Assembly: GCF_009193295.2 (NCBI RefSeq)
Contig: NZ_CP059973.1
Span: forward strand, 5,270,001-5,334,000
Reading direction: 5' to 3'
From: Bacteroides luhongzhouii
GTDB lineage: Bacteria; Bacteroidota; Bacteroidia; Bacteroidales; Bacteroidaceae
DNA length: 64,000 nucleotides
Part shown: positions 1 to 64,000 of the stretch, piece by piece
Layout: every line of letters starts with the position of its first letter
How positions within the stretch are numbered: position 1 is the first letter of the stretch
The notes under the pieces: generated by a model
Database searches by the model: none
What the model was told of the DNA's origin: nothing
Seen by the model: the letters and a program-made list of their open reading frames with translations, nothing else
Made by a program: the position numbers and the translations under genes

Positions 1-1
1 A

Positions 2-1441
2 CGCGAGCGTCTGGCTATGCTGCTTGACGAGGGTAGCTTCGAAGAAATGGACATGTTCGTTGAGCACAGATGCACGAACTTCGGTATGGAGAAAAAACAT
101 TATCCGGGAGACGGTGTAGTGACCGGCTGCGGTACAATCGAAGGACGTCTGGTATATGTGTTCGCACAGGACTTCACTGTTTCTGCCGGTTCACTGTCAG
201 AAACAATGTCATTGAAAATTTGTAAAATCATGGATCAGGCCATGAAGATGGGTGCTCCTTGTATCGGTATCAACGACTCGGGTGGTGCACGTATTCAGGA
301 AGGTATCAACGCTTTGGCCGGTTATGCAGAAATCTTCCAACGCAACATCCTTGCTTCGGGTGTTATTCCGCAGATTTCCGGTATCTTCGGTCCTTGTGCC
401 GGTGGTGCTGTTTATTCTCCGGCTCTGACCGACTTCACGCTGATGATGGAAGGCACTTCCTATATGTTCCTCACCGGACCGAAAGTGGTGAAGACCGTTA
501 CAGGTGAAGACGTTAGCCAGGAAAACCTCGGTGGCGCAAGCGTTCACTCCACTAAATCGGGCGTGACCCATTTCACCGCCCAAACAGAAGAAGAAGGTTT
601 CGAACTGATTCGCAAACTGTTGAGCTATATTCCTCAAAACAACCTTGAAGAAGCTCCTTATGTAGATTGCACAGACCCAATCGACCGTCTGGAAGATTCT
701 TTGAACGATATTATCCCCGACAGCCCTACTAAACCGTATGATATGTACGAAGTCATCGGCGCTATTGTGGACAACGGTGAATTCCTTGAAATCCAGAAAG
801 ATTATGCAAAGAATATCATCATCGGTTTCGCCCGCTTCAACGGACAATCGGTAGGTATCGTTGCTAATCAGCCTAAATATCTGGCTGGTGTGCTCGACAG
901 CAACGCATCTCGTAAGGGTGCACGTTTCGTTCGTTTCTGCGATGCATTCAATATTCCTATCGTATCGTTGGTAGACGTACCGGGCTTCCTTCCGGGAACA
1001 GGTCAGGAATACAATGGCGTTATCCTTCATGGTGCCAAACTGTTGTATGCTTACGGTGAAGCTACTGTGCCTAAGGTTACTATCACATTGCGTAAGTCTT
1101 ACGGTGGTTCTCACATCGTAATGAGCTGTAAGCAACTTCGCGGTGACATGAACTACGCATGGCCTACTGCCGAAATCGCAGTAATGGGTGGTGCAGGAGC
1201 AGTAGAAGTATTGTACGCACGTGAAGCCAAAGATCAGGAAAACCCTGCTCAATTCCTTGCAGAGAAAGAAGCAGAATACACGAAACTGTTTGCCAATCCT
1301 TACAATGCAGCTAAATATGGCTACATCGACGATGTGATTGAACCACGCAACACACGTTTCCGTGTAATCCGTGCTTTACAGCAATTGCAGACTAAGAAAT
1401 TGAGCAATCCAGCTAAGAAGCATGGTAATATTCCGTTGTAA
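2..1441 (+). CDS. mmdA: Methylmalonyl-CoA decarboxylase / acyl-CoA carboxylase carboxyltransferase subunit (5' partial)
   Basis: This is the carboxyltransferase subunit of a biotin-dependent acyl-CoA decarboxylase. It moves the carboxyl group of methylmalonyl-CoA to biotin on the carrier encoded at 2418-2849, giving propionyl-CoA. The frame is open to the window edge (RERLAM precedes the first internal Met), so the true start lies outside; I estimate about 40 residues are missing from a protein of about 515. The crotonase-fold halves are visible: a glycine-rich oxyanion segment ([11 protein letters not shown]), then [13 protein letters not shown], and in the second half [12 protein letters not shown] and [11 protein letters not shown], the usual CoA- and biotin-pocket motifs of the propionyl-CoA carboxylase beta / MmdA family. 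The three following genes encode the membrane and carrier subunits, which favours the Na+-pumping decarboxylase over a soluble carboxylase. Assignment to methylmalonyl-CoA rather than another acyl-CoA is inference from family and operon. Confidence 0.93.
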
Positions 1442-1472
1442 TCCTACTTTTCACATTAAAACAAGAACGATT

Positions 1473-2393
1473 ATGAACAAAACCAAAATCGGAATAATCC
1501 TTTCTTTGCTGTTGCTGATTGGTCTGACTTCTTGTGGAGAGCAAAAGTCGAACAATAAGCTGGTGCTAAACGAAATCCTGATAGACAATCAGAGTAATTT
1601 TCAGGACGATTACGGATTGCACAGCGCATGGATTGAAATATTCAATAAATCATTCGGTAGCGCCGACCTGGCAGCTTGCTTGCTGAAAGTAAGCAGCCAA
1701 CCGGGCGATACAGTTACTTATTTTATCCCGAAAGGTGATATACTAACATTAGTGAAACCGCGCCAACATGCACTATTCTGGGCAGATGGCGAACCTAACC
1801 GCGGTACTTTCCACACCAGCTTCAAGCTGAATCCGGAAACAGCCAACTGGGTGGGTCTGTTCGACTCCGGCAAGAAGTTGCTCGACCAGATTGTAGTGCC
1901 CGCAGGCGCTCTCGGTCCCAACCAATCATACGCTCGTGTAAGCGACGGGGCAGCTGAATGGGAAGTAAAAAGTGGAAGCGGTGACAAATACGTGACTCCG
2001 AGCACCAACAACAAGACTCTTGACAGCAATTCCAAGATGGAAAAGTTTGAAGAACACGATGCTGATGGCGTTGGAATGTCCATTTCTGCCATGAGCGTAG
2101 TATTCTGCGGATTGATTCTTCTCTTTATTGCTTTCAAGATTGTAGGAAAAGTAGCCGTTAATTTGAGCAAGCGCAACGCTATGAAATCTAAAGGCATCGA
2201 CAAACATGAAGCTAAGGAACTGTCACAGGCTCCGGGCGAAGTATACGCCGCTATTTCTATGGCATTGCACGAAATGCAAGATGAAGTGCACGACGTAGAA
2301 GAAACGGTGCTGACCATCACTCGCGTAAAACGCAGCTACTCACCATGGAGTTCGAAGATTTACACTTTGCGTGAAACTCCTCCCAGAAAGTAA
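1473..2393 (+). CDS. OadG-like decarboxylase subunit with periplasmic lamin-tail domain (lipoprotein)
   Basis: This 306-residue protein occupies the gamma/delta-subunit position of the decarboxylase. It starts with a lipoprotein signal (lipobox LTSC, Cys21). Residues about 29-180 resemble a lamin-tail domain (LVLNEILIDN, then SAWIEIFNKS). A transmembrane helix lies at about 204-228, followed by a basic cytosolic tail with the OadG-type ending (AAISMALHEM, then TITRVKRSYSPWSS). OadG subunits are normally about 80-100 residues and only hold the alpha and beta subunits together, so the extracytoplasmic domain is an addition. I chose the ATG at 1473 because it begins a clean signal peptide and lies 31 nt after the mmdA stop; an in-frame start at 1422 would overlap mmdA and spoil the signal. 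The function of the lamin-tail part is unknown to me. Confidence 0.8.
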   Translation: MNKTKIGIILSLLLLIGLTSCGEQKSNNKLVLNEILIDNQSNFQDDYGLHSAWIEIFNKSFGSADLAACLLKVSSQPGDTVTYFIPKGDILTLVKPRQHALFWADGEPNRGTFHTSFKLNPETANWVGLFDSGKKLLDQIVVPAGALGPNQSYARVSDGAAEWEVKSGSGDKYVTPSTNNKTLDSNSKMEKFEEHDADGVGMSISAMSVVFCGLILLFIAFKIVGKVAVNLSKRNAMKSKGIDKHEAKELSQAPGEVYAAISMALHEMQDEVHDVEETVLTITRVKRSYSPWSSKIYTLRETPPRK

Positions 2394-2417
2394 GTCACCT
2401 TTTAAAAAGTAAAAACG

Positions 2418-2849
2418 ATGAAAGAATATAAATATAAAATCAACGGTAACTCATATAAAGTAACCATCGGAGATATTGAAGACAACATCGCTCATGTAGA
2501 AGTGAACGGTACACACTATAAAGTAGAAATGGAGAAACAGCCGAAGCCTGTTGCAAAACCTGTGACAGTACGCCCGATGCCTAATGCTCCTACTGCTCCT
2601 ACTCAAGTAGTGAAACCGACCGCTCCATCTACCGGAAAATCAGGAGTAAAATCTCCGCTGCCGGGTGTGATCCTCGACATCAAAGTGAATGTAGGCGATA
2701 CTGTAAAGAAAGGACAGACCATTATCATATTGGAAGCCATGAAGATGGAAAACAATATCAATGCGGATAAAGACGGTAAGATTACTGCCATCAACGTCAA
2801 CAAGGGAGACTCTGTTCTTGAAGGTAATGACCTCGTAATTATTGAATAA
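2418..2849 (+). CDS. mmdC: Biotin carboxyl carrier subunit of methylmalonyl-CoA decarboxylase
   Basis: This 143-residue biotin carrier has an N-terminal strand-rich cap (1-40), a Pro/Ala/Val-rich flexible linker (about 41-72) and a C-terminal biotinyl domain (about 75-143). The canonical biotinylation motif EAMKMEN is present, with the acceptor lysine at about 109. It shuttles the carboxyl group from the carboxyltransferase (2-1441) to the membrane decarboxylase encoded immediately downstream. It starts 24 nt after the previous stop and the next gene starts directly after its own stop, so the genes are one transcription unit. Such carriers are also found in propionyl-CoA carboxylases; the adjacent beta-subunit pump decides the role here. 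Confidence 0.93.
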   Translation: MKEYKYKINGNSYKVTIGDIEDNIAHVEVNGTHYKVEMEKQPKPVAKPVTVRPMPNAPTAPTQVVKPTAPSTGKSGVKSPLPGVILDIKVNVGDTVKKGQTIIILEAMKMENNINADKDGKITAINVNKGDSVLEGNDLVIIE

Positions 2850-2850
2850 T

Positions 2851-4011
2851 ATGGGAGATTTTATAAACTTTTTAGGAAATAACCTCGCCGACTTCTGGAC
2901 ATACACAGGCTTTGCCAATGCTACGGTAGGGCATGTAGTCATGATTCTCGTTGGCTTGGTATTCATCTATTTGGCAATAGCCAAAGAGTTCGAACCAATG
3001 CTGCTGATTCCTATCGGTTTCGGTATATTGATTGGTAATATACCTTTTAATATGGATGCCGGACTGAAGGTCGGTATTTATGAAGAAGGTTCTGTATTGA
3101 ATATATTGTATCAGGGAGTGACCTCCGGCTGGTATCCGCCGCTCATCTTTTTGGGCATCGGCGCCATGACGGACTTCTCGGCACTTATCTCTAATCCGAA
3201 ATTGATGTTGATCGGTGCAGCTGCACAGTTCGGTATCTTCGGTGCATATATGATCGCGCTGGAAATGGGTTTCGACCCGATGCAAGCCGGTGCTATCGGT
3301 ATCATTGGTGGAGCGGACGGCCCGACAGCTATCTTCCTTTCTTCCAAGCTAGCACCTAACCTAATGGGAGCCATTGCAGTGTCCGCCTACTCCTATATGG
3401 CGTTGGTTCCGGTGATACAACCGCCTATCATGCGTCTGCTCACCACCAAGAACGAACGTATCATCCGCATGAAACCGCCGCGTGCCGTTTCTCACACGGA
3501 GAAAGTGATCTTCCCGATCATCGGTTTGTTGCTGACTTGCTTCCTGGTTCCTTCCGGTCTACCTTTGCTGGGTATGCTGTTCTTCGGCAACCTATTGAAA
3601 GAAAGTGGTGTAACCCGTCGTTTGGCTAATACTGCCAGTGGTCCGTTGATTGATACTATTACTATTCTGTTGGGACTGACAGTAGGTGCTTCTACACAAG
3701 CTTCCGAATTCCTGACGCTCGATTCCATCAAAATCTTTGCTCTCGGTGCATTGTCATTTGTTATTGCAACTGCCTCCGGTGTCATCTTCGTTAAGATCTT
3801 CAATATCTTCTTGAAGAAGGGTAATAAGATTAATCCGTTAATCGGTAACGCAGGGGTTTCTGCTGTTCCTGACTCTGCACGTATCTCGCAAGTGATTGGT
3901 TTGGAATATGATTCGACCAACTACCTGTTGATGCACGCTATGGGTCCGAACGTTGCCGGAGTGATCGGTTCAGCTGTTGCTGCCGGTATCCTGCTCGGAT
4001 TCTTGATGTAA
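2851..4011 (+). CDS. mmdB: Na+-translocating decarboxylase beta subunit (MmdB/OadB family)
   Basis: This integral membrane subunit decarboxylates carboxybiotin and couples the step to Na+ export. It is 386 residues long with about nine hydrophobic segments. It contains the family signature GGADGPTAIF (about 153-162, with the conserved Asp at about 156) and the C-terminal segments GLSV/GLTVGAST and GNAGVSAVPDSAR typical of OadB/MmdB. The frame can be extended to a TTG at 2842 inside the biotin-carrier gene, but the ATG at 2851, right after the carrier's TAA, is the more natural start. A strong hairpin terminator follows at 4028-4073, so this gene closes the operon. A paralogous beta subunit is encoded at 15138-16373 in the oxaloacetate decarboxylase operon. 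Confidence 0.93.
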   Translation: MGDFINFLGNNLADFWTYTGFANATVGHVVMILVGLVFIYLAIAKEFEPMLLIPIGFGILIGNIPFNMDAGLKVGIYEEGSVLNILYQGVTSGWYPPLIFLGIGAMTDFSALISNPKLMLIGAAAQFGIFGAYMIALEMGFDPMQAGAIGIIGGADGPTAIFLSSKLAPNLMGAIAVSAYSYMALVPVIQPPIMRLLTTKNERIIRMKPPRAVSHTEKVIFPIIGLLLTCFLVPSGLPLLGMLFFGNLLKESGVTRRLANTASGPLIDTITILLGLTVGASTQASEFLTLDSIKIFALGALSFVIATASGVIFVKIFNIFLKKGNKINPLIGNAGVSAVPDSARISQVIGLEYDSTNYLLMHAMGPNVAGVIGSAVAAGILLGFLM

Positions 4012-4027
4012 GATATAAGACAAGTAT

Positions 4028-4073
4028 AAAATCACCTTTACTGTATATCATTATAGTAAAGGTGATTTTTTAT
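4028..4073 (+). terminator. Rho-independent terminator of the mmd operon
   Basis: Stem AAATCACCTTTACT pairs with AGTAAAGGTGATTT and is followed by a run of T. It lies 17 nt after the mmdB stop. Confidence 0.85.
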
Positions 4074-4164
4074 TGTAAGAACTTGTCGATTTAAAAATAT
4101 TGCATTTGCTATTCCGTATATATCATATTGCGTTTTGTTGCGGATAGAACTGTAAAGAGACAAA

Positions 4165-4200
4165 AAAGGCTGCCACCGTCAACCGGTAGCAGCCTTTCTT
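4165..4200 (-). terminator. Terminator of the aldolase gene
   Basis: The stem AAAGGCTGC-ACCG / CCGGT-GCAGCCTTT has T-rich flanks on the minus strand. It sits just downstream of the aldolase stop and separates it from the convergent mmd operon. Confidence 0.8.
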
Positions 4201-4223
4201 TTATTTATGGAATAATCCGAAGA

Positions 4224-5228
4224 TTACTGTGCCAATTTGTTGTCAGAACCGAGCACGTTGATAATTTTGTGCTTGTACAGTTTTTCCATGTTGTCACGAG
4301 CCGGACCAAGATACTTACGTGGGTCGAATTCAGCTGGTTTTTCAGCGAAAGTCTTACGGATAGCTGCAGTCATAGCCAGACGTGAGTCAGAGTCGATATT
4401 GATTTTGCAAACAGCAGACTTAGCAGCCTTACGCAACCATTCTTCCGGAATACCGATAGCAGCTTTCAGTGCACCACCGTATTGGTTGATAGTTGCCACT
4501 TCTTCCTGTGGAACAGAAGATGAACCGTGAAGAACGATAGGGAATCCCGGAAGTTTTTCCATTACAGCGTCCAATACTTCGAATGCCAATGGAGGAGGAA
4601 CCATTACGCCTGTAACCGGGTCGATGTGGCATTGTTCCGGAGTAAATTTATAAGCACCGTGAGAAGTACCGATTGAGATTGCCAAAGAGTCGCAACCAGT
4701 GCGAGTAGCGAAATCGATTACTTCTTCAGGGTCAGTATATGTGTGGTGGTCAGCAGAAACTTCATCTTCTACACCAGCCAATACGCCAAGTTCACCTTCT
4801 ACAGTTACGTCAAACTGGTGAGCGTATTCAACAACTTTCTTAGTCAATGCTACGTTTTCTTCGTAAGGAAGGTGAGAACCGTCGATCATTACTGAAGAGA
4901 AACCTGAATCGATACAAGATTTGCAAGTTTCGAATGTATCTCCGTGGTCAAGGTGAAGAACGATTTCCGGATGTGCACAGCCTAATTCTTTAGCATATTC
5001 TACAGCACCCTGTGCCATGTAACGCAACAAAGTAGCGTTAGCATACTGACGAGCACCTTTAGAAACCTGAAGAATCACAGGAGATTTAGTTTCAACAGCA
5101 GCCTTGATGATAGCCTGCATTTGTTCCATATTGTTGAAGTTGAATGCTGGGATAGCATATCCACCTTTGATAGCCTTAGCAAACATTTCTCTTGTGTTTA
5201 CCAATCCTAAATCTTTGTAATTTACCAT
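4224..5228 (-). CDS. fba: Class II fructose-1,6-bisphosphate aldolase
   Basis: This enzyme performs the zinc-dependent reversible cleavage of fructose 1,6-bisphosphate to dihydroxyacetone phosphate and glyceraldehyde 3-phosphate in glycolysis and gluconeogenesis. The 334-residue protein carries class II motifs: AFNFNNMEQMQA near the N-terminus, LHLDHGDTFE (metal/active-site His and Asp), SVMIDGSHLPYEEN, a second metal-ligand region around ISIGTSHGAYKF, and LHGSSSVPQE. The length and motifs suit the Bacteroides/Gram-negative class II enzyme (FbaA-like). The gene is monocistronic: a matched terminator follows and a recognisable Bacteroides promoter lies 40-70 nt upstream. Confidence 0.95.
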   Translation of the reverse strand: MVNYKDLGLVNTREMFAKAIKGGYAIPAFNFNNMEQMQAIIKAAVETKSPVILQVSKGARQYANATLLRYMAQGAVEYAKELGCAHPEIVLHLDHGDTFETCKSCIDSGFSSVMIDGSHLPYEENVALTKKVVEYAHQFDVTVEGELGVLAGVEDEVSADHHTYTDPEEVIDFATRTGCDSLAISIGTSHGAYKFTPEQCHIDPVTGVMVPPPLAFEVLDAVMEKLPGFPIVLHGSSSVPQEEVATINQYGGALKAAIGIPEEWLRKAAKSAVCKINIDSDSRLAMTAAIRKTFAEKPAEFDPRKYLGPARDNMEKLYKHKIINVLGSDNKLAQ

Positions 5229-5267
5229 TTTGTTTAAAGTTTATTGTTAGTGAATAAAAATTCTACG

Positions 5268-5298
5268 CAAAAGTAAGCATTATCCATCGAATAACGAA
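5268..5298 (-). promoter_or_regulatory. Bacteroides-type promoter of the aldolase gene
   Basis: On the minus strand a TACTTTTG -7 element (5268-5275) is preceded by TTCG (5295-5298) with a 19-nt spacer. This matches TTTG-N19-21-TAnnTTTG with one mismatch in the -33 box. Confidence 0.65.
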
Positions 5299-5534
5299 CA
5301 TCGGAAAGAAAAATATAGTAGAAAAAGGTTTAAATCAGACTGCAAAATTTAGCAGGAATACGAGTGTGACATTAGATTGTAATGTCTACCTTGCAAACTT
5401 TGGGATTTATGATTTCTGAATTCTGATTTATGCCTTCGGATTTATATCTCCTTATTTATACCCTATTTATACCTCATTTTTCATTCATTTAATCACCAAA
5501 ATCTGCATAGCAAATCAGAAATTTTAGAAAACCT
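5299..5534. other. AT-rich intergenic region between fba and rpmE2
   Basis: This is divergent intergenic DNA. I see short imperfect repeats of a GGATTTAT-like unit around 5400-5470 but no gene, RNA or strong hairpin. Confidence 0.5.
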
Positions 5535-5557
5535 TTTTCTATTTCACAGAAAAGCAT

Positions 5558-5565
5558 TATCTTTG
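5558..5565 (+). promoter_or_regulatory. -7 element upstream of rpmE2
   Basis: TATCTTTG matches the Bacteroides -7 consensus TAnnTTTG. The -33 region about 19 nt upstream is only T-rich. The leader to the L31 start would be about 70 nt. Confidence 0.55.
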
Positions 5566-5640
5566 CGCACTGAAAATGACCATTACACTATTTCTTACCA
5601 AAATAGTAACAGAATATAAATTAAAAAAACAGATACTGAA

Positions 5641-5895
5641 ATGAAAAAAGGCCTTCATCCAGAATCATACCGTCCGGTAGTATTTAAAGATATGTCAAAT
5701 GGTGACATGTTTTTGTCTAAGTCAACTGTAGCAACTAAAGAAACCATCGAATTCGAAGGTGAAACTTATCCGTTGCTGAAGATTGAAATCTCAAACACTT
5801 CTCACCCGTTCTATACAGGTAAATCTACATTGGTAGATACTGCAGGTCGTGTTGACAAGTTCATGAGCCGTTACGGTGACCGTAAGAAGAAATAA
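5641..5895 (+). CDS. rpmE2: 50S ribosomal protein L31 type B
   Basis: This 84-residue ribosomal protein of the large subunit begins [17 protein letters not shown] and contains [11 protein letters not shown], the signature of L31. It has no cysteine at all, so it is the zinc-independent (type B, C-minus) form that can replace zinc-binding L31 under zinc limitation. A hairpin terminator starts about 20 nt after the stop, so it is transcribed alone. No Zur-type operator is obvious upstream. Confidence 0.95.
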
Positions 5896-5917
5896 TTCGA
5901 TCTTTCGTGAAAGATGA

Positions 5918-5957
5918 AAAAAGAGGAGATTCTCGCGGAGAATTTCCTCTTTTTCGT
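5918..5957 (+). terminator. Terminator of rpmE2
   Basis: Stem AAAAAGAGGAGATTCTC / GAGAATTTCCTCTTTTT is followed by a T-rich tail. It ends just before the downstream ATPase remnant. Confidence 0.85.
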
Positions 5958-5975
5958 TTTCTATACTCCTCAACA

Positions 5976-6421
5976 TCAAGCATTATCCAACAGGAAATCG
6001 GCTATATTTTTAGCGTTCAGCTTATTGCCAATATTATCGAAAACAAACTTCACTACCCGCTCGAGCAACTCCACATTCCGAATATTGCGACACTGCCCCG
6101 TGTCACGAAGAATGACAGAAAAATAGATGTCGTAGACTATTTTATAGATAGCCTCATATCCATAATCGGCAGTATGTATGACCGGAAACCCTCCCATACG
6201 GAGATATTTCTGAGATTCCTCCTTCCGGTTGAGCATCGGATCGTTGACCTGCAAGTCATGAAAAGTCAGATATTCTCTAAAAGACAAGGTCATGACAGTT
6301 CGTCACGAATCAGACGCAGCACTACCGACTTTCCACTGCGACGAATACCCGTTATCACTTTTACAAACGGCTTATCTATAAAAGGAACGATTTGTTCCAT
6401 ATACTGTTCACGATTAATCAT
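5976..6421 (-). pseudogene. Truncated AAA/DUF4143-type ATPase (pseudogene)
   Basis: On the minus strand from 6421 the frame reads MINREQYMEQIVPFIDKPF, then a P-loop ITGIRRSGKSVVLRL, then RDELS and a TGA stop at about 6295. A second frame starts in the ATGA overlap and reads MTLSFREYLTFHDLQ, later YLRMGGFPVIH and ERVVKFVFDNIGN, ending at 5976. Both pieces fit one family, the AAA ATPases with a DUF4143 C-terminus (normally about 380-430 residues). The roughly 100 residues carrying Walker B are missing between them, the frame shifts at the junction, and the C-terminal domain is lost. I infer an internal deletion in a gene that is now dead. A complete relative is present at 46761-47939. Confidence 0.75.
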
Positions 6422-6430
6422 ATTCAAAAG

Positions 6431-6530
6431 TTTTTAGGGTTATAAGCACAAAGATATACTATTTTCGGAAAGTTTTTAGGGTTATAACCCTAAATAAATC
6501 CATAAATTCAGATTCTTTTAGGGTTACAAG
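6431..6530. repeat. Three TTTTAGGGTTATAA repeats, one a perfect 20-bp palindrome
   Basis: TTTTTAGGGTTATAA occurs at 6431-6445 and 6473-6487, and a variant TTTTAGGGTTACAAG at 6517-6530. The second copy is completed to the perfect palindrome TTTAGGGTTATAACCCTAAA at 6475-6494. A minus-strand -7 element TATCTTTG (6449-6456) lies between copies 1 and 2, so the copies cover the start-site region and the -33 region of the promoter of the dead ATPase. This arrangement looks like an operator (inference). Confidence 0.6.
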
Positions 6531-6614
6531 CCGAAAAATAAATAAAAGAAATATGACTAAATCCGATTTATTACCAAATAAAGAAAGTACCTTTACCCGA
6601 CTAATTAATAAAAA

Positions 6615-7022
6615 ATGGAAATAACCGATTTAAAACAAATGACAAAGGAAGAAGTTTTTAATTTCATCAGACAACGCCTTTCTTTCAGTAAAGAACTGCA
6701 AGAACAATTCAGGCATGTGAATAAAGACGATCTCGCAAAAGAACATCGCAGATTCGAAATGTCCGGAAATGAATCAAAGACAGGCCAATGCACGATTTTC
6801 AACACAGCGATTCTGAACGAGTTTGCCGATCTTGGCATCTATGATTATACTTCTTACCTTTTTCTCGACTTCCACAATGGCACTCCAACCGTTTATCTCA
6901 AATACTTCTCCGAAAATGAAAATTTGGAATATACATTTACCGGATATACCACAACGGAAATCATCTTTGCAATTCTTGAACTGACTATCTTCTCCGGAAA
7001 GCCTAAAAGAAATCGCAGCTAA
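6615..7022 (+). CDS. Hypothetical protein, 135 aa
   Basis: I do not recognise this protein. It is 135 residues, soluble, without signal peptide or transmembrane helix. The N-terminal third is helical and charged (MEITDLKQMTKEEVFNFIRQ). The rest is mixed, with strand-like stretches (YLFLDFHNGTPTVYLKYF) and a C-terminal basic tail. Codon use is that of a real coding region and the ORF does not overlap another. It lies alone between the dead ATPase with its repeat operators and an inverted-repeat hairpin, in the accessory part of the window. It may be remnant cargo of the same insertion; nothing in the sequence indicates a function. Confidence 0.55.
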   Translation: MEITDLKQMTKEEVFNFIRQRLSFSKELQEQFRHVNKDDLAKEHRRFEMSGNESKTGQCTIFNTAILNEFADLGIYDYTSYLFLDFHNGTPTVYLKYFSENENLEYTFTGYTTTEIIFAILELTIFSGKPKRNRS

Positions 7023-7076
7023 AAAAAGAATTGCACGGAAAGACAATGCGAAGTCAAAAGACTTTTATGGCTTTCA

Positions 7077-7150
7077 TTTAGGCACGGATTACACGGATTT
7101 CACGGTTCCATTAGACTAAAACCGTGAAACCCGTGTAATCCGTACTTAAA
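7077..7150. repeat. Dispersed inverted repeat (CACGGATTACACGG family), copy 1
   Basis: The left arm GGCACGGATTACACGGATT (from 7081, continuing through TCACGGTT) pairs with AACCGTGAAACCCGTGTAAT at 7120-7139, continuing to CCGTA. A second copy of the same family is at 33293-33371. It would also form a strong hairpin 3' of the 6615-7022 gene and may terminate transcription. Confidence 0.75.
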
Positions 7151-7318
7151 TAATATCAATCTTGGAGATGGTTTTACTTTTGGCTCCCTCCTTTTTATCA
7201 TCACATTATATTTGCCACCCGTATAGCATATTTACCATCTTTATACCATACTCTCTATTCTCATACCATATTTCCTGCATTTATTTCCTCTTTTCCATCC
7301 TATTCCGAAAAAAACATA

Positions 7319-7326
7319 TATCTTTG
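7319..7326 (+). promoter_or_regulatory. Possible -7 element before the structured leader
   Basis: TATCTTTG matches the Bacteroides -7 box. No good -33 TTTG is present at the right spacing. If used, transcription would start near 7333 and run through the inverted-repeat element (7387-7723) before reaching the HTH gene at 7756. Confidence 0.35.
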
Positions 7327-7386
7327 TCATACGCTTTCTGCCCATCAGCGTGATGAAACAGGCAAAAGCGGTTTTTATTCCTTAAT

Positions 7387-7723
7387 GGAGTAAATAACGT
7401 ATTGTTTCCCAAATCGAAACTTAGCAAATTTCATGTACCGGGAAATGATACAACAGATACTCCACGTAGATGATCGTATATCAACATATCGATTAGAGAT
7501 TTGTTATATATAAACGTTTGGCGTGGGTGTCTGTTGTTTATCATTATCTGGTGCACGGTATGCTAAGACCTCGATTTAGATAATGGTACAACAGCACTCA
7601 CGCTTTTATTGTATCCGGTCGGTTTCAACAATCCTTATACCCCAAACCAATTCTCCCCCCGACCGAAATCACAAAAATCGTGGGTGTTCGTTGCACCTCT
7701 CCGGACAATACGTTATTTACTCC
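7387..7723. repeat. 337-bp inverted-repeat-bounded structured element with alternative pairing
   Basis: Perfect 19-bp terminal inverted repeats GGAGTAAATAACGTATTGT lie at 7387-7405 and 7705-7723. Inside are three related strands. A (7443-7466) contains ACAACAGATACTCCACG, B (7521-7549) contains GCGTGGGTGTCTGTTGT, and C (7578-7603) contains ACAACAGCACTCACGC. B is complementary to A and to C, so A:B and B:C pairing exclude each other. A further CGGTCGG / CCGACCG pair is at about 7617 and 7660. No ORF fills it and I see no target-site duplication. It may be a MITE, an invertible segment, or a structured 5' leader of the gene at 7756. Confidence 0.7.
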
Positions 7724-7755
7724 TTTTTCTTATAACACATTAAAACAAAAGCAAT

Positions 7756-8184
7756 ATGCCAAAATGGATTAGTGTAGAAAAAGCAGTGATTAAGTATCAC
7801 ATCGAAAAAGAAGCGATCCTGCTTTGGGTGGAAATGGGACAATTCCCTATGTTATACATAGACAATGTTCCGAACGTTGACGAAGAATGTATTCTGGAAC
7901 TCTTTCGCCGAAGTAAAGCCGGTATTACAGCAGAATATATTGATACGCTGGAACAACTGTGTATAGATAAAACAATGGTCTGCGAGAAATATGCCCACAT
8001 TATTCAATTGAAAGAAAAGGAAATTCAGCTGCAGAAGGAAATAAATACGTTGATAAACGAAATACAGGCAGCAATGAAGAGACAAAACGAACGAATCCGG
8101 GATTTGAAAAAAGCGATTGGAGAGAATAATAATGTTATACGTAGCGACAGTTGGATAAAAAGACTACGCAAAAAGTTCCAATAG
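7756..8184 (+). CDS. Small winged-HTH-like / coiled-coil protein
   Basis: This 142-residue protein is of unknown function. Residues about 4-52 (WISVEKAVIKYHIEKEAILL, then GQFPMLYIDNVPNVDEE) have the spacing of a MerR/excisionase-type winged helix: helix, turn, helix entering on a W-x-x-x-G, then a short wing. Residues about 60-122 form a charged heptad coiled coil (LEQLCIDKTMV ... LKEKEIQLQKEINTLINEI). The last 13 residues are basic (WIKRLRKKFQ). This suits a dimeric DNA-binding protein, but no catalytic domain is attached. It begins 33 nt after the inverted-repeat element at 7387-7723 and is followed by a compound palindrome at 8336-8427, so those may be its binding sites (inference). Confidence 0.55.
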   Translation: MPKWISVEKAVIKYHIEKEAILLWVEMGQFPMLYIDNVPNVDEECILELFRRSKAGITAEYIDTLEQLCIDKTMVCEKYAHIIQLKEKEIQLQKEINTLINEIQAAMKRQNERIRDLKKAIGENNNVIRSDSWIKRLRKKFQ

Positions 8185-8335
8185 TGAATAATTATCAGTG
8201 TACCAATTACCATGTCGGACACAGCGTAAACAATTAGCATATTGGCACATTCTTGCACGGTTTTGAATCCATTACCACTAATGATTTCATTCGTTACTTT
8301 TAGGTAATTGCTTCCCTATTAATATGTATTTCATA

Positions 8336-8427
8336 GCCTAATGAGTTTTCGTTTGACAGTTGTCGAACGAACGCTTAACTTAAGTTGAACTATCGCTTGA
8401 CAGTTGTCAAACGAAAACTCATTAGGC
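8336..8427. repeat. Compound palindrome with 23-bp perfect arms
   Basis: GCCTAATGAGTTTTCGTTTG (8336-8355, arm to 8358) is perfectly complementary to CAAACGAAAACTCATTAGGC (8408-8427, arm from 8405). Within it TTGACAGTTGTC occurs twice as a small inverted repeat, and AACTTAAGTT forms a central palindrome. There is no T-tract on either side, so it is not a simple terminator. Confidence 0.75.
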
Positions 8428-8586
8428 AATCAAAGAAATAATATAGGCAAGAAGAAAAAATAAAAGTAGCATAGTAGCGAGGTATAATTAACTAGAGCAT
8501 AGTTTATTCATTCTTGCACTGAAATGAGCAAATAGTGCGATTTTAGTTTATTTCTACACACTTCTTTGTTAAATAGGAATTTATAT

Positions 8587-8721
8587 TTCACCACAGAGGA
8601 CAAGGAGGACACAAAGGTTTACTATTTCTTATTCACTATAAAGTAACACAGAGTAATCGTATTTATCGCTCTGTTTTACTTACGGAAAGAGAAAGAAGAA
8701 CTCTGTGTCCCCTGTGGTGAA
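8587..8721. repeat. Dispersed inverted repeat (CACCACAGAGGACA family)
   Basis: The left arm TTCACCACAGAGGACAAGGA (8587-8606, continuing through GGACACAAAG) and the right arm CTCTGTGTCCCCTGTGGTGA (8701-8720, plus A) are imperfectly complementary around a roughly 85-nt AT-rich centre. No ORF lies within. The rest of 8428-8871 is AT-rich and shows no gene. Confidence 0.65.
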
Positions 8722-8871
8722 CTCGTAAAGTTCCCGTTTTTTGTGTTCCATATAAAAGTTAAAAGACAGAATATGAAAAAGATAGGAATGTTGAACATAA
8801 ATAAACGGGAGTTGTTTTAGTATATTATTCGCTATTTATCAACGCAAAACCTCTAAACATCAACGTGGTAT

Positions 8872-9927
8872 ATGAAAAAGAAATTTGGATTCGTCCTGGC
8901 GGCTGCAATCTTGCTGGCCGGCTGCGGACAGAAAAAAGAAACGACAACGACAACTGCCCGTCCCGTAAAGACTACGATTGTCGAGTCAAGATCGATTATC
9001 AGAAAAGATTTCTCGGGAATCGTGGAAGCGGTGGAATATGTGAAGCTGGCTTTCCGGGTCAACGGACAAATCATCCAGCTTCCTGTCATCGAAGGACAGA
9101 AAGTGAAAAAAGGACAACTCATCGCAGCTATCGACCCCAGAGATATCGCATTGCAATATGCCGCTACGAAATCGGCATACGAAACGGCTTCGGCACAAGT
9201 GGAACGTAACAAACGGCTCCTCTCCCGGCAAGCGATCTCCGTACAGGAATATGAAATCAGCCTCGCCAACTTCCAGAAGGCGAAGTCTGAATACGAACTG
9301 TCTGCCAACAATATGCGCGACACCAAGCTGACAGCTCCTTTCGACGGTTCTATCGAAAAACGGCTGGTGGAAAACTATCAGCGTGTCAATTCCGGTGAGG
9401 GTATCGTTCAGCTTGTCAATACGCACAATCTGCGTATCAAATTCACCATTCCGGATGCGTATCTTTATTTATTGCGCGCCAAAGACCCGCGTTTCCTTGT
9501 AGAGTTCGACACATTTAAAGGACACGTGTTTCAAGCGAAGCTGGAGGAATATCTTGATATTTCTACGGATGGCACAGGGATTCCGGTCAGCATCACGATT
9601 GACGATCCGTCATTCGACCGCGATCTGTATGCTGTGAAACCCGGTTTCACGTGTGGCATTCGTTTCACGGCAGATATAGGTCCGTTGGTGCAGGATAGCT
9701 GGACGATTGTACCGCTGAGTGCCGTATTCGGCGAAAGCGAAGGGAATAAAATGTATGTCTGGGTGGTAGAAGACAACAAAGTCCACAAACGGGAAGTGAC
9801 CGTCAACGCCCCGACAGGAGAAGCACAGGCGCTCATCTCGGAAGGTTTGAAACCCGGTGAAAAAATCGTCATAGCAGGCGTACACCAACTAGTAGAAGGA
9901 GAATCTATTACAACTGTTGACAGGTGA
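8872..9927 (+). CDS. RND efflux periplasmic adaptor (membrane fusion protein)
   Basis: This adaptor links the inner-membrane RND pump and the outer-membrane channel encoded directly downstream. The 351-residue lipoprotein has lipobox LLAGC with Cys18, then the usual order: N-terminal beta-barrel strand, a lipoyl half (VEAVEYVKLAFRVNGQIIQL), an alpha-helical hairpin (about 95-150, with RNKRLLSRQAISVQEYEISL), the second lipoyl half (DTKLTAPFDGSIEK) and a C-terminal beta-barrel / membrane-proximal domain. The lipid anchor is typical of AcrA/MexA-type adaptors. It is the first gene of the operon; 65 nt separate it from the pump gene and include an inverted repeat GATAAATGAT / ATCATTTATC (9933-9957). 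No local regulator gene is present, so the inducer and substrate cannot be read from context. Confidence 0.92.
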   Translation: MKKKFGFVLAAAILLAGCGQKKETTTTTARPVKTTIVESRSIIRKDFSGIVEAVEYVKLAFRVNGQIIQLPVIEGQKVKKGQLIAAIDPRDIALQYAATKSAYETASAQVERNKRLLSRQAISVQEYEISLANFQKAKSEYELSANNMRDTKLTAPFDGSIEKRLVENYQRVNSGEGIVQLVNTHNLRIKFTIPDAYLYLLRAKDPRFLVEFDTFKGHVFQAKLEEYLDISTDGTGIPVSITIDDPSFDRDLYAVKPGFTCGIRFTADIGPLVQDSWTIVPLSAVFGESEGNKMYVWVVEDNKVHKREVTVNAPTGEAQALISEGLKPGEKIVIAGVHQLVEGESITTVDR

Positions 9928-9992
9928 TAGGTGATAAATGATTAACTATCATTTATCCGCTGTCATTCATCAACTATCAACGATCATTTATT

Positions 9993-12900
9993 ATGAGTTT
10001 AGCCAGATATTCATTAGATAATACGAAAATCATCTATTTCTTTCTCGCTGTGCTGCTGATTGGAGGAATCACTTCTTTCGGCAAGCTGGGCAAGAAAGAG
10101 GATGCTCCTTTCGTCATCAAGTCGGCGGTTATTATGACCCGCTATCCGGGTGCCGAACCGGCAGAAGTGGAGCGGTTGATTACCGAGCCTATCTCTCGCG
10201 AGATCCAAAGCATGAGCGGTGTGTACAAGATCAAATCAGAATCTATGTACGGGCTCTCAAAAATCACATTCGAGTTGCAACCTTCCTTGCCGGCAAGCTC
10301 CATTCCGCAGAAGTGGGATGAGTTGCGACGGAAGGTGCTTAATATACAGCCACAGTTGCCGAGCGGTGCTTCCGCGCCGACGGTTTCCGATGATTTCGGC
10401 GACGTGTTCGGCATCTATTACGGTCTGACGGCGGACGACGGTTACACATACGAAGAGATGCGCAACTGGGCGGAACGTATCAAGACGCAGGTAGTGACGG
10501 CGGACGGAGTGATGAAAGTCGCCCTGTTCGGGACGCAGACGGAGGTGGTCAATATCTTTATTTCCACCAACAAGCTCGTAGGTATGGGCATCGATCCGAA
10601 ACAGCTTGCCAGTCTGCTGCAATCGCAGAACCAGATTATCAATACCGGAGAAATCCGTGCCGGCGAACAACAGCTCCGGGTGACTGCCAACGGTATGTAC
10701 ACCACCGTAGACGATATCCGCAACCAGGTGATTACCACCAAAGCCGGACAGGTGAAACTGGGTGATATCGCCGTCATCGAAAAAGGGTATATGGACCCTC
10801 CATCCAATATCATGCACGTGAACGGCAAACGTGCCATCGGCATCGGTGTCTCCACCGACCCGCAACGGGACGTGGTGCAGACGGGCAAGAACGTGAAAGC
10901 CAAACTGGACGAATTGCTGCCACTGATGCCTGTGGGACTGGAACTGCAAAGCCTGTATCTGGAGAACGAAATTGCCAACGAAGCCAACAACGGATTTATC
11001 ATCAATCTGATCGAATCGATTCTGATTGTAATTGTGATTATCATGTTGGTGATGGGGTTGCGCGCAGGTGTGCTGATCGGCTCGTCACTGATTTTCTCTA
11101 TTGGCGGCACACTGCTTATCATGTCTTTCTTCGGTGTCGGACTGAACCGTACTTCATTGGCGGGATTTATCATCGCCATGGGTATGCTGGTGGATAACGC
11201 CATCGTGGTGACGGACAACGCACAGATTGCCATCGCCCGCGGAGTAGACCGGCGGAAAGCGCTGATAGACGGCGCAACCGGTCCGCAATGGGGATTGCTT
11301 GGGGCTACGTTCATCGCTATCTGTTCGTTCCTCCCGCTCTACCTTGCTCCTTCTGCCGTGGCGGAAATCGTGAAACCGCTTTTTGTGGTGCTCGCCATCT
11401 CGCTGGGATTGAGCTGGGTGCTCGCGCTGACGCAGACCACTGTTTTCGGTAATTTCATCCTGAAAGCGAAAGCAAAGGACGGCGCGAAAGACCCGTATGA
11501 CAAACCGTTCTATCACAAATTCGCCTCCATCCTCCGCACACTGATTCGCAGGAAAACATTGACACTAGGTTCGATGGTAGTGCTTTTTGTTGCTTCGCTG
11601 GTTATCATGGGAACGATGCCGCAAAACTTCTTCCCTTCTCTCGACAAGCCTTATTTCCGGGCAGACGTGTTCTACCCTGACGGGTATAGCATCAACGATG
11701 TAGTGAAAGAGATGAAATCCGTGGAAGAGCATCTGGCAAAACAGCCGGAAGTGAAGAAAGTGTCGATCACCTTCGGCAGCACACCGCTAAGGTATTACCT
11801 CGCTTCTACTTCGGTGGGTCCGAAACCGAATTTTGCCAATGTATTGATTGAATTGACAGACAGTAAATATACGAAAGAGTATGAGGAAGATTTCGACGCG
11901 TACATGAAGGCGAATTATCCGAATGCAATTACCCGCACCAGCCTGTTTAAACTGTCGCCTGCGGTGGATGCCGCTATCGAAATCGGGTTTATCGGTCCGA
12001 ATGTAGACACGCTCGTGGCGCTCACCAACCAGGCTTTGGAGATTATGCACCGGAATCCGGATTTAATCAATGTGCGTAATTCGTGGGGAAATAAAATTCC
12101 TGTATGGAAGCCTGTATATAGTCCCGAACGGGCGCAACCATTAGGGGTATCGCGTCAGGGAATGGCACAAAGCATCCAGATCGGAACCACAGGCATGACA
12201 CTTGGCGAGTACCGTCAGGGAGACCAGGTGCTTCCTATCTTATTGAAGGATAACACGGTGGATTCGTTCTACATCAATGACCTGCGCACGTTGCCCGTGT
12301 TCGGCACGGGGAATGAAACGACCAGTCTGGAACAGGTGGTATCGGAATTTGATTTCCAATATCGTTTCTCGAATGTGAAGGATTACAACCGGCAAATGGT
12401 GATGATGGCGCAATGCGATCCGCGTCGCGGAGTGAACGCGATTGCTGCTTTCAATGAGGTTTGGCCGCTGGTGCAGAAAGAGATTAAAGTGCCGGAGGGA
12501 TATACGATGAAGTATTTCGGGGAACAGGAAAGTCAGGTGGAGTCAAACGAGGCGTTGGCCAAGAATTTACCTTTGACGTTCTTCCTGATGTTCGTCACTC
12601 TGTTGTTCTTGTTCAGGACGTATCGTAAGCCGACAGTGATCTTGTTGATGTTACCGCTTATTTTTATCGGTATCGTTTTGGGATTGGTGTTGCTAGGCAA
12701 GTCGTTCGACTTCTTCTCCATCCTTGGTTTGCTCGGATTGATTGGGATGAATATCAAAAATGCGATTGTACTGGTAGAACAGATTGATCTGGAGACAAAA
12801 ACGGGTAAAAAGCCGTTGGATGCTGTTGTCAGTGCTACAACGAGCCGTATTATTCCGGTAGCGATGGCGTCCGGCACTACCATTCTGGGTATGTTGCCGT

Positions 12901-13022
12901 TGTTGTTCGACGCAATGTTCGGCGGTATGGCGGCTACAATTATGGGAGGTCTGTTGGTGGCTTCAGCTCTGACGCTGTTTGTTCTTCCGGTTGCCTATTG
13001 TGCCATTCAAAGAATCAAATAA
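9993..13022 (+). CDS. RND-family efflux pump, inner-membrane transporter (AcrB/HAE1-like)
   Basis: This proton-driven efflux transporter has 1009 residues, the usual length. It shows the RND plan: TM1 (IIYFFLAVLLIGGITSFGKL), a large porter domain, TM2-6 from about residue 335, TM7 near 520, a second porter domain, and TM8-12 from about 855 to the end. The TM4 proton-relay motif is present as GMLVDNAIVVTDNAQ. AcrB has Asp-Asp at this position and here the second is Asn, a variant common in other RND subgroups. The TM10 segment LIGMNIKNAIVLVEQ retains the relay Lys. It stands between the adaptor (8872-9927) and the TolC-like channel (13033-14304), so it is part of a complete tripartite pump. 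Substrate unknown; multidrug or bile-type export is a guess from the family. Confidence 0.93.
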   Translation: MSLARYSLDNTKIIYFFLAVLLIGGITSFGKLGKKEDAPFVIKSAVIMTRYPGAEPAEVERLITEPISREIQSMSGVYKIKSESMYGLSKITFELQPSLPASSIPQKWDELRRKVLNIQPQLPSGASAPTVSDDFGDVFGIYYGLTADDGYTYEEMRNWAERIKTQVVTADGVMKVALFGTQTEVVNIFISTNKLVGMGIDPKQLASLLQSQNQIINTGEIRAGEQQLRVTANGMYTTVDDIRNQVITTKAGQVKLGDIAVIEKGYMDPPSNIMHVNGKRAIGIGVSTDPQRDVVQTGKNVKAKLDELLPLMPVGLELQSLYLENEIANEANNGFIINLIESILIVIVIIMLVMGLRAGVLIGSSLIFSIGGTLLIMSFFGVGLNRTSLAGFIIAMGMLVDNAIVVTDNAQIAIARGVDRRKALIDGATGPQWGLLGATFIAICSFLPLYLAPSAVAEIVKPLFVVLAISLGLSWVLALTQTTVFGNFILKAKAKDGAKDPYDKPFYHKFASILRTLIRRKTLTLGSMVVLFVASLVIMGTMPQNFFPSLDKPYFRADVFYPDGYSINDVVKEMKSVEEHLAKQPEVKKVSITFGSTPLRYYLASTSVGPKPNFANVLIELTDSKYTKEYEEDFDAYMKANYPNAITRTSLFKLSPAVDAAIEIGFIGPNVDTLVALTNQALEIMHRNPDLINVRNSWGNKIPVWKPVYSPERAQPLGVSRQGMAQSIQIGTTGMTLGEYRQGDQVLPILLKDNTVDSFYINDLRTLPVFGTGNETTSLEQVVSEFDFQYRFSNVKDYNRQMVMMAQCDPRRGVNAIAAFNEVWPLVQKEIKVPEGYTMKYFGEQESQVESNEALAKNLPLTFFLMFVTLLFLFRTYRKPTVILLMLPLIFIGIVLGLVLLGKSFDFFSILGLLGLIGMNIKNAIVLVEQIDLETKTGKKPLDAVVSATTSRIIPVAMASGTTILGMLPLLFDAMFGGMAATIMGGLLVASALTLFVLPVAYCAIQRIK

Positions 13023-13032
13023 TTGAATAAAA

Positions 13033-14304
13033 ATGAAAACTCAACTTATAACTCTGTCACTGTTGCTCCTCGGCCTCACAGCCGGGGCACAACAGCCCTA
13101 TCTTAGCCGGGAAGCTTACCGGAATAAAGTGGAAGCTTACAGTCAAATTCTGAAACAACAGAAACTAAAGACGATAGCAAGTACGGAAGCACGGAAGATT
13201 GCTCACACGGGATTCTTGCCCAAAATTGATGTCAATGCGGACGGAACCCTCAACATGAGCGACCTTAATGCATGGAACGAACCGGTAGGCGAATACCGCA
13301 ATCACACCTATCAAGGTGTCTTTATCGTCTCGCAACCGTTGTACACGGGCGGGGCACTCAACGCCCAGCACAAGATTGCCAAAGCGGACGAAAAACTGGA
13401 TCAACTAAATGAGGAGCTTACCATCGACCAGATTCATTATCAGAGCGATGCGGTTTACTGGAATGCTTCCGCTTCACAGGCTATGTTGCAGGCGGCAGAC
13501 AAGTATCAAAATATCGTGAAGCAACAGTATGACATCATTCAGGATCGTTTCAACGACGGGATGATTGGCCGCACGGACTTATTAATGATTTCCACCCGGC
13601 TGAAAGAAGCGGAATTGCAATATATCAAGGCACGTCAGAACTATACGCTGGCACTGCAAAAGCTGAATATCCTGATGGGAGAAGAGCCGAACAATCCCAT
13701 AGACAGTCTGTACACGATTGACACGGCTTCCGCTCCGGTGCAGATCCTTTCTCTGGAGAATGTACTGCAACGTCGGGCGGATTATGAAAGTACGGAGGTG
13801 AACATCATGAGGAGTCAGGCGCAACGCAAAGCGGCTCTTAGCCAATTCAACCCGCAGCTGAATATGTATTTCAGCGGTGGATGGGCTACCGGAACGCCTA
13901 ACCTCGGTTATGATATTTCTTTCAATCCCATCATCGGCATTAACCTGAATATACCGATCTTCCATTGGGGAGCCCGATTCAAAACAAACCGTCAGCAGAA
14001 AGCGTATATCGGCATACAGAAACTGCAACAAAGCTATGTGACCGATCATATCAATGAGGAACTTTCTGCCGCCCTGACCAAACTGACGGAAACGGAATAT
14101 CAAGTGAAAACCGCCAAAGAGACTATGAATCTGGCTAATGAAAATCTTGATTTGGTTTCTTTCTCGTATAATGAGGGAAAGGCAAATATGGTGGATGTGC
14201 TCTCCGCGCAATTGTCATGGACCCAGGCGCACACCAATCTGATTAATGCGTATCTGTCGGAAAAGATGGCGGTAGCGGAATACAGAAAGGTAATTAGTGA
14301 ATAA
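13033..14304 (+). CDS. TolC-family outer-membrane efflux channel
   Basis: This is the outer-membrane component of the tripartite pump: 423 residues with a cleavable signal peptide (TLSLLLLGLTAGAQ). The body is long helices and two repeated OEP domains: helix pairs around KVEAYSQILKQQKLKT and YQNIVKQQYDIIQDRFNDGM in the first half, and EYQVKTAKETMNLANENLDL, YNEGKANMVDVLSAQLSW in the second. The conserved L-x-x-A-Q motif at the end of each half is visible. It starts 10 nt after the pump stop, so translation is probably coupled. A strong terminator at 14347-14400 closes the operon. Confidence 0.92.
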   Translation: MKTQLITLSLLLLGLTAGAQQPYLSREAYRNKVEAYSQILKQQKLKTIASTEARKIAHTGFLPKIDVNADGTLNMSDLNAWNEPVGEYRNHTYQGVFIVSQPLYTGGALNAQHKIAKADEKLDQLNEELTIDQIHYQSDAVYWNASASQAMLQAADKYQNIVKQQYDIIQDRFNDGMIGRTDLLMISTRLKEAELQYIKARQNYTLALQKLNILMGEEPNNPIDSLYTIDTASAPVQILSLENVLQRRADYESTEVNIMRSQAQRKAALSQFNPQLNMYFSGGWATGTPNLGYDISFNPIIGINLNIPIFHWGARFKTNRQQKAYIGIQKLQQSYVTDHINEELSAALTKLTETEYQVKTAKETMNLANENLDLVSFSYNEGKANMVDVLSAQLSWTQAHTNLINAYLSEKMAVAEYRKVISE

Positions 14305-14346
14305 ATTTAGAAACAAAAGAAACTTGTTCACAAAGTCTTAGTCTTA

Positions 14347-14400
14347 TAAAAGAAATCGTCCTGTTATCACGTAACCGTGAAACAGGACGATTTCTTTTTA
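14347..14400 (+). terminator. Terminator of the RND operon
   Basis: AAAAGAAATCGTCCTGTT pairs with AACAGGACGATTTCTTTTT. The stem is symmetrical, so it can also serve the minus-strand toxin remnant. Confidence 0.88.
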
Positions 14401-14411
14401 TATCATAAGGA

Positions 14412-14745
14412 TTACAAAATACCGTTTTGCTTCAGGATATCTTCTATTTCCTTATCTGTCAAACTTTCACATTCGGACTTGTCGTAGATAGTAAGCAACT
14501 TTATTTCCGAATCTACCTCTGTCAGAATCACCGTATAGGTTATCACTCACGCACCTCCGCTCTTTCCTTTATTCTTCGAAGTAATGGCCATACGAACCTT
14601 ACGAAGATTATTACCCAAGCTGACTCCTTGTTCAGGATTCGCTTTCAGAGATTCCAATAAATTGGCATAATCCAACTTCAGAGATTTGTAATGTTTGCTC
14701 AATTTTTTCAATTCTCTCGCAAAACGAGGAGAATACGTTATATCA
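14412..14745 (-). pseudogene. RelE/ParE-family toxin, inactivated
   Basis: Reading the minus strand from about 14745, one frame gives DITYSPRFARELKKLSKHYK, then NNLRKVRMAITSKNKGKSGG, an in-frame TGA at 14547-14549, then VITYTVILTEVDSEIKLLTI and on to TAA at 14412. The segment before the stop is the core of RelE/HigB-type toxins, where GGAR-VITY is expected, so the TGA most simply replaces an Arg CGA codon. There is also no ATG, GTG or TTG in this frame at the 5' end, suggesting a second small deletion beside the antitoxin stop. The gene is therefore almost certainly non-functional. Confidence 0.75.
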
Positions 14746-15006
14746 CAACTCGTCCAGCAAATCCTCCGCTGGCTTAAAATCCAGCTTACCTTCCAGATTC
14801 AACTTCAATTCCTTGCACGCCTCATCAAGGCTTTCCAGAATTTCGGTCTTTGTCCGATAAGGAGTTGCCTCTTCAGCAACTACCCTCACCTGTTCTTCTT
14901 CATGATTCAACATTGATCTTATCTTTTTCAGGATAGCTATATCATCCACATCCAGAATCTGACGAATCAGTGCATTCTTTTCCGCCTCTAATGACATTGT
15001 GCTCAT
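14743..15006 (-). CDS. Antitoxin of a RelE-type toxin-antitoxin pair (toxin dead)
   Basis: This small acidic protein (87 residues from MSTMSLEAEKNALIRQ) has a helical N-terminal half (DVDDIAILKKIRSMLNHEEE) and a C-terminal extended half (RTKTEILESLDEACKELKLN, ending LLDEL). In Bacteroides such proteins sit directly in front of RelE/ParE toxins, and here a toxin remnant follows, overlapping the stop. I chose the ATG at 15006 because the extra nine codons from 15033 look non-native. The antitoxin frame is intact although its partner is not, so it may survive as a free repressor or as protection against related toxins (inference). Confidence 0.65.
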   Translation of the reverse strand: MSTMSLEAEKNALIRQILDVDDIAILKKIRSMLNHEEEQVRVVAEEATPYRTKTEILESLDEACKELKLNLEGKLDFKPAEDLLDEL

Positions 15007-15107
15007 ACGCTTTCCGTTTTTACTGTTATACATTACTCACAAAGGTAGCGTTATCAAATGAGTCTGCCAAACTTGAATGTATAAAAAGTATTTCTCCATG
15101 AAGAAAT

Positions 15108-15130
15108 AAAATCTTCAATGATGAAGATTC
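15108..15130 (-). terminator. Probable terminator of the oad operon
   Basis: On the minus strand AATCTTCATC / ATTGAAGATT is followed by TTATTT. It lies a few nt after the OadB stop. Confidence 0.55.
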
Positions 15131-15137
15131 TCCTCGC

Positions 15138-16373
15138 TTACGCAAGGAAGGAAATCAACACACCCGCAGCTACGGCAGAACCGATTACTCCGGAGATGTT
15201 GCTTGCCATGCAATACTGCAATACGTGATTCTTCGGATCGTATTTCAAAGCAATCTCATTGGCTACACGGCTCGCCATCGGAACGGCACTCAAACCAGTG
15301 GCGCCGATAAGCGGATTGATTTTCTTCTTCGAGAAGAGATTTACCAGTTTCACAAAGAAAATACCACCGGTTATAGAAAGTGCAAATGCAAGGAATCCAC
15401 CGATCACAATACCGATTGTTGTCCAGTTGAGGAATGCTTCGGCTGTCATCGTTGCTCCTACGGACAGTCCGAGGAAGATGGTGGCAGCATTCATGATACT
15501 ATTGGAAGCGGCATCGAACAAGCGGAATGTGTTGGTTCCGATTTCTTTCACCAGGTTACCAAACATCAACATACCCACCAAAGGCACTGCACTTGGCACG
15601 AAGAGGGCAACAATAGTAGTTACCACAATCGGGAAGATAATCTTCAATACACGCAGGTTCTTGATTTCAGTCTTCGAAGGGTACTTCTTTTCCTGTTCTT
15701 TCATGTTGATGCTCAACTCTTTCTTCGTACAGAACAGTTTCACTACCAGCGGAATAATCACCGGAACGAGCGCCATATACGAATAAGCGGCAATGGCAAT
15801 CGGGCCCAGCAAATGCGGCGCCAGTTTGATGGTGGTAAAGATGGCTGTCGGACCATCCGCGCCACCGATAATGCCCAGAGAAGCGGCTTCCTGTGGAGTG
15901 AATCCCATCAGGATGGCTACCAGCAACACGGTAAAGATACCCAACTGTGCAGCTGCACCGAATATAGAAAGATGCAGGTTACGCAACATCGGCCCGAAGT
16001 CCGTCAGCGCACCGACACCCATAAAGATGATCGGAGGCAGGAAACCTGTTTTAATCAACATATAGTAGATGAAGTTCATGATTCCCAGTTCGTGGGCAAT
16101 GTCATGCAAAGGCATTTCCCAGATGTTCTTCAACACTCCGTTTACCATCACCATACCATTCTCGTCTGCCTGAATCACGCCCATATCTCCTCCGGGGAAG
16201 TTGGCTAGCAACACACCGAAAGCGATGGGAACAAGCAGCAACGGCTCGTACTGTTTCTTAATACCCAAATAGAGCAGGACGAACGCGATGGCATACATTA
16301 TCAGGAACTGCGGTTCGGCAATGATATTGCTGAACGCAGTCATGTCATATAAGTTCTCAAATATTTCGTTCAT
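15138..16373 (-). CDS. oadB: Oxaloacetate decarboxylase beta subunit (Na+ pump)
   Basis: This membrane decarboxylase subunit couples decarboxylation of carboxybiotin to Na+ export. It has 411 residues with multiple transmembrane segments, the family signature IGGADGPTAIFTT, and late segments GLSVGATMTAEAF and GATGLSAVPMASR. It is clearly homologous to the MmdB at 2851-4011 but has a longer N-terminal loop (GGDMGVIQADENGMVMVNGV). Its ATG overlaps the last base of the alpha-subunit stop (TAATG), so the two are translationally coupled. It is the last gene of a gamma-alpha-beta operon on the minus strand. The assignment to oxaloacetate rests on the alpha subunit upstream. Confidence 0.92.
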   Translation of the reverse strand: MNEIFENLYDMTAFSNIIAEPQFLIMYAIAFVLLYLGIKKQYEPLLLVPIAFGVLLANFPGGDMGVIQADENGMVMVNGVLKNIWEMPLHDIAHELGIMNFIYYMLIKTGFLPPIIFMGVGALTDFGPMLRNLHLSIFGAAAQLGIFTVLLVAILMGFTPQEAASLGIIGGADGPTAIFTTIKLAPHLLGPIAIAAYSYMALVPVIIPLVVKLFCTKKELSINMKEQEKKYPSKTEIKNLRVLKIIFPIVVTTIVALFVPSAVPLVGMLMFGNLVKEIGTNTFRLFDAASNSIMNAATIFLGLSVGATMTAEAFLNWTTIGIVIGGFLAFALSITGGIFFVKLVNLFSKKKINPLIGATGLSAVPMASRVANEIALKYDPKNHVLQYCMASNISGVIGSAVAAGVLISFLA

Positions 16374-18205
16374 TATCCTATCTTCATTAATACGTCATCT
16401 TCTGAAACAGCATCTCCCGGGTTGACACAGATAGCAGTCACTGTACCACCAAACTCTGCACGGATGGCATTGTAGGTCTTCATCGCTTCTACATAGCAGA
16501 TTACATCACCTTCTTTCACTGTGTCACCTACTTGCAAAGGAGTTTCCTGCGCACCTTTCACTAAGAAGAACTTGCCTTCCAACGGAGAAAGTACTTCTTT
16601 ACCCTCTCCTGCCGGAGCTGCAGCACTTGCAGGAGCAGCAGGTAGTTCGGTATCACCGTATGCTACCGTCACACGATAAGCCTGTCCGTCCACTTGTACG
16701 GTCAGTGTCTTCGGTTTGGCGTCTTCTTCCGGAGATTTATCTTTTTCGGCACGACGTTTGACTACGTCTTCCAGGAAGTCTTCTTTTGCTTTGCCACTCT
16801 TATAAGCCTCATATTGAGCCGGGTGCATAGCATATTCGAAGAGTTCTTCATCGTCCTGTCCCACTTCCCATTTGTTCTCTTTCATCAGTTTGCGGTATTT
16901 GTCGAGGGCATCAGGATAGTTATTCTGCGGATCACCTTCAAAGAACTTACGACCTTCACGTTCCGCCTTTTCAATGATTTCGGGAGCAAGTTTGCCCGGC
17001 AGACGTCCGGCTTTACCCAGAATCATATCCCAGATATCATCTGCAATCATTCCCCAACGGTCTTTTCCTTTTTCCATGGCCATCACGTTCATCATGGCAA
17101 GATTCTTCACGTATTGGCTGAACGGAGTCACCAATGGAGGATAACCGACACGAGGCCATACATAAGCCACTTCATCAAAAAGCTTGATGAGCAACTGGTC
17201 TTGCGTCATAAACGGCAGATTGTGTTTTGCCTTATATTTATTGATTGATTCCAAATTGGATTCGAGGTCGGCCATCAGACTACCCATCATACCGCCGGGA
17301 AGTCCGGGAGCAATCAGCAAGGAGTTCATCAGACGGTTTTTCGGGCTGATATACAAGCCGAGGAAGTCGTCCATAAATTCCTGAATCATGCCGCGCACTT
17401 TCATGTAGGCTTCCATATTGATTTCGGGCACTTGATATCCGGCGTCTTTCAGCATCGCCTGCACGCTAAGCAAGTCAGCGTGACCTGTTCCCCATGATAG
17501 TGGTTCCATGCCTACGTCGATGTAGTCACAACCGGCTTCGCATACTTCGAGGATGCTTGCCATGTTGAATCCGGGACCTGCATGGCTGTGATACTGAACA
17601 GGGATTTCGGGATGTGCCGCCTTGATATTTGCTACGATCTTACCTAATGATACGGGACGACCGATGCCTGCCATGTCTTTGATACAGATTTCGTCTGCTC
17701 CCAGTTTGATAAGTTCCAGCGCCATATTGGTGTAGTACTCTACGGTATGGATAGGCGAATGAGTGATGCAAAGCGAGCATTGCGAAATCATGCCTGCTTC
17801 CTTCGCGTATGTGATGGAAGGAGCAATGTTACGCACGTCGTTCAATCCGCAGAATGTACGGGTAATGTCTGTTCCTTGTGCTTTCTTTACTTTGTAGAAT
17901 AATTTGCGGACGTCTGCCGGAACGGGGCTCATACGGAGTCCGTTCAGTGCGCGGTCGAGCATGTGGGTTTGAATACCGGCTTCATGGAACGGTTTTGTCC
18001 ATTCACGCACAGCTTTATTCGGGTTTTCACCAAACAATAAATTTACCTGTTCAAAACCTCCGCCGTTTGTTTCTACGCGGGCAAAACAGCCCATTTCAAT
18101 GATGGCAGGAGCTACCTTTACGAGTTGGTCTACACGAGGTACGTATTTTCCGGCAGATTGCCACATATCTCGGAAAACCAAACTAAACTTTACTTCTCTT
18201 TTCAT
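16373..18205 (-). CDS. oadA: Oxaloacetate decarboxylase alpha subunit with biotinyl domain
   Basis: This 610-residue fusion joins a carboxyltransferase (pyruvate carboxylase C-terminal-like) to a biotin carrier. The TIM barrel is at about 1-290, with the metal and pocket motifs EICIKDMAGIG and VQYHSHAGPG. A PYC/OadA conserved domain covers about 300-470, an Ala/Pro-rich linker about 525-540 (ELPAAPASAAAPAGEG), and the biotinyl domain runs from about 541 to the end with EAMKTYNA (acceptor Lys at about 576). It catalyses carboxyl transfer from oxaloacetate (or a related 2-oxoacid ester) to biotin. The MKM motif of many carriers is MKT here, as in other OadA proteins. Pyruvate carboxylase subunit B is an alternative name for the same fold, but the neighbouring beta and gamma pump subunits favour the decarboxylase. 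Confidence 0.92.
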   Translation of the reverse strand: MKREVKFSLVFRDMWQSAGKYVPRVDQLVKVAPAIIEMGCFARVETNGGGFEQVNLLFGENPNKAVREWTKPFHEAGIQTHMLDRALNGLRMSPVPADVRKLFYKVKKAQGTDITRTFCGLNDVRNIAPSITYAKEAGMISQCSLCITHSPIHTVEYYTNMALELIKLGADEICIKDMAGIGRPVSLGKIVANIKAAHPEIPVQYHSHAGPGFNMASILEVCEAGCDYIDVGMEPLSWGTGHADLLSVQAMLKDAGYQVPEINMEAYMKVRGMIQEFMDDFLGLYISPKNRLMNSLLIAPGLPGGMMGSLMADLESNLESINKYKAKHNLPFMTQDQLLIKLFDEVAYVWPRVGYPPLVTPFSQYVKNLAMMNVMAMEKGKDRWGMIADDIWDMILGKAGRLPGKLAPEIIEKAEREGRKFFEGDPQNNYPDALDKYRKLMKENKWEVGQDDEELFEYAMHPAQYEAYKSGKAKEDFLEDVVKRRAEKDKSPEEDAKPKTLTVQVDGQAYRVTVAYGDTELPAAPASAAAPAGEGKEVLSPLEGKFFLVKGAQETPLQVGDTVKEGDVICYVEAMKTYNAIRAEFGGTVTAICVNPGDAVSEDDVLMKIG

Positions 18206-18231
18206 GTCTTTCAGTGATATTCTTTATAGAT

Positions 18232-18492
18232 TTATAATTTTTCTACTTTAGTGATTTTTCCTTTACCTTGTGTCACCACGTTTACAGCAGCTGTAATGGC
18301 GGCTAAGATGTTTCCCGGAACAGGGGCAGGACCTTGCGATGCTTCCCGCTTCACAGGAACCACTTCTTCAGGAGCATACTTGTTGACTAATGTAATCAAC
18401 AACTTACCTAAACAAATCACAATCAGCAGAATAACAAACACGGTAGCCATTCCGACCACCATCAGCAGGATCGCTGTTTCGATATTTTCCAT
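18232..18492 (-). CDS. oadG: Oxaloacetate decarboxylase gamma subunit
   Basis: This small membrane subunit (86 residues) has one N-terminal transmembrane helix (ETAILLMVVGMATVFVILLI) followed by a short cytosolic tail rich in Pro and Ala, ending in AAITAAVNVVTQGKGKITKV. Gamma subunits anchor the alpha subunit to the beta pump. I chose the ATG at 18492 because the helix should begin close to the N-terminus; the frame is open a further 12 codons. It is the first gene of the operon, 27 nt before oadA. Unlike its counterpart at 1473-2393 it has no extracytoplasmic domain. Confidence 0.85.
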   Translation of the reverse strand: MENIETAILLMVVGMATVFVILLIVICLGKLLITLVNKYAPEEVVPVKREASQGPAPVPGNILAAITAAVNVVTQGKGKITKVEKL

Positions 18493-18652
18493 ATAATAAA
18501 CTATTAGTATTTTAAGTTGTTTGTCCAAAAAGCGTTCGAAAATACCAAATTTTTATTATAAAATAAATTAAGAAAGGAATATAATGTATAAAAACGTCAT
18601 TTCTCTGATTGAAAAACCAGATGATTTACCATTGAACGATTTATCGTCCCTA

Positions 18653-18691
18653 CAAAAAAAATATGAGAGAAAGCCCCTCAACTTTCTCTCA
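18653..18691 (-). terminator. Minus-strand hairpin with T-tract, upstream of oadG
   Basis: On the minus strand GAGAGAAAG / CTTTCTCTC is followed by ATATTTTTTTTG. It would stop a transcript coming from about 19.2 kb before it reaches oadG, 160 nt further on. It is either the end of an unrecognised RNA or an attenuator in the oad leader. Confidence 0.6.
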
Positions 18692-19214
18692 CACTCTGAT
18701 AAAACAATTATTAAATAAAAATACTCAATGATAGACCGGTTCAGCCCTTTTCTGGTTTCATACTCTCTTAACCTACTATTAAACTACCAGATAAAACCGG
18801 TCTTGTTAAACCTCTCATGCGCCATCACGGCTTTCATTCTTTTAATTAGCGTAGCAGTCTAGCAGAAAAACCCTTTTAAGCCAACTAAGTCTGTTTGATC
18901 GGAAAAAAACAAGCCTCTAAAGCTCATATTACTTCCGATGAGGGAACCTTTCCGGCTTACGTCTGTGGCAGGAATGATTCATCTGCCACTGTCTATTGTT
19001 TGCTTTGAGTCTTAGTTTGTATTTCTTTTAAAACATTGTTTGTTTTGAATCCCGGCCTTATTTCTACCGGATAATTTCTAATTTCTTCTACAACATTTAA
19101 TCTTCTAATCAATTCTACCGTTTTCTTCAAACATCATTAAATAGCTCATCTATTAGAAAGAGAAGCACTCGTTGCTTTTTTACCAAGAAAAAACGAAGAA
19201 AATTTGAAGAAAAA
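18692..19214. other. Non-coding interval between oadG and the anti-sigma gene
   Basis: I see no credible ORF. Notable structure: GACCGGTT (about 18734) against AACCGGTC (about 18795), a GTGGCAG / CTGCCAC hairpin at about 18965-18989, and CCGG-CTTATTTCTA-CCGG near 19055. It could hold a small RNA ending at the 18653-18691 terminator, but I cannot match it to a known family. Confidence 0.4.
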
Positions 19215-19215
19215 C

Positions 19216-19254
19216 AAAAAAGCCTCTTCCGGATAGTCAGAAGAGGCTTTTTTT
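19216..19254 (-). terminator. Terminator of the ECF sigma/anti-sigma operon
   Basis: AAAAAGCCTCTT / AAGAGGCTTTTTT forms a strong stem with a T-tract on the minus strand. It starts at the anti-sigma stop codon. Confidence 0.85.
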
Positions 19255-20092
19255 ATTGCAAAATAATTTCTTTCCCTCGTATTTGATAACTGATTCCACA
19301 CGATCCGAAAACTTTTTCCAGTGTGGCGTTCAGGTCTTTCGTTAAGACCGTCCCGTTGTAGGTCAGTCCCTCGCACTTCTCATGCCCGACGACTGTTACC
19401 TTAAATATATGCTCAATATCTGCCACTACATTTATCAGCGGGTCATCTTCATATCCTAACACTTCAGGGAACTCCGATTCTTCCGCCTTTTTTTCTACAG
19501 GTACAATCTTGGTTTCATCGCAACGCACACTTTCTCCGGCAAGCAATGTATGATTACCTACGGCAGTCTCAACTTTCACGCTTCCTTCCTCACAGTTTAC
19601 GAACATCTTCTTTCCCTGCTGATCGACCAGGAATTTAGTGCCGAGCACCGTCACGTCACCGGCTTCAGTGCTGACGGTAAATGTCTTGCCTTTAGTCACA
19701 TTGAAAGAGGCTTTACCCAACAATTGCAACTTACGTTCCCAAAGCCATGTTATATGATTGTAAGTCAAACGTGAGTTTTCCATCACCTGCACACTACTGC
19801 CATCGGGCAATTCATAATTCATTGCAGTATTACTTGTCTCCACTTTTTCCTCTGCCAGGAAGTAACTGCCTACCCCCAAAAGAAAGACAACCGCAGCTGC
19901 CACTCCCCAAGAAAAGGAGAAGCTTTTTCCGACACTTTGTTTTCTTTTCCGGCTTAAGGTAATCTTATGGCTTTCTTCGCGCTGCAACTTTAATTTATCG
20001 CCTATCTCTTTCTTACGGGAAAATATTTCGCCCATTAGAGGAAGCTTACCGTCCTCCAGGTATTTATCTAAAGATTCTGTCCACTTTTCCAT
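19253..20092 (-). CDS. FecR-type anti-sigma factor
   Basis: This 279-residue membrane-spanning regulator pairs with the sigma factor encoded 9 nt upstream. A short cytosolic N-terminus (about 1-60) is followed by one transmembrane helix (GVAAAVVFLLGVGSYFLA, about 63-80). A periplasmic FecR domain covers about 90-190 (ELPDGSSVQVMENSRLTYNH, then GKASFNVTKGKTFTVST and VLGTKFLV). A C-terminal secretin/TonB-N-like domain (about 215-279; YNGTVLTKDLNATLEKVFGS) ends at EIILQ. In Bacteroides such pairs usually control a SusC/SusD-like uptake locus that signals through the SusC N-terminal domain. Here no SusC/D follows: the operon ends at a terminator and non-coding DNA. The partner must be elsewhere or lost. 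Confidence 0.88.
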   Translation of the reverse strand: MEKWTESLDKYLEDGKLPLMGEIFSRKKEIGDKLKLQREESHKITLSRKRKQSVGKSFSFSWGVAAAVVFLLGVGSYFLAEEKVETSNTAMNYELPDGSSVQVMENSRLTYNHITWLWERKLQLLGKASFNVTKGKTFTVSTEAGDVTVLGTKFLVDQQGKKMFVNCEEGSVKVETAVGNHTLLAGESVRCDETKIVPVEKKAEESEFPEVLGYEDDPLINVVADIEHIFKVTVVGHEKCEGLTYNGTVLTKDLNATLEKVFGSCGISYQIRGKEIILQ

Positions 20093-20100
20093 ATCTCACC

Positions 20101-20691
20101 TCAATTAAAAATCCACAAATTAGCTGCCACCAGTAACAAGAAAGATTTGCTCATGCGCTCCCGTAAACTGGATATAGCCATATGAGTAGTATTGTAAACT
20201 GTACGCGAAGTGAGCCCCATCACCTGGGCTATTTCTTCCGGACTCATCTTCTTATAGTACTTCAGATACAATACCTCCCGCTGTTGCTTTGTCAAATTAT
20301 TCAGTTCTTTCTGCAAAACTTCCAGCTGTTCTTTTTCCAACTCTGAATGGATAATAGCAGTTTCAATATCGATCTCCAGATCAAACTGATATTCGTTTGT
20401 GCCTACTTCATCCAGTGATTTGAATGATCCACTATTCTCTTTTTTCAGCTCGTTCACTATCATGTGTCTCAACGAAACACACAAGTAAGCGGGTATGGAT
20501 TGAGGCGCCGCGCAAGTTTCTCTTTTCTCAAAGATATAAACAAACAACGACTGTATCGCTTCGGTCACCAGAGTATCATCACCGGCTATCTTCATGCCAT
20601 ATCCATACAGTAAATCTGCATATTGCTCATAAAGCTGCCGGAATGCCTCTTCATCCCCTTGCTGAATCTTATCCCAGGATAGTGTCTTCAT
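20101..20691 (-). CDS. ECF-family RNA polymerase sigma-70 factor
   Basis: This 196-residue sigma factor has region 2 at about 18-85 (LYEQYADLLYGYGMKIAGDD, then SIPAYLCVSLRHMIVNELKK) and region 4 at about 125-180 (LNNLTKQQREVLYLKYYKKM, then EEIAQVMGLTSRTVYNTTHM, a clear helix-turn-helix). It is co-transcribed with the FecR-type anti-sigma factor that follows after 9 nt. It begins 77 nt after the prfC stop and I see no good promoter between them, so read-through from prfC is possible. The regulon cannot be read from this window. Confidence 0.92.
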   Translation of the reverse strand: MKTLSWDKIQQGDEEAFRQLYEQYADLLYGYGMKIAGDDTLVTEAIQSLFVYIFEKRETCAAPQSIPAYLCVSLRHMIVNELKKENSGSFKSLDEVGTNEYQFDLEIDIETAIIHSELEKEQLEVLQKELNNLTKQQREVLYLKYYKKMSPEEIAQVMGLTSRTVYNTTHMAISSLRERMSKSFLLLVAANLWIFN

Positions 20692-20768
20692 TTCTCTTCA
20701 CTCATTTATATGAGATATGTTTTCCCTTTTTTTACCTGATTTTTTAGTTAAAATCGTACGAATATGTC

Positions 20769-22343
20769 TTAAAACTCGCTCGTAAAGTGGAATTTTATGT
20801 GTTTAAAGTCTATCTGAGCCATCTGAAGTACATAACCGGAGTCTGCCAGGAACACATCGCGCCCTTCTCTATCCTTTGCCATGTATTGGTATTTACGTTT
20901 CTTGAAAGCCTCCAGTTCCGCCGGGTCATCACTCTCCACCCAACAAGCCTTATAAAGGCTTACCGGCTCCCAACGACAGGACGCATTGTATTCATTCAAC
21001 AAACGATACTGAATGACCTCAAACTGCAACTGTCCCACCGTACCAATAATCTTACGCCCATTGAACTGATTGACAAACAGCTGTGCCACACCTTCATCCA
21101 TCAACTGATCGATACCTTTTGCCAACTGTTTCTGTTTCATCGGATCGGCATTCTCGATATACTTGAACATCTCCGGCGAGAAGCTCGGCAATCCGCGGAA
21201 ATGAAGCTGTTCACCCTCTGTCAATGTATCGCCAATCTTAAAAGTACCATTATCCGGCAGACCGATAATATCTCCTGCATAAGCTTCGTCGATCGTTGTT
21301 TTGCGCTGTGCCATAAACTGGGTAGGCGATGAAAAACGCACTGTTTTTCCATGACGAACGTGTGTATATGGAGCATTGCGGACAAACTTACCCGAACAAA
21401 TCTTACAGAATGCCACACAAGAACGATGGTTAGGATCAATATTGGCAGTTATCTTAAAAATGAAGCCGGTGAATTTCGGTTCGTCAGGTTTCACTTCACG
21501 CTCTTCTGCCTGTACAGGACGAGGGCTGGGAGCTATCTCTACGAAACAGTTCAGCAACTCTTGCACACCGAAGTTGTTCAACGCCGATCCAAAGAATACA
21601 GGCGCACAGTCTCCTGCCAAATAGGATTCCGAATCAAATTCCGGATAAACACCCTCAATCAGTTCCAAATCACCACGCAGCTTGTCTGCCAACGACTTGC
21701 CAATTTGCTGATCCAGTTCTTCCGAATGAATATCGACTGCCACTTTCTCTGTAACCATCTGTTTGGATGGCTGATACAAGTCCAGTTTCTGTTCGTAGAT
21801 ATTGTATACTCCTTTAAAACGTGCTCCCTGCTCGATCGGCCAGGACAAGGGACGAACCTGAATCATCAGTTCTTCTTCGAGTTCATCGAGCAAATCGAAC
21901 GGGTCTTTTCCTTCACGGTCCATTTTGTTGACGAAGATAATTACCGGAGTCTTTCTCATACGACACACCTCCATCAGTTTACGCGTCTGCGTTTCCACAC
22001 CTTTTGCACCGTCTACAACGATGATAACGCTGTCCACAGCCGTCAGCGTGCGGTATGTATCTTCGGCAAAGTCCTGGTGACCGGGAGTATCGAGAATGTT
22101 AATCTTATAGTCCCGATAGTCGAATTCCATCACGGAAGTCGTTACCGAAATACCACGTTGTTTCTCGATTTCCATCCAGTCGGATGTAGCCGTCTTTTTA
22201 ATCTTATTACTCTTTACCGCGCCAGCTACCTGTATCTGACCTCCGAAAAGCAATAACTTTTCCGTCAAAGATGTCTTACCGGCATCCGGATGCGCAATAA
22301 TGGCGAACGTCCGCCGTCTCAAAATTTCTGTATTATCTGCCAT
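20769..22343 (-). CDS. prfC: Peptide chain release factor 3
   Basis: This translational GTPase recycles class I release factors from the ribosome. The 524-residue protein has G1 [15 protein letters not shown], switch [10 protein letters not shown] and G4 NKMDRE in the N-terminal G domain, then domain II (about 290-390) and the RF3 C-terminal domain ([20 protein letters not shown]). It is the last gene of a minus-strand group with rmlD 68 nt upstream. No terminator is apparent between it and the sigma gene. Confidence 0.95.
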
Positions 22344-22411
22344 AGTTTTTTAGTTAGAATTATGAATTATAAGCATGAATGGGCTATGCTGGAATAACAT
22401 AGCCAAATTCA

Positions 22412-23272
22412 TTATTCATCTTTCATAATTTTATCAATGCATTGTTTGAGGCTCTCCTCCCAATGAGGAATCTCTATATCGAACGTTGTTTTTATTTTTG
22501 TTTTATCAAGCACGGAATATGCCGGACGGTTTGCTTTCGCAGGATATTCGGCTGTATGCAAAGGGGTCACTTTGCAGGTGGTTATTCCTGCCAGGCGATG
22601 AATAGCTACTGTGAAATCGTACCAGGAACAAACTCCCTCATTGCTGAAATGGTAAATACCGCGAACTACACCTTTATTAATAATGGTATAGATGGCCCGT
22701 GCCAAGTCATTGGCATATGTCGGAGTTCCGATTTGGTCGAAAACAACCCCCAAACTGTCACGCTCTTTTCCAAGACGAATCATCGTCTTCACGAAATTAT
22801 TACCGAAAGTGGAATAGAGCCATGCAGTACGGATAACGACTGTTTTCTCACAGCAATTCATTACCTCCTTTTCTCCCTCCAGTTTAGTGGTGCCGTACAC
22901 AGAATCCGGGCAGGGATCGCACTCTTCTGTGTATGGAGTATGCGCAGTACCGTCAAATACATAGTCAGTAGATACTTGTATCATGGCAGCACCATTGGCT
23001 TGGGCCGCACTTGCCAGTTGTTTTGGTGCTTCACAATTCAATTTGTATGCTAATTCTTGATTATCTTCTGCTTTATCTACAGCTGTATAAGCTGCACAAT
23101 TAACAACAAGCTCAATCTGCTTCTCTGCCATATAAGCCCAAACAGCTTGCGCATCACAAATGTCGAGCTCCTGCACATCTGTGAAATAATACGTATGTTG
23201 CGGGTTCTCTTTCGCAAGCACCTGCATCTCATTGCCAAGCTGACCGTTGGCACCCGTTACTAAAATTCTCAT
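22412..23272 (-). CDS. rmlD: dTDP-4-dehydrorhamnose reductase
   Basis: This is the last step of dTDP-L-rhamnose synthesis, the NAD(P)H-dependent reduction of dTDP-4-dehydro-L-rhamnose. The 286-residue short-chain dehydrogenase fold has an N-terminal nucleotide motif GANGQLGNEM, VNCAAYTAVDKAE, STDYVFDGTAHTPYTEE and the catalytic Y-x-x-x-K in SVYGTTKLEGE. Its start codon follows directly on the stop of the DUF4924 gene. rmlA, B and C are not here, so the rest of the pathway is encoded elsewhere. The product feeds O-antigen or capsule assembly. Confidence 0.93.
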   Translation of the reverse strand: MRILVTGANGQLGNEMQVLAKENPQHTYYFTDVQELDICDAQAVWAYMAEKQIELVVNCAAYTAVDKAEDNQELAYKLNCEAPKQLASAAQANGAAMIQVSTDYVFDGTAHTPYTEECDPCPDSVYGTTKLEGEKEVMNCCEKTVVIRTAWLYSTFGNNFVKTMIRLGKERDSLGVVFDQIGTPTYANDLARAIYTIINKGVVRGIYHFSNEGVCSWYDFTVAIHRLAGITTCKVTPLHTAEYPAKANRPAYSVLDKTKIKTTFDIEIPHWEESLKQCIDKIMKDE

Positions 23273-23818
23273 TTATTCATCCAGTTTTAATTCACCTTTA
23301 CGGTCTTTATCATAATAATTTGCCAACATAGAAAGGAAACTAGTGATAGCTTCCACTGCCTTGGCAGTGCCTTCGCTGATAGGTTTCTTTTGAAGACGAA
23401 GCAGGAGCACTCCATACAACGCTTCAAAACAGGTTTCCAGTTCGGGCTCATCTTTCTTGCCGTTTTTATTCCGTAATTCTACGATAAATGGCAATGCCTT
23501 GAAATAAGCGGCACTGTAAAAAGGAAATTTAGGAGAAGAGGACAATGCGTTATGCAACTCTGTCAGATTGATAATCACGTTCTTATTAATCTGCAGATGC
23601 CCTTTTTCCCGTACTCCTTCCTCGCCCATCATCGTTATCAGATTGGTATACCATTCTCGCATGGCAGGCCGCTGATCTTCCGGATAACGGACAATTACAT
23701 TTGCCTCCATCTCTTCCGGTTCACAATGATTGGCGCGGATCAAGTCTTCCTCTTGCCACATATATATAAGGTATTCGGCAATGTTTCTCTCTTTCAGTTG
23801 TTGTGCTATCTGATTCAT
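23273..23818 (-). CDS. DUF4924-family conserved Bacteroidales protein
   Basis: This 181-residue soluble protein, mostly helical, has no signal peptide. The opening QLKERNIAEYLIYMWQEEDL and the segments FPFYSAAYFKALPFIVELRN and CFEALYGVLLLRL match a family I know only as a domain of unknown function widespread in Bacteroidales. It lies between lysE-like (11 nt upstream) and rmlD (0 nt downstream), so it is tightly co-translated. No function can be inferred beyond this linkage. Confidence 0.75.
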   Translation of the reverse strand: MNQIAQQLKERNIAEYLIYMWQEEDLIRANHCEPEEMEANVIVRYPEDQRPAMREWYTNLITMMGEEGVREKGHLQINKNVIINLTELHNALSSSPKFPFYSAAYFKALPFIVELRNKNGKKDEPELETCFEALYGVLLLRLQKKPISEGTAKAVEAITSFLSMLANYYDKDRKGELKLDE

Positions 23819-23829
23819 TATGTTATCTC

Positions 23830-24483
23830 TTAATAAAGTGACTCTCCCAACAAAGTATAAATCAATCCGGCAACAGATACCAGCATTACGATACTTCCTA
23901 CAACACGATTCAGTATCCAGATACCACGTAAATTGAATTTAGTGCGCACCTTATTCACAAAATAAGTGATACCCAACCACCAAGTCAATGCTCCTATAGC
24001 AATTGCAAGATATCCCGTGATCTCTTCAAACACCAGGACTCCCGGCTGCACAAAGGCAAAGCGGGCAAAAAGTCCGATAAACAGGAAGATTATCAAGGGG
24101 TTGGATAGAGTGACGAAAAAGGCGGTAATAAAATTATGGAAATAAGAACCTTTACTGGACGAAGCCGGACGAATGGATTGCACCGGATTGCTACGAAAGG
24201 TATATATACCAAAAAGGAGTAGCATGACACTCCCCAACAACTGCAGATAGAAAATATTCTTATTAATATAATCGAACACAAAACTCATCCCGTAACCGGT
24301 GAGCAAAGCATAGGCTATATCGCTCAACGAGGCTCCCAGCCCCGTTACGAATCCGTACCAACGCCCTTTATTCAGAGTCCTCTGGATGCATAATACGCCC
24401 ACCGGACCGAGGGGTGCGGACACAACAACGCCAATAATAAAGCCTTTCACTAATATATCGAATATTGTCTCTATCTGAATCAT
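23830..24483 (-). CDS. LysE-family translocator
   Basis: This 217-residue inner-membrane exporter of the LysE/RhtB superfamily has six predicted hydrophobic segments. The family motif near the N-terminus is present (SAPLGPVGVLCIQRTLNKGR), followed by GFVTGLGASLSDIAYAL. A mid-protein loop is followed by SNPLIIFLFIGLFARFAF, with the conserved Asn-Pro. Members export amino acids or related small molecules; the substrate here is unknown. The frame is open upstream to 24582, but the ATG at 24483 begins the first transmembrane region at the usual distance. It is the first gene of the four-gene minus-strand operon. Confidence 0.82.
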   Translation of the reverse strand: MIQIETIFDILVKGFIIGVVVSAPLGPVGVLCIQRTLNKGRWYGFVTGLGASLSDIAYALLTGYGMSFVFDYINKNIFYLQLLGSVMLLLFGIYTFRSNPVQSIRPASSSKGSYFHNFITAFFVTLSNPLIIFLFIGLFARFAFVQPGVLVFEEITGYLAIAIGALTWWLGITYFVNKVRTKFNLRGIWILNRVVGSIVMLVSVAGLIYTLLGESLY

Positions 24484-24653
24484 GTCGCAAATATCGCACT
24501 TTTTTGTGATATGGGGATAGTATATTAACGTTTTTTCCACACAAGAATCACTATATATAGCGATAATAAGTAAAACGTACATCGAAAATAAACATATTAA
24601 ATAAGGTATAGGAATTTATTCTCTATTTTTTTCCTACCACCAACGAAATTGAT

Positions 24654-24661
24654 TATCTTTG
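24654..24661 (+). promoter_or_regulatory. -7 element upstream of purL
   Basis: TATCTTTG is a perfect Bacteroides -7 box. The -33 position is T-rich rather than TTTG. The leader to the purL ATG would be about 73 nt and contains a tandem repeat. Confidence 0.6.
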
Positions 24662-24701
24662 CGCCACAGAAAAAGAGAAGAGTTTCTCCTGCAGGAACTT
24701 C

Positions 24702-24731
24702 AATCGTAAAATCGTAAATCGTAAAATCGTA
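24702..24731 (+). repeat. Tandem 15-bp repeat in the purL leader
   Basis: AATCGTAAAATCGTA occurs twice head to tail (24702-24716 and 24717-24731), itself made of ATCGTAA half-units, ending 10 nt before the start codon. Confidence 0.75.
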
Positions 24732-24741
24732 AATATACAAC

Positions 24742-27700
24742 ATGATTCTTTTTTTCAGAACCCCTTCCAAGAGCGTGATTGCCGTAGAGAGCAACCATCA
24801 GCTCACCCCTGACGAAAGTAATAAACTCTGCTGGCTTTTTGGCGAAGCCGTGATGGAAAGTGAAGAAAACCTGAAAGGCTGTTTCGTTGGCCCACGCCGC
24901 GAAATGATCACTCCCTGGAGTACAAACGCAGTAGAAATCACCCAAAACATGGGGCTCGAAGGCATCAGCCGCATCGAGGAGTACTTCCCTGTTAAGGACG
25001 AAAACGCTGACTACGACCCGATGCTCCAACGCATGTACAAAGGACTCGACCCAAACTTATTCACGACAAACCGTCAGCCGGAACCGATCATCTACATCGA
25101 AGATCTCGAAGTGTATAATGAAAAAGAAGGTCTGGCTCTTTCTAAAGAGGAAATGGACTACTTGAAGAAAGTGGAAAATGATCTCGGACGAAAACTGACT
25201 GACTCTGAAGTATTCGGCTTCGCACAAATCAACTCCGAACACTGCCGCCACAAAATCTTCGGCGGAACGTTCATCATCGACGGTGTAGAACAGGAATCCT
25301 CTCTGTTCCAAATGATTAAAAAGACAACACAGGAAAATCCAAATAAAATCATCTCTGCTTATAAAGATAATGTAGCCTTCGCTGAAGGTCCGGTTGTTGA
25401 ACAGTTTGCTCCGGCAGATCATTCAAAACCTGATTTCTTCCAGATAAAAGACATCAAGAGCGTTATCTCACTGAAAGCGGAAACACATAACTTCCCGACT
25501 ACCGTAGAACCGTTCAACGGCGCTTCTACCGGTACTGGTGGTGAAATCCGCGACCGTATGGGTGGTGGTAAAGGTTCATGGCCGATTGCAGGTACTGCTG
25601 TCTACATGACTTCTTACCCGCGTACCGATGAAGGACGCGAATGGGAAGAAATTCTTCCGGTACGCAAATGGTTGTACCAGACTCCGGAACAGATTCTTAT
25701 CAAAGCATCCAACGGTGCTTCCGACTTCGGTAACAAGTTCGGCCAACCGCTGATCTGCGGTTCGGTACTGACTTTCGAACATACGGAAAACAAGGAAGTT
25801 TATGGTTACGATAAAGTAATCATGCTTGCCGGCGGTGTGGGTTACGGCACACAACGTGACTGTCTGAAAGGTACACCGGAAGCAGGAAACAAAGTGGTAG
25901 TAATCGGTGGTGACAACTATCGTATCGGACTGGGTGGCGGTTCCGTATCTTCTGTAGATACCGGTCGTTACAGCAGTGGTATCGAGTTGAATGCCGTACA
26001 ACGCGCTAATGCTGAAATGCAAAAACGCGCCAACAATGTGGTACGCGCTCTTTGTGAAGAAGAGGTAAATCCGGTGGTTTCTATCCACGACCACGGCTCT
26101 GCCGGACACGTAAACTGTCTGTCCGAACTAGTGGAAGAATGTGGTGGTTTAATCGAGATGAGTAAATTGCCTATCGGTGACAAGACTTTATCGGCAAAAG
26201 AAATCATCGCCAACGAGAGCCAGGAACGTATGGGTCTATTGATTAAAGAAGAAGCCATCGAACATGTACGTAAGATTGCCGAACGCGAACGCGCTCCAAT
26301 GTATGTAGTCGGTGAAACAACCGGCGATCATCGTTTCGCCTTCCAACAGGCTGACGGTGTACGTCCGTTTGATCTTGCCGTAGAGCAGATGTTCGGTTCT
26401 TCTCCCAAGACATATATGGTAGACAAAACCGTGGAACGTCATTACGAAATGCCGAAATACGAATTGTCTAAATTACATGAATATCTGACAAATGTATTGC
26501 AGCTTGAAGCTGTTGCCTGCAAAGACTGGTTGACAAATAAGGTAGACCGCTCGGTAACAGGTAAAGTGGCACGCCAGCAATGTCAGGGCGAACTTCAGTT
26601 GCCGTTGAGTGATTGCGGTGTCGTTGCACTTGATTACCGTGGCGAAAAAGGAATCGCTACTTCTATCGGACATGCTCCGCAAGCAGCATTGGCTGATCCG
26701 GCTGCCGGTTCTATCCTTTCCGTATCTGAAGCACTAACCAATCTTGTTTGGGCTCCGATGGCGGAAGGTATGGACAGTATTTCTCTGTCTGCCAACTGGA
26801 TGTGGCCTTGCCGTTCTCAAGAAGGTGAAGACACCCGTCTGTACACGGCTGTAAAAGCATTGAGCGACTTCTGCTGCGCATTGCAAATCAACGTTCCTAC
26901 CGGAAAAGACTCTCTGTCTATGACACAGAAGTATCCGAACGGTGAGAAAGTGATTTCTCCGGGAACTGTGATTGTTTCTGCCGGCGGTGAAGTTTCCGAC
27001 GTGAAGAAAGTGGTATCTCCGGTATTGGTTAACAATGAAAAGACTACGCTTTATCACATTGACTTCAGCTTCGACGAACTGAAATTAGGTGGTTCGGCTT
27101 TCGCACAATCTTTGGGTAAAGTGGGTGACGAAGTACCTTGCGTACAGGATGCCGAATATTTCCGTGACGCTTTCCTTGCCGTACAGGAACTTGTAAACAA
27201 AGGATTGATCCTTGCAGGACACGATATATCTGCCGGTGGTTTAATCACTACATTGCTCGAAATGTGCTTCTCTAATGTAGAAGGCGGCTTGGAAATCAGC
27301 CTCGACAAGATGAAGGAAGAAGATATCGTTAAAATTCTGTTCGCGGAAAACCCAGGTATCGTTATCCAGATCAGCGACAAGCATAAGGATGAAGTGAAGA
27401 AGATTTTGGAAGACGCCGGCGTAGGCTATATAAAGCTGGGTAAACCGACTGACGAACGCCACATTTTGGTATCTAAAGACGGTGCTACTTACCAATTCGG
27501 TATCGATTATATGCGTGATGTATGGTATTCTTCTTCTTACCTGCTCGACCGCAAACAATCTATGAACGGTTGCGCAAAAGCACGTTTCGAAAACTATAAG
27601 ATGCAACCTGTTGAATTCGCTTTCATGCCGGAATTCAAAGGTAAGCTTTCTCAATACGGTATCACTCCGGATCGTCGTACCCCAAGCGGTATCCGTGCGG

Positions 27701-28446
27701 CTATCATCCGTGAGAAGGGTACAAACGGTGAGCGCGAAATGGCGTACTCACTCTATCTGGCAGGTTTCGACGTAAAAGACGTTACGATGACCGACCTCAT
27801 CAGCGGACGCGAAACACTGGAAGACATAAACATGATTGTTTACTGCGGTGGTTTCTCTAATTCCGATGTTTTGGGTTCTGCCAAAGGATGGGCAGGCGGC
27901 TTCCTGTTCAACCCGAAAGCGAAAGAAGCGCTCGACAAGTTCTATGCTCGTGAAGACACACTTTCACTAGGTATCTGTAACGGTTGCCAGTTGATGATGG
28001 AACTCGGTCTGATCAACCCTGAACATAAGGAAAAAGGCAAGATGCTACACAATGACTCCCATAAATTCGAGTCTACTTTCGTCGGCCTGACTATCCCAAC
28101 AAACCGCAGTGTGATGTTCGGTTCACTAAGCGGAAGTAAACTGGGTATCTGGGTAGCACACGGAGAAGGTAAATTCTCACTGCCATACGATGAAGACAAA
28201 TACAATGTAGTGGCGAAATACAGCTACGATGAGTACCCGGGCAACCCGAACGGTTCAGACTACTCCATCGCAGGACTTGCCAGTGCAGACGGACGTCATT
28301 TGGCGATGATGCCCCACTTGGAACGTGCCATCTTCCCATGGCAAAACGGTTGTTATCCGGCAGACCGCAAGAACAGCGATCAGGTTACTCCATGGATAGA
28401 AGCGTTTGTCAACGCTCGCAAATGGGTGGAAGCTAAAATGAAATAA
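24742..28446 (+). CDS. purL: Phosphoribosylformylglycinamidine synthase, single-chain
   Basis: This is the fourth step of purine synthesis: FGAR plus glutamine and ATP give FGAM. The 1234-residue large form combines all domains. The N-terminal PurS-like part is followed by a linker and the first AIRS-type half (SEHCRHKIFGG, ETHNFPTTVEPFNGASTGTG). The second half has DAFLAVQELVNKGLILAGHD and SAGGLITTLLEM. The C-terminal glutaminase contains GICNGCQLMMELGL with the nucleophile Cys, and WVAHGEGKFSLP for the His/Glu pair. It is monocistronic, with its own promoter and a strong terminator. Confidence 0.96.
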   Translation: MILFFRTPSKSVIAVESNHQLTPDESNKLCWLFGEAVMESEENLKGCFVGPRREMITPWSTNAVEITQNMGLEGISRIEEYFPVKDENADYDPMLQRMYKGLDPNLFTTNRQPEPIIYIEDLEVYNEKEGLALSKEEMDYLKKVENDLGRKLTDSEVFGFAQINSEHCRHKIFGGTFIIDGVEQESSLFQMIKKTTQENPNKIISAYKDNVAFAEGPVVEQFAPADHSKPDFFQIKDIKSVISLKAETHNFPTTVEPFNGASTGTGGEIRDRMGGGKGSWPIAGTAVYMTSYPRTDEGREWEEILPVRKWLYQTPEQILIKASNGASDFGNKFGQPLICGSVLTFEHTENKEVYGYDKVIMLAGGVGYGTQRDCLKGTPEAGNKVVVIGGDNYRIGLGGGSVSSVDTGRYSSGIELNAVQRANAEMQKRANNVVRALCEEEVNPVVSIHDHGSAGHVNCLSELVEECGGLIEMSKLPIGDKTLSAKEIIANESQERMGLLIKEEAIEHVRKIAERERAPMYVVGETTGDHRFAFQQADGVRPFDLAVEQMFGSSPKTYMVDKTVERHYEMPKYELSKLHEYLTNVLQLEAVACKDWLTNKVDRSVTGKVARQQCQGELQLPLSDCGVVALDYRGEKGIATSIGHAPQAALADPAAGSILSVSEALTNLVWAPMAEGMDSISLSANWMWPCRSQEGEDTRLYTAVKALSDFCCALQINVPTGKDSLSMTQKYPNGEKVISPGTVIVSAGGEVSDVKKVVSPVLVNNEKTTLYHIDFSFDELKLGGSAFAQSLGKVGDEVPCVQDAEYFRDAFLAVQELVNKGLILAGHDISAGGLITTLLEMCFSNVEGGLEISLDKMKEEDIVKILFAENPGIVIQISDKHKDEVKKILEDAGVGYIKLGKPTDERHILVSKDGATYQFGIDYMRDVWYSSSYLLDRKQSMNGCAKARFENYKMQPVEFAFMPEFKGKLSQYGITPDRRTPSGIRAAIIREKGTNGEREMAYSLYLAGFDVKDVTMTDLISGRETLEDINMIVYCGGFSNSDVLGSAKGWAGGFLFNPKAKEALDKFYAREDTLSLGICNGCQLMMELGLINPEHKEKGKMLHNDSHKFESTFVGLTIPTNRSVMFGSLSGSKLGIWVAHGEGKFSLPYDEDKYNVVAKYSYDEYPGNPNGSDYSIAGLASADGRHLAMMPHLERAIFPWQNGCYPADRKNSDQVTPWIEAFVNARKWVEAKMK

Positions 28447-28463
28447 ATCATTCCTATATTTAC

Positions 28464-28500
28464 AGAGGCTGGTACTTTTTAAAGTGCCAGCCTCTTGTTT
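28464..28500 (+). terminator. Terminator of purL
   Basis: AGAGGCTGGTACTTT / AAGTGCCAGCCTCT is followed by TGTTTTA. Confidence 0.85.
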
Positions 28501-28639
28501 TACGTAACTTTTCGCTCTACCGAAAGTCCCTTTATAGATACCAAAACACCGAAAACAAACAGTATGTATAAATACCTATAAAATAGTCTGTTTTCTTGTT
28601 TTCTTTCATTTGGAGAACGCTGTTATCTTTCTTCAAAAT

Positions 28640-28670
28640 TTTGTAATATCGGAAAATCTTCTTAATTTTG
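28640..28670 (+). promoter_or_regulatory. Bacteroides promoter of the HTCS/chromate-transporter operon
   Basis: TTTG at 28640-28643, a 19-nt spacer and TAATTTTG at 28663-28670 match the consensus exactly. The start site would be near 28677, about 46 nt before the HTCS ATG. Confidence 0.75.
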
Positions 28671-28722
28671 TCAAACTTTCCCCCTCATTAAAGATTCAAT
28701 AACCCTTAAAAGTCCTATTTGT

Positions 28723-31700
28723 ATGAAAAAATGGCTTTTTCTAATCTTATTGTTTCCTCTAACTTGTGTCGCGCAGACGTATCGATATCTTGGAGTGGAG
28801 GATGGGTTAAGTAACCGGCGGGTTTACTGCATTCAAAAAGATAAAACCGGCTACATGTGGTTCCTTACACACGAAGGTATTGATCGATACAACGGAAAAG
28901 ATTTTAAACGATATAAGTTAATGGATGGTGATGTAGAAATAAACTCTCTGTTAAATCTGAACTGGCTTTATATCGATCAGGAAGGAGTTTTATGGGAAAT
29001 CGGAAAGAAAGGAAAAGTGTTCCGGTATGACCAGATTCACGACTGTTTCAATCTTGTATATAAGTTACCGATGGAAAGCTTCAGTGAGCAACCGGATCCG
29101 GTCACTTATGCCTGGCTTGACGAGAGTAAACACATCTGGCTGTGCAATAAGGATACAATCTTTCTCTATAACACAGAAACCCAACAGGTCACCCATATAA
29201 AGAACGATATCAGTGAAGAAATCACTGATATTGAACAGATAGACGAGTCGCATTTCTTTATCGGCACAGAGATGGGTATTCATTACGCCAAGCTGGAAAA
29301 TAACGCATTGGAACTTATCAATTGTGATAAGCTGGAGAGCCTGAAAGCCCAGGTTATCGATCTATATTTCGACAAAAAGATTCGTAAACTATTCATCGGC
29401 ACTTTTCTACGGGGAATCATGATTTACGATATGAATACCAAATCTGTCATACGCCCGGAACAGAATTTGAAAGATATCAGTATCACACGATTCAGACCAT
29501 TAAATGATAAGGAATTACTGATAGCAACCGACGGTGGAGGAGTACACAAAATAAATGTGGACACTTATCAGATAGTACCCGAAATTGTGGCTGATTATAA
29601 CAGTAACAATGGTATGAATGGTAACAGCATCAATGACATCTTTGTAGATGATGAAGAACGGGTATGGCTGGCTAATTATCCCATCGGAATCACCATACAA
29701 AACAACCGTTATACCGGCTACAAATGGATCAAACACTCCATCGGCAATAAACAGTCTTTAATCAACGATCAGGTGAACGCCATTATCGAAGACAGAGACG
29801 GAGATTTATGGTTCGCAACAAACAATGGCATCAGTTTCCTCAATTCAAAAACCGGCCAATGGCGTTCGGTGCTTAGTACTTTTGAAGAGTCGCAAGGTAA
29901 TAAAAGCCATATCTTTCTTACCGTATGCGAAGTAGCTCCCGGAATTATCTGGGCAGGCGGGTACTCTTCCGGTGCTCACCAGATAGATAAAAAGACGTTC
30001 AACGTCAGCTATTTCATGCCGCCCTTGTACACTCATAGTAACAAGCGACCGGATAAATACATACGTGATATCCGTACAGATATGCAGGGTTATATCTGGT
30101 CCGGAGGTTTCTATAACCTCAAACGCATCAATCTAAAAACGCAGGACATACGGTTTTATGATGGATTAAATTCCATTACCGCCATCGTTGAGAAAGATGA
30201 AAAAAGCATGTGGATCGGTAGTGCGGCCGGTCTGTGCCTTTTAGATAAAGAATCCGGGAAATTTGAACGTATCAAACTTCCGGTAGAGTCGAACTATATC
30301 TACTCTTTGTATCAGGCAAAAAACGGATTATTATATATAGGTACCAGCGGATCGGGACTATTGATTTACGATGTCAACAAAAAACTGTTCACTCATTACC
30401 ACTCTGAAAACAGTGCTTTAATATCCAATAATATCTACACTATATTATCGGATGCGGACAAAGACATTATAATGAGTACAGAAAGCGGACTGACAAGCTT
30501 CTATCCTGAAGAAAAGAAATTTCATAACTGGACCAAAGACATGGGATTGATGACTACACATTTCAATGCGTTGTCAGGCACACTGCGAAAAAACAATAAA
30601 TTCATTTTAGGCAGTTCAGACGGAGCCGTAGAGTTTGACAAGGACATGAAATTACCCAGAAGCTATACCTCTAAAATGATTTTCAGCGATTTCAAGCTTT
30701 TCTATCAGACAATCTATCCGGGTGATGAAGATTCTCCGTTAAAAGCAAGCATCAATGAAACAAAGGAACTGAGGTTGAAATACAATCAGAATATTTTCTC
30801 TTTGCAGGTTTCTTCCATCAATTATGACTACCCCTCCAACGTTCTTTATTCCTGGAGATTAGAAGGTTTTTATGACGAATGGAGCAAACCCGGAACCGAG
30901 AATACGATTCGTTACACCAATCTTGCGCCGGGCAAATATACGCTAAGAGTGCGTGCCATCTCCAATGAAGACAAACGCATCATGCTTGAAGAAAGAAGCA
31001 TGGACATTGTCATAGCACAACCTTTCTGGCTGACATTTTGGGCTATGCTGCTTTATGCGGCTTTCCTTTGTCTCATTGCCATCATTCTATTGCGTATCCT
31101 GATTTTAAGAAAGCAGCGCAAAGTCTCCGATGAGAAAATACACTTCTTTATCAATACGGCACATGATATCCGTACCCCATTGACGCTTATCAAAGCACCT
31201 TTGGAAGAACTACGCGAGAAAGAGGAGTTGAGCAAAGAAGGTATTTCCAACATGAATACGGCATTACGAAACGTAAATGCCTTGCTACGTCTTACCACCA
31301 ATCTTATCAACTTTGAAAGAGCGGACGTATATTCTTCCGAATTATATATTTCAGAGCATGAGCTAAACACGTTTATGAATGAAATATTCAATGCGTTCCT
31401 GCAGTACGCCAACATCAAGCACATCAACTTTACTTATGAAAGTAATTTCAGGTATATGAATGTATGGTTTGATAAAGAAAAGATGGAATCTATCTTTAAG
31501 AACATCATTTCGAACGCACTGAAATATACTCCGGAAAATGGAAATGTACAGATTTTCGTTTCAGAAACATCTGACTCATGGAGCGTGGAAGTCAGAGACA
31601 CAGGAATCGGCATCCCGGCCAACGAACAAAAGAAATTGTTCAAACTTCATTTCCGTGGCAGTAATGCTATTAATTCCAAAGTGACAGGAAGTGGCATCGG

Positions 31701-32736
31701 GCTGATGCTTGTATGGAAACTAGTCCGCCTGCATAAAGGAAAGATTAATCTGTCAAGTATTGAAAACCAGGGATCAGTCATCAAAATAACGTTCCCTAAA
31801 GACAGCAAGCGCTTCCGGAAAGCACATTTGGCAACTCCTAGCAAACAGCGTCAGGAAATAAAGGCTATCGACAACGTTCCGCCTCCATCACCTGAAATTT
31901 ACGAGAACGCACAGAAAAAAGAAAATATAAACCATCGTCGAATCTTGATTGTAGAGGATAATGATGAGTTGCGTAACTATCTGTCACAGACATTGTCAGA
32001 AGAATATGTCGTACAGGTATGCTCCAATGGAAAAGAAGCACTGACGATTATTCCCGAATACAAACCGGAACTGGTCATTTCAGACATTATGATGCCGGAA
32101 ATGCGAGGGGATGAATTATGTCAGGCTATCAAGAATAATATCGAGACTTCTCACATCCCTGTCATCCTGCTGACAGCTTTGAATAATGAGAAAGATATTC
32201 TTTCGGGACTTCAGATTGGTGCGGATGAATACGTTGTGAAACCGTTCAACATCGGTATATTGAAAGCAAACGTTTCCAATCTGCTGGCCAATCGTGCACT
32301 CTTGCGCAGTAAATACGCCAATCTGGATCTGGATGATGAGGAGCATGATGAAGACTGCATCAACTGTTCACAGGATATTGATTGGAAATTCATTGCAAAC
32401 GTCAAAAAGAACGTGGAAGATAACATTGACAATCCGGCTCTCACGGTAGATGTATTATGCAGCCTGATGGGAATGAGCCGCACGAGTTTCTATAATAAAT
32501 TAAGGGCATTGACCGATCAGGCGCCGGGAGATTATATCCGGCTGATTCGTCTGAAACGTGCCGTACAATTACTAAAAGAAGACACACATACCATAACAGA
32601 AATTGCAGAAATGACAGGATTCAGTGATGCCAAGTACTTCCGCGAAGTATTTAAAAAGCATTATAATGTAAGTCCCAGTCAATATGGCAAAGAGAAAAAA
32701 GCAGTTAGTAAGGAAGGAGGAGAAAAGAAAGAATGA
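28723..32736 (+). CDS. Hybrid two-component system sensor/regulator (HTCS, propeller type)
   Basis: This one-protein signalling system has 1337 residues. A signal peptide (about 1-17) is followed by repeated two-component-regulator propeller units (about 20-640; repeated DxxGxxWF/W motifs such as DKTGYMWFLT and DRDGDLWFATNNG). A Y_Y_Y domain (about 690-760) precedes a transmembrane helix (about 766-791). Then come a histidine kinase with His814 in NTAHDIRTPLTLI, an ATPase domain (NALKYTPENG, DTGIGIP, GSGIGLMLV), a receiver with phospho-acceptor Asp1121 (LVISDIMMPEM), and an AraC-type DNA-binding domain (about 1220-1325). HTCS proteins normally sense oligosaccharides and control nearby polysaccharide loci. 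Here the next gene overlaps by 4 nt and encodes a chromate-type transporter, and no carbohydrate genes are adjacent. The ligand is unknown. Confidence 0.93.
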   Translation: MKKWLFLILLFPLTCVAQTYRYLGVEDGLSNRRVYCIQKDKTGYMWFLTHEGIDRYNGKDFKRYKLMDGDVEINSLLNLNWLYIDQEGVLWEIGKKGKVFRYDQIHDCFNLVYKLPMESFSEQPDPVTYAWLDESKHIWLCNKDTIFLYNTETQQVTHIKNDISEEITDIEQIDESHFFIGTEMGIHYAKLENNALELINCDKLESLKAQVIDLYFDKKIRKLFIGTFLRGIMIYDMNTKSVIRPEQNLKDISITRFRPLNDKELLIATDGGGVHKINVDTYQIVPEIVADYNSNNGMNGNSINDIFVDDEERVWLANYPIGITIQNNRYTGYKWIKHSIGNKQSLINDQVNAIIEDRDGDLWFATNNGISFLNSKTGQWRSVLSTFEESQGNKSHIFLTVCEVAPGIIWAGGYSSGAHQIDKKTFNVSYFMPPLYTHSNKRPDKYIRDIRTDMQGYIWSGGFYNLKRINLKTQDIRFYDGLNSITAIVEKDEKSMWIGSAAGLCLLDKESGKFERIKLPVESNYIYSLYQAKNGLLYIGTSGSGLLIYDVNKKLFTHYHSENSALISNNIYTILSDADKDIIMSTESGLTSFYPEEKKFHNWTKDMGLMTTHFNALSGTLRKNNKFILGSSDGAVEFDKDMKLPRSYTSKMIFSDFKLFYQTIYPGDEDSPLKASINETKELRLKYNQNIFSLQVSSINYDYPSNVLYSWRLEGFYDEWSKPGTENTIRYTNLAPGKYTLRVRAISNEDKRIMLEERSMDIVIAQPFWLTFWAMLLYAAFLCLIAIILLRILILRKQRKVSDEKIHFFINTAHDIRTPLTLIKAPLEELREKEELSKEGISNMNTALRNVNALLRLTTNLINFERADVYSSELYISEHELNTFMNEIFNAFLQYANIKHINFTYESNFRYMNVWFDKEKMESIFKNIISNALKYTPENGNVQIFVSETSDSWSVEVRDTGIGIPANEQKKLFKLHFRGSNAINSKVTGSGIGLMLVWKLVRLHKGKINLSSIENQGSVIKITFPKDSKRFRKAHLATPSKQRQEIKAIDNVPPPSPEIYENAQKKENINHRRILIVEDNDELRNYLSQTLSEEYVVQVCSNGKEALTIIPEYKPELVISDIMMPEMRGDELCQAIKNNIETSHIPVILLTALNNEKDILSGLQIGADEYVVKPFNIGILKANVSNLLANRALLRSKYANLDLDDEEHDEDCINCSQDIDWKFIANVKKNVEDNIDNPALTVDVLCSLMGMSRTSFYNKLRALTDQAPGDYIRLIRLKRAVQLLKEDTHTITEIAEMTGFSDAKYFREVFKKHYNVSPSQYGKEKKAVSKEGGEKKE

Positions 32737-33275
32737 ACATTTATCTAGAAGCATTTGGAATCTTTTTTAAAATAGGCGCCTTTACCATTGGAGGAGGGTA
32801 TGCAATGGTGCCACTGATTGAAAATGAAATTGTCACCAAACGGAAATGGATTGCGCAGGAAGATTTTATCGATCTGCTGGCTATCTCCCAATCCGCTCCG
32901 GGAATTTTGGCAGTCAATATTTCTATCTTTATAGGATATAAACTGCGTGGAATCCGGGGAAGTATTATCACGGCATTGGGAACAATCTTGCCGTCTTTCA
33001 TTATTATATTAGCTATCGCCCTGTTCTTTCATAGTTTCAAAGACAATCCGATAGTGGAACGCATCTTTAAGGGAATCCGACCGGCAGTGGTAGCACTCAT
33101 TGCCGCACCGACCTTTACCATGGGACGATCTGCGAAAATCAACCGCTACAATCTGTGGATTCCGGTTGTTTCGGCATTATTAATCTGGCTGTTGGGCTTC
33201 TCCCCTATCTGGATTATTATTGCTGCCGGTATAGGAGGTTTCCTGTGGGGAAAGATTAAAAAAGTTGAAAGTTGA
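32733..33275 (+). CDS. Chromate transporter family (CHR) subunit A
   Basis: This short-chain CHR protein (180 residues) is a half of the chromate-ion transporter family, with about five to six hydrophobic segments. Family motifs are FFKIGAFTIGGGYAMVPLIE, AISQSAPGILAVNISIFIGY and KGIRPAVVALIAAP. It overlaps the HTCS stop by 4 nt (ATGA), so it is translationally coupled to it. A second half-protein follows at 33403. Short CHR proteins are usually encoded in pairs that work together. Chromate as the substrate is known only for a few family members; here the true anion is uncertain. Confidence 0.85.
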   Translation: MNIYLEAFGIFFKIGAFTIGGGYAMVPLIENEIVTKRKWIAQEDFIDLLAISQSAPGILAVNISIFIGYKLRGIRGSIITALGTILPSFIIILAIALFFHSFKDNPIVERIFKGIRPAVVALIAAPTFTMGRSAKINRYNLWIPVVSALLIWLLGFSPIWIIIAAGIGGFLWGKIKKVES

Positions 33276-33292
33276 GAATGGAGAGCTGAGAA

Positions 33293-33371
33293 GGCACGGA
33301 TTACACGGATTAACGCTGTTGTTTTACAGATTCATAATTCTAAAAGCCGTGAAATCCGCGTAATCCGTGCC
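33293..33371. repeat. Dispersed inverted repeat (CACGGATTACACGG family), copy 2
   Basis: GGCACGGATTACACGGATTA (33293-33312, continuing ACG) pairs with AAATCCGCGTAATCCGTGCC (33352-33371). The sequence is the same as at 7077-7150 although the loop differs. It separates the two transporter halves. Confidence 0.8.
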
Positions 33372-33402
33372 TGAAATTATTATATAATAAATTATTAATC
33401 AC

Positions 33403-33951
33403 ATGATTTACCTACAGTTATTCTATACATTTTTCAAGATCGGGCTTTTCGGCTTCGGTGGCGGTTATGCCATGCTTTCCATGATTCAAGGCGAAGTGGT
33501 GACCCGCTATGGATGGGTGAGTTCGCAGGAGTTCACGGATATTGTCGCAATCAGCCAGATGACACCGGGCCCTATCGGTATCAACGCAGCTACTTATGTA
33601 GGATTTACTTCTACGGGTAGCGTATGGGGTTCCATCATTGCTACCTTTGCCGTAGTCCTTCCCTCTTTCATCTTGATGTTGACCATCAGTAAATTCTTCC
33701 TGAAATACCAGAAACATCCGATAGTAGAATCTATATTTAGCGGATTACGCCCGGCAGTAGTCGGATTGCTCGCCTCCGCCGCGTTGGTACTAATGAATGT
33801 AGAAAACTTCGGTTCACCTACGGAAGATACTTACTCATTCGTTATCAGTATCATTATCTTCCTGATTGCTTTCATCGGAACAAGAAAATATAAAGCCAAT
33901 CCGATATTAATGATTATCGCTTGCGGCATTGCGGGATTGCTGCTCTATTAA
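33403..33951 (+). CDS. Chromate transporter family (CHR) subunit B
   Basis: This is the second short CHR half (182 residues), homologous to its neighbour: FFKIGLFGFGGGYAMLSMIQ, AISQMTPGPIGINAATYVGF and SGLRPAVVGLLASAALVLMN. The N-terminal GFGGGYAM and the conserved Pro-Gly-Pro motif define the family. It follows the first half after 127 nt, an interval filled by a dispersed inverted repeat; read-through is still likely. A bidirectional terminator at 33977-34025 separates it from the convergent glycosidase-like gene. Confidence 0.85.
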   Translation: MIYLQLFYTFFKIGLFGFGGGYAMLSMIQGEVVTRYGWVSSQEFTDIVAISQMTPGPIGINAATYVGFTSTGSVWGSIIATFAVVLPSFILMLTISKFFLKYQKHPIVESIFSGLRPAVVGLLASAALVLMNVENFGSPTEDTYSFVISIIIFLIAFIGTRKYKANPILMIIACGIAGLLLY

Positions 33952-33976
33952 TAGCAAGCGGCTGAACAGTAAACAA

Positions 33977-34025
33977 AAAACGGTGAACAAACTGCGTTAT
34001 CATGCTGCAGAGTGTTCACCGTTTT
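33977..34025. terminator. Bidirectional terminator between convergent genes
   Basis: AAAACGGTGAAC / GTTCACCGTTTT has T-tracts on both strands. It serves the CHR gene (+) and the GHL10 gene (-). Confidence 0.8.
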
Positions 34026-34046
34026 ATCGTTGTTTATTCTATACCT

Positions 34047-35555
34047 TTACAGTTTCAACTTCTTACTTACGGATTTCGATTCATTATGTAAACGATCTAA
34101 AGCAGTCACTACATAACGGTATTTTGTTTTTCCTGTTTCATAAGGAAGTTTGTAGAACGGATTGCGAGTGATAGCTACAATATGTGAAGGATCGTCCAAA
34201 TTCACCTTCTCTTTGCTGCCAAAGCGATAGACTACATATCGAACAGCCTTATCCATCTCCGTATCGGCTTTCGGAGCAGTCCAGAACAGAATATAGCCGT
34301 CTTCTGTCCATACCTTTTTCATTTTGCGCACCTTGTCCGGAGCTTTATCATCCATAAAATCAAAGACTGGAACCAAAGCCGGATACTTATGATATTCACT
34401 GATTAAAGCATCACGATATCTACCCTGATTCTCAACAACAGCTGCCGCATACCATTGGCAACTACCTCCGATTGTCTGATAAGCACGTTGCAAAGCCATC
34501 TTACGGGGAAGCTGATTGATAGAAGGATTCTGCGGATCGGCAAACTGAACAGTCTTCGGCACAGATTGACCGATAAACAACGGCCGGTTTTCCGAATGAG
34601 TAGCCCACCATTTCACCAATGTCTCATAGTCAGCCGCTTTATGACCAATTTCCCAATAAACCTGCGGAATATTATAATCAATCCATCCTTCACGTGCCCA
34701 AAGCAGTACATCGGCATAAAGATCATCATAGTTTTGCAAGCCATTGGTATTGCTTCCCAACGGGTCACTCTTCTGGTTACGATAGATACCAAACGGACTG
34801 ATACCGAACTTCACCCAAGGCTTGATGCCACGAATCGTTTCGTGAAGCTTCTTTATCAACACATTCACATTACTACGACGCCAATCTGCCTTATTCGTGA
34901 AACCTCCACCATAACGGGCAAAGCTCGCATTATCCGGGAAATCCAATCCATTAACCGGATAAGGATAGAAATAGTCATCCATATGGATAGCGTCCACATC
35001 ATAACGAGACACGATATCAGTCACAATTTTACAGATGTACTCCCGACTTTCAGGAAGTGCCGGGTCGAAGTATAGCTGATCGCCATAAGTAACAAACCAT
35101 TCCGGATGCTGGTGATAAATATGCTCCGGCGCCAACTTGTTTTTTAATGAAGTCTTCACACGATAAGGATTGATCCAGGCATGAAACTCCATATTCCGTT
35201 TCTGACATTCTTCAATCATAAACTGCATCGGATCCCACATAGGAGAAGGCATCTGTCCTTGTGTTCCTGTCAGGAAACGGCTCCACGGTTCATATTGGGA
35301 AGCGTATAATGCATCCGCTTCAGGGCGCACCTGAAAAATGATCGCATTAATACCGGCTTCCTGAAGAGAATTCAACTGGCTAATCAATGTTTGCTTCAAT
35401 CGCTCTGTGGGAATACCACGAAACTGGCCGTTGACAGCCTGTATCCATGCTCCACGGAATTCACGTTTAGGATATTTATTGCCTGACGGCACCTGCGCCC
35501 TCACTCCTGCCACCAGAAGAAGGGCTAAAAGTAAAAGATAGTTTTTCAGCTTCAT
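34047..35555 (-). CDS. GHL10 (DUF187) glycosyl-hydrolase-like protein
   Basis: This is a secreted TIM-barrel protein of the glycosyl-hydrolase-like 10 family, 502 residues from the ATG at 35555 with signal peptide KNYLLLLALLLVAGVRAQ. Motifs are KREFRGAWIQAVNGQFRGIP, NAIIFQVRPEADALY, EFHAWINPYRVKTS, the acidic DAIHMDDYFYPYP at the strand-4 end, and YNIPQVYWEIGHKA. A C-terminal fibronectin-III-like domain (about 410-502) follows. A reading frame open to 35663 is rejected because the signal peptide begins at 35555. The family probably acts on cell-wall or glycan material, but activity is not established. A paralogue lies at 43557-45023. It is divergent from uvrA. Confidence 0.85.
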   Translation of the reverse strand: MKLKNYLLLLALLLVAGVRAQVPSGNKYPKREFRGAWIQAVNGQFRGIPTERLKQTLISQLNSLQEAGINAIIFQVRPEADALYASQYEPWSRFLTGTQGQMPSPMWDPMQFMIEECQKRNMEFHAWINPYRVKTSLKNKLAPEHIYHQHPEWFVTYGDQLYFDPALPESREYICKIVTDIVSRYDVDAIHMDDYFYPYPVNGLDFPDNASFARYGGGFTNKADWRRSNVNVLIKKLHETIRGIKPWVKFGISPFGIYRNQKSDPLGSNTNGLQNYDDLYADVLLWAREGWIDYNIPQVYWEIGHKAADYETLVKWWATHSENRPLFIGQSVPKTVQFADPQNPSINQLPRKMALQRAYQTIGGSCQWYAAAVVENQGRYRDALISEYHKYPALVPVFDFMDDKAPDKVRKMKKVWTEDGYILFWTAPKADTEMDKAVRYVVYRFGSKEKVNLDDPSHIVAITRNPFYKLPYETGKTKYRYVVTALDRLHNESKSVSKKLKL

Positions 35556-35583
35556 AATATTCTTAAATCGTAATAATGTGACG

Positions 35584-35622
35584 CAAAGATAATACAAACT
35601 CCCGATAAATTCGCTAACTTTG
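35584..35622. promoter_or_regulatory. Overlapping divergent -7 elements for the GHL10 gene and uvrA
   Basis: The minus strand has TATCTTTG (35584-35591), 29 nt before the GHL10 ATG. The plus strand has TAACTTTG (35615-35622), 28 nt before the uvrA ATG. Both match the -7 consensus; the -33 boxes are poor. Confidence 0.6.
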
Positions 35623-35649
35623 CCGACTACCATAAAAAAGGAGTATTTT

Positions 35650-38421
35650 ATGTCAGAAAACAACTATATTTCGATCAAAGGCGCACGAGTCAACAACCTA
35701 AAAAACATCGATGTAGATATTCCCCGCAACAAACTTGTTGTTATCACCGGATTGTCGGGTTCGGGAAAATCATCACTTGCTTTTGATACCCTTTATGCAG
35801 AAGGACAACGCCGCTACGTAGAAAGTTTAAGCAGCTACGCGCGTCAGTTCTTGGGGAGAATGAGCAAACCGGAATGTGACTTTATCAAAGGGATTCCTCC
35901 CGCCATTGCCATCGAACAAAAAGTAAACAGCCGTAATCCCCGTTCCACTGTGGGCACCTCGACTGAAATTTACGAATATCTACGCCTGTTATATTCACGG
36001 GTGGGGAAAACGTATAGTCCCATCAGCGGGCAGGAAGTGAAGAAGCACTCCACAGAAGACATCGTCAACTGTATGCTTTCCTATCCGGAAGGCACAAGAT
36101 ATACGGTACTGACGCCTATCCGCCTGCGTGAAGACCGCACATTGCAACAGCAACTGGAGATAGACCTGAAACAAGGATTCAACCGTATCGAAGTGAACGG
36201 TGAAATGAAACGAATCGATGAATATACACCTGTGGCAGGTGATGAAGTCTATCTGCTGGTTGACCGTATGGCGGTTGCCACCAGCAAGGACGCCATCAGC
36301 CGACTGACTGATTCTGCCGAAACAGCCATGTACGAAGGCGACGGAACCTGTATGCTGCGCTTTTTCCTATCGGATGGCACCACAAAACTACATACTTTCA
36401 GCACTAAATTCGAAGCGGACGGCATCATCTTTGAAGAACCGAACGACCAGATGTTTTCATTCAACTCGCCTATTGGCGCTTGTCCGGTGTGCGAAGGATT
36501 CGGCAAAGTTATCGGCATTGACGAGCACTTAGTCGTTCCGGATCGTTCATTATCGGTATATGAAGGAGCCATCGTATGCTGGCGTGGAGAAAAGATGGGT
36601 GAATGGAAAGAAGAACTGATCCACAATGCGGATAAATTCGATTTTCCTATTTTCACTCCTTATTATGAGTTGACGGATGCACAGCGCCGGTTACTTTGGG
36701 AAGGCAACCAATACTTCCACGGCATCAATGATTTCTTCAAGATGCTGGAAGAGAATCAATATAAGATACAATATCGGGTAATGCTGGCACGTTACCGGGG
36801 GAAGACGCTTTGCCCGAAATGCCACGGCACCCGCCTGAAACCGGAAGCCGGATATGTACGGGTGGGCGGAAAGAATATTTCCGAACTGGTGGATTTGCCT
36901 ATCACAGAACTGAAGCAATTCTTCGATCATCTGGAACTGGATGAGCACGACAGCAATGTGTCCCGACGTATTCTGATTGAAATAAACAGCCGGATTCGCT
37001 TTTTAATCGATGTAGGTTTGGGCTATCTGACTTTGAACCGGCTTAGTAATTCCTTATCGGGTGGAGAAAGCCAGCGTATCAATCTGGCAACTTCATTGGG
37101 AAGTAGCCTTGTGGGTAGTCTTTATATTCTCGATGAGCCAAGTATCGGACTGCATAGCCGTGATACAGACCGCCTGCTCCATGTGTTGCGTCAACTGCAA
37201 CAATTAGGAAATACGGTAGTGGTGGTAGAGCACGATGAAGAGATTATCCGTGCGGCGGATTACATTATCGACATAGGTCCCAATGCCGGACGCCTGGGCG
37301 GAGAAGTCGTTTACCAAGGCGATCTGAAGGATTTGAAGAAGGGAAGCAATAGTTATACGGTACGTTATCTTTTAGGAGAAGATGAAATACCCGTTCCGGA
37401 GCATCGCCGGCCGTGGAATAACTATATCGAACTGAAAGGTGCACGTGAGAATAATCTGAAAGGAGTAAACGTACGTATCCCGCTCAATGTAATGACAGTT
37501 GTTACGGGTGTTTCCGGTTCCGGAAAAAGTACATTGGTGAGAGATATTTTCTTCCGGGCATTGAAGCGTGAATTAGACGAATGTAGCGACCGACCGGGAG
37601 AATTCTCTTCAATCGGAGGAAGTTTGCGTGACCTGCGGAATGTAGAATTTGTAGATCAGAACCCGATTGGCAAATCATCGCGCTCAAATCCGGTGACTTA
37701 CATCAAGGCTTACGACGAAATCCGCAAACTATGGTCCGAACAGCCTTTGGCGAAGCAAATGGGATATACCCCCGGATTCTTCAGTTTCAATAGTGAAGGC
37801 GGACGTTGCGAAGAGTGTAAAGGAGAAGGAACCATCACTGTAGAAATGCAGTTTATGGCAGATTTGGTATTGGAGTGTGAATCTTGTCACGGAAAACGCT
37901 TCAAATCCGACACGCTGGAAGTGAAATTCAACGATAAAAGCATCTACGATGTATTGGAGATGACCGTCAACCAAGCGATTGAGTTCTTCAACGAACATGG
38001 ACAGAAGAAAATTGTGAAAAAGTTGCTTCCTTTGCAGGACGTAGGACTGGGATATATCAAATTAGGACAGGCTTCTTCTACCCTTTCCGGTGGTGAGAAC
38101 CAACGTGTCAAACTCGCATTTTATTTAAGTCAGGAGAAAGCCGACCCGACGATGTTTATCTTTGACGAGCCGACTACAGGATTGCACTTCCATGATATCC
38201 GCAAACTTCTGGATGCTTTCGACGCGTTGATTCGCCGGGGACACAGCATCGTTATCATCGAGCATAACATGGACGTCATCAAATGTGCTGATTATGTAAT
38301 CGACCTCGGACCGGAAGGTGGAGATAAAGGTGGAAATATCGTAGCAGTGGGTACTCCGGAAGAAGTTGCCGCCTGCGGAGCAAGCTATACAGGGCAGTTT
38401 CTGAAAGAAAAACTAGGATAG
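35650..38421 (+). CDS. uvrA: Excinuclease ABC subunit A
   Basis: This is the damage-recognition ATPase of nucleotide excision repair, 923 residues. The first P-loop is [20 protein letters not shown]. The first zinc finger is a CxxC...CxxC set around [10 protein letters not shown] and [10 protein letters not shown]. The first ABC signature is [14 protein letters not shown], with Walker [11 protein letters not shown]. The second P-loop is [15 protein letters not shown], the second zinc module CEECKGEG...CESCHGKR, and the second signature [14 protein letters not shown] with Walker [15 protein letters not shown]. The ATG at 35650 gives the canonical N-terminus ([20 protein letters not shown]); the upstream in-frame start at 35620 lies inside the promoter. 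Bacteroides often carry a second UvrA-like gene elsewhere. Confidence 0.96.
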
Positions 38422-38753
38422 GAACAATTCATTTTCTTTGATTCTTTATATCTTATCTCGCCCCACATATGCAAGGCATTTGTACCCTCTACCTTTAGGA
38501 GGAGTGTTCAAAGCCTTGCACTTTACTTCCTTTATCCCAATTACGCCTTTTACTTCTTGATATAAATAACAAGCCTAACACACAAACAACCAATCCATTA
38601 ATGATTCTTAAACTGACTACATTTTGATAGGCTTCAGCTTCCCCTTACACAAAAGACAAAGAATAGAAATGTTAAAATCACAAAAGATATGCAGTCTTTG
38701 GGAGTTCTATATATCATATCTAAAATAGACTGTCGTATAGAACATAAAAACAC
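38422..38753. other. Intergenic region between uvrA and the sigma-barrel gene
   Basis: AT-rich, no ORF. I find no strong terminator after uvrA and no perfect promoter. An imperfect CAGTCTTTG (about 38691) is the closest -7 candidate for the gene at 38754. Confidence 0.45.
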
Positions 38754-40265
38754 ATGAACCAAAAGGAACTTATAGAGTTATGTAAAAAAGGAGATAAGTC
38801 AGCTCTAAGCTGGCTCTACCAAACCTATGCCGATAAAATGACAAGAATATGCTTTCATTATGTTTCTGACAGACAAATAGCACAAGACCTCCTACATGAT
38901 GGCTTCATTATCATCTTCACCTCTATAGACACCCTACATTCTCCTGATAAATTAGAATATTGGATGGGAACCATTATGAAAAACATATCTTTAAGATATT
39001 TGAAACAGTGCAGTTCAAAGTCCACAATCTCTTTAGAAGAAATGAGTGAAGATGAAGTCCCCATTGACACTTTTCCCTCTAATGATTTTCCAGCTTACAA
39101 GACAATGATCAGAATGATAGAATCGCTCCCTGAAGGCTATAACAAAGTTTTCAAATTGGCTGTATTAGAAGGATTGTCTCACAAAGAAATTGGTTCATTA
39201 TTAAATATAGCTCCTCATTCTTCCTCATCGCAATTATCAAGAGCGAAAGATATATTACGGAGACTCATCTCCCAACACCGTATTATGATTGGATTATTTA
39301 TATTGTCATCTATCATTTTTATACAAATATGGCTATATACATCTAAGAAAGCTATTACTACAGAACAAAACATTGTGACTACACAGAAAGAGAAAAAACA
39401 AAATGCTAAAAGCATATTATCAAAAGATTCTATAAAAACTATTTTAAATCATGTCCCCACTACTCCTCGGTATACAGATTTACAATCTATAAGAAAGATA
39501 TCCAAACAAGAGGTTATTTTACAAGGCAGCGTTCCAGAAGGAAACGACAGCATTCAATTGTCTAATCATCAGATCATAGAGAATCAAGATACAAAAAAGC
39601 GGAAAGAATTTTACAACACCTATACTTCAAAGCAACTTTCCAACAATAAAAAAAACTGGTCGTTGGCTGTTTCTTATTCAGGAGGAGAAAAACAAGTCAA
39701 CTCTCACAAATCAAGAATCCCCGGTGATATTTCATCCGAATCCCCCAAAGAAGTAGTGGAGAAATCATATCATCACATCCCTGTTACACTATCACTTTCG
39801 TTGCGTAAAAACATAAATGAGAACTGGGGTATAGAAACCGGAGTACAATATACATACCTACGTTCTGACTTCACGACCATCAGCGATTCTTATTTAGAGA
39901 AAATACAGAAAATCAGTTATATAGGAATCCCAATCAAAGGCTCTTTCAATATATGGAAACAACGAAGATTCTCTCTATACACTTCCGCTGGAATGACTTT
40001 GGATATACCTGTAAAAGCAACTTCAGAAGAATTCACGTCAGAAAATGGGCAAATTATATCTGAAAAGAAGAGTAGCTTATATCCACATTTACAGTGGTCA
40101 GCGGATTTTGGTATAGGCATCCAGTATCATATAACACCCTCTATCGGAATCTATGCAGAACCGAATTTACGATACTACTTCAACAATGAGAATAAGCTGA
40201 ATACAATTAGGACAACAAAGCCATTCAATATGACATTGCCTATAGGTATTCGCCTATCTTGGTAA
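38754..40265 (+). CDS. Single-chain ECF sigma factor fused to an outer-membrane beta-barrel
   Basis: This 503-residue frame is uninterrupted. Residues 1-175 are an ECF sigma factor: region 2 at about 15-82 (LYQTYADKMTRICFHYVSDR, then LHDGFIIIFTSIDTL, TIMKNISLRYLKQ) and region 4 at about 120-172 (YNKVFKLAVLEGLSHKEIGS, HTH, then QLSRAKDILRRLI). One transmembrane helix follows at about 176-195 (IMIGLFILSSIIFIQIWLYT), then a charged, low-complexity linker of about 100 residues (196-300). About 200 residues of alternating amphipathic strands typical of a porin-like outer-membrane barrel end with the aromatic residue expected of barrels (IGIRLSW). No cleavable signal peptide is present, so the sigma part should stay in the cytoplasm. 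In Bacteroides such sigma factors are usually separate from a barrel-bearing membrane partner. DNA is AT-rich against its neighbours. Function and ligand unknown. Confidence 0.82.
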   Translation: MNQKELIELCKKGDKSALSWLYQTYADKMTRICFHYVSDRQIAQDLLHDGFIIIFTSIDTLHSPDKLEYWMGTIMKNISLRYLKQCSSKSTISLEEMSEDEVPIDTFPSNDFPAYKTMIRMIESLPEGYNKVFKLAVLEGLSHKEIGSLLNIAPHSSSSQLSRAKDILRRLISQHRIMIGLFILSSIIFIQIWLYTSKKAITTEQNIVTTQKEKKQNAKSILSKDSIKTILNHVPTTPRYTDLQSIRKISKQEVILQGSVPEGNDSIQLSNHQIIENQDTKKRKEFYNTYTSKQLSNNKKNWSLAVSYSGGEKQVNSHKSRIPGDISSESPKEVVEKSYHHIPVTLSLSLRKNINENWGIETGVQYTYLRSDFTTISDSYLEKIQKISYIGIPIKGSFNIWKQRRFSLYTSAGMTLDIPVKATSEEFTSENGQIISEKKSSLYPHLQWSADFGIGIQYHITPSIGIYAEPNLRYYFNNENKLNTIRTTKPFNMTLPIGIRLSW

Positions 40266-40363
40266 AAAAACAAAGATTATCATGCAGTCTTTCAGAGAAT
40301 AGTTTATCATCATTATAGAAAGTAATTTTAATTGTGTTACTCTTTATATATGAAACTATTATT

Positions 40364-41146
40364 ATGCAAGAACGTCATGAGAACCGGAATATCTATTTCA
40401 AAGAATTGTCCATAACAAGCAGGAATTATTTTATCCCATATATCCAATGTTGGCATGCAATAGAAGCAAGAATGAATGTATTGGAAATTGGTTGTGGTGA
40501 TGGAGGTAATTTGCTTCCTTTCTCGGAAATGGGATGCAATATTATAGGGGTTGATATGGCTAAAAGCCGTATTAAAGATGCAAAAAACTTTTTTAATGTA
40601 CACCATGCAGAAGGTGAATTTATAGCATCAGATATATTTAAGCTAAAGGAATTGGAGCAGAATTTTGATATTATTATCTGCCATGATGTATTTGAGCATA
40701 TCACAGAAAAAGAACAATTCTTATCTAATTTGAGTAAATATCTGAAGCCACAAGGCATTGTTTTTATGTCATTCCCAGCATGGCAAATGCCATTTGGAGG
40801 TCACCAACAAATATGTAGAAACCGTATCTTGTCCTATCTGCCTTTTATTCATTTATTCCCTGTTTCTATATACCGATCAATTCTAAAAGCCTTCAGAGTA
40901 GACACTGATTGTATCAAAGAGCTGCTTTCCATAAAAAAGACAGGCGTATCAATAGAATTATTCGAAAGATTAGTTCAAAAGACAAATCTAATAATACAAA
41001 ACAGGCAACTATGGTTCATTAATCCCCATTATAAAATAAAATTCGGGCTATCCCCACGTCAACTGAATCAGATGATTTCTGGAATACCTTATTTGAGAAA
41101 CTTTGCAAGTACAAGCTGTTTCTACATCTTAAAAGAAAAAGACTAA
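40364..41146 (+). CDS. SAM-dependent methyltransferase, class I
   Basis: This 260-residue methyltransferase has motif I NVLEIGCGDGGNLLPFSEMG, the acidic end of strand 2 NIIGVDMAKSRI, motif II DIIICHDVFEHI, and the post-II segment SKYLKPQGIVFMSFPAW. This is the ubiE/Coq5-like SAM-binding fold. The remaining C-terminal half (about 155-260) has hydrophobic and aromatic segments but no obvious transmembrane helix, and its target cannot be named. I chose the ATG at 40364; the frame extends ten codons upstream, less plausibly. It is AT-rich like the preceding sigma-barrel gene, 98 nt away, and may be in the same transcription unit. Confidence 0.8.
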   Translation: MQERHENRNIYFKELSITSRNYFIPYIQCWHAIEARMNVLEIGCGDGGNLLPFSEMGCNIIGVDMAKSRIKDAKNFFNVHHAEGEFIASDIFKLKELEQNFDIIICHDVFEHITEKEQFLSNLSKYLKPQGIVFMSFPAWQMPFGGHQQICRNRILSYLPFIHLFPVSIYRSILKAFRVDTDCIKELLSIKKTGVSIELFERLVQKTNLIIQNRQLWFINPHYKIKFGLSPRQLNQMISGIPYLRNFASTSCFYILKEKD

Positions 41147-41182
41147 ACGAATAAGACTAAACAAGACATCAAGAGGCTGAAT

Positions 41183-41268
41183 GTGTCAAAACTCTTATAA
41201 ACAAAAAGTCACCCTCGCTACAATTATCTGCGACGAGGGTGACCCCATAGAAAGGGGAGTTTTGACAC
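41183..41268. repeat. Three-stem compound hairpin
   Basis: Outer arms GTGTCAAAACTC (41183-41194) and GAGTTTTGACAC (41257-41268) enclose a stem GTCACCCTCG / CGAGGGTGAC (41208-41217, 41233-41242) and a small CCCC-ATAGAAA-GGGG stem (41243-41257). It lies between two convergent genes and can serve as a terminator for the minus-strand operon or the methyltransferase gene. Confidence 0.75.
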
Positions 41269-41300
41269 AAGCCCCAATATATAAAATATCGATTATACTA

Positions 41301-41786
41301 CTATAAGTAGAAACCGAATCCAATCTTCACACCGAAACGTGACATATCTCCATCATTGAAACGCCATTTATAATAAACGGCAGGTTCAATGGTTACCGTA
41401 CGCGAAAGGAAGTAAGCGTATCCGGCTTCGATGCCCAGTCCCCAGTCTGTCTGATGTTTTCCACCACTCCAACGGAAGCGGTTCCAGTCGAGTCCGCCAC
41501 CCAGATAAATACCGGTTTTATTGAAGTAGAAACGTACTCCGGTACCTAGTGTATATTCGTCTACCGGTTTCGACCAGTCGGCTCCGGCATTTACCATCAA
41601 GGCAATACCTTCGGCAAAGAATGTACCGACCTGTGCACCAACTCCAAATTTTGCTTTATCATTTTTACTATACGAAAAGTCCAACCCCGACAATGAAGGA
41701 TTAATAATCGTAGTTCCTTTCTCAAATTGCGCCTGTGCAGTGAAAGAGACTGCCAATAAGCAAAGAGCCAAAGCTAATTTCTTCAT
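41301..41786 (-). CDS. Small outer-membrane beta-barrel protein
   Basis: This 161-residue protein has a signal peptide (LALALCLLAVSFTAQAQ) and alternating strands throughout (KFGVGAQVGTFFAEGIALMV, YTLGTGVRFYFNKTGIYLGG, WGLGIEAGYAYFLSRTVTIE), ending FGFYL with a C-terminal hydrophobic residue as in eight-stranded OmpX/PagP-size barrels. The family is common in Bacteroidales, where it is usually annotated only as an outer-membrane or porin-family protein. It lies 4 nt after the small membrane protein, at the end of the cstA operon. Function unknown. Confidence 0.8.
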   Translation of the reverse strand: MKKLALALCLLAVSFTAQAQFEKGTTIINPSLSGLDFSYSKNDKAKFGVGAQVGTFFAEGIALMVNAGADWSKPVDEYTLGTGVRFYFNKTGIYLGGGLDWNRFRWSGGKHQTDWGLGIEAGYAYFLSRTVTIEPAVYYKWRFNDGDMSRFGVKIGFGFYL

Positions 41787-41790
41787 AAAC

Positions 41791-42021
41791 TTACTTTTTT
41801 AAGTGAATAGATTGTTCGTCTTTTTTGCGGCGTTCACGCATTTGTTCCTTTTTCCGAAGCACCAGCCAAAGAAGAAGGACGATGACATAAGAAACTGCCA
41901 CCGTAATTATTTTCTCTGTCAGGCTGACTTCCGTATTACGAGGCAACAAATAAGCCGCTGTTACGGATACATAAATAAGGAATGCAAGCGCAACCCCTGT
42001 TGATTTTCTTATTTTCTTCAT
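41791..42021 (-). CDS. Small membrane protein with two helices
   Basis: This 76-residue protein has two hydrophobic helices (STGVALAFLIYVSVTAAYLL and EKIITVAVSYVIVLLLWLVL) and a strongly charged cytosolic C-terminus (RKKEQMRERRKKDEQ). It overlaps the cstA stop by 4 nt and is followed by the barrel gene after 4 nt, so it is translationally linked to CstA. I do not recognise the family; it may be an accessory subunit of the transporter (inference). Confidence 0.7.
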   Translation of the reverse strand: MKKIRKSTGVALAFLIYVSVTAAYLLPRNTEVSLTEKIITVAVSYVIVLLLWLVLRKKEQMRERRKKDEQSIHLKK

Positions 42022-43448
42022 TCTGATAATTTTCTTGTTTTTTGCTTATTTATCCAGATATAGAACCAAACTGCCGCAACTACTACGCACACTATACCAA
42101 TGCCATAGGAAACTGCATGCGAAAGTCCCAATCCTTCAGGAGCAATACATATATAAGTAGAACATACACATGTCATAAACAGTGCCGGTATCAAAGTGAT
42201 GATATAAGGTTTCTTGGATACCGCCAGAAAAACCGTTATAGCCCACAAGGTAAACACAGCCAATGTCTGATTTGCCCAGGCAAAATAACGCCATATCATA
42301 TTAAATCCGTTTGCGTCACGCAAGCTATACAAAAGCAGACCGATAGCAATTACGAACATCGGAATGCAAATGTACAAACGACGACGCATACTTTTTTGCT
42401 CCATCCCCAAGAAGTCCGCCACAATCAGACGGGCGGAACGGAAGGCCGTATCTCCCGAAGTAATCGGAGCGGCAATGACTCCCAAAATAGCAAGTACTCC
42501 GCCGATTGCCCCCAACCATTCTTTTGTAATGGCATCAACAATAACAGAAGCATTGCTTTCTTCCATTCCGTTCTCATGGAAAAAATAAGTAGCGGCAGCT
42601 GCCCAAATAAGAGCAACAATGCCCTCGGTAATCATTGCACCGTAAAACACCGGACGTCCATGCCGTTCCGAGGTCATACAACGTGCCATCAATGGGCTTT
42701 GCGTAGCATGGAAACCAGAAATGGCACCACAAGCAATACTCACAAACATTATCGGGAAGATAGGAAGTTCGCTCGCTTCCGGGTTAGTATTTTGCAATCC
42801 GTCCCATAACTCCGGCAAAGCCGGATGGTTAACGTAAAGCATCACCAAAATGCCTACTGCCATAAACAACAAGGCAACCGCAAACAACGGGTAGATTTTA
42901 CCAATTATTTTATCAACAGGCAGCAAAGTAGCCAAAATATAATATGCAAATACAACGATAATCCAAAACGTAGCATCCAAACTTTCCGGAGTGAGTTTTG
43001 CCAACAGTCCGGCAGGCCCCGCAACGAAAACCGATCCCACCAGAATCATTAAAATGACAGTGAATCCTCTCATCACTTGCTTGGTAGTCAGTCCCAAATA
43101 ACGGCCTATTATTTCCGGCAGGCTTTCACCTCCATTACGCAAAGAAAGCATTCCGGCAAAATAATCATGCACTGCACCCGCAAAAATACTTCCCAGCACA
43201 ATCCACAAGTATGAAGAGCTGCCAAATTTCGCTCCCATAATTGCTCCGAAAATAGGACCTAATCCGGCAATATTAAGAAATTGAATCATGAAAATCTTCC
43301 AGGTGGGCAATGGAATATAGTCCACTCCATCCGCCTTGGTAAGAGCCGGTGTTTTACGGTCATCGGGACCAAAGACGCGTTCCATCAGGCGTCCGTACGT
43401 AAAATAGCCTACTATCAGCGTCAGCAGGCATAGAGTAAATGTAATCAT
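42018..43448 (-). CDS. cstA: Carbon starvation protein CstA family transporter
   Basis: This is a peptide/pyruvate-type transporter of the CstA family, 476 residues from the ATG at 43448, with at least twelve hydrophobic segments. Signature motifs: WKIFMIQFLNIAGLGPIFGA, GSIFAGAVHDYFAGMLSLRN, AISGFHATQSPLMARCM (the conserved His-Ala-Thr-Gln), APITSGDTAFRSARLIVADF and WRYFAWANQTLAVFTLWAIT. Family members in enterobacteria carry peptides or pyruvate during starvation; the Bacteroides form is shorter than the roughly 700-residue E. coli CstA. The frame is open to 43514 but that would add non-native residues. A divergent -7 element TACATTTG lies upstream (43471-43478). Confidence 0.9.
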   Translation of the reverse strand: MITFTLCLLTLIVGYFTYGRLMERVFGPDDRKTPALTKADGVDYIPLPTWKIFMIQFLNIAGLGPIFGAIMGAKFGSSSYLWIVLGSIFAGAVHDYFAGMLSLRNGGESLPEIIGRYLGLTTKQVMRGFTVILMILVGSVFVAGPAGLLAKLTPESLDATFWIIVVFAYYILATLLPVDKIIGKIYPLFAVALLFMAVGILVMLYVNHPALPELWDGLQNTNPEASELPIFPIMFVSIACGAISGFHATQSPLMARCMTSERHGRPVFYGAMITEGIVALIWAAAATYFFHENGMEESNASVIVDAITKEWLGAIGGVLAILGVIAAPITSGDTAFRSARLIVADFLGMEQKSMRRRLYICIPMFVIAIGLLLYSLRDANGFNMIWRYFAWANQTLAVFTLWAITVFLAVSKKPYIITLIPALFMTCVCSTYICIAPEGLGLSHAVSYGIGIVCVVVAAVWFYIWINKQKTRKLSE

Positions 43449-43470
43449 AGCGTGTCGTTTTTTAACTTGG

Positions 43471-43528
43471 CAAATGTAACATAATCTCACGAAACAGCCC
43501 AACAATACCGACACTTTTACTAACTTTG
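43471..43528. promoter_or_regulatory. Divergent -7 elements for cstA (-) and the second GHL10 gene (+)
   Basis: The minus strand has TACATTTG at 43471-43478. The plus strand has TAACTTTG at 43521-43528, 28 nt before the GHL10 ATG. The -33 boxes are not clear on either strand. Confidence 0.55.
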
Positions 43529-43556
43529 CAGGGATTTAAAACAAAAAATAAAGAAT

Positions 43557-45023
43557 ATGCGCTATACTATTTTCATTCTTTCACTTTTGTTTCCTTTCCT
43601 CTCAATTGTTGCGCAACCCAAACACGAAGTTCGTGCCGCATGGGTGACAGCGGTGTACGGCTTGGATTGGCCTCGCACACGTGCGACAACTCCTCAAACG
43701 ATCCGCAAGCAGAAAGAAGAATTAATAGATATTCTTGATAAGTTGAAGGCTGCCAACTTCAACACTGTCCTATTTCAAACCCGTACTCGTGGAGATGTGT
43801 TATATCCTTCGGCAATCGAACCTTTCAATTCGATTCTGACGGGAAAGACAGGAGGAAATCCGGGATATGATCCGCTGGCCTTTGCCGTTGAAGAATGTCA
43901 TAAGCGAGGAATGGAATGTCATGCCTGGATGGTAACTATCCCGTTGGGGAATAAGAAGCACGTTGCTTCGCTCGGCAGTCAGTCTGTCACCAAGCGGGTG
44001 AAAGATATCTGTGTTCCTTACAAAAGTGAATATTTTCTCAATCCGGGACATCCGGCAACGAAGGAGTATTTGATGAAACTGGTGCGGGAAGTCGTTAGCG
44101 GTTATGATGTGGACGGAGTACATTTTGACTACCTGCGTTATCCGGAGAATGCTCCTCTTTTTCCTGATAAATATGATTTCCGCCGATATAATAAAGGACG
44201 CACACTGGATCAGTGGCGCCGGGATAATATCTCCGAAATTGTACGTTATATATATAAAGGCGTAAAAGCCATGAAGCCTTGGGTAAAAGTAAGTACCTGC
44301 CCGGTAGGTAAATACCGGGATACTTCGCGTTACCCCTCCCGTGGATGGAATGCTTTCTTTACCGTTTATCAAGACCCGCAAGGCTGGATGGGAGAAGGTA
44401 TTATGGATCAAATTTATCCGATGATGTATTTCCAGGGAAACAATTTCTACCCTTTTGCCCTCGACTGGCAGGAACAGAGTAACGGACGGCAAGTGATTCC
44501 GGGACTCGGCATTTATTTTCTCCATCCCGATGAAGGCAAATGGACACGCGACGAAATAGATCGTCAGATGAACTTTATCCGCAGTCAGAAAATGGCGGGT
44601 GAAGGACATTACCGGGTGAAATACCTGATGGAGAATACACAGGGTATTTATGATGAATTATCCGAGAATTTTTATGCATATCCTGCTTTACAGCCTCCTA
44701 TGCCATGGCTGGATAATGTTGCGCCAACTGCTCCTTCTGCGCTGAAAATTACTCATATCGATAATGGATATACGGAATTAACCTGGCAGGCTGCTACTGA
44801 TAACGATCAGCGCAACAAGCCCATGTATGTTATTTATGCTTCTAACGATTATCCGGTAGATATCAACCGACCGGAAAATATCGTTGCGCAAAATATCCGA
44901 GAGACGAGTTACGTATATGCCCCTATCCTACCTTGGAATGCAAAAAAGCACTTCGCAGTGACGGCTATTGACCGCTATGGAAATGAAAGTACAGCGACAC
45001 AGGAACAAACGGTTCAGCAGTAA
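43557..45023 (+). CDS. Second GHL10 (DUF187) glycosyl-hydrolase-like protein
   Basis: A paralogue of the protein at 34047-35555: 488 residues with a signal peptide (TIFILSLLFPFLSIVAQ). Motifs are KHEVRAAWVTAVYGLDWPRT, NFNTVLFQTRTRGDVLY, ECHAWMVTIPLG, the acidic GVHFDYLRYPEN, WVKVSTCPVGKYRD and IMDQIYPMMYFQGN. A C-terminal fibronectin-III-like domain (about 400-480; ELTWQAATDNDQRNKPMYVI) ends in a polar tail. It begins with its own -7 box and is divergent from cstA. Two GHL10 proteins within 10 kb suggest duplicated envelope-processing roles, but no substrate is shown. Confidence 0.85.
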   Translation: MRYTIFILSLLFPFLSIVAQPKHEVRAAWVTAVYGLDWPRTRATTPQTIRKQKEELIDILDKLKAANFNTVLFQTRTRGDVLYPSAIEPFNSILTGKTGGNPGYDPLAFAVEECHKRGMECHAWMVTIPLGNKKHVASLGSQSVTKRVKDICVPYKSEYFLNPGHPATKEYLMKLVREVVSGYDVDGVHFDYLRYPENAPLFPDKYDFRRYNKGRTLDQWRRDNISEIVRYIYKGVKAMKPWVKVSTCPVGKYRDTSRYPSRGWNAFFTVYQDPQGWMGEGIMDQIYPMMYFQGNNFYPFALDWQEQSNGRQVIPGLGIYFLHPDEGKWTRDEIDRQMNFIRSQKMAGEGHYRVKYLMENTQGIYDELSENFYAYPALQPPMPWLDNVAPTAPSALKITHIDNGYTELTWQAATDNDQRNKPMYVIYASNDYPVDINRPENIVAQNIRETSYVYAPILPWNAKKHFAVTAIDRYGNESTATQEQTVQQ

Positions 45024-45136
45024 ACCTGGTATTTAGAATCGACTTATTTGTTTCAAAACGGTATAGAAATAAACTGATCCGCACGGAAAGAAATTAAATA
45101 ATATAGTTTAGATTTTTCTCCACTGTATAAACAATC

Positions 45137-45230
45137 TATCTGAGACCCGGGTCTCAGCATCTATGACACCCGGGTCTCAGGTATGCCAACACCCGGGTGT
45201 CAGTACCATTGAGACCCGGGTGTCAGATAG
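45137..45230. repeat. Array of four CCCGGG palindromes inside outer inverted arms
   Basis: CTGAGACCCGGGTCTCAG is a perfect 18-bp palindrome at 45140-45157. TGACACCCGGGTCTCAG follows at 45164-45180, ACACCCGGGTGT at 45189-45200 and TTGAGACCCGGGTGTCAG near 45209-45226. Outer arms CTATCTGA and TCAGATAG (45223-45230) close the set. Spacing between centres is about 20-25 bp. No T-tract follows and no gene overlaps. Confidence 0.8.
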
Positions 45231-45294
45231 AACTCTACTACTAAGCGTTTTTTCTTTGTTACTAGAGTAAATAAAATTCCGATGCATCTAATAT

Positions 45295-45395
45295 CTATTC
45301 AAATCCGGTGCAAAAAGGAATATATTTAGACGCGGATTACACGGCAGAAGCGACATTGAAGCAGATCGACGATAAAGGCTATCTGATACCGTAAG
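45295..45395 (+). pseudogene. Fossil of a DUF1703/PD-(D/E)XK-type C-terminal domain
   Basis: A short open frame ends GIYLDADYTAEATLKQIDDK and then GYLIP-stop. The pattern of an acidic start, A-x-x-x-L-x-Q-I-x-x-K-G-Y is the hallmark of the nuclease-like C-terminus of AAA ATPases with DUF1703. Everything before and after is missing, so this is a gene remnant of about 30 residues. It shares a stretch GCGGATTACACGG with the dispersed repeat family, probably by chance. Confidence 0.45.
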
Positions 45396-46598
45396 TTAAA
45401 TATTATCAGGAGTTACCCATATCCACGCCCGATAACAACTTCTCCTATGAACAGGAACCAAAGGTAAATAACCGGAGTACACTCTACCTTCCCTGATTTC
45501 CAACGGATAAGTTGCGGACATTCGTTCATGTTCCTGCAAGGCTTCACCTTCCGAAGGATGATAATCAATCACAAAACGTCCTGTTGAACCTGGACGTACA
45601 TAACGGTCATGTAAAAAACGCGCAATGACTCCCATATTCATGCGCAGATTGATTTCCACACAGGGATGAATCCGAAAAGCCGGCTTTTCATTTTCCGGAA
45701 ACCGACAAATCATCATATCAACCCCAAGATAACCTTTATAAACGGTTCCTACCAACGCAGAAAGCCTATATTTCAAACAGTTCTCCAAATCCGTCAGAAC
45801 CTTTGAAGGGACATATTGCGAAAGTTGTTTCCAGATTGCCTCATTAGAAAGCAAACGATTCCCTTCATACATTCCACTCTTTCCGGTATGGAAGAAGGAA
45901 TATCCCACAAACGTCACTTCACCTGCACCATCGGAATAAAACTCCATGGCAAAATCCTCTACCTTATCATATATAGGTTCTGCAATGACTCCACCCTGCG
46001 AAGCAGTCACACGCGTACACCAACCGGAAATAAAAGGAGTAAATATGCCTTTACACCAGTTCAGACCTTTACCGCTTCCCGAAAGTGGAGCTTTCAACAA
46101 ACATTCCTTCCGCTCTTCCACAAAACGTTTCCATTCCTCCGGGGTCTTTAAATAGTAAGATTCGCCGCAGAAATATTCATTCAGTCGTAATTCCGGAAGT
46201 AACGAGACGGCTTTAGAACGATGGGAGTATTCCCGCAGACCGTTTAATTGCTCCATAGAAGGAAACAAGGCTTCATCCACGCCCAACACAGAAAGCCGCT
46301 TCCGTAAAGCTAAATCCCATCCCCAAGGACGAATATCCAAATTCGGTTCAATAGCAAGTTCCGGCTCTGTCATCAAATCAACCGGAATATCCAGCAACTC
46401 CTGCATTTGCTTCAAATAATTGAGATTATAAGCGGAAGGAGCCAATACAACACTTCCCTCTTCCGCATACCACATCGGAAGCAAAGCCAGCTCGGAAGCC
46501 ATACGTCTGGCCGAAGCCGGAGCCATATAATTAGTTTCACCGCTGGCCAACGCCAAGTCATGTTCCGGATTGAATATATAAAGAGCCTTTTTTGTCAT
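45396..46598 (-). CDS. Conserved protein with ATP-grasp-like C-terminus
   Basis: This 400-residue cytosolic protein starts at the ATG 46598 (MTKKALYIFNPEHDLALASG). The N-terminal third resembles an ATP-grasp preceding domain; the middle contains a glycine-rich loop LLKAPLSGSGKGLNW, then VTFVGYSFFHTGKSG, and near the C-terminus HPCVEINLRMNMGVIARFLH, the Glu/Asn pattern of ATP-grasp metal binding. I recognise it as a conserved uncharacterised Bacteroidales protein, not as a named enzyme; an ATP-dependent ligase is the best guess. The frame is open to 46712 but the extension has a spurious hydrophobic segment and overlaps the promoter of the divergent ATPase. Confidence 0.65.
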   Translation of the reverse strand: MTKKALYIFNPEHDLALASGETNYMAPASARRMASELALLPMWYAEEGSVVLAPSAYNLNYLKQMQELLDIPVDLMTEPELAIEPNLDIRPWGWDLALRKRLSVLGVDEALFPSMEQLNGLREYSHRSKAVSLLPELRLNEYFCGESYYLKTPEEWKRFVEERKECLLKAPLSGSGKGLNWCKGIFTPFISGWCTRVTASQGGVIAEPIYDKVEDFAMEFYSDGAGEVTFVGYSFFHTGKSGMYEGNRLLSNEAIWKQLSQYVPSKVLTDLENCLKYRLSALVGTVYKGYLGVDMMICRFPENEKPAFRIHPCVEINLRMNMGVIARFLHDRYVRPGSTGRFVIDYHPSEGEALQEHERMSATYPLEIREGRVYSGYLPLVPVHRRSCYRAWIWVTPDNI

Positions 46599-46705
46599 TT
46601 CAAATGAATTCAAAACTTTATTCTGCAAATATATACAGGAAATAGTCAGGAATGACAACAATAAACATAAAGTTGGAATTAAAAGCACAATTTTGCCATC
46701 TCTAC

Positions 46706-46736
46706 TTTGCAAATCCTAAAAAAAGCAGTATATTTG
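46706..46736 (+). promoter_or_regulatory. Consensus Bacteroides promoter of the AAA ATPase
   Basis: TTTG (46706-46709), a 19-nt spacer and TATATTTG (46729-46736) fit the consensus exactly. The ATG at 46761 is 24 nt downstream. Confidence 0.78.
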
Positions 46737-46760
46737 CCACCCGAAAAACAAAGAACTGAA

Positions 46761-47939
46761 ATGGAATCATTCTACCGCACACACGCCTACCTCGTTGAGC
46801 ACACCAATGCCCCCGTCCGCCGCGATCTTATGGACGAGATCGATTGGAGCGACCGCCTGATTGGTATCAAAGGGACACGTGGCGTAGGAAAAACCACTTT
46901 CCTTCTCCAATACGCCAAAGAGAAATTCGGGAACGACCGTTCCTGTCTGTTCATCAACATGAACAATTTCTACTTCTCGGGTCACAGCATTGTAGACTTC
47001 GCTAACGAATTTCAGAAACGCGGCGGAAAAGTATTGTTGATCGACCAAGTGTTCAAACATCCTGAATGGAGCAAAGAGTTGCGCATGTGTTACGACCGTT
47101 TTCCTAATCTGAAAATTGTCTTCACCGGCTCATCCGTGATGCGACTGAAAGAAGAAAATCTTGAATTGCGTGATATTGCAAAGAGCTATAACCTGCGTGG
47201 ATTCTCTTTCCGTGAATTCCTAAACTTACAAACAGGCATGAAATTCAGGGCATACAGCCTCGAAGAAATTCTTAGCACTCACGAACAGATTGCCAAAGGA
47301 GTGCTCTCCAAAGTTCGTCCTCTCGATTATTTTCAGGATTACCTGCACCACGGATTCTATCCGTTCTTCCTCGAAAAACGTAACTTTTCGGAGAATTTGC
47401 TGAAAACAATGAACATGATGGTAGAAGTAGATATCCTGCTCATCAAACAAATTGAACTGAAATATCTTTCAAAGATAAAAAAATTACTATATTTGCTCGC
47501 TGTCGACGGGCCGAAGGCTCCAAATGTGAGCCAACTGGCAAGCGACATACAGACATCTCGCGCCACGGTGATGAACTATATCAAGTATCTGGCAGATGCG
47601 CGACTCATTAATCTGGTTTATCCGAAAGGGGAAGAATTCCCTAAAAAACCGTCGAAGATAATGATGCACAATTCCAACCTGATGTATTCCATCTATCCGG
47701 TGAAAGTGGAGGAGCTGGACGTGCTCGACACATTCTTTGCAAATTCTTTATGGAAAGACCATAAAGTACATAAAGGAGATAAAAACGTCTCTTTTATGGT
47801 GGACGAAGTAATGCCGTTCAAAATTTGCCAGGAAGGCGCAAAGATCAAGAACAATCCGAATGTAACGTATGCGTTGCATAAGGCTGAAATAGGTCGGGGC
47901 AACCAGATACCTCTCTGGATGTTCGGCTTTTTATATTAA
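46761..47939 (+). CDS. AAA-family ATPase with DUF4143-like C-terminus
   Basis: This 392-residue ATPase has a Walker A GTRGVGKTT at 38-46. The Walker B strand reads GKVLLIDQVFKHP: Asp95 is kept but the catalytic Glu is Gln96. Sensor-like FTGSSVMRL follows, then SKSYNLRGFSFREFLNLQTG-type segments and a winged-helix part (VSQLASDIQTSRATVMNYIK). A C-terminal restriction-nuclease-like domain has KAEIGRGNQIPLWMFGFLY. The family is very common in Bacteroides and is often lost or truncated, as at 5976-6421. Function is not established; nuclease or toxin-like roles are guesses. nifJ begins 33 nt after its stop. Confidence 0.8.
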   Translation: MESFYRTHAYLVEHTNAPVRRDLMDEIDWSDRLIGIKGTRGVGKTTFLLQYAKEKFGNDRSCLFINMNNFYFSGHSIVDFANEFQKRGGKVLLIDQVFKHPEWSKELRMCYDRFPNLKIVFTGSSVMRLKEENLELRDIAKSYNLRGFSFREFLNLQTGMKFRAYSLEEILSTHEQIAKGVLSKVRPLDYFQDYLHHGFYPFFLEKRNFSENLLKTMNMMVEVDILLIKQIELKYLSKIKKLLYLLAVDGPKAPNVSQLASDIQTSRATVMNYIKYLADARLINLVYPKGEEFPKKPSKIMMHNSNLMYSIYPVKVEELDVLDTFFANSLWKDHKVHKGDKNVSFMVDEVMPFKICQEGAKIKNNPNVTYALHKAEIGRGNQIPLWMFGFLY

Positions 47940-47971
47940 AAGATTTATTTACTTAAATATTTAATTTAGTT

Positions 47972-50900
47972 ATGACTAAACAGAAGAAATTCATCACTTG
48001 TGATGGTAACCAGGCTGCAGCACATATCTCGTATATGTTCTCTGAAGTAGCAGCTATCTACCCCATCACTCCTTCTTCGACTATGGCTGAGTACGTAGAC
48101 GAATGGGCTGCCGCAGGACGTAAAAACATCTTTGGCGAAACAGTATTGGTACAGGAAATGCAATCTGAAGGTGGTGCTGCCGGTGCAGTTCACGGTTCTC
48201 TTCAGGCTGGTGCGTTGACTACTACTTACACTGCTTCTCAGGGTCTTCTCCTGATGATCCCTAATATGTACAAAATTGCCGGTGAGTTCTTGCCTTGCGT
48301 ATTCCATGTATCTGCTCGTACATTGGCTTCTCACGCATTGTGTATCTTCGGTGACCACCAAGACGTAATGTCAGCTCGTCAGACTGGCTTTGCAATGTTG
48401 GCTGAAGGTTCTGTACAGGAAGTTATGGATTTGGCAGGTGTTGCCCACCTGGCTACAATCAAAGCTCGTGTTCCGTTTATGAACTTCTTCGACGGTTTCC
48501 GTACATCTCACGAAATCCAGAAGATCGAAATGTTGGAAAACGATGATCTAGCTCCGCTGATTGATCAGAAAGCTTTGGCTGAATTCCGTGCCCGTGCACT
48601 GAATCCGATGAATCCGGTAGCTCGTGGTATGGCTGAAAATCCTGACCACTTCTTCCAACATCGTGAATCATGCAATAACTACTATGAAGCAGTTCCTGCT
48701 ATCGTAGAAGAATATATGAATGAAATTTCTAAGATCACAGGTCGTAAATACGGTTTGTTCGATTACTATGGTGCAGAAGATGCAGAACGCGTAATTATCG
48801 CTATGGGTTCTGTAACAGAAGCTGCCCGCGAAGCTATCGACTACCTGGTAGCAAACGGCGAAAAAGTGGGTATGGTTGCCGTACACCTGTATCGTCCGTT
48901 CTCTGCTAAGCACTTCCTGGCTGCTGTACCTAAGACTGCTAAGACTATCGCAGTTCTTGACCGTACTAAAGAACCGGGCGCTAACGGCGAACCTCTTTAC
49001 CTTGACGTTAAAGACTGCTTCTATGGTGCAGAAAATGCTCCGGTTATCGTTGGCGGTCGCTACGGTTTAGGTTCAAAAGATACTACTCCTGCTCAAATCC
49101 TTTCAGTATTCGAAAACTTGGCTATGCCAATGCCGAAGAACCACTTCACTATCGGTATCGTAGACGACGTTACTTTCACTTCTCTTCCTCAAAAAGAAGA
49201 AATCGCTTTAGGCGGCGAAGGTATGTTCGAAGCTAAATTCTACGGTTTGGGTGCTGACGGTACAGTAGGCGCTAACAAGAACTCTGTAAAGATTATCGGT
49301 GACAACACTGACAAACACTGCCAGGCTTACTTCTCTTATGACTCTAAGAAGTCAGGTGGTTTCACTTGTTCTCACTTGCGTTTCGGTGACAATCCAATCC
49401 GTTCTACTTATCTGGTAAATACTCCGAACTTCGTTGCTTGTCACGTTCAGGCTTACCTGCACATGTACGATGTAACTCGTGGTTTGCGTAAAAACGGTTC
49501 TTTCTTACTGAACACAATCTGGGAAGGTGAAGAACTGGCTAAGAACCTACCTAACAAGGTTAAGAAGTATTTTGCACAGAACAACATTTCTGTATACTAT
49601 ATCAACGCAACACAGATTGCACTGGAAATTGGTTTGGGTAACCGTACCAATACTATCCTTCAATCTGCATTCTTCCGTATCACAGGCGTTATTCCTGTAG
49701 AACAAGCTGTTGAGCAGATGAAGAAATTCATCGTTAAGTCTTACGGTAAGAAGGGTGAAGACGTTGTCAACAAGAACTATGCTGCTGTAGACCGCGGTGG
49801 CGAATACAAAACTTTGCCTGTTGATCCTGCTTGGGCTAACCTGCCGGATGACGCAAAAGCTGAAAACAACGATCCTGCATTCATCAACGAAGTAGTTCGT
49901 CCGATCAATGCACAAGACGGTGACTTGTTGCCAGTATCTGCATTCAAGGGCATCGAAGACGGTACTTGGTATCAAGGTACTGCGAAATACGAAAAACGTG
50001 GTGTAGCTGCATTCGTTCCTGAATGGAATGCTGAAAACTGTATCCAGTGTAACAAGTGTGCGTATGTTTGTCCTCACGCTTCTATCCGTCCGTTCGTACT
50101 CGATGCTGAAGAGCAGAAGGGTGCTAAGTTCGAACAACTGAAAGCTGTAGGTAAAGCATTCGACGGTATGACATTCCGTATCCAGGTTGACGTTCTCGAC
50201 TGTCTGGGTTGCGGTAACTGTGCAGACATCTGTCCGGGTAATCCGAAGAAGGGTGGCAAAGCATTGACAATGAAACACCTCGAAAGCCAATTGGCTCAAG
50301 CTGAAAACTGGACTTACTGTGCTGAAAACGTGAAGACTAAACAACATCTTGTTGACATCAAGGCTAACGTGAAGAACTCACAGTTCGCTACTCCGTTGTT
50401 TGAGTTCTCCGGCGCTTGCTCAGGTTGTGGTGAAACTCCGTACGTGAAATTGATTTCTCAATTGTTCGGTGACCGTGAAATGGTTGCTAACGCTACCGGA
50501 TGTTCTTCTATCTACTCTGGTTCTGTTCCTTCTACTCCGTATACTACAAACGAAAACGGACACGGTCCTGCTTGGGCTAACTCACTGTTCGAAGACTTCT
50601 GTGAATTCGGTTTGGGTATGGAATTGGCTAACGAAAAGATGCGTGCTCGCCTCGTGAAAGTGATGAACGAAGCTATTGCTGCTGACTGCACTCCTGCCGA
50701 AGTAAAAGAACTGTTCACCGAATGGATCAACAATATGCTGGATGCAGATAAGACTAAGGAATTGGCTGCTAAGATCATTCCGGTTGTTGAAGCTAACAAG
50801 GATAAATGTAACCACTGCAAACAAATCGCTGAACTGCAACAATATCTTGTAAAACGCAGCCAGTGGATCATTGGTGGTGACGGTGCTTCTTATGATATCG

Positions 50901-51520
50901 GTTACGGTGGTCTTGACCATGTAATCGCTTCTGGTAAGGACGTTAACATCCTCGTTCTGGATACTGAAGTTTACTCTAACACAGGTGGTCAGTCTTCTAA
51001 GGCTACTCCAGTAGGTGCTATCGCTAAGTTCGCTGCTGCCGGTAAGCGCGTACGTAAGAAAGACCTCGGTCTGATGGCTACTACTTACGGTTATGTATAT
51101 GTTGCACAAATCGCTATGGGTGCTGACCAAGCTCAAACTTTGAAAGCTATCCGTGAAGCTGAAGCATATCCTGGACCATCTTTGATTATCGCTTACGCTC
51201 CATGTATCAACCACGGTCTGAAAGCCGGTATGGGTAAGAGCCAGGAAGAAGAAGAAAAGGCTGTTAAGTGCGGTTACTGGCACTTGTGGCGTTACAACCC
51301 GGCTTTGGAAGAAGAAGGCAAGAACCCATTCCAATTGGATAGCAAAGAACCGAACTGGGAAGATTTCCAAGGTTTCTTGAAGGGTGAAGTTCGTTACGCT
51401 TCTGTAATGAAACAATATCCTGCTGAAGCTGAAGAACTGTTCAAAGCTGCTGAAGAAAACGCTAAATGGCGTTACAACAGCTACAAACGTTTGGCTAAAG
51501 AAAACTGGGGTGCTGAATAA
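47972..51520 (+). CDS. nifJ: Pyruvate:ferredoxin (flavodoxin) oxidoreductase
   Basis: This is the TPP-dependent oxidative decarboxylation of pyruvate to acetyl-CoA and CO2 with reduction of ferredoxin or flavodoxin, the main pyruvate-oxidising step in anaerobic Bacteroides. The 1182-residue single chain has all domains. The N-terminal pyrimidine-binding domain begins FITCDGNQAAAHISYMFSEV. A gamma domain lies in the middle (about 420-600). A ferredoxin domain carries two 4Fe-4S clusters (CIQCNKCAYVCPHASIRP and CLGCGNCADICPGNPKKG). The C-terminal TPP domain has FSGACSGCGETPYVK with the third cluster, WIIGGDGASYDIGYGGLDHV and VLDTEVYSNTGGQSSKATPV. Codon use is strongly biased (highly expressed). 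A terminator follows directly. Confidence 0.97.
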   Translation: MTKQKKFITCDGNQAAAHISYMFSEVAAIYPITPSSTMAEYVDEWAAAGRKNIFGETVLVQEMQSEGGAAGAVHGSLQAGALTTTYTASQGLLLMIPNMYKIAGEFLPCVFHVSARTLASHALCIFGDHQDVMSARQTGFAMLAEGSVQEVMDLAGVAHLATIKARVPFMNFFDGFRTSHEIQKIEMLENDDLAPLIDQKALAEFRARALNPMNPVARGMAENPDHFFQHRESCNNYYEAVPAIVEEYMNEISKITGRKYGLFDYYGAEDAERVIIAMGSVTEAAREAIDYLVANGEKVGMVAVHLYRPFSAKHFLAAVPKTAKTIAVLDRTKEPGANGEPLYLDVKDCFYGAENAPVIVGGRYGLGSKDTTPAQILSVFENLAMPMPKNHFTIGIVDDVTFTSLPQKEEIALGGEGMFEAKFYGLGADGTVGANKNSVKIIGDNTDKHCQAYFSYDSKKSGGFTCSHLRFGDNPIRSTYLVNTPNFVACHVQAYLHMYDVTRGLRKNGSFLLNTIWEGEELAKNLPNKVKKYFAQNNISVYYINATQIALEIGLGNRTNTILQSAFFRITGVIPVEQAVEQMKKFIVKSYGKKGEDVVNKNYAAVDRGGEYKTLPVDPAWANLPDDAKAENNDPAFINEVVRPINAQDGDLLPVSAFKGIEDGTWYQGTAKYEKRGVAAFVPEWNAENCIQCNKCAYVCPHASIRPFVLDAEEQKGAKFEQLKAVGKAFDGMTFRIQVDVLDCLGCGNCADICPGNPKKGGKALTMKHLESQLAQAENWTYCAENVKTKQHLVDIKANVKNSQFATPLFEFSGACSGCGETPYVKLISQLFGDREMVANATGCSSIYSGSVPSTPYTTNENGHGPAWANSLFEDFCEFGLGMELANEKMRARLVKVMNEAIAADCTPAEVKELFTEWINNMLDADKTKELAAKIIPVVEANKDKCNHCKQIAELQQYLVKRSQWIIGGDGASYDIGYGGLDHVIASGKDVNILVLDTEVYSNTGGQSSKATPVGAIAKFAAAGKRVRKKDLGLMATTYGYVYVAQIAMGADQAQTLKAIREAEAYPGPSLIIAYAPCINHGLKAGMGKSQEEEEKAVKCGYWHLWRYNPALEEEGKNPFQLDSKEPNWEDFQGFLKGEVRYASVMKQYPAEAEELFKAAEENAKWRYNSYKRLAKENWGAE

Positions 51521-51540
51521 TAGTAATACCCTATAAATAT

Positions 51541-51576
51541 AAAACGGTAATCTTGTAGAAGATTACCGTTTTTTTA
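51541..51576. terminator. Terminator of nifJ
   Basis: AAAACGGTAATCTT / AAGATTACCGTTTTTTT. T-rich downstream, A-rich upstream, so it can work in both directions. Confidence 0.88.
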
Positions 51577-51648
51577 TTGTATGAACTCTGTCCAACATTA
51601 ACAATTCCCTGTTTCTTCTTTCCGAATAAAGAATAACAATGACCCAAT

Positions 51649-52515
51649 CTATTTATTCTCTGATTCCGGAATCCAACTATCCACCAACTGCCGATGTTCA
51701 TCCCTCCATTTACGGGCTATTTCTTCTTCATCCATCCGGGCATCCTTCATAGCTGTCATAAAAGAGCTAAGTTCTTCTGTCGTTAGTTTGATGTTGCCAA
51801 AGAATTCGGCAGCAAACGGATCCTTCTCACTAAAACCTTTCCATGCAATAGCATGTATTTCTTCCAAGTCTCCATATACTTTCTTCGGATCATCCAAGAA
51901 TTTCAAGTCAAACTGGTCAAACATCCAATGTGGCGCCCAACCTGTGATGACAATCCATTCTCCTTTATCCATCGCTTTTTTCAAAGAGGCCAGCATGGTG
52001 GAGCTACTTGAAGTCATAAGGGTATACCCATCAAGTCCATAAGCGGCAATAGCTTTATCGGTCGTCTTCATAATTCCTGCTCCGGCATCAATTCCCACTA
52101 TTTCGGAAGAAAAACGGTCTTTGTTATCTGCCAGTTCACTAATAGACTGAATCGTAACATATTGAGGAACAACCAGTCCGACGCGAGCTTCTCCATATAC
52201 CTCCCCCAAGAATTCGATGCTGTCTCCATACTGATCCATATAATCTTTCATCGTTATTGGTAGCCAGGCATCCAGAAACACATCCGATTTCTTTCCTGAC
52301 ATAGATACAAAGATAGGGGCAAGATCAGCATTTTGCAATTCAACCTCATATCCATGTTCTTCCAACACCACCTTGGCCAAATGACTCATGGCAATACCTT
52401 CCAACCAATTGGCATAGGCTATTTTTACTTTCTTTTTCTCTAAGTCTGAATTAGTACAGGAAGCTAGCAAAAGCATAGCTGACAATACTATTCCAACTAT
52501 TTTATATATTCTCAT
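51649..52515 (-). CDS. Glycine-betaine-type ABC transporter substrate-binding lipoprotein
   Basis: This OpuAC/ProX-family binding protein for quaternary ammonium osmoprotectants has 288 residues, with lipobox LLLASC (Cys20) anchoring it in the periplasm. Motifs KKVKIAYANWLEGIAMSHLA and DVFLDAWLPITMKDYMDQYG (with Trp of the aromatic cage), GAGIMKTTDKAIAAYGLDGY and VITGWAPHWMFDQFDLKFLD fit the family. It is the last gene of a minus-strand operon with the permease (20 nt upstream) and ATPase. Choline, carnitine or proline betaine are alternative ligands. Confidence 0.9.
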   Translation of the reverse strand: MRIYKIVGIVLSAMLLLASCTNSDLEKKKVKIAYANWLEGIAMSHLAKVVLEEHGYEVELQNADLAPIFVSMSGKKSDVFLDAWLPITMKDYMDQYGDSIEFLGEVYGEARVGLVVPQYVTIQSISELADNKDRFSSEIVGIDAGAGIMKTTDKAIAAYGLDGYTLMTSSSSTMLASLKKAMDKGEWIVITGWAPHWMFDQFDLKFLDDPKKVYGDLEEIHAIAWKGFSEKDPFAAEFFGNIKLTTEELSSFMTAMKDARMDEEEIARKWRDEHRQLVDSWIPESENK

Positions 52516-52535
52516 ACGTATTTTATCCTTTCCGT

Positions 52536-53360
52536 TTAGTTCTTATTTTTTCGTCCTGCCATTCCTTGCGTGATACGGTCTAAGATGATAGCTAAAATAA
52601 CCACTGCTATACCACCTTCAAACCCAAGTCCGATTTTCATTTGGGTAATACCTTTCAACACAATTTCTCCCAGACCACCGGCAGCAATCATGGCAGCAAT
52701 TACCACCATAGAAAGCGACATCATTATTGTCTGGTTGACACCAGTCAGGATGGTGGGCAACGCCAAAGGAAGCTGCACTTTATACAATAACTGCCAACGG
52801 GTAGCCCCGAACGAACGGGAAGCTTCCACTACATTTTTAGGGACCTGCCGTATTCCCAATCCGGTAAGGCGGACTACAGGAGGCATAGCAAAGATAATGG
52901 TGGCAAACACTCCCGGCACTGCTCCCAATCCGAAAAACAAAACGGCAGGAATCAGATAAACAAAAGCAGGCATCGTCTGCATCAAATCGAGAATAGGACG
53001 GAGTATTTTCTCTGCACGCGGACTGTTTGCCGTCCACACTCCTAAAGGTACACCAACAATCAGGGCCAGGCAGGTAGATGAAAAAACGAGAGCCAGGGTT
53101 TGCATAGTAGCCTCCCAAAATCCCATTCCATAGATTAGTAATAATCCCAATGCGGTGAAAATTGCCGTACCACGTCCTGCTTTCATCCATGCGAGTGCAG
53201 CAAGTACCAGGATGGTTATATAAAAAGGTATTCCGAAAAGTATGTGTTGGAATCCTATAATAAAACTACCGATGCCCGCATTCACGGCATCAAAGAAAGT
53301 GGAAAAATGTACCATCATCCAATTGATGGCCATCTCTATATATTGTCCTATATTTATCAT
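52536..53360 (-). CDS. Glycine-betaine-type ABC transporter permease
   Basis: The inner-membrane permease of the betaine importer (OpuAB/ProW family) has 274 residues and six or seven hydrophobic segments. The N-terminal part IEMAINWMMVHFSTFFDAVN is followed by a permease core with MQTMPAFVYLIPAVLFFGLG and the ATPase-contact loop EASRSFGATRWQLLYKVQLP (EAA motif). It starts 4 nt inside the ATPase gene end (overlap), so the two are co-translated. Confidence 0.92.
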   Translation of the reverse strand: MINIGQYIEMAINWMMVHFSTFFDAVNAGIGSFIIGFQHILFGIPFYITILVLAALAWMKAGRGTAIFTALGLLLIYGMGFWEATMQTLALVFSSTCLALIVGVPLGVWTANSPRAEKILRPILDLMQTMPAFVYLIPAVLFFGLGAVPGVFATIIFAMPPVVRLTGLGIRQVPKNVVEASRSFGATRWQLLYKVQLPLALPTILTGVNQTIMMSLSMVVIAAMIAAGGLGEIVLKGITQMKIGLGFEGGIAVVILAIILDRITQGMAGRKNKN

Positions 53361-54583
53361 AGATCTATTGCGTTTTGAATTATTTCGTTTATTTCTTCTT
53401 TATCTTTCCCGGTCACTTCGATGATTAAGGAGGAAAGCGGAATTGTTCCTAAAAACTCGCGCGTCTCATCAATCACCCATACCGGCGAATTAGTCTTTGT
53501 CATTAAAGGAAGTATATCCTCCAACACTGTATCCTCCAACACAGAATGTACTTCTGTACGCACAATCGTTTCAATGGATTTTTCCTGCCTGCTACGTAAC
53601 TTAAGCAGGTCGTTCAGACGTACTTCTCCGACCAGTTTATCATCGGCGTCTATTACAGGTAATACAGTAATATTCTTCGCACGCATCTTACGAATCAATA
53701 CTTCGGGACCTTCTTTCTTCAGACGGGCCACCAGCGGTTTGTCAATCATTAAAGAAGAAGCGGTGATAATTTTACTCCTGTCCACGTTTTCAACAAAACG
53801 GGCTACATACTCGTTAGCCGGTTCAGTCAGTATTTCTTCTGACGTACCTACCTGCACCACCTCTCCATCTTTCATAATGGCAATACGGTCGCCCAGTTTA
53901 ATCGCTTCACTCAAGTCATGGGTAATAAAGACAATTGTTTTTTTCATCTTCGACTGCAAAGCCAGCAGTTCATCTTGCATTTGCACACGAATTAGAGGAT
54001 CGAGAGCAGAAAAGGCCTCATCCATTAGAAGTACTTCGGGATTATTAGCCAAGGCACGGGCCAGTCCGACACGTTGTTGCATCCCACCGGAAAGCTCACC
54101 CACCATCTGATTTTCATATCCTTTCAATCCGACAAGCATCATGCTTTCCATAGCTTTCTTCTCACGTTCCTCTTTCTTCACTCCCTGAAGTTCGAGACCG
54201 AATGCAATATTGCTCAATACGGAACGGTGAGGCAACAGACCGAAATTCTGGAAAACCATCGCCAGCTCTTTCCGGCGAACCTGCAATAATTCTTTTTCGG
54301 ATATTTTAGATATATCTACTCCGTTTACAAGCACTTGCCCGGCAGTAGGACGTATCAGACGATTGATACAACGCAGCAATGTTGATTTTCCACTTCCCGA
54401 GAGTCCCATTATCACAAAAAACTCTCCTTCATTAATTGAAAGATTGGCATCTTTCACTCCTACCGTACAACCGGTATCTTTCAGAATTTCCTCTTTACTC
54501 TTATCTTTTTTCAACATCTTGAGGGCTTTCTGCTTCTCGTTTCCAAAGATAAGGTACAAATCCTTTATTTCTATTTTACTCAT
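53357..54583 (-). CDS. Glycine-betaine-type ABC transporter ATPase with CBS domains
   Basis: This ProV/OpuAA-family ATPase has 408 residues. Walker A is [15 protein letters not shown]-loop FQNFGLLPHRSVLSNIAFG, signature LSGGMQQRVGLARAL, Walker B VLLMDEAFSALDPLIR and the H-loop FITHDLSEAIK. Two CBS domains follow (about 275-390). In OpuA these sense ionic strength and gate transport, so the importer is likely osmoregulated at the protein level too. The N-terminal about 50 residues (YLIFGNEKQKALKMLKKDKS) are typical of this subfamily. First gene of the operon, downstream of a long leader. Confidence 0.93.
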   Translation of the reverse strand: MSKIEIKDLYLIFGNEKQKALKMLKKDKSKEEILKDTGCTVGVKDANLSINEGEFFVIMGLSGSGKSTLLRCINRLIRPTAGQVLVNGVDISKISEKELLQVRRKELAMVFQNFGLLPHRSVLSNIAFGLELQGVKKEEREKKAMESMMLVGLKGYENQMVGELSGGMQQRVGLARALANNPEVLLMDEAFSALDPLIRVQMQDELLALQSKMKKTIVFITHDLSEAIKLGDRIAIMKDGEVVQVGTSEEILTEPANEYVARFVENVDRSKIITASSLMIDKPLVARLKKEGPEVLIRKMRAKNITVLPVIDADDKLVGEVRLNDLLKLRSRQEKSIETIVRTEVHSVLEDTVLEDILPLMTKTNSPVWVIDETREFLGTIPLSSLIIEVTGKDKEEINEIIQNAIDL

Positions 54584-54681
54584 ATAATATATTGGTTTAG
54601 ATTATAATAGTTGTTTTGTTTTCAACTGCCGCGTTCCTCATTCTCACTTACGATAAACAAGTTGAATGTTCGCATGGTTCA

Positions 54682-54704
54682 GTCATGTCACATGACAACA
54701 TGAC
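54682..54704. promoter_or_regulatory. Repeated GTCATGT/ACATGAC palindrome in the betaine-operon leader
   Basis: GTCATGT-C-ACATGAC (54682-54696) is a perfect 7-bp inverted repeat and a third ACATGAC half-site lies at 54698-54704. It is about 100 nt before the ATPase ATG within the transcribed leader; it may be a protein-binding site or a hairpin. Confidence 0.5.
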
Positions 54705-54847
54705 GATCCGACGTTTTTTAAATGGTTAAAAAAAACAGACTGAGTAGTTTAAAAGGAAGAGAATTTGATAAGATTATCCTCTCAATGAACAGTAGAAAAC
54801 AGTATTTTCATAAATAAATAACAGTCTGTTCTTGCATATTGTTGGTA

Positions 54848-54879
54848 CAAAGGTAAGGAAAACAGATTAAATATACAAA
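54848..54879 (-). promoter_or_regulatory. Bacteroides promoter of the betaine operon
   Basis: On the minus strand TTTG (54876-54879), a 20-nt spacer and TACCTTTG (54848-54855) match the consensus. The start site near 54841 gives a leader of about 255 nt. Confidence 0.7.
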
Positions 54880-54881
54880 TT

Positions 54882-55220
54882 TTATTCAGATACAGAGTAA
54901 TTCCAAAGATGCTTTTTCAGGTCTACACACCCATTTTGCTTAAAAGAGATCCCTTCTTCCAACAAGAGTTGCTTTTGCTCTGTCCAACCGGGAACAAGAC
55001 GTCCCGACGCATTGACAACCCGGTGACAAGGCGCAGATAAATCATCCGGAACCTGTTTCAAAGCACGCCCCACCATACGGGAACATTGAGGCATTCCCAA
55101 CAATGCGGCAATTCCCCCATAGGTAGAAACTTTACCTACCGGAATTTCCCGAACAACCTGATATACCTCTTGACAAAAGGATGCGGAGAGACTCGCCTTA
55201 TCTACTTTATAATCTTTCAT
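54882..55220 (-). CDS. Methylated-DNA--protein-cysteine methyltransferase family (MGMT-like)
   Basis: This 112-residue protein covers only the DNA-binding/active-site domain of the O6-alkylguanine-DNA alkyltransferase family. Arg-finger region MVGRALKQVP and the active site PCHRVV with acceptor Cys65 are present, so it is catalytically intact rather than an alkyltransferase-like (ATL) protein, which would have Trp instead of Cys. The N-terminal domain of E. coli Ogt/Ada is absent. The ATG at 55220 is chosen; the 19 extra codons to 55277 are unlike the family. Its stop is close to the betaine promoter. Confidence 0.82.
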   Translation of the reverse strand: MKDYKVDKASLSASFCQEVYQVVREIPVGKVSTYGGIAALLGMPQCSRMVGRALKQVPDDLSAPCHRVVNASGRLVPGWTEQKQLLLEEGISFKQNGCVDLKKHLWNYSVSE

Positions 55221-55337
55221 TGCCTGGACTTCACTTATTTCACTCCCAAAGCTAGATAAAAAGAAGAGAATTTGCAAATAATAAGATCACCACAAACAAA
55301 ATATGCAACTTTACTTGCTTTTTATACAAATAATATC

Positions 55338-55345
55338 GACCTTTG
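55338..55345 (+). promoter_or_regulatory. Possible -7 element of the LruC-protein gene
   Basis: GACCTTTG is one mismatch from TAnnTTTG; CTTG lies 20 nt upstream (55314-55317). It would give a leader of about 40 nt. Confidence 0.4.
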
Positions 55346-55390
55346 CAGTCATATAAGCAACCTATTATTAACAAAACAAGCACTGCTGTT

Positions 55391-56689
55391 ATGAAAAAGG
55401 AAACAATTCTATTCACTTCTTGTTTGTTTGGAGCCTTCGCTTTCAGCTCCTGTGAGAAGAACCTTTATGATGAAAACAAACAACCTGAAAAAGAAATTCA
55501 AGTAAAAGACCTGGATATACCCGCAGGTTTTCAGTGGAAATTAACTCAAGTAGCCGCAGGAACAGTAGCTGCTACTACCCCCACTATGGTTTCCTTCTTT
55601 TTGGATGAAGCATGTAGTAAAGAAGAGAAAATAGCCGACATTCCTGTAGATACAGAAATTTCAAGTCTCCCTTTGAGCATCCCAACCTACGTAAATACAT
55701 TGTATGCCCAGTACAAAACCGGCACCAATGAAACAAAAAAAGTGGCCATACCTGTAAATGCAGATAGAAGTTTCTCACTGAACATTGCTAATGATGCCAA
55801 ATCCAAATCTAACACCACCCGGTCAATCACTCGTGGGCATGATATAGAAGATGACATCCAATTGGCAAAAGGAGTCATTTTTCATCCCAAAGATGGTTGG
55901 GGAACAATCATGTTTGAAGACCAATTCCCATCATTAGGAGATTATGACTTTAATGATTTTGTAGTCAATTATAAGGTGCAGTTCCAAGGTATTAAAAAGG
56001 TTGACAAAAAATACACTGCGCAGTATATACAAATAGGATTACGTCTAAAAGCTATTGGAGGAATATTCCCTTATTCTCCATATTTAAGACTGAAAGAAAT
56101 AGACTCCGACGAAGTGGAAAATATTGAGGTTTATGAAACTAAAAATATGAATCCTGCGGTTGACGGAGTAGAACTTGTCCCCAACAAGCATCTTATCATT
56201 GATTACAGCCCTTTAATTAAGAATCTGGCTAAACCTGCAGGCAGCCAATATTATAATACAGAAAAGAGTGCTTTGGTAACAACAAGTGATTTACCGGAGA
56301 TCAATATTCTGATCACCCTAAAGAAGAGAAAAGAAGTAAAGGAAATATTAGAAGGCGATGAATTCGACTTATATTTAAAACGTAATGATAGCGGAACAGA
56401 GATCCATATGAATGGTATTGAACCGATAACTTACCAATATCCATTCAATGATAAAAACCTGCTACCGGTATATACAAACGGGGACGAAGAAGATGATAAC
56501 TACTATTTTAGTGCAGGACGCCTGATTTGGGGATTAAGAGTACCGGGCAACGCAGCGCATGCTATTGAAAAAGCTAATTTCTTGGAAGCCTATAAAGGAT
56601 TCGCGAAATGGGCGCAAAGTAATGGCAAAAACGAACAGAACTGGTATAATCAAGGAAACGCAGATAAAAGTTTGTTGATTCAGAACTAA
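55391..56689 (+). CDS. LruC-domain (DUF4842-type) surface lipoprotein
   Basis: This 432-residue secreted lipoprotein has lipobox FSSC (Cys21). The N-terminal about 130 residues are strand-rich with Thr and Ala. A LruC-type domain follows, with the acidic signature MFEDQFPSLGDYDFNDFVVN (probable Ca2+ site), VNYKVQFQGIKKV, YIQIGLRLKAIGG, and the C-terminal end FSAGRLIWGLRVPGNAAH-IE with FLEAYKGFAKWAQSN. LruC proteins occur widely in Bacteroides and other Bacteroidetes, often with adhesion or sugar-related roles that are not proven. Single gene, flanked by a bidirectional terminator. Confidence 0.85.
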   Translation: MKKETILFTSCLFGAFAFSSCEKNLYDENKQPEKEIQVKDLDIPAGFQWKLTQVAAGTVAATTPTMVSFFLDEACSKEEKIADIPVDTEISSLPLSIPTYVNTLYAQYKTGTNETKKVAIPVNADRSFSLNIANDAKSKSNTTRSITRGHDIEDDIQLAKGVIFHPKDGWGTIMFEDQFPSLGDYDFNDFVVNYKVQFQGIKKVDKKYTAQYIQIGLRLKAIGGIFPYSPYLRLKEIDSDEVENIEVYETKNMNPAVDGVELVPNKHLIIDYSPLIKNLAKPAGSQYYNTEKSALVTTSDLPEINILITLKKRKEVKEILEGDEFDLYLKRNDSGTEIHMNGIEPITYQYPFNDKNLLPVYTNGDEEDDNYYFSAGRLIWGLRVPGNAAHAIEKANFLEAYKGFAKWAQSNGKNEQNWYNQGNADKSLLIQN

Positions 56690-56700
56690 CACATATAAAT

Positions 56701-56745
56701 AAATCCCGGTAAACATTGAAAATTCAAGTTACCGGGATTTATTGT
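56701..56745. terminator. Bidirectional terminator between convergent genes
   Basis: AAATCCCGGTAA / TTACCGGGATTT, T- and A-rich flanks. Serves the LruC gene (+) and the HTCS gene (-). Confidence 0.8.
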
Positions 56746-56769
56746 ATTCTGACGTGAATAGTTTTGATT

Positions 56770-59604
56770 CTATCCTTTCCTCTTCAACAAATCTGTCGGA
56801 CTCTCGCCAAACTGTTCTTTATAGCATTTGGTAAAATAAGAAGGAGAGCTGAAACCGACTTCATAACCAACCTCTGCCACTGTCATATCCGACGAAGCAA
56901 GCAGGGAAGCCGCTTTCTTCAAGCGGGCGATGCGAAGCAATTCATTCGGAGAATAATTAGTCAGGGATTTTATTTTGCGATAGAGCTGCACACGACTTAA
57001 TCCCATATCCTTACCCAAATCTTCTACATTCAAATTTGAATCTCCCATCTTTGCTTCAATCAAAGCCTTGAATTTTTCCACAAAGTCTTTATCCATATCA
57101 CAGACATCCTCTTTCGCCAATGTTTGTCCGTCGCCAAAAAACTGTTTCAGGCGGCGATGTGAATCTATCAGATTACGAACGCGTGCCAACAGCAATTGCG
57201 AACTGAAGGGCTTGGAGATATAAGAATCCGCACCTCCGTCATATCCCTGAATCCGTTGTTCATCCAAAGAACAAGCTGTCAATAGGATGACAGGGATATG
57301 GCAGGTTTGCAGTTCGCTTTTCAGACGACGGCAACACTCTATTCCATCAATACCGGGCATCATCACATCAGAGATTATCAAGTCCGGGACATATTTCATT
57401 GCTTTGCGGATGCCCTCCGAACCGTCTGCAGCTTCAATAACAGTATAATCGGTATGGAGTAATCCGCGTACATACAAGCGAATATCCGCATTATCATCAA
57501 TTACCAAAACGGAAGGCTTGGAAGAATCATAGCCTTTTTCCAGTTCCTCTTCTTCGACAGCTAAAGTTTCATTCAGGTTGGAAGAGCCGGGAGAAGCAGG
57601 ACTTAAAGGAACTGCAGAGACTGATGATATCAGAGAATCTTCAGCCAGAATAGTCTCACAAGTATGTACCGGTAAATCAACAGTAAAGACAGTGCCCTGC
57701 TTTTCGTCACTTTCCACAGAAATTGTACCTTTATGCAATTCAACGAAAGCTTTGACCAATGCAAGCCCGATTCCCGAACCGGCATGGTGCATGTCTATTT
57801 TATAAAAACGATCGAAAATGCTCCGGATATGTTCGGCGGAAATCATTGAACCGGTATTGGCTACAGTAAAACGAATCCAGCGAGTTTCCTCTTTCGTCAA
57901 GGAAGACAAACGAACCGTTATCTTTCCATTTTCCGGAGTGAACTTGAACGCGTTGGAAAGAAGATTAAAATAGATACGTTCCAACTTTTCCATATCTGCC
58001 AATGTATGGTAATCCGTATCCGGCATATTATCAAAAGAGAAATGAATATGTTTCTTCCGGGCGGCTGCAAGGAATGATTCGTTCCAACCCTCAAAAGAAG
58101 AAAGAACATCTACCTGAACAGGTGTATATTCCATCTTACCGTTCTCGTATTTACGGAAATCCAGAATCTGATTGACAAGACGCAAAAGGATATTCACGTT
58201 TCGTTGAATCAGCATCAACATTCGATGCTGATCTCCACTTAGTGTATGATCGGCCAATAAATGTTCTACCGGATCGGCAACCAATGTCAGCGGAGTACGG
58301 AAATCGTGAGATATATTTGTGAAGAAAACCAGTTTGGCATGCGTTGCCTCTTCCAGTTGATGAGAAAGCTGGATGAGCTGATCCCGCTGTTCTTCCAGTT
58401 TATCCCGCTGTTCTTCTAATTGGTCACGTTGTTCCTCTAACTTGTCCCGTTGCTCTTCCAGCTGTTTCTTCTGCCCGGAAAGTTCCTTATTCAAACGATT
58501 TTTAGCACGGAGAGATTTATAGACTACCAATAATAAGCCTGCCACCAATAGAAGAATGGCCAAACCTCCATACATCACCACCTGCTGTGTAGCAACGCGA
58601 GACAAATATCCGCTGATACGTCCGTTCAATGTTTCAATCTTCTGATCCAGTTCCGAGATATGAGTCGTCTGCAGTTGCATGACATGCGCATTCGTACGGT
58701 CAACCACCGCAGTGTTCATGACCGTTTCCCGGGGATAAGGCTTTTTCTCAAGGATATTCATTGCCAGTTGCATCACTTTGTCGCCATTGGTAGGATAAAT
58801 AAAAGTAGCATTCAACACACTGTCAAGCACCATTTCCAATCCGTTGCCTTTGCCGGGAAGAGCATCAATACCGACAAAAATCATTTCCTTCTCCCGTCCC
58901 ACTTTCTTTGCAGCCTGATAAGCTCCCGGAGCGATACGGTCATTATGCGCATACACGGCATCTATCTTCGGATGCCGACGGAGCATACTATCCATTTCCA
59001 CTTCCGCCGGTTCACGCTCCCACGCAGCATCCGCTTTATCAATCAGTTTGATATCCGGAAAGTTACTGATAGCAGCCATAAATCCCTGATGGCGTTCCAT
59101 GGCTGGAGTTGAGCCACCCAGTCCGGTAAGTTCCACCACATTCCCTTTTCCTTTCAGGCTTGACGCAATATAATTACCTACCGCACGTCCTATTTCATAA
59201 TTGTCGGCACCGATATAGGCAGTATATTTATCAGAAAGAATCTTCCGGTCTACCAAGATGACAGGTATTCCCTTTTGATAGGCTTCCTCTACAATCGGAG
59301 TCATGGGGGCCGCTTCGTTGGCAGAGATAATCAATAAGTCAACCCCTTCATCTATAAAATAATGAACGTCTTCCGCCTGTTTGCGATTATCATCCGCAGC
59401 CGACCGGATTTCAACCGATACTCCATCGTAAAACATTGCTTCACGAAGAATCTCATCATTCATCTTATGCCGCCAGGAGTCATCACTACATTGCGCCACC
59501 CCGATACGGAAACGCGGTGCATCCTGCCGACAAGCCGTCATGCCAAGAAAACAAAGCAAGACCGCTATCCACTTTGTATACCTCATCGCTCTAATCATTC
59601 TCAT
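56770..59604 (-). CDS. Hybrid two-component system with sugar-binding-protein-like sensor
   Basis: The sensor is a periplasmic-binding-protein fold instead of a propeller. From the ATG at 59604 (944 residues): an N-terminal membrane/lipobox segment (WIAVLLCFLGMTAC), a Peripla_BP domain (about 32-310; RFRIGVAQCSDDSWRHKMND, GVDLLIISANEAAPMTPIVE, VIPVILVDR-type motifs, VYAHNDRIAPGAYQAA, IFVGIDALPGKGN), a helix and a transmembrane segment (about 343-362), and a heptad coiled coil of LEEQRDK/Q units. Then come a kinase with His433 (NISHDFRTPLTLV), a receiver with Asp746 (LIISDVMMPGIDG) and an AraC-type C-terminus (about 850-940). The architecture is that of the fructose-sensing HTCS of B. thetaiotaomicron (BT1754-like; inference). 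The ATGA overlap with the upstream gene supports the 59604 start. Confidence 0.9.
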   Translation of the reverse strand: MRMIRAMRYTKWIAVLLCFLGMTACRQDAPRFRIGVAQCSDDSWRHKMNDEILREAMFYDGVSVEIRSAADDNRKQAEDVHYFIDEGVDLLIISANEAAPMTPIVEEAYQKGIPVILVDRKILSDKYTAYIGADNYEIGRAVGNYIASSLKGKGNVVELTGLGGSTPAMERHQGFMAAISNFPDIKLIDKADAAWEREPAEVEMDSMLRRHPKIDAVYAHNDRIAPGAYQAAKKVGREKEMIFVGIDALPGKGNGLEMVLDSVLNATFIYPTNGDKVMQLAMNILEKKPYPRETVMNTAVVDRTNAHVMQLQTTHISELDQKIETLNGRISGYLSRVATQQVVMYGGLAILLLVAGLLLVVYKSLRAKNRLNKELSGQKKQLEEQRDKLEEQRDQLEEQRDKLEEQRDQLIQLSHQLEEATHAKLVFFTNISHDFRTPLTLVADPVEHLLADHTLSGDQHRMLMLIQRNVNILLRLVNQILDFRKYENGKMEYTPVQVDVLSSFEGWNESFLAAARKKHIHFSFDNMPDTDYHTLADMEKLERIYFNLLSNAFKFTPENGKITVRLSSLTKEETRWIRFTVANTGSMISAEHIRSIFDRFYKIDMHHAGSGIGLALVKAFVELHKGTISVESDEKQGTVFTVDLPVHTCETILAEDSLISSVSAVPLSPASPGSSNLNETLAVEEEELEKGYDSSKPSVLVIDDNADIRLYVRGLLHTDYTVIEAADGSEGIRKAMKYVPDLIISDVMMPGIDGIECCRRLKSELQTCHIPVILLTACSLDEQRIQGYDGGADSYISKPFSSQLLLARVRNLIDSHRRLKQFFGDGQTLAKEDVCDMDKDFVEKFKALIEAKMGDSNLNVEDLGKDMGLSRVQLYRKIKSLTNYSPNELLRIARLKKAASLLASSDMTVAEVGYEVGFSSPSYFTKCYKEQFGESPTDLLKRKG

Positions 59605-62600
59605 TCTTTCGTATTTCTTTCTGTAATCCAAATTTTTCTCCCTTCATTATTAGCATTCACTACCGGGAAATACATCAGCTCCACTTTCACAGGATTCAGC
59701 GTGTATTTTCCTGTAAAGCGTGGAAGCAAAGGGATAGTAAACTGATAAGTACCTACCGGTAATTTTTCGCTAAAGATAACAGTTTTCTCCTTAAAATATT
59801 CACGATATACTTCAGAACAGGAGAAATTAACAGGTTTTGAGGCATAACTGCAACCAGCCGGAACAGGAACTTCGAGCATCACATATTGCGCACCTTCCTG
59901 TTTCACCTGCAAGGTGACCGACAGTGTAACAGGCATACCCGCTACCAGAGAATCTTTCTCCAAGGCCGCCTCTACCTTGAAAGCATCACTTTCGCGAGCA
60001 TCCATCACTCGCTTCGTTGAATAAACACTGTACAATAAAGGCTCCTTACCTGTTTTTGAGATAAACAGACTATCTCCTGCCGTCAATCGGGCATGATAAG
60101 GAAATTCCATAATCCGCTTATTCTCCTTTCCGCTGACGGATACTGACGTCCCTACCCCGTTGCGATCCGCTCCTGTCAGCAAATCAGTCAAAACAGTTGC
60201 TACCGCAGCAGAAGCCTGATAGGTATTCCAACCACGCTCTTTAGTCCGCAGAATATACAGTTGCATATTCTCTTTCAACTTGCACAAAGAAGAATCATTC
60301 TTAATCACCCGGTAAGCAATCAACGTATTAATCATATGATTTCCTTCCCAATAATGAGTGCGACGACCATCGTCACAATAAACGCCTCCCAACATATCCT
60401 TTTTCAGATAATGCCGCACGCTATCACCGACATTGACAGAATCTACCTGTTGTTTGATTTCCCAAAGAAGCAACTTTTCCTTCAAATAAGAAAGAGGACG
60501 ATAATGCTTGTTCCTGCTTGCCAACGAATCTTCCTTCTGTTCCAACTGCCGGACAAATGGTTCCAATAATCTGACAGCTGCAGAATAATCAGCTTCCACC
60601 TTCCAGTCATGCAAGGCATGAAGTATTTCTATATCCTCCAGTTTCATTCCCCGGTAAGGATGTACATGGGCATACTCCACTTTCAATCCATTCAGATTCA
60701 AATGGACAGGATAACCTGCGTCTTTTGCCATCTTCAAAGCCCGTAAGATATGTGCCGACATCCAGAAAGAAGTATTTTCAGAGTTACCCCACCATGACCA
60801 TAACTGATGCTTATTCTGATGATTCGTCAGCCGGCGAATGATAGTCCGGATCGCTTTATCCCCCTTCACCTTCTCGCCTATCCCCTGCATATACTGTTGA
60901 TAGGCCAGTAGACCGATCAGCTTGGAAGCTAATTGCTCGTTACACAAATATCGATATCCGGTCAGGAAATTCACAGATTCCTTATAAATATCCAACTGAT
61001 TGTCCGTGATGCTGACCATCACTTCTTCATCCTCACCGGATTGTATGCTGACTGTCTCCGCATCAGACAAGATACCTAATGTGCCCTGTGCCAATTCTGT
61101 CCCCCGCGGCAATACCGGAATTGTATATTCCTCCCCATCCTTATACCCGTCCTCCCGGGTAAAAAGATAACTGATGGCCACACTGTCAGTATTTGCAGCC
61201 TGCATAGGCAATGTTTCATGAAATCCTTCCGTCAGATTGACTTCCCGCTGTTTCAACGTATCCGTTCCGACACAAAACTGTGTGGTTCCTTCTATACGCC
61301 GTCCATCCAGATAATTACGGATAGTCCCGACCAATGTACTCTGATCTCCTTCCACCAAGAAACGGGGAGTTTTCAGTTCCGCCATCAATGGCTTGTAAGA
61401 GCGAATGGAACGACGGAAAGTTCCTGTCTGCAAACGTCGGTTCATGGCATAAACCACCGTCTCCCATTTCGTCACGTTGTCGGGGAAAGTAGTCTCAAAC
61501 CGGACAGTCCCGGTTTTATCCGTAAACAAACGAGGTTGCCAGAAAGCTACATCGGAGAAATTCCGGCGTAACCCGTTCAGTTGCAGCAGTTCAGTATACA
61601 ACCGATTAGCATCTACTTCCTCCTTCGCTTTCTCTTCCTTATCCTGTCCGTCCAATTCCTCCAAAGGAGTTGTAGCAGAGGAAGACTGATCCACCCTCAC
61701 TCCAGCAATAGACCCCGTCAACGAATGTCTTCTACTCATCCCGTATCCAACCACTACCACTTCATCTAATGCCCGGCTATCTTCCTCCAGCGTAACCAAC
61801 AGGTTCGAACCGGGCATTGCTCTCACCTCTTGCTGCTTAAAGCCGACATAGCTAAACAGCAGTTGTTCCCCTCTCCTGTCACAATCCATTTCGAAATATC
61901 CATCCCAATTAGTTATTGTTCCTTCTGTTGTTCCTTTGATCAACACGCTGCATCCTATCAACGCCTCTCCGGTAGCATCTGTCACATAGCCACAGACTTT
62001 GCCACCATAACTGCGCACGTACTGCGTGATTCTCATCTCCTTATAACTGGGCTGATTCGTACCGATCGTCCCTCTTCCTCCCAACAAAAGCCACCCAGCA
62101 GATAGCGAATCAGCTTCGTGCAAGGGCAGAGACTCCATATTTACGTCCAGATAGCTATATGACTTTACAGGCAAAGCCTCCTGTTTCAGGTATTTCCCGT
62201 TATTATAAAGTAAAATCGCATCATACGTACCGGCAGGAAGTCTGGAATAAATCCGGTTCATGCGCACCAATGTATCCGGATAAATCAATTCACCGGTCGT
62301 ACAATCTTTAAAGAACAGGTTTGCCACTCCGGTAGAATCTTTTTCTTCGGGGAGCCGGAAATTCAACTTCTTATCCGGCAAAGAAAAATAAATCCGGGTA
62401 GGATGCCAACTCTTTCCCTTCCGGAGTTCAGACACCAGGTTACGGAATCTTTCCGGTGATAAATAATAATCATTCAAAGTAGTAATCTTCGCCACAGACG
62501 AAAAATGCAAATACCGCGGACATAGTTCATTGTCCTTATATTTATAGACAACATTTCCATCAAATTCATAAGAGAAACCTCCCTCATGCCGATATAATAC

Positions 62601-64000
62601 GCCATTCATATACTTCCAAAGCCCCGGCTCTACGGGACCTGCCAATATATTCTTTTTATAACGGGACAACTCCGAAAGCGAAACCGGAAACAATTTTCCA
62701 TTATGTTCCAAAGAAGTACATATCGCCCCGTCCACCACAGGAAGGCGGCAAAGATACTGTTCGTATCGCTTCTTTTCTTCCTTAGTAAATTGGTATTCGT
62801 AGTATTTTCCTTTCTTTTGGCGCAGCCAGACCATTTCCACTCCTTGCGGCAACTGATTCATATCAAAGCTTAAAATCGTTTTCTTGCCACGTTCGAAGGC
62901 CAGAGAGTCGATGATAAAAGCCCTGTCATGCATTCGCAATGTTATTTTCTGCTTCCCTGCCGGACGAAGTACAGGAAAAGAGTACTCTTGAGGCTGTTCC
63001 GTCCACGAAAAATAACAGGGGATATCATTCTGTTCAATCACATAGATATTTACCGCTTTCCCGTCCAACATCACATAAGGGGCAAATTGAGTGGTTCCAT
63101 CCGGTGTATCCACCGTCTGACGATACAGGTTTCCCGAAGGATAAGCAAACCGATAATAAGGTAATTCTTCTAAATGAAGCAGTTCATTCCAACGTTTATA
63201 ATCTAACGTAGCCGTATGCAGGTATTCTTTTTGCTTCATCGAATAGGAAGCACGCTGTTCACGGGGACGGGGCGCACTCCCGTAATAAGGCAAGTCCGGA
63301 ATCTGATAATTCAGTTGGCTGTTGACTGCGAAAGCCGTGAGATCGACGTTAGATACCGGACGTCCCTGAATATTCGTCACATTCAGTTTTGTGGTCACAG
63401 TCTGCCCGGGATATATCCGTTCCGGCAGATCAGATTCAATCACCAATCGTTCGGAAGGCGAAGTGTATGAGCGTTTCATCATACATTCCTTATTTCCCAT
63501 GACATAGAATACCTCCACGTAATAGACCGAAGAAGGGTCAATCTCTCCGGATTTATGTTCCATCTCCTTTCCCGAACCTTTCTGCAATAATCGGTTGCCC
63601 TGATATACATACCATGAAAGCTCCAGTTGCAAAGGATTGGAGAGGGAGACACAGAATGAGTCTTTCTCTATTCCGCCATTCAGTTCCAGTTTGGGATCCA
63701 GTCCGGCGGGAGTAATGATTGTTTCATATCCTATTTCCGGTATTTTGAATCGATAATCCGAAATGGTCTGATTGAAAGGTTCCCGATAAGGTAAACGGAT
63801 TTTTTTCACTTCTTTCTTATCCCCATAAGTCAGTTCCGCTTCTAAGGGACGCTCCACACCTAAGTCGAAGAATGAAAAACAGACTGTATCAGCTTGCGTG
63901 GTACACTGCACATTGTAACAAGAATAGTAAAAAGTCGCCTTGTCCTGTTGTTCCAAGCGGTTGTTATCCGCTGTTAGTAAGACAACACTCACACGATAGA
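59601..64000 (-). CDS. Alpha-2-macroglobulin-like protein with carboxypeptidase-regulatory and SusC-like insert (partial)
   Basis: More than 1460 residues are visible and the frame is still open at the window end, so the N-terminus is missing. MG-type beta-sandwich domains run from the start. A carboxypeptidase-regulatory-like domain is inserted at about 664-737 (GKVCGYVTDATGEALIGCSV, then GTITNWDGYFEMDCD), followed by LDEVVVVGYGMSRRHS, the motif that begins the plug of SusC-type TonB receptors. Then the MG7/TED part contains FWQPRLFTDKTGTVRF and GYRYLCNEQLASKLIGLL, with an intact thioester-type C-x-E-Q at 60933-60944. Bacterial A2M proteins usually trap proteases in the periplasm. Its stop overlaps the HTCS start (ATGA), so the two are coupled. 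Confidence 0.85.
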   Translation of the reverse strand, partial: YRVSVVLLTADNNRLEQQDKATFYYSCYNVQCTTQADTVCFSFFDLGVERPLEAELTYGDKKEVKKIRLPYREPFNQTISDYRFKIPEIGYETIITPAGLDPKLELNGGIEKDSFCVSLSNPLQLELSWYVYQGNRLLQKGSGKEMEHKSGEIDPSSVYYVEVFYVMGNKECMMKRSYTSPSERLVIESDLPERIYPGQTVTTKLNVTNIQGRPVSNVDLTAFAVNSQLNYQIPDLPYYGSAPRPREQRASYSMKQKEYLHTATLDYKRWNELLHLEELPYYRFAYPSGNLYRQTVDTPDGTTQFAPYVMLDGKAVNIYVIEQNDIPCYFSWTEQPQEYSFPVLRPAGKQKITLRMHDRAFIIDSLAFERGKKTILSFDMNQLPQGVEMVWLRQKKGKYYEYQFTKEEKKRYEQYLCRLPVVDGAICTSLEHNGKLFPVSLSELSRYKKNILAGPVEPGLWKYMNGVLYRHEGGFSYEFDGNVVYKYKDNELCPRYLHFSSVAKITTLNDYYLSPERFRNLVSELRKGKSWHPTRIYFSLPDKKLNFRLPEEKDSTGVANLFFKDCTTGELIYPDTLVRMNRIYSRLPAGTYDAILLYNNGKYLKQEALPVKSYSYLDVNMESLPLHEADSLSAGWLLLGGRGTIGTNQPSYKEMRITQYVRSYGGKVCGYVTDATGEALIGCSVLIKGTTEGTITNWDGYFEMDCDRRGEQLLFSYVGFKQQEVRAMPGSNLLVTLEEDSRALDEVVVVGYGMSRRHSLTGSIAGVRVDQSSSATTPLEELDGQDKEEKAKEEVDANRLYTELLQLNGLRRNFSDVAFWQPRLFTDKTGTVRFETTFPDNVTKWETVVYAMNRRLQTGTFRRSIRSYKPLMAELKTPRFLVEGDQSTLVGTIRNYLDGRRIEGTTQFCVGTDTLKQREVNLTEGFHETLPMQAANTDSVAISYLFTREDGYKDGEEYTIPVLPRGTELAQGTLGILSDAETVSIQSGEDEEVMVSITDNQLDIYKESVNFLTGYRYLCNEQLASKLIGLLAYQQYMQGIGEKVKGDKAIRTIIRRLTNHQNKHQLWSWWGNSENTSFWMSAHILRALKMAKDAGYPVHLNLNGLKVEYAHVHPYRGMKLEDIEILHALHDWKVEADYSAAVRLLEPFVRQLEQKEDSLASRNKHYRPLSYLKEKLLLWEIKQQVDSVNVGDSVRHYLKKDMLGGVYCDDGRRTHYWEGNHMINTLIAYRVIKNDSSLCKLKENMQLYILRTKERGWNTYQASAAVATVLTDLLTGADRNGVGTSVSVSGKENKRIMEFPYHARLTAGDSLFISKTGKEPLLYSVYSTKRVMDARESDAFKVEAALEKDSLVAGMPVTLSVTLQVKQEGAQYVMLEVPVPAGCSYASKPVNFSCSEVYREYFKEKTVIFSEKLPVGTYQFTIPLLPRFTGKYTLNPVKVELMYFPVVNANNEGRKIWITERNTKE

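Follow-up and report, generated by a model that had tools for sequence, protein, structure and literature searches.

A single gene in the window (the whole stretch of 64,000 nucleotides analysed here, from Bacteroides luhongzhouii) encodes an ECF sigma factor, a membrane helix, a disordered linker and an outer-membrane-type beta-barrel in one polypeptide. The gene belongs to a family that is conserved well beyond this genome, its product has no detectable anti-sigma domain of the Dma type, and it is flanked by a paired promoter-like motif found almost nowhere else. We propose that the protein is a membrane-tethered, self-activating sigma factor, gated by its outer-membrane barrel and released by proteolysis, a reading that we place just on the favourable side of even. 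In the available text of earlier reports the usual form is two genes, one for an ECF sigma factor and one for a dual membrane-spanning anti-sigma factor, as in Das/Dma (PMC13088901), EcfO/Reo (PMC13114119) and pairs of the same kind (PMC9308784). The fused gene and its parts are as follows.

38754-40265, + strand: fused gene, ATG to stop, 503 codons, for ECF sigma factor, membrane helix, linker and barrel (frame, Pfam, relatives, selection, predicted structure)
38754-39029, + strand: sigma region 2, residues 1-92
39087-39269, + strand: sigma region 4, residues 112-172
39213-39347, + strand: uninterrupted predicted helix of residues 154-198 that takes in the sigma-4 recognition helix and crosses the membrane (predicted structure)
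39282-39338, + strand: transmembrane helix, residues 177-195 (hydropathy)
39348-39644, + strand: disordered, putatively periplasmic linker, residues 199-297, about 100 residues (pLDDT about 36-49; higher dN/dS)
39645-40262, + strand: OmpA/OprF-like beta-barrel, residues 298-503, with C-terminal W (Pfam, structural matches, predicted structure)

The unbroken 503-codon frame described in an earlier note on this DNA was recovered as one ATG-to-stop frame, while the other two forward frames across the same interval contain 36 and 27 stops. Pfam matches above the curated cut-offs were obtained for Sigma70_r2 (residues 21-85, E 1.7e-9), Sigma70_r4_2 (118-165, E 1.7e-11), OMP_b-brl_2 (331-476, E 4.5e-10) and OMP_b-brl (344-483, E 1.6e-9). 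TIGR02937 also matched above its cut-off and, with fold matches, these results bear out the earlier assignment of sigma regions 2 and 4, the two regions of an ECF sigma factor, to the N-terminal half. Hydropathy picks out a single stretch, best at residues 177-195 with a mean Kyte-Doolittle value of 2.25, and every window that scores above 1.4 begins at residues 171-179; this agrees with the single helix that the note had placed at about 176-195. The polar linker of about 100 residues is predicted to be disordered at about residues 200-297, and the porin-like segment of about 200 residues, said to end in an aromatic residue, corresponds to an OmpA/OprF-like barrel fold at about 298-503; its C-terminal W is shared by 101 of the 106 distinct relatives. 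Because the pTM of the AlphaFold model was only 0.46, the model informs on the single domains and not on their arrangement.

A missed frameshift between 39280 and 39340 had been raised as a concern and was refuted. The same 503-codon frame, aligned without indels, is present in G086 (86% identity) and G082 (80%), which rules out a frameshift or an artefact of this kind. Other genomes, to which the note had pointed as a check, also carry the fusion: one open frame spanned the whole fused profile in 118 of 158 loci (106 distinct proteins), a count in which intact copies are favoured, most loci having been fetched as best matches to the fused profile or protein, and in which the loci are not independent, some repeating a species. 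Comparison of three pairs gave dN/dS values of 0.09-0.12 for the sigma part and 0.10-0.14 for the barrel, indicative of purifying selection on both halves, and of 0.35-0.47 for the linker. Interrupted copies in G034 (L025) and G089 (L031) and a split copy in G292 (L131) are what a pseudogene, or an error of sequencing or assembly, might look like; against 118 loci with one open frame and dN/dS of 0.09-0.14 in both halves, the chance that the fusion itself is such an artefact is negligible. On these data the sigma-barrel fusion appears to be a conserved family and no local accident, and one that is apparently being lost in some genomes.

Among 149 genomes sampled from the genus Bacteroides there were 12 recognised carriers, 10 intact and the 2 interrupted ones, which is a minimum count because only L040 and L045 were examined among the long frames of unfused sigma genes. 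Both of these open frames of about 600 residues were rejected as fusions, a TAG lying between separate, in-frame sigma and barrel genes. Since other genomes of the genus lack the gene and the copies in G034 and G089 are interrupted, the fused gene is dispensable. The family sample gave a fused-profile match at E <= 1e-60 in 77 of 301 genomes and 17 of 30 genera, with a stop-free match over the whole model in 57 of the 301 (counted from the match table), and the fused family thus looks common in Bacteroidaceae as sampled. A scan of named genomes found 529 relatives, and all 80 loci kept from it were full-length single frames, with carriers that include Bacteroides faecis (L060), B. salyersiae (L061), Phocaeicola intestinalis, Hallella bergensis, Hoylesella timonensis and Muribaculaceae. 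Beyond this family the fusion is rare: only 4 of 295 genomes in the order sample matched, of which two lay outside family f1, one with internal stops, and the phylum sample (247 genomes) held no full-length match besides the window's own genome. Second fused copies were found in G157, G205 and G319. A contig filed as Lachnoclostridium sp. UBA7122 (L050) carries a 93% identical fused gene together with the methyltransferase gene described below; it is probably a misbinned Bacteroides contig.

The contrast with the two-gene form, drawn in the earlier note, can be made within one genome, where two sigma-plus-barrel pairs are the nearest paralogues of the fused gene.

3314476-3318012 of the own genome: Das/Dma-type pair (L002), with a NigD1/NigD2 family lipoprotein gene beside it on the other strand
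5121504-5125028 of the own genome: Das/Dma-type pair (L003)

Their sigma factors are 40% and 37% identical to the fused one and their barrels 37% and 31%. Behind each sigma gene stands a separate gene whose product has a short N-terminal domain followed by a membrane helix, linker and barrel. A NigD-type lipoprotein gene is of the kind reported to be under Dma1/Das1 control in the available text of PMC13088901, and both pairs are of the Das/Dma type. The fused sigma is homologous to the Das-type sigma factors.

The fused protein appears to lack the domain that makes Dma an anti-sigma factor. An HMM built from 17 Dma N-terminal domains, which recovered its 17 source proteins and covers Dma-type anti-sigma domains only, gave no match at E <= 0.1 in frames of at least 30 residues across the 118 fused loci. 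Moreover, the spacing between sigma region 4 and the membrane helix (residue 163 to residue 174) is 11 in all 106 distinct fused proteins, which leaves no room for a Dma N-terminal domain; in the predicted structure the recognition helix continues directly into the membrane helix. Regulators of the IutY type contain a FecR-like anti-sigma or regulator part, and no FecR-type family is among the eight Pfam matches of the fused protein at E <= 10.

Fused and Dma barrels fell on two sides of one branch (SH-aLRT 97), and the Das sigma factors formed one side of a branch (100) in the sigma tree. With outside ECF rows included, the unconstrained sigma tree broke up the fused rows (2 changes); a single clade of fused sigmas was nevertheless not rejected (p-AU 0.579), the tree constrained to that clade being 5.32 log units better. 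These were quick trees with long branches, and barrel row L132 was 16% filled. Either fusion of a pair or fission of a fused gene may lie behind the present forms.

The second distinctive feature of the locus is a paired motif, which lies at the following positions together with the neighbouring gene.

38669-38677, + strand: ATGTTAAAA, an AT-rich block preceding site 1 that some of the Bacteroides/Phocaeicola relatives conserve (nine upstream regions aligned)
38690-38699, + strand: site 1, TGCAGTCTTT, which lies 64 nt before the start codon of the fused gene and is its proposed -35 element
38712-38719, + strand: TATCATAT, the proposed second (-10-like) element, separated from site 1 by 12 nt
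40283-40292, + strand: site 2, TGCAGTCTTT, which lies 81 nt ahead of the ATG of the methyltransferase gene and is its proposed -35 element
40305-40310, + strand: TATCAT, the proposed second element, separated from site 2 by 12 nt
40364-41146, + strand: proposed target gene, coding for a class I SAM-dependent methyltransferase of 260 aa (Pfam)

TGCAGTCTTT occurs exactly twice in the window, before the fused gene and between the fused and methyltransferase genes. When the upstream regions of nine relatives were aligned, TGCAGTCTTT stood out as a conserved block, with another, for instance TATCAT, behind it. Of 106 relatives, 99 have GCAGTC in the 300 nt that precede the gene, in most cases some 52 nt ahead of the start (in L126 it is at an odd place). 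With at most one mismatch, 117 of 118 loci have TGCAGTCTTT near the frame start, in a region spanning about 290 nt, 100 have it within 160 nt past the frame end, and 99 at both ends; 18 loci have no second site within 160 nt. Random 160-nt stretches from the same loci contained it, again with at most one mismatch, in 101 of 2360 cases. Across 1.2 Mb there were 198 sites along the direction of the fused gene and 3 opposite, with 7 for the reversed word on both strands. The second element varies by clade (ATC-type, GGACT-type or CTCyT-type), and the two sites of a locus carry the same type in 84 of 99 loci, compared with a mean of 40.5 and a maximum of 52 in 1000 shuffles, a concordance to which shared ancestry partly contributes.

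The paired motif is nearly private to the fused locus. Only 2 of the 18 TGCAGTCTTT sites in the own genome have TATC 12 nt on, both at the fused locus; the remaining 16 have no TATC at that distance and mostly lie inside long open frames. Among 15 relatives picked as carriers of the GGAC form, 4 of which pass 90% completeness, all 26 strict GGAC-type sites were beside the fused gene, and the reversed-pattern control gave 0. In G379 the second site is about 1.45 kb past the fused gene, and no strict site accompanies the second fused copies of G157, G205 and G319. The TATC form was found at 30 sites in 24 of the 149 genus genomes (11 sites in the reversed-pattern control), 11 in recognised carriers and 19 in genomes without a recognised copy, and in its strict form is absent from 5 of the 12 carriers. 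The short TATC pattern alone is therefore not diagnostic, single sites elsewhere being near the control level; two such sites within 2 kb occurred in four carriers only (G000, G082, G139 and G140). From position and conservation we infer that the two blocks would act as -35 and -10 elements, and the conserved pair is consistent with, rather than proof of, a cognate promoter of the fused sigma.

A related motif, in which GCAGTATTT precedes a block resembling GCATTTA, was seen by eye at a corresponding place upstream of 13 of 20 unfused das genes (loci L002, L033, L035, L036, L039, L040, L041, L043 and L045-L049, but not L042 or L044). It is probably a promoter of the EcfO/Das type, and would fit a family of sigma factors with diverging promoters. 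The EcfO motif of B. fragilis is known (PMC7366714, available text). The difference between the fused-gene motif and the Das motif also bears on how the fused sigma might be controlled. An anti-sigma factor acting in trans, for example a Dma paralogue, could do so, as two Dma-type proteins are encoded in the same genome and the fused sigma part is 37-40% identical to their Das-type partners; with a motif of its own, however, and no Dma-type domain in any frame of at least 30 residues in the 118 fused loci (by the Dma-type HMM only), we regard control in trans as very unlikely.

The genes that follow the fused gene, its proposed targets, differ between clades. A methyltransferase homologue is present in 19 of the 118 loci and directly downstream in 17; other neighbours are an unknown lipoprotein (40 loci), a radical SAM/SPASM protein (58), a GFO/IDH/MocA oxidoreductase (43), a CotH-type protein (9) and a GT2 glycosyltransferase (2), in counts affected by the many loci that are cut by contig ends. 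Second motif sites could be assigned to the lipoprotein gene in 29 cases, the methyltransferase in 14, the radical SAM gene in 12 and CotH in 6, with 24 sites left without assignment. These identities weakly suggest that the targets modify envelope components.

Several other features of the loci were recorded. In Prevotella and Muribaculaceae relatives (L062-L158, e.g. L086 and L092) the lipoprotein, radical SAM/SPASM and GFO/IDH/MocA oxidoreductase genes recur as a cassette behind the fused gene. In the window, a gene for a small outer-membrane barrel protein (PF13505) at 41301-41786 (- strand) is convergent with the methyltransferase gene and is kept in the G086 and G082 loci. A second ECF-like sigma gene at 20377-20667 (- strand) matches the fused sigma weakly (E 1.9e-4, frame of 198), and two apparently related frames at 34047-35663 (- strand) and 43557-45023 (+ strand), whose translations by eye have a secreted, glycoside-hydrolase-like look, flank the locus.

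In the mechanism that we favour, the sigma part would reside in the cytoplasm, tethered by the helix that runs from the DNA-recognition helix of sigma 4 into the inner membrane, while the disordered linker would cross the periplasm to an OmpA-like barrel in the outer membrane. Because no anti-sigma domain was found, we propose that the inner membrane itself serves as the anti-sigma, with sigma 4 held about 11 residues from the bilayer. Disturbance of the barrel or its failure to assemble, through outer-membrane stress or a ligand, would be the trigger; envelope stress is the signal suggested for the Reo and Dma systems in the available text of PMC9308784 and PMC13114119. Regulated intramembrane proteolysis would then free the sigma part. 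One M50 protease was found, but of a family that is also present in all 14 control genomes. The freed sigma would transcribe from TGCAGTCTTT-type promoters its own gene, giving positive feedback, and usually the next gene too, here the methyltransferase and elsewhere the lipoprotein, radical SAM enzyme, CotH-like protein or glycosyltransferase.

It is also conceivable that the linker, disordered and faster-evolving as it is, holds a site of constitutive cleavage, and that the fusion serves only for the joint production of a sigma factor and a barrel protein, each acting by itself with no signal passing between the two. Against this, the stretch from residue 195 to residue 302 is never shorter than 98 residues in the 106 distinct proteins, in all of which the distance from sigma 4 to the membrane helix is also fixed; in the homologous Dma, moreover, barrel and cytoplasm are joined by one chain. 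We consider this account quite unlikely.

Confinement of the motif to the locus and the missing anti-sigma domain also permit action in cis at the membrane. RNA polymerase is recruited at the membrane by regulators of the ToxR/CadC type. The sigma part might likewise never leave the membrane, the barrel and linker shifting its position or oligomeric state so that RNA polymerase is recruited to the locus there, with co-translational insertion keeping gene, product and both sites together. A regulator that stays close to its own gene would require strict sites placed as they are here, almost only beside that gene, and the one continuous predicted helix with its fixed spacing also speaks for this reading. 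A private regulon needs no tethering, however, sigma 4 at about 11 residues from the bilayer would leave the polymerase little room, and IutY, a fused ECF sigma that has been characterised, is freed by proteolysis (PMC8999054, available text); we consider this alternative unlikely. In a more speculative form, the protein would be a single-chain receptor from cytoplasm to outer membrane in which the membrane replaces the anti-sigma and the sigma acts in cis, perhaps without leaving the membrane, which would tie the state of the cell surface to the receptor's own gene and a single neighbour only; this, too, we hold to be unlikely. Release by proteolysis upon a signal from the barrel remains our preferred reading.

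New here is the promoter-like motif, TGCAGTCTTT with a clade-specific second element, near the start and just past the end of the fused frame; the lack of an anti-sigma domain, and a motif so confined to the locus, are odd as well as new. In the two-gene Dma/Das and Reo/EcfO systems a barrel-bearing anti-sigma reports on the outer membrane. If our proposal is correct, the fusion achieves this by a one-molecule route without an inhibitory domain, a very short line from cell surface to gene. Whether membrane anchoring alone can silence a sigma factor, and how a signal from a barrel reaches transcription, become testable questions, for which the paired, near-private motif is a ready reporter. The fused protein is, besides, a design from nature on which sensors in gut bacteria could be modelled.

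Four points go beyond the earlier note, whose author knew of no characterised example: the two-gene form is an already described class, a fused ECF sigma/anti-sigma, IutY, has been characterised, the fusion is a widespread family, and its motif is paired. For a sigma-barrel fusion, no paper was found by title or the start of the abstract; the founding Dma1 (PNAS 2024), EcfO and ECF re-classification papers may mention the fusion or the motif. The word 'fused' is absent from the main text of PMC13088901.

According to the available text of PMC8999054, IutY of Pseudomonas putida (ECF243) is a fused ECF sigma/anti-sigma of cell-surface signalling that is released by proteolysis involving Prc and RseP. 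Pfam, hydropathy and predicted structure identify the present protein, like IutY, as an ECF sigma with a C-terminal membrane-anchored extension. IutY, however, retains an anti-sigma part and belongs to an aerobactin-sensing system, whereas the extension described here ends in a barrel. The same text describes ECF48, ECF52 (SCO4117) and ECF53 of Actinobacteria, in which a C-terminal fusion with membrane helices and extracytoplasmic parts is likewise expected to be activated by proteolysis; these differ in having a zinc-finger anti-sigma domain and no outer-membrane barrel, and come from another phylum (PMC8999054). Das/Dma and EcfO/Reo of Bacteroides fragilis and Phocaeicola vulgatus share with the fused protein a homologous ECF sigma, one inner-membrane helix, a long disordered tether and a C-terminal barrel (PMC13088901, PMC13114119 and PMC9308784, available text), and a similar motif lies upstream of unfused das genes. 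Those systems consist of two polypeptides, whereas the fused protein is one, without a detected cytoplasmic anti-sigma domain; the fused gene has its own motif variant, with strict sites nearly confined to its locus, and the neighbouring target is a methyltransferase here, in contrast to the NigD lipoprotein there.
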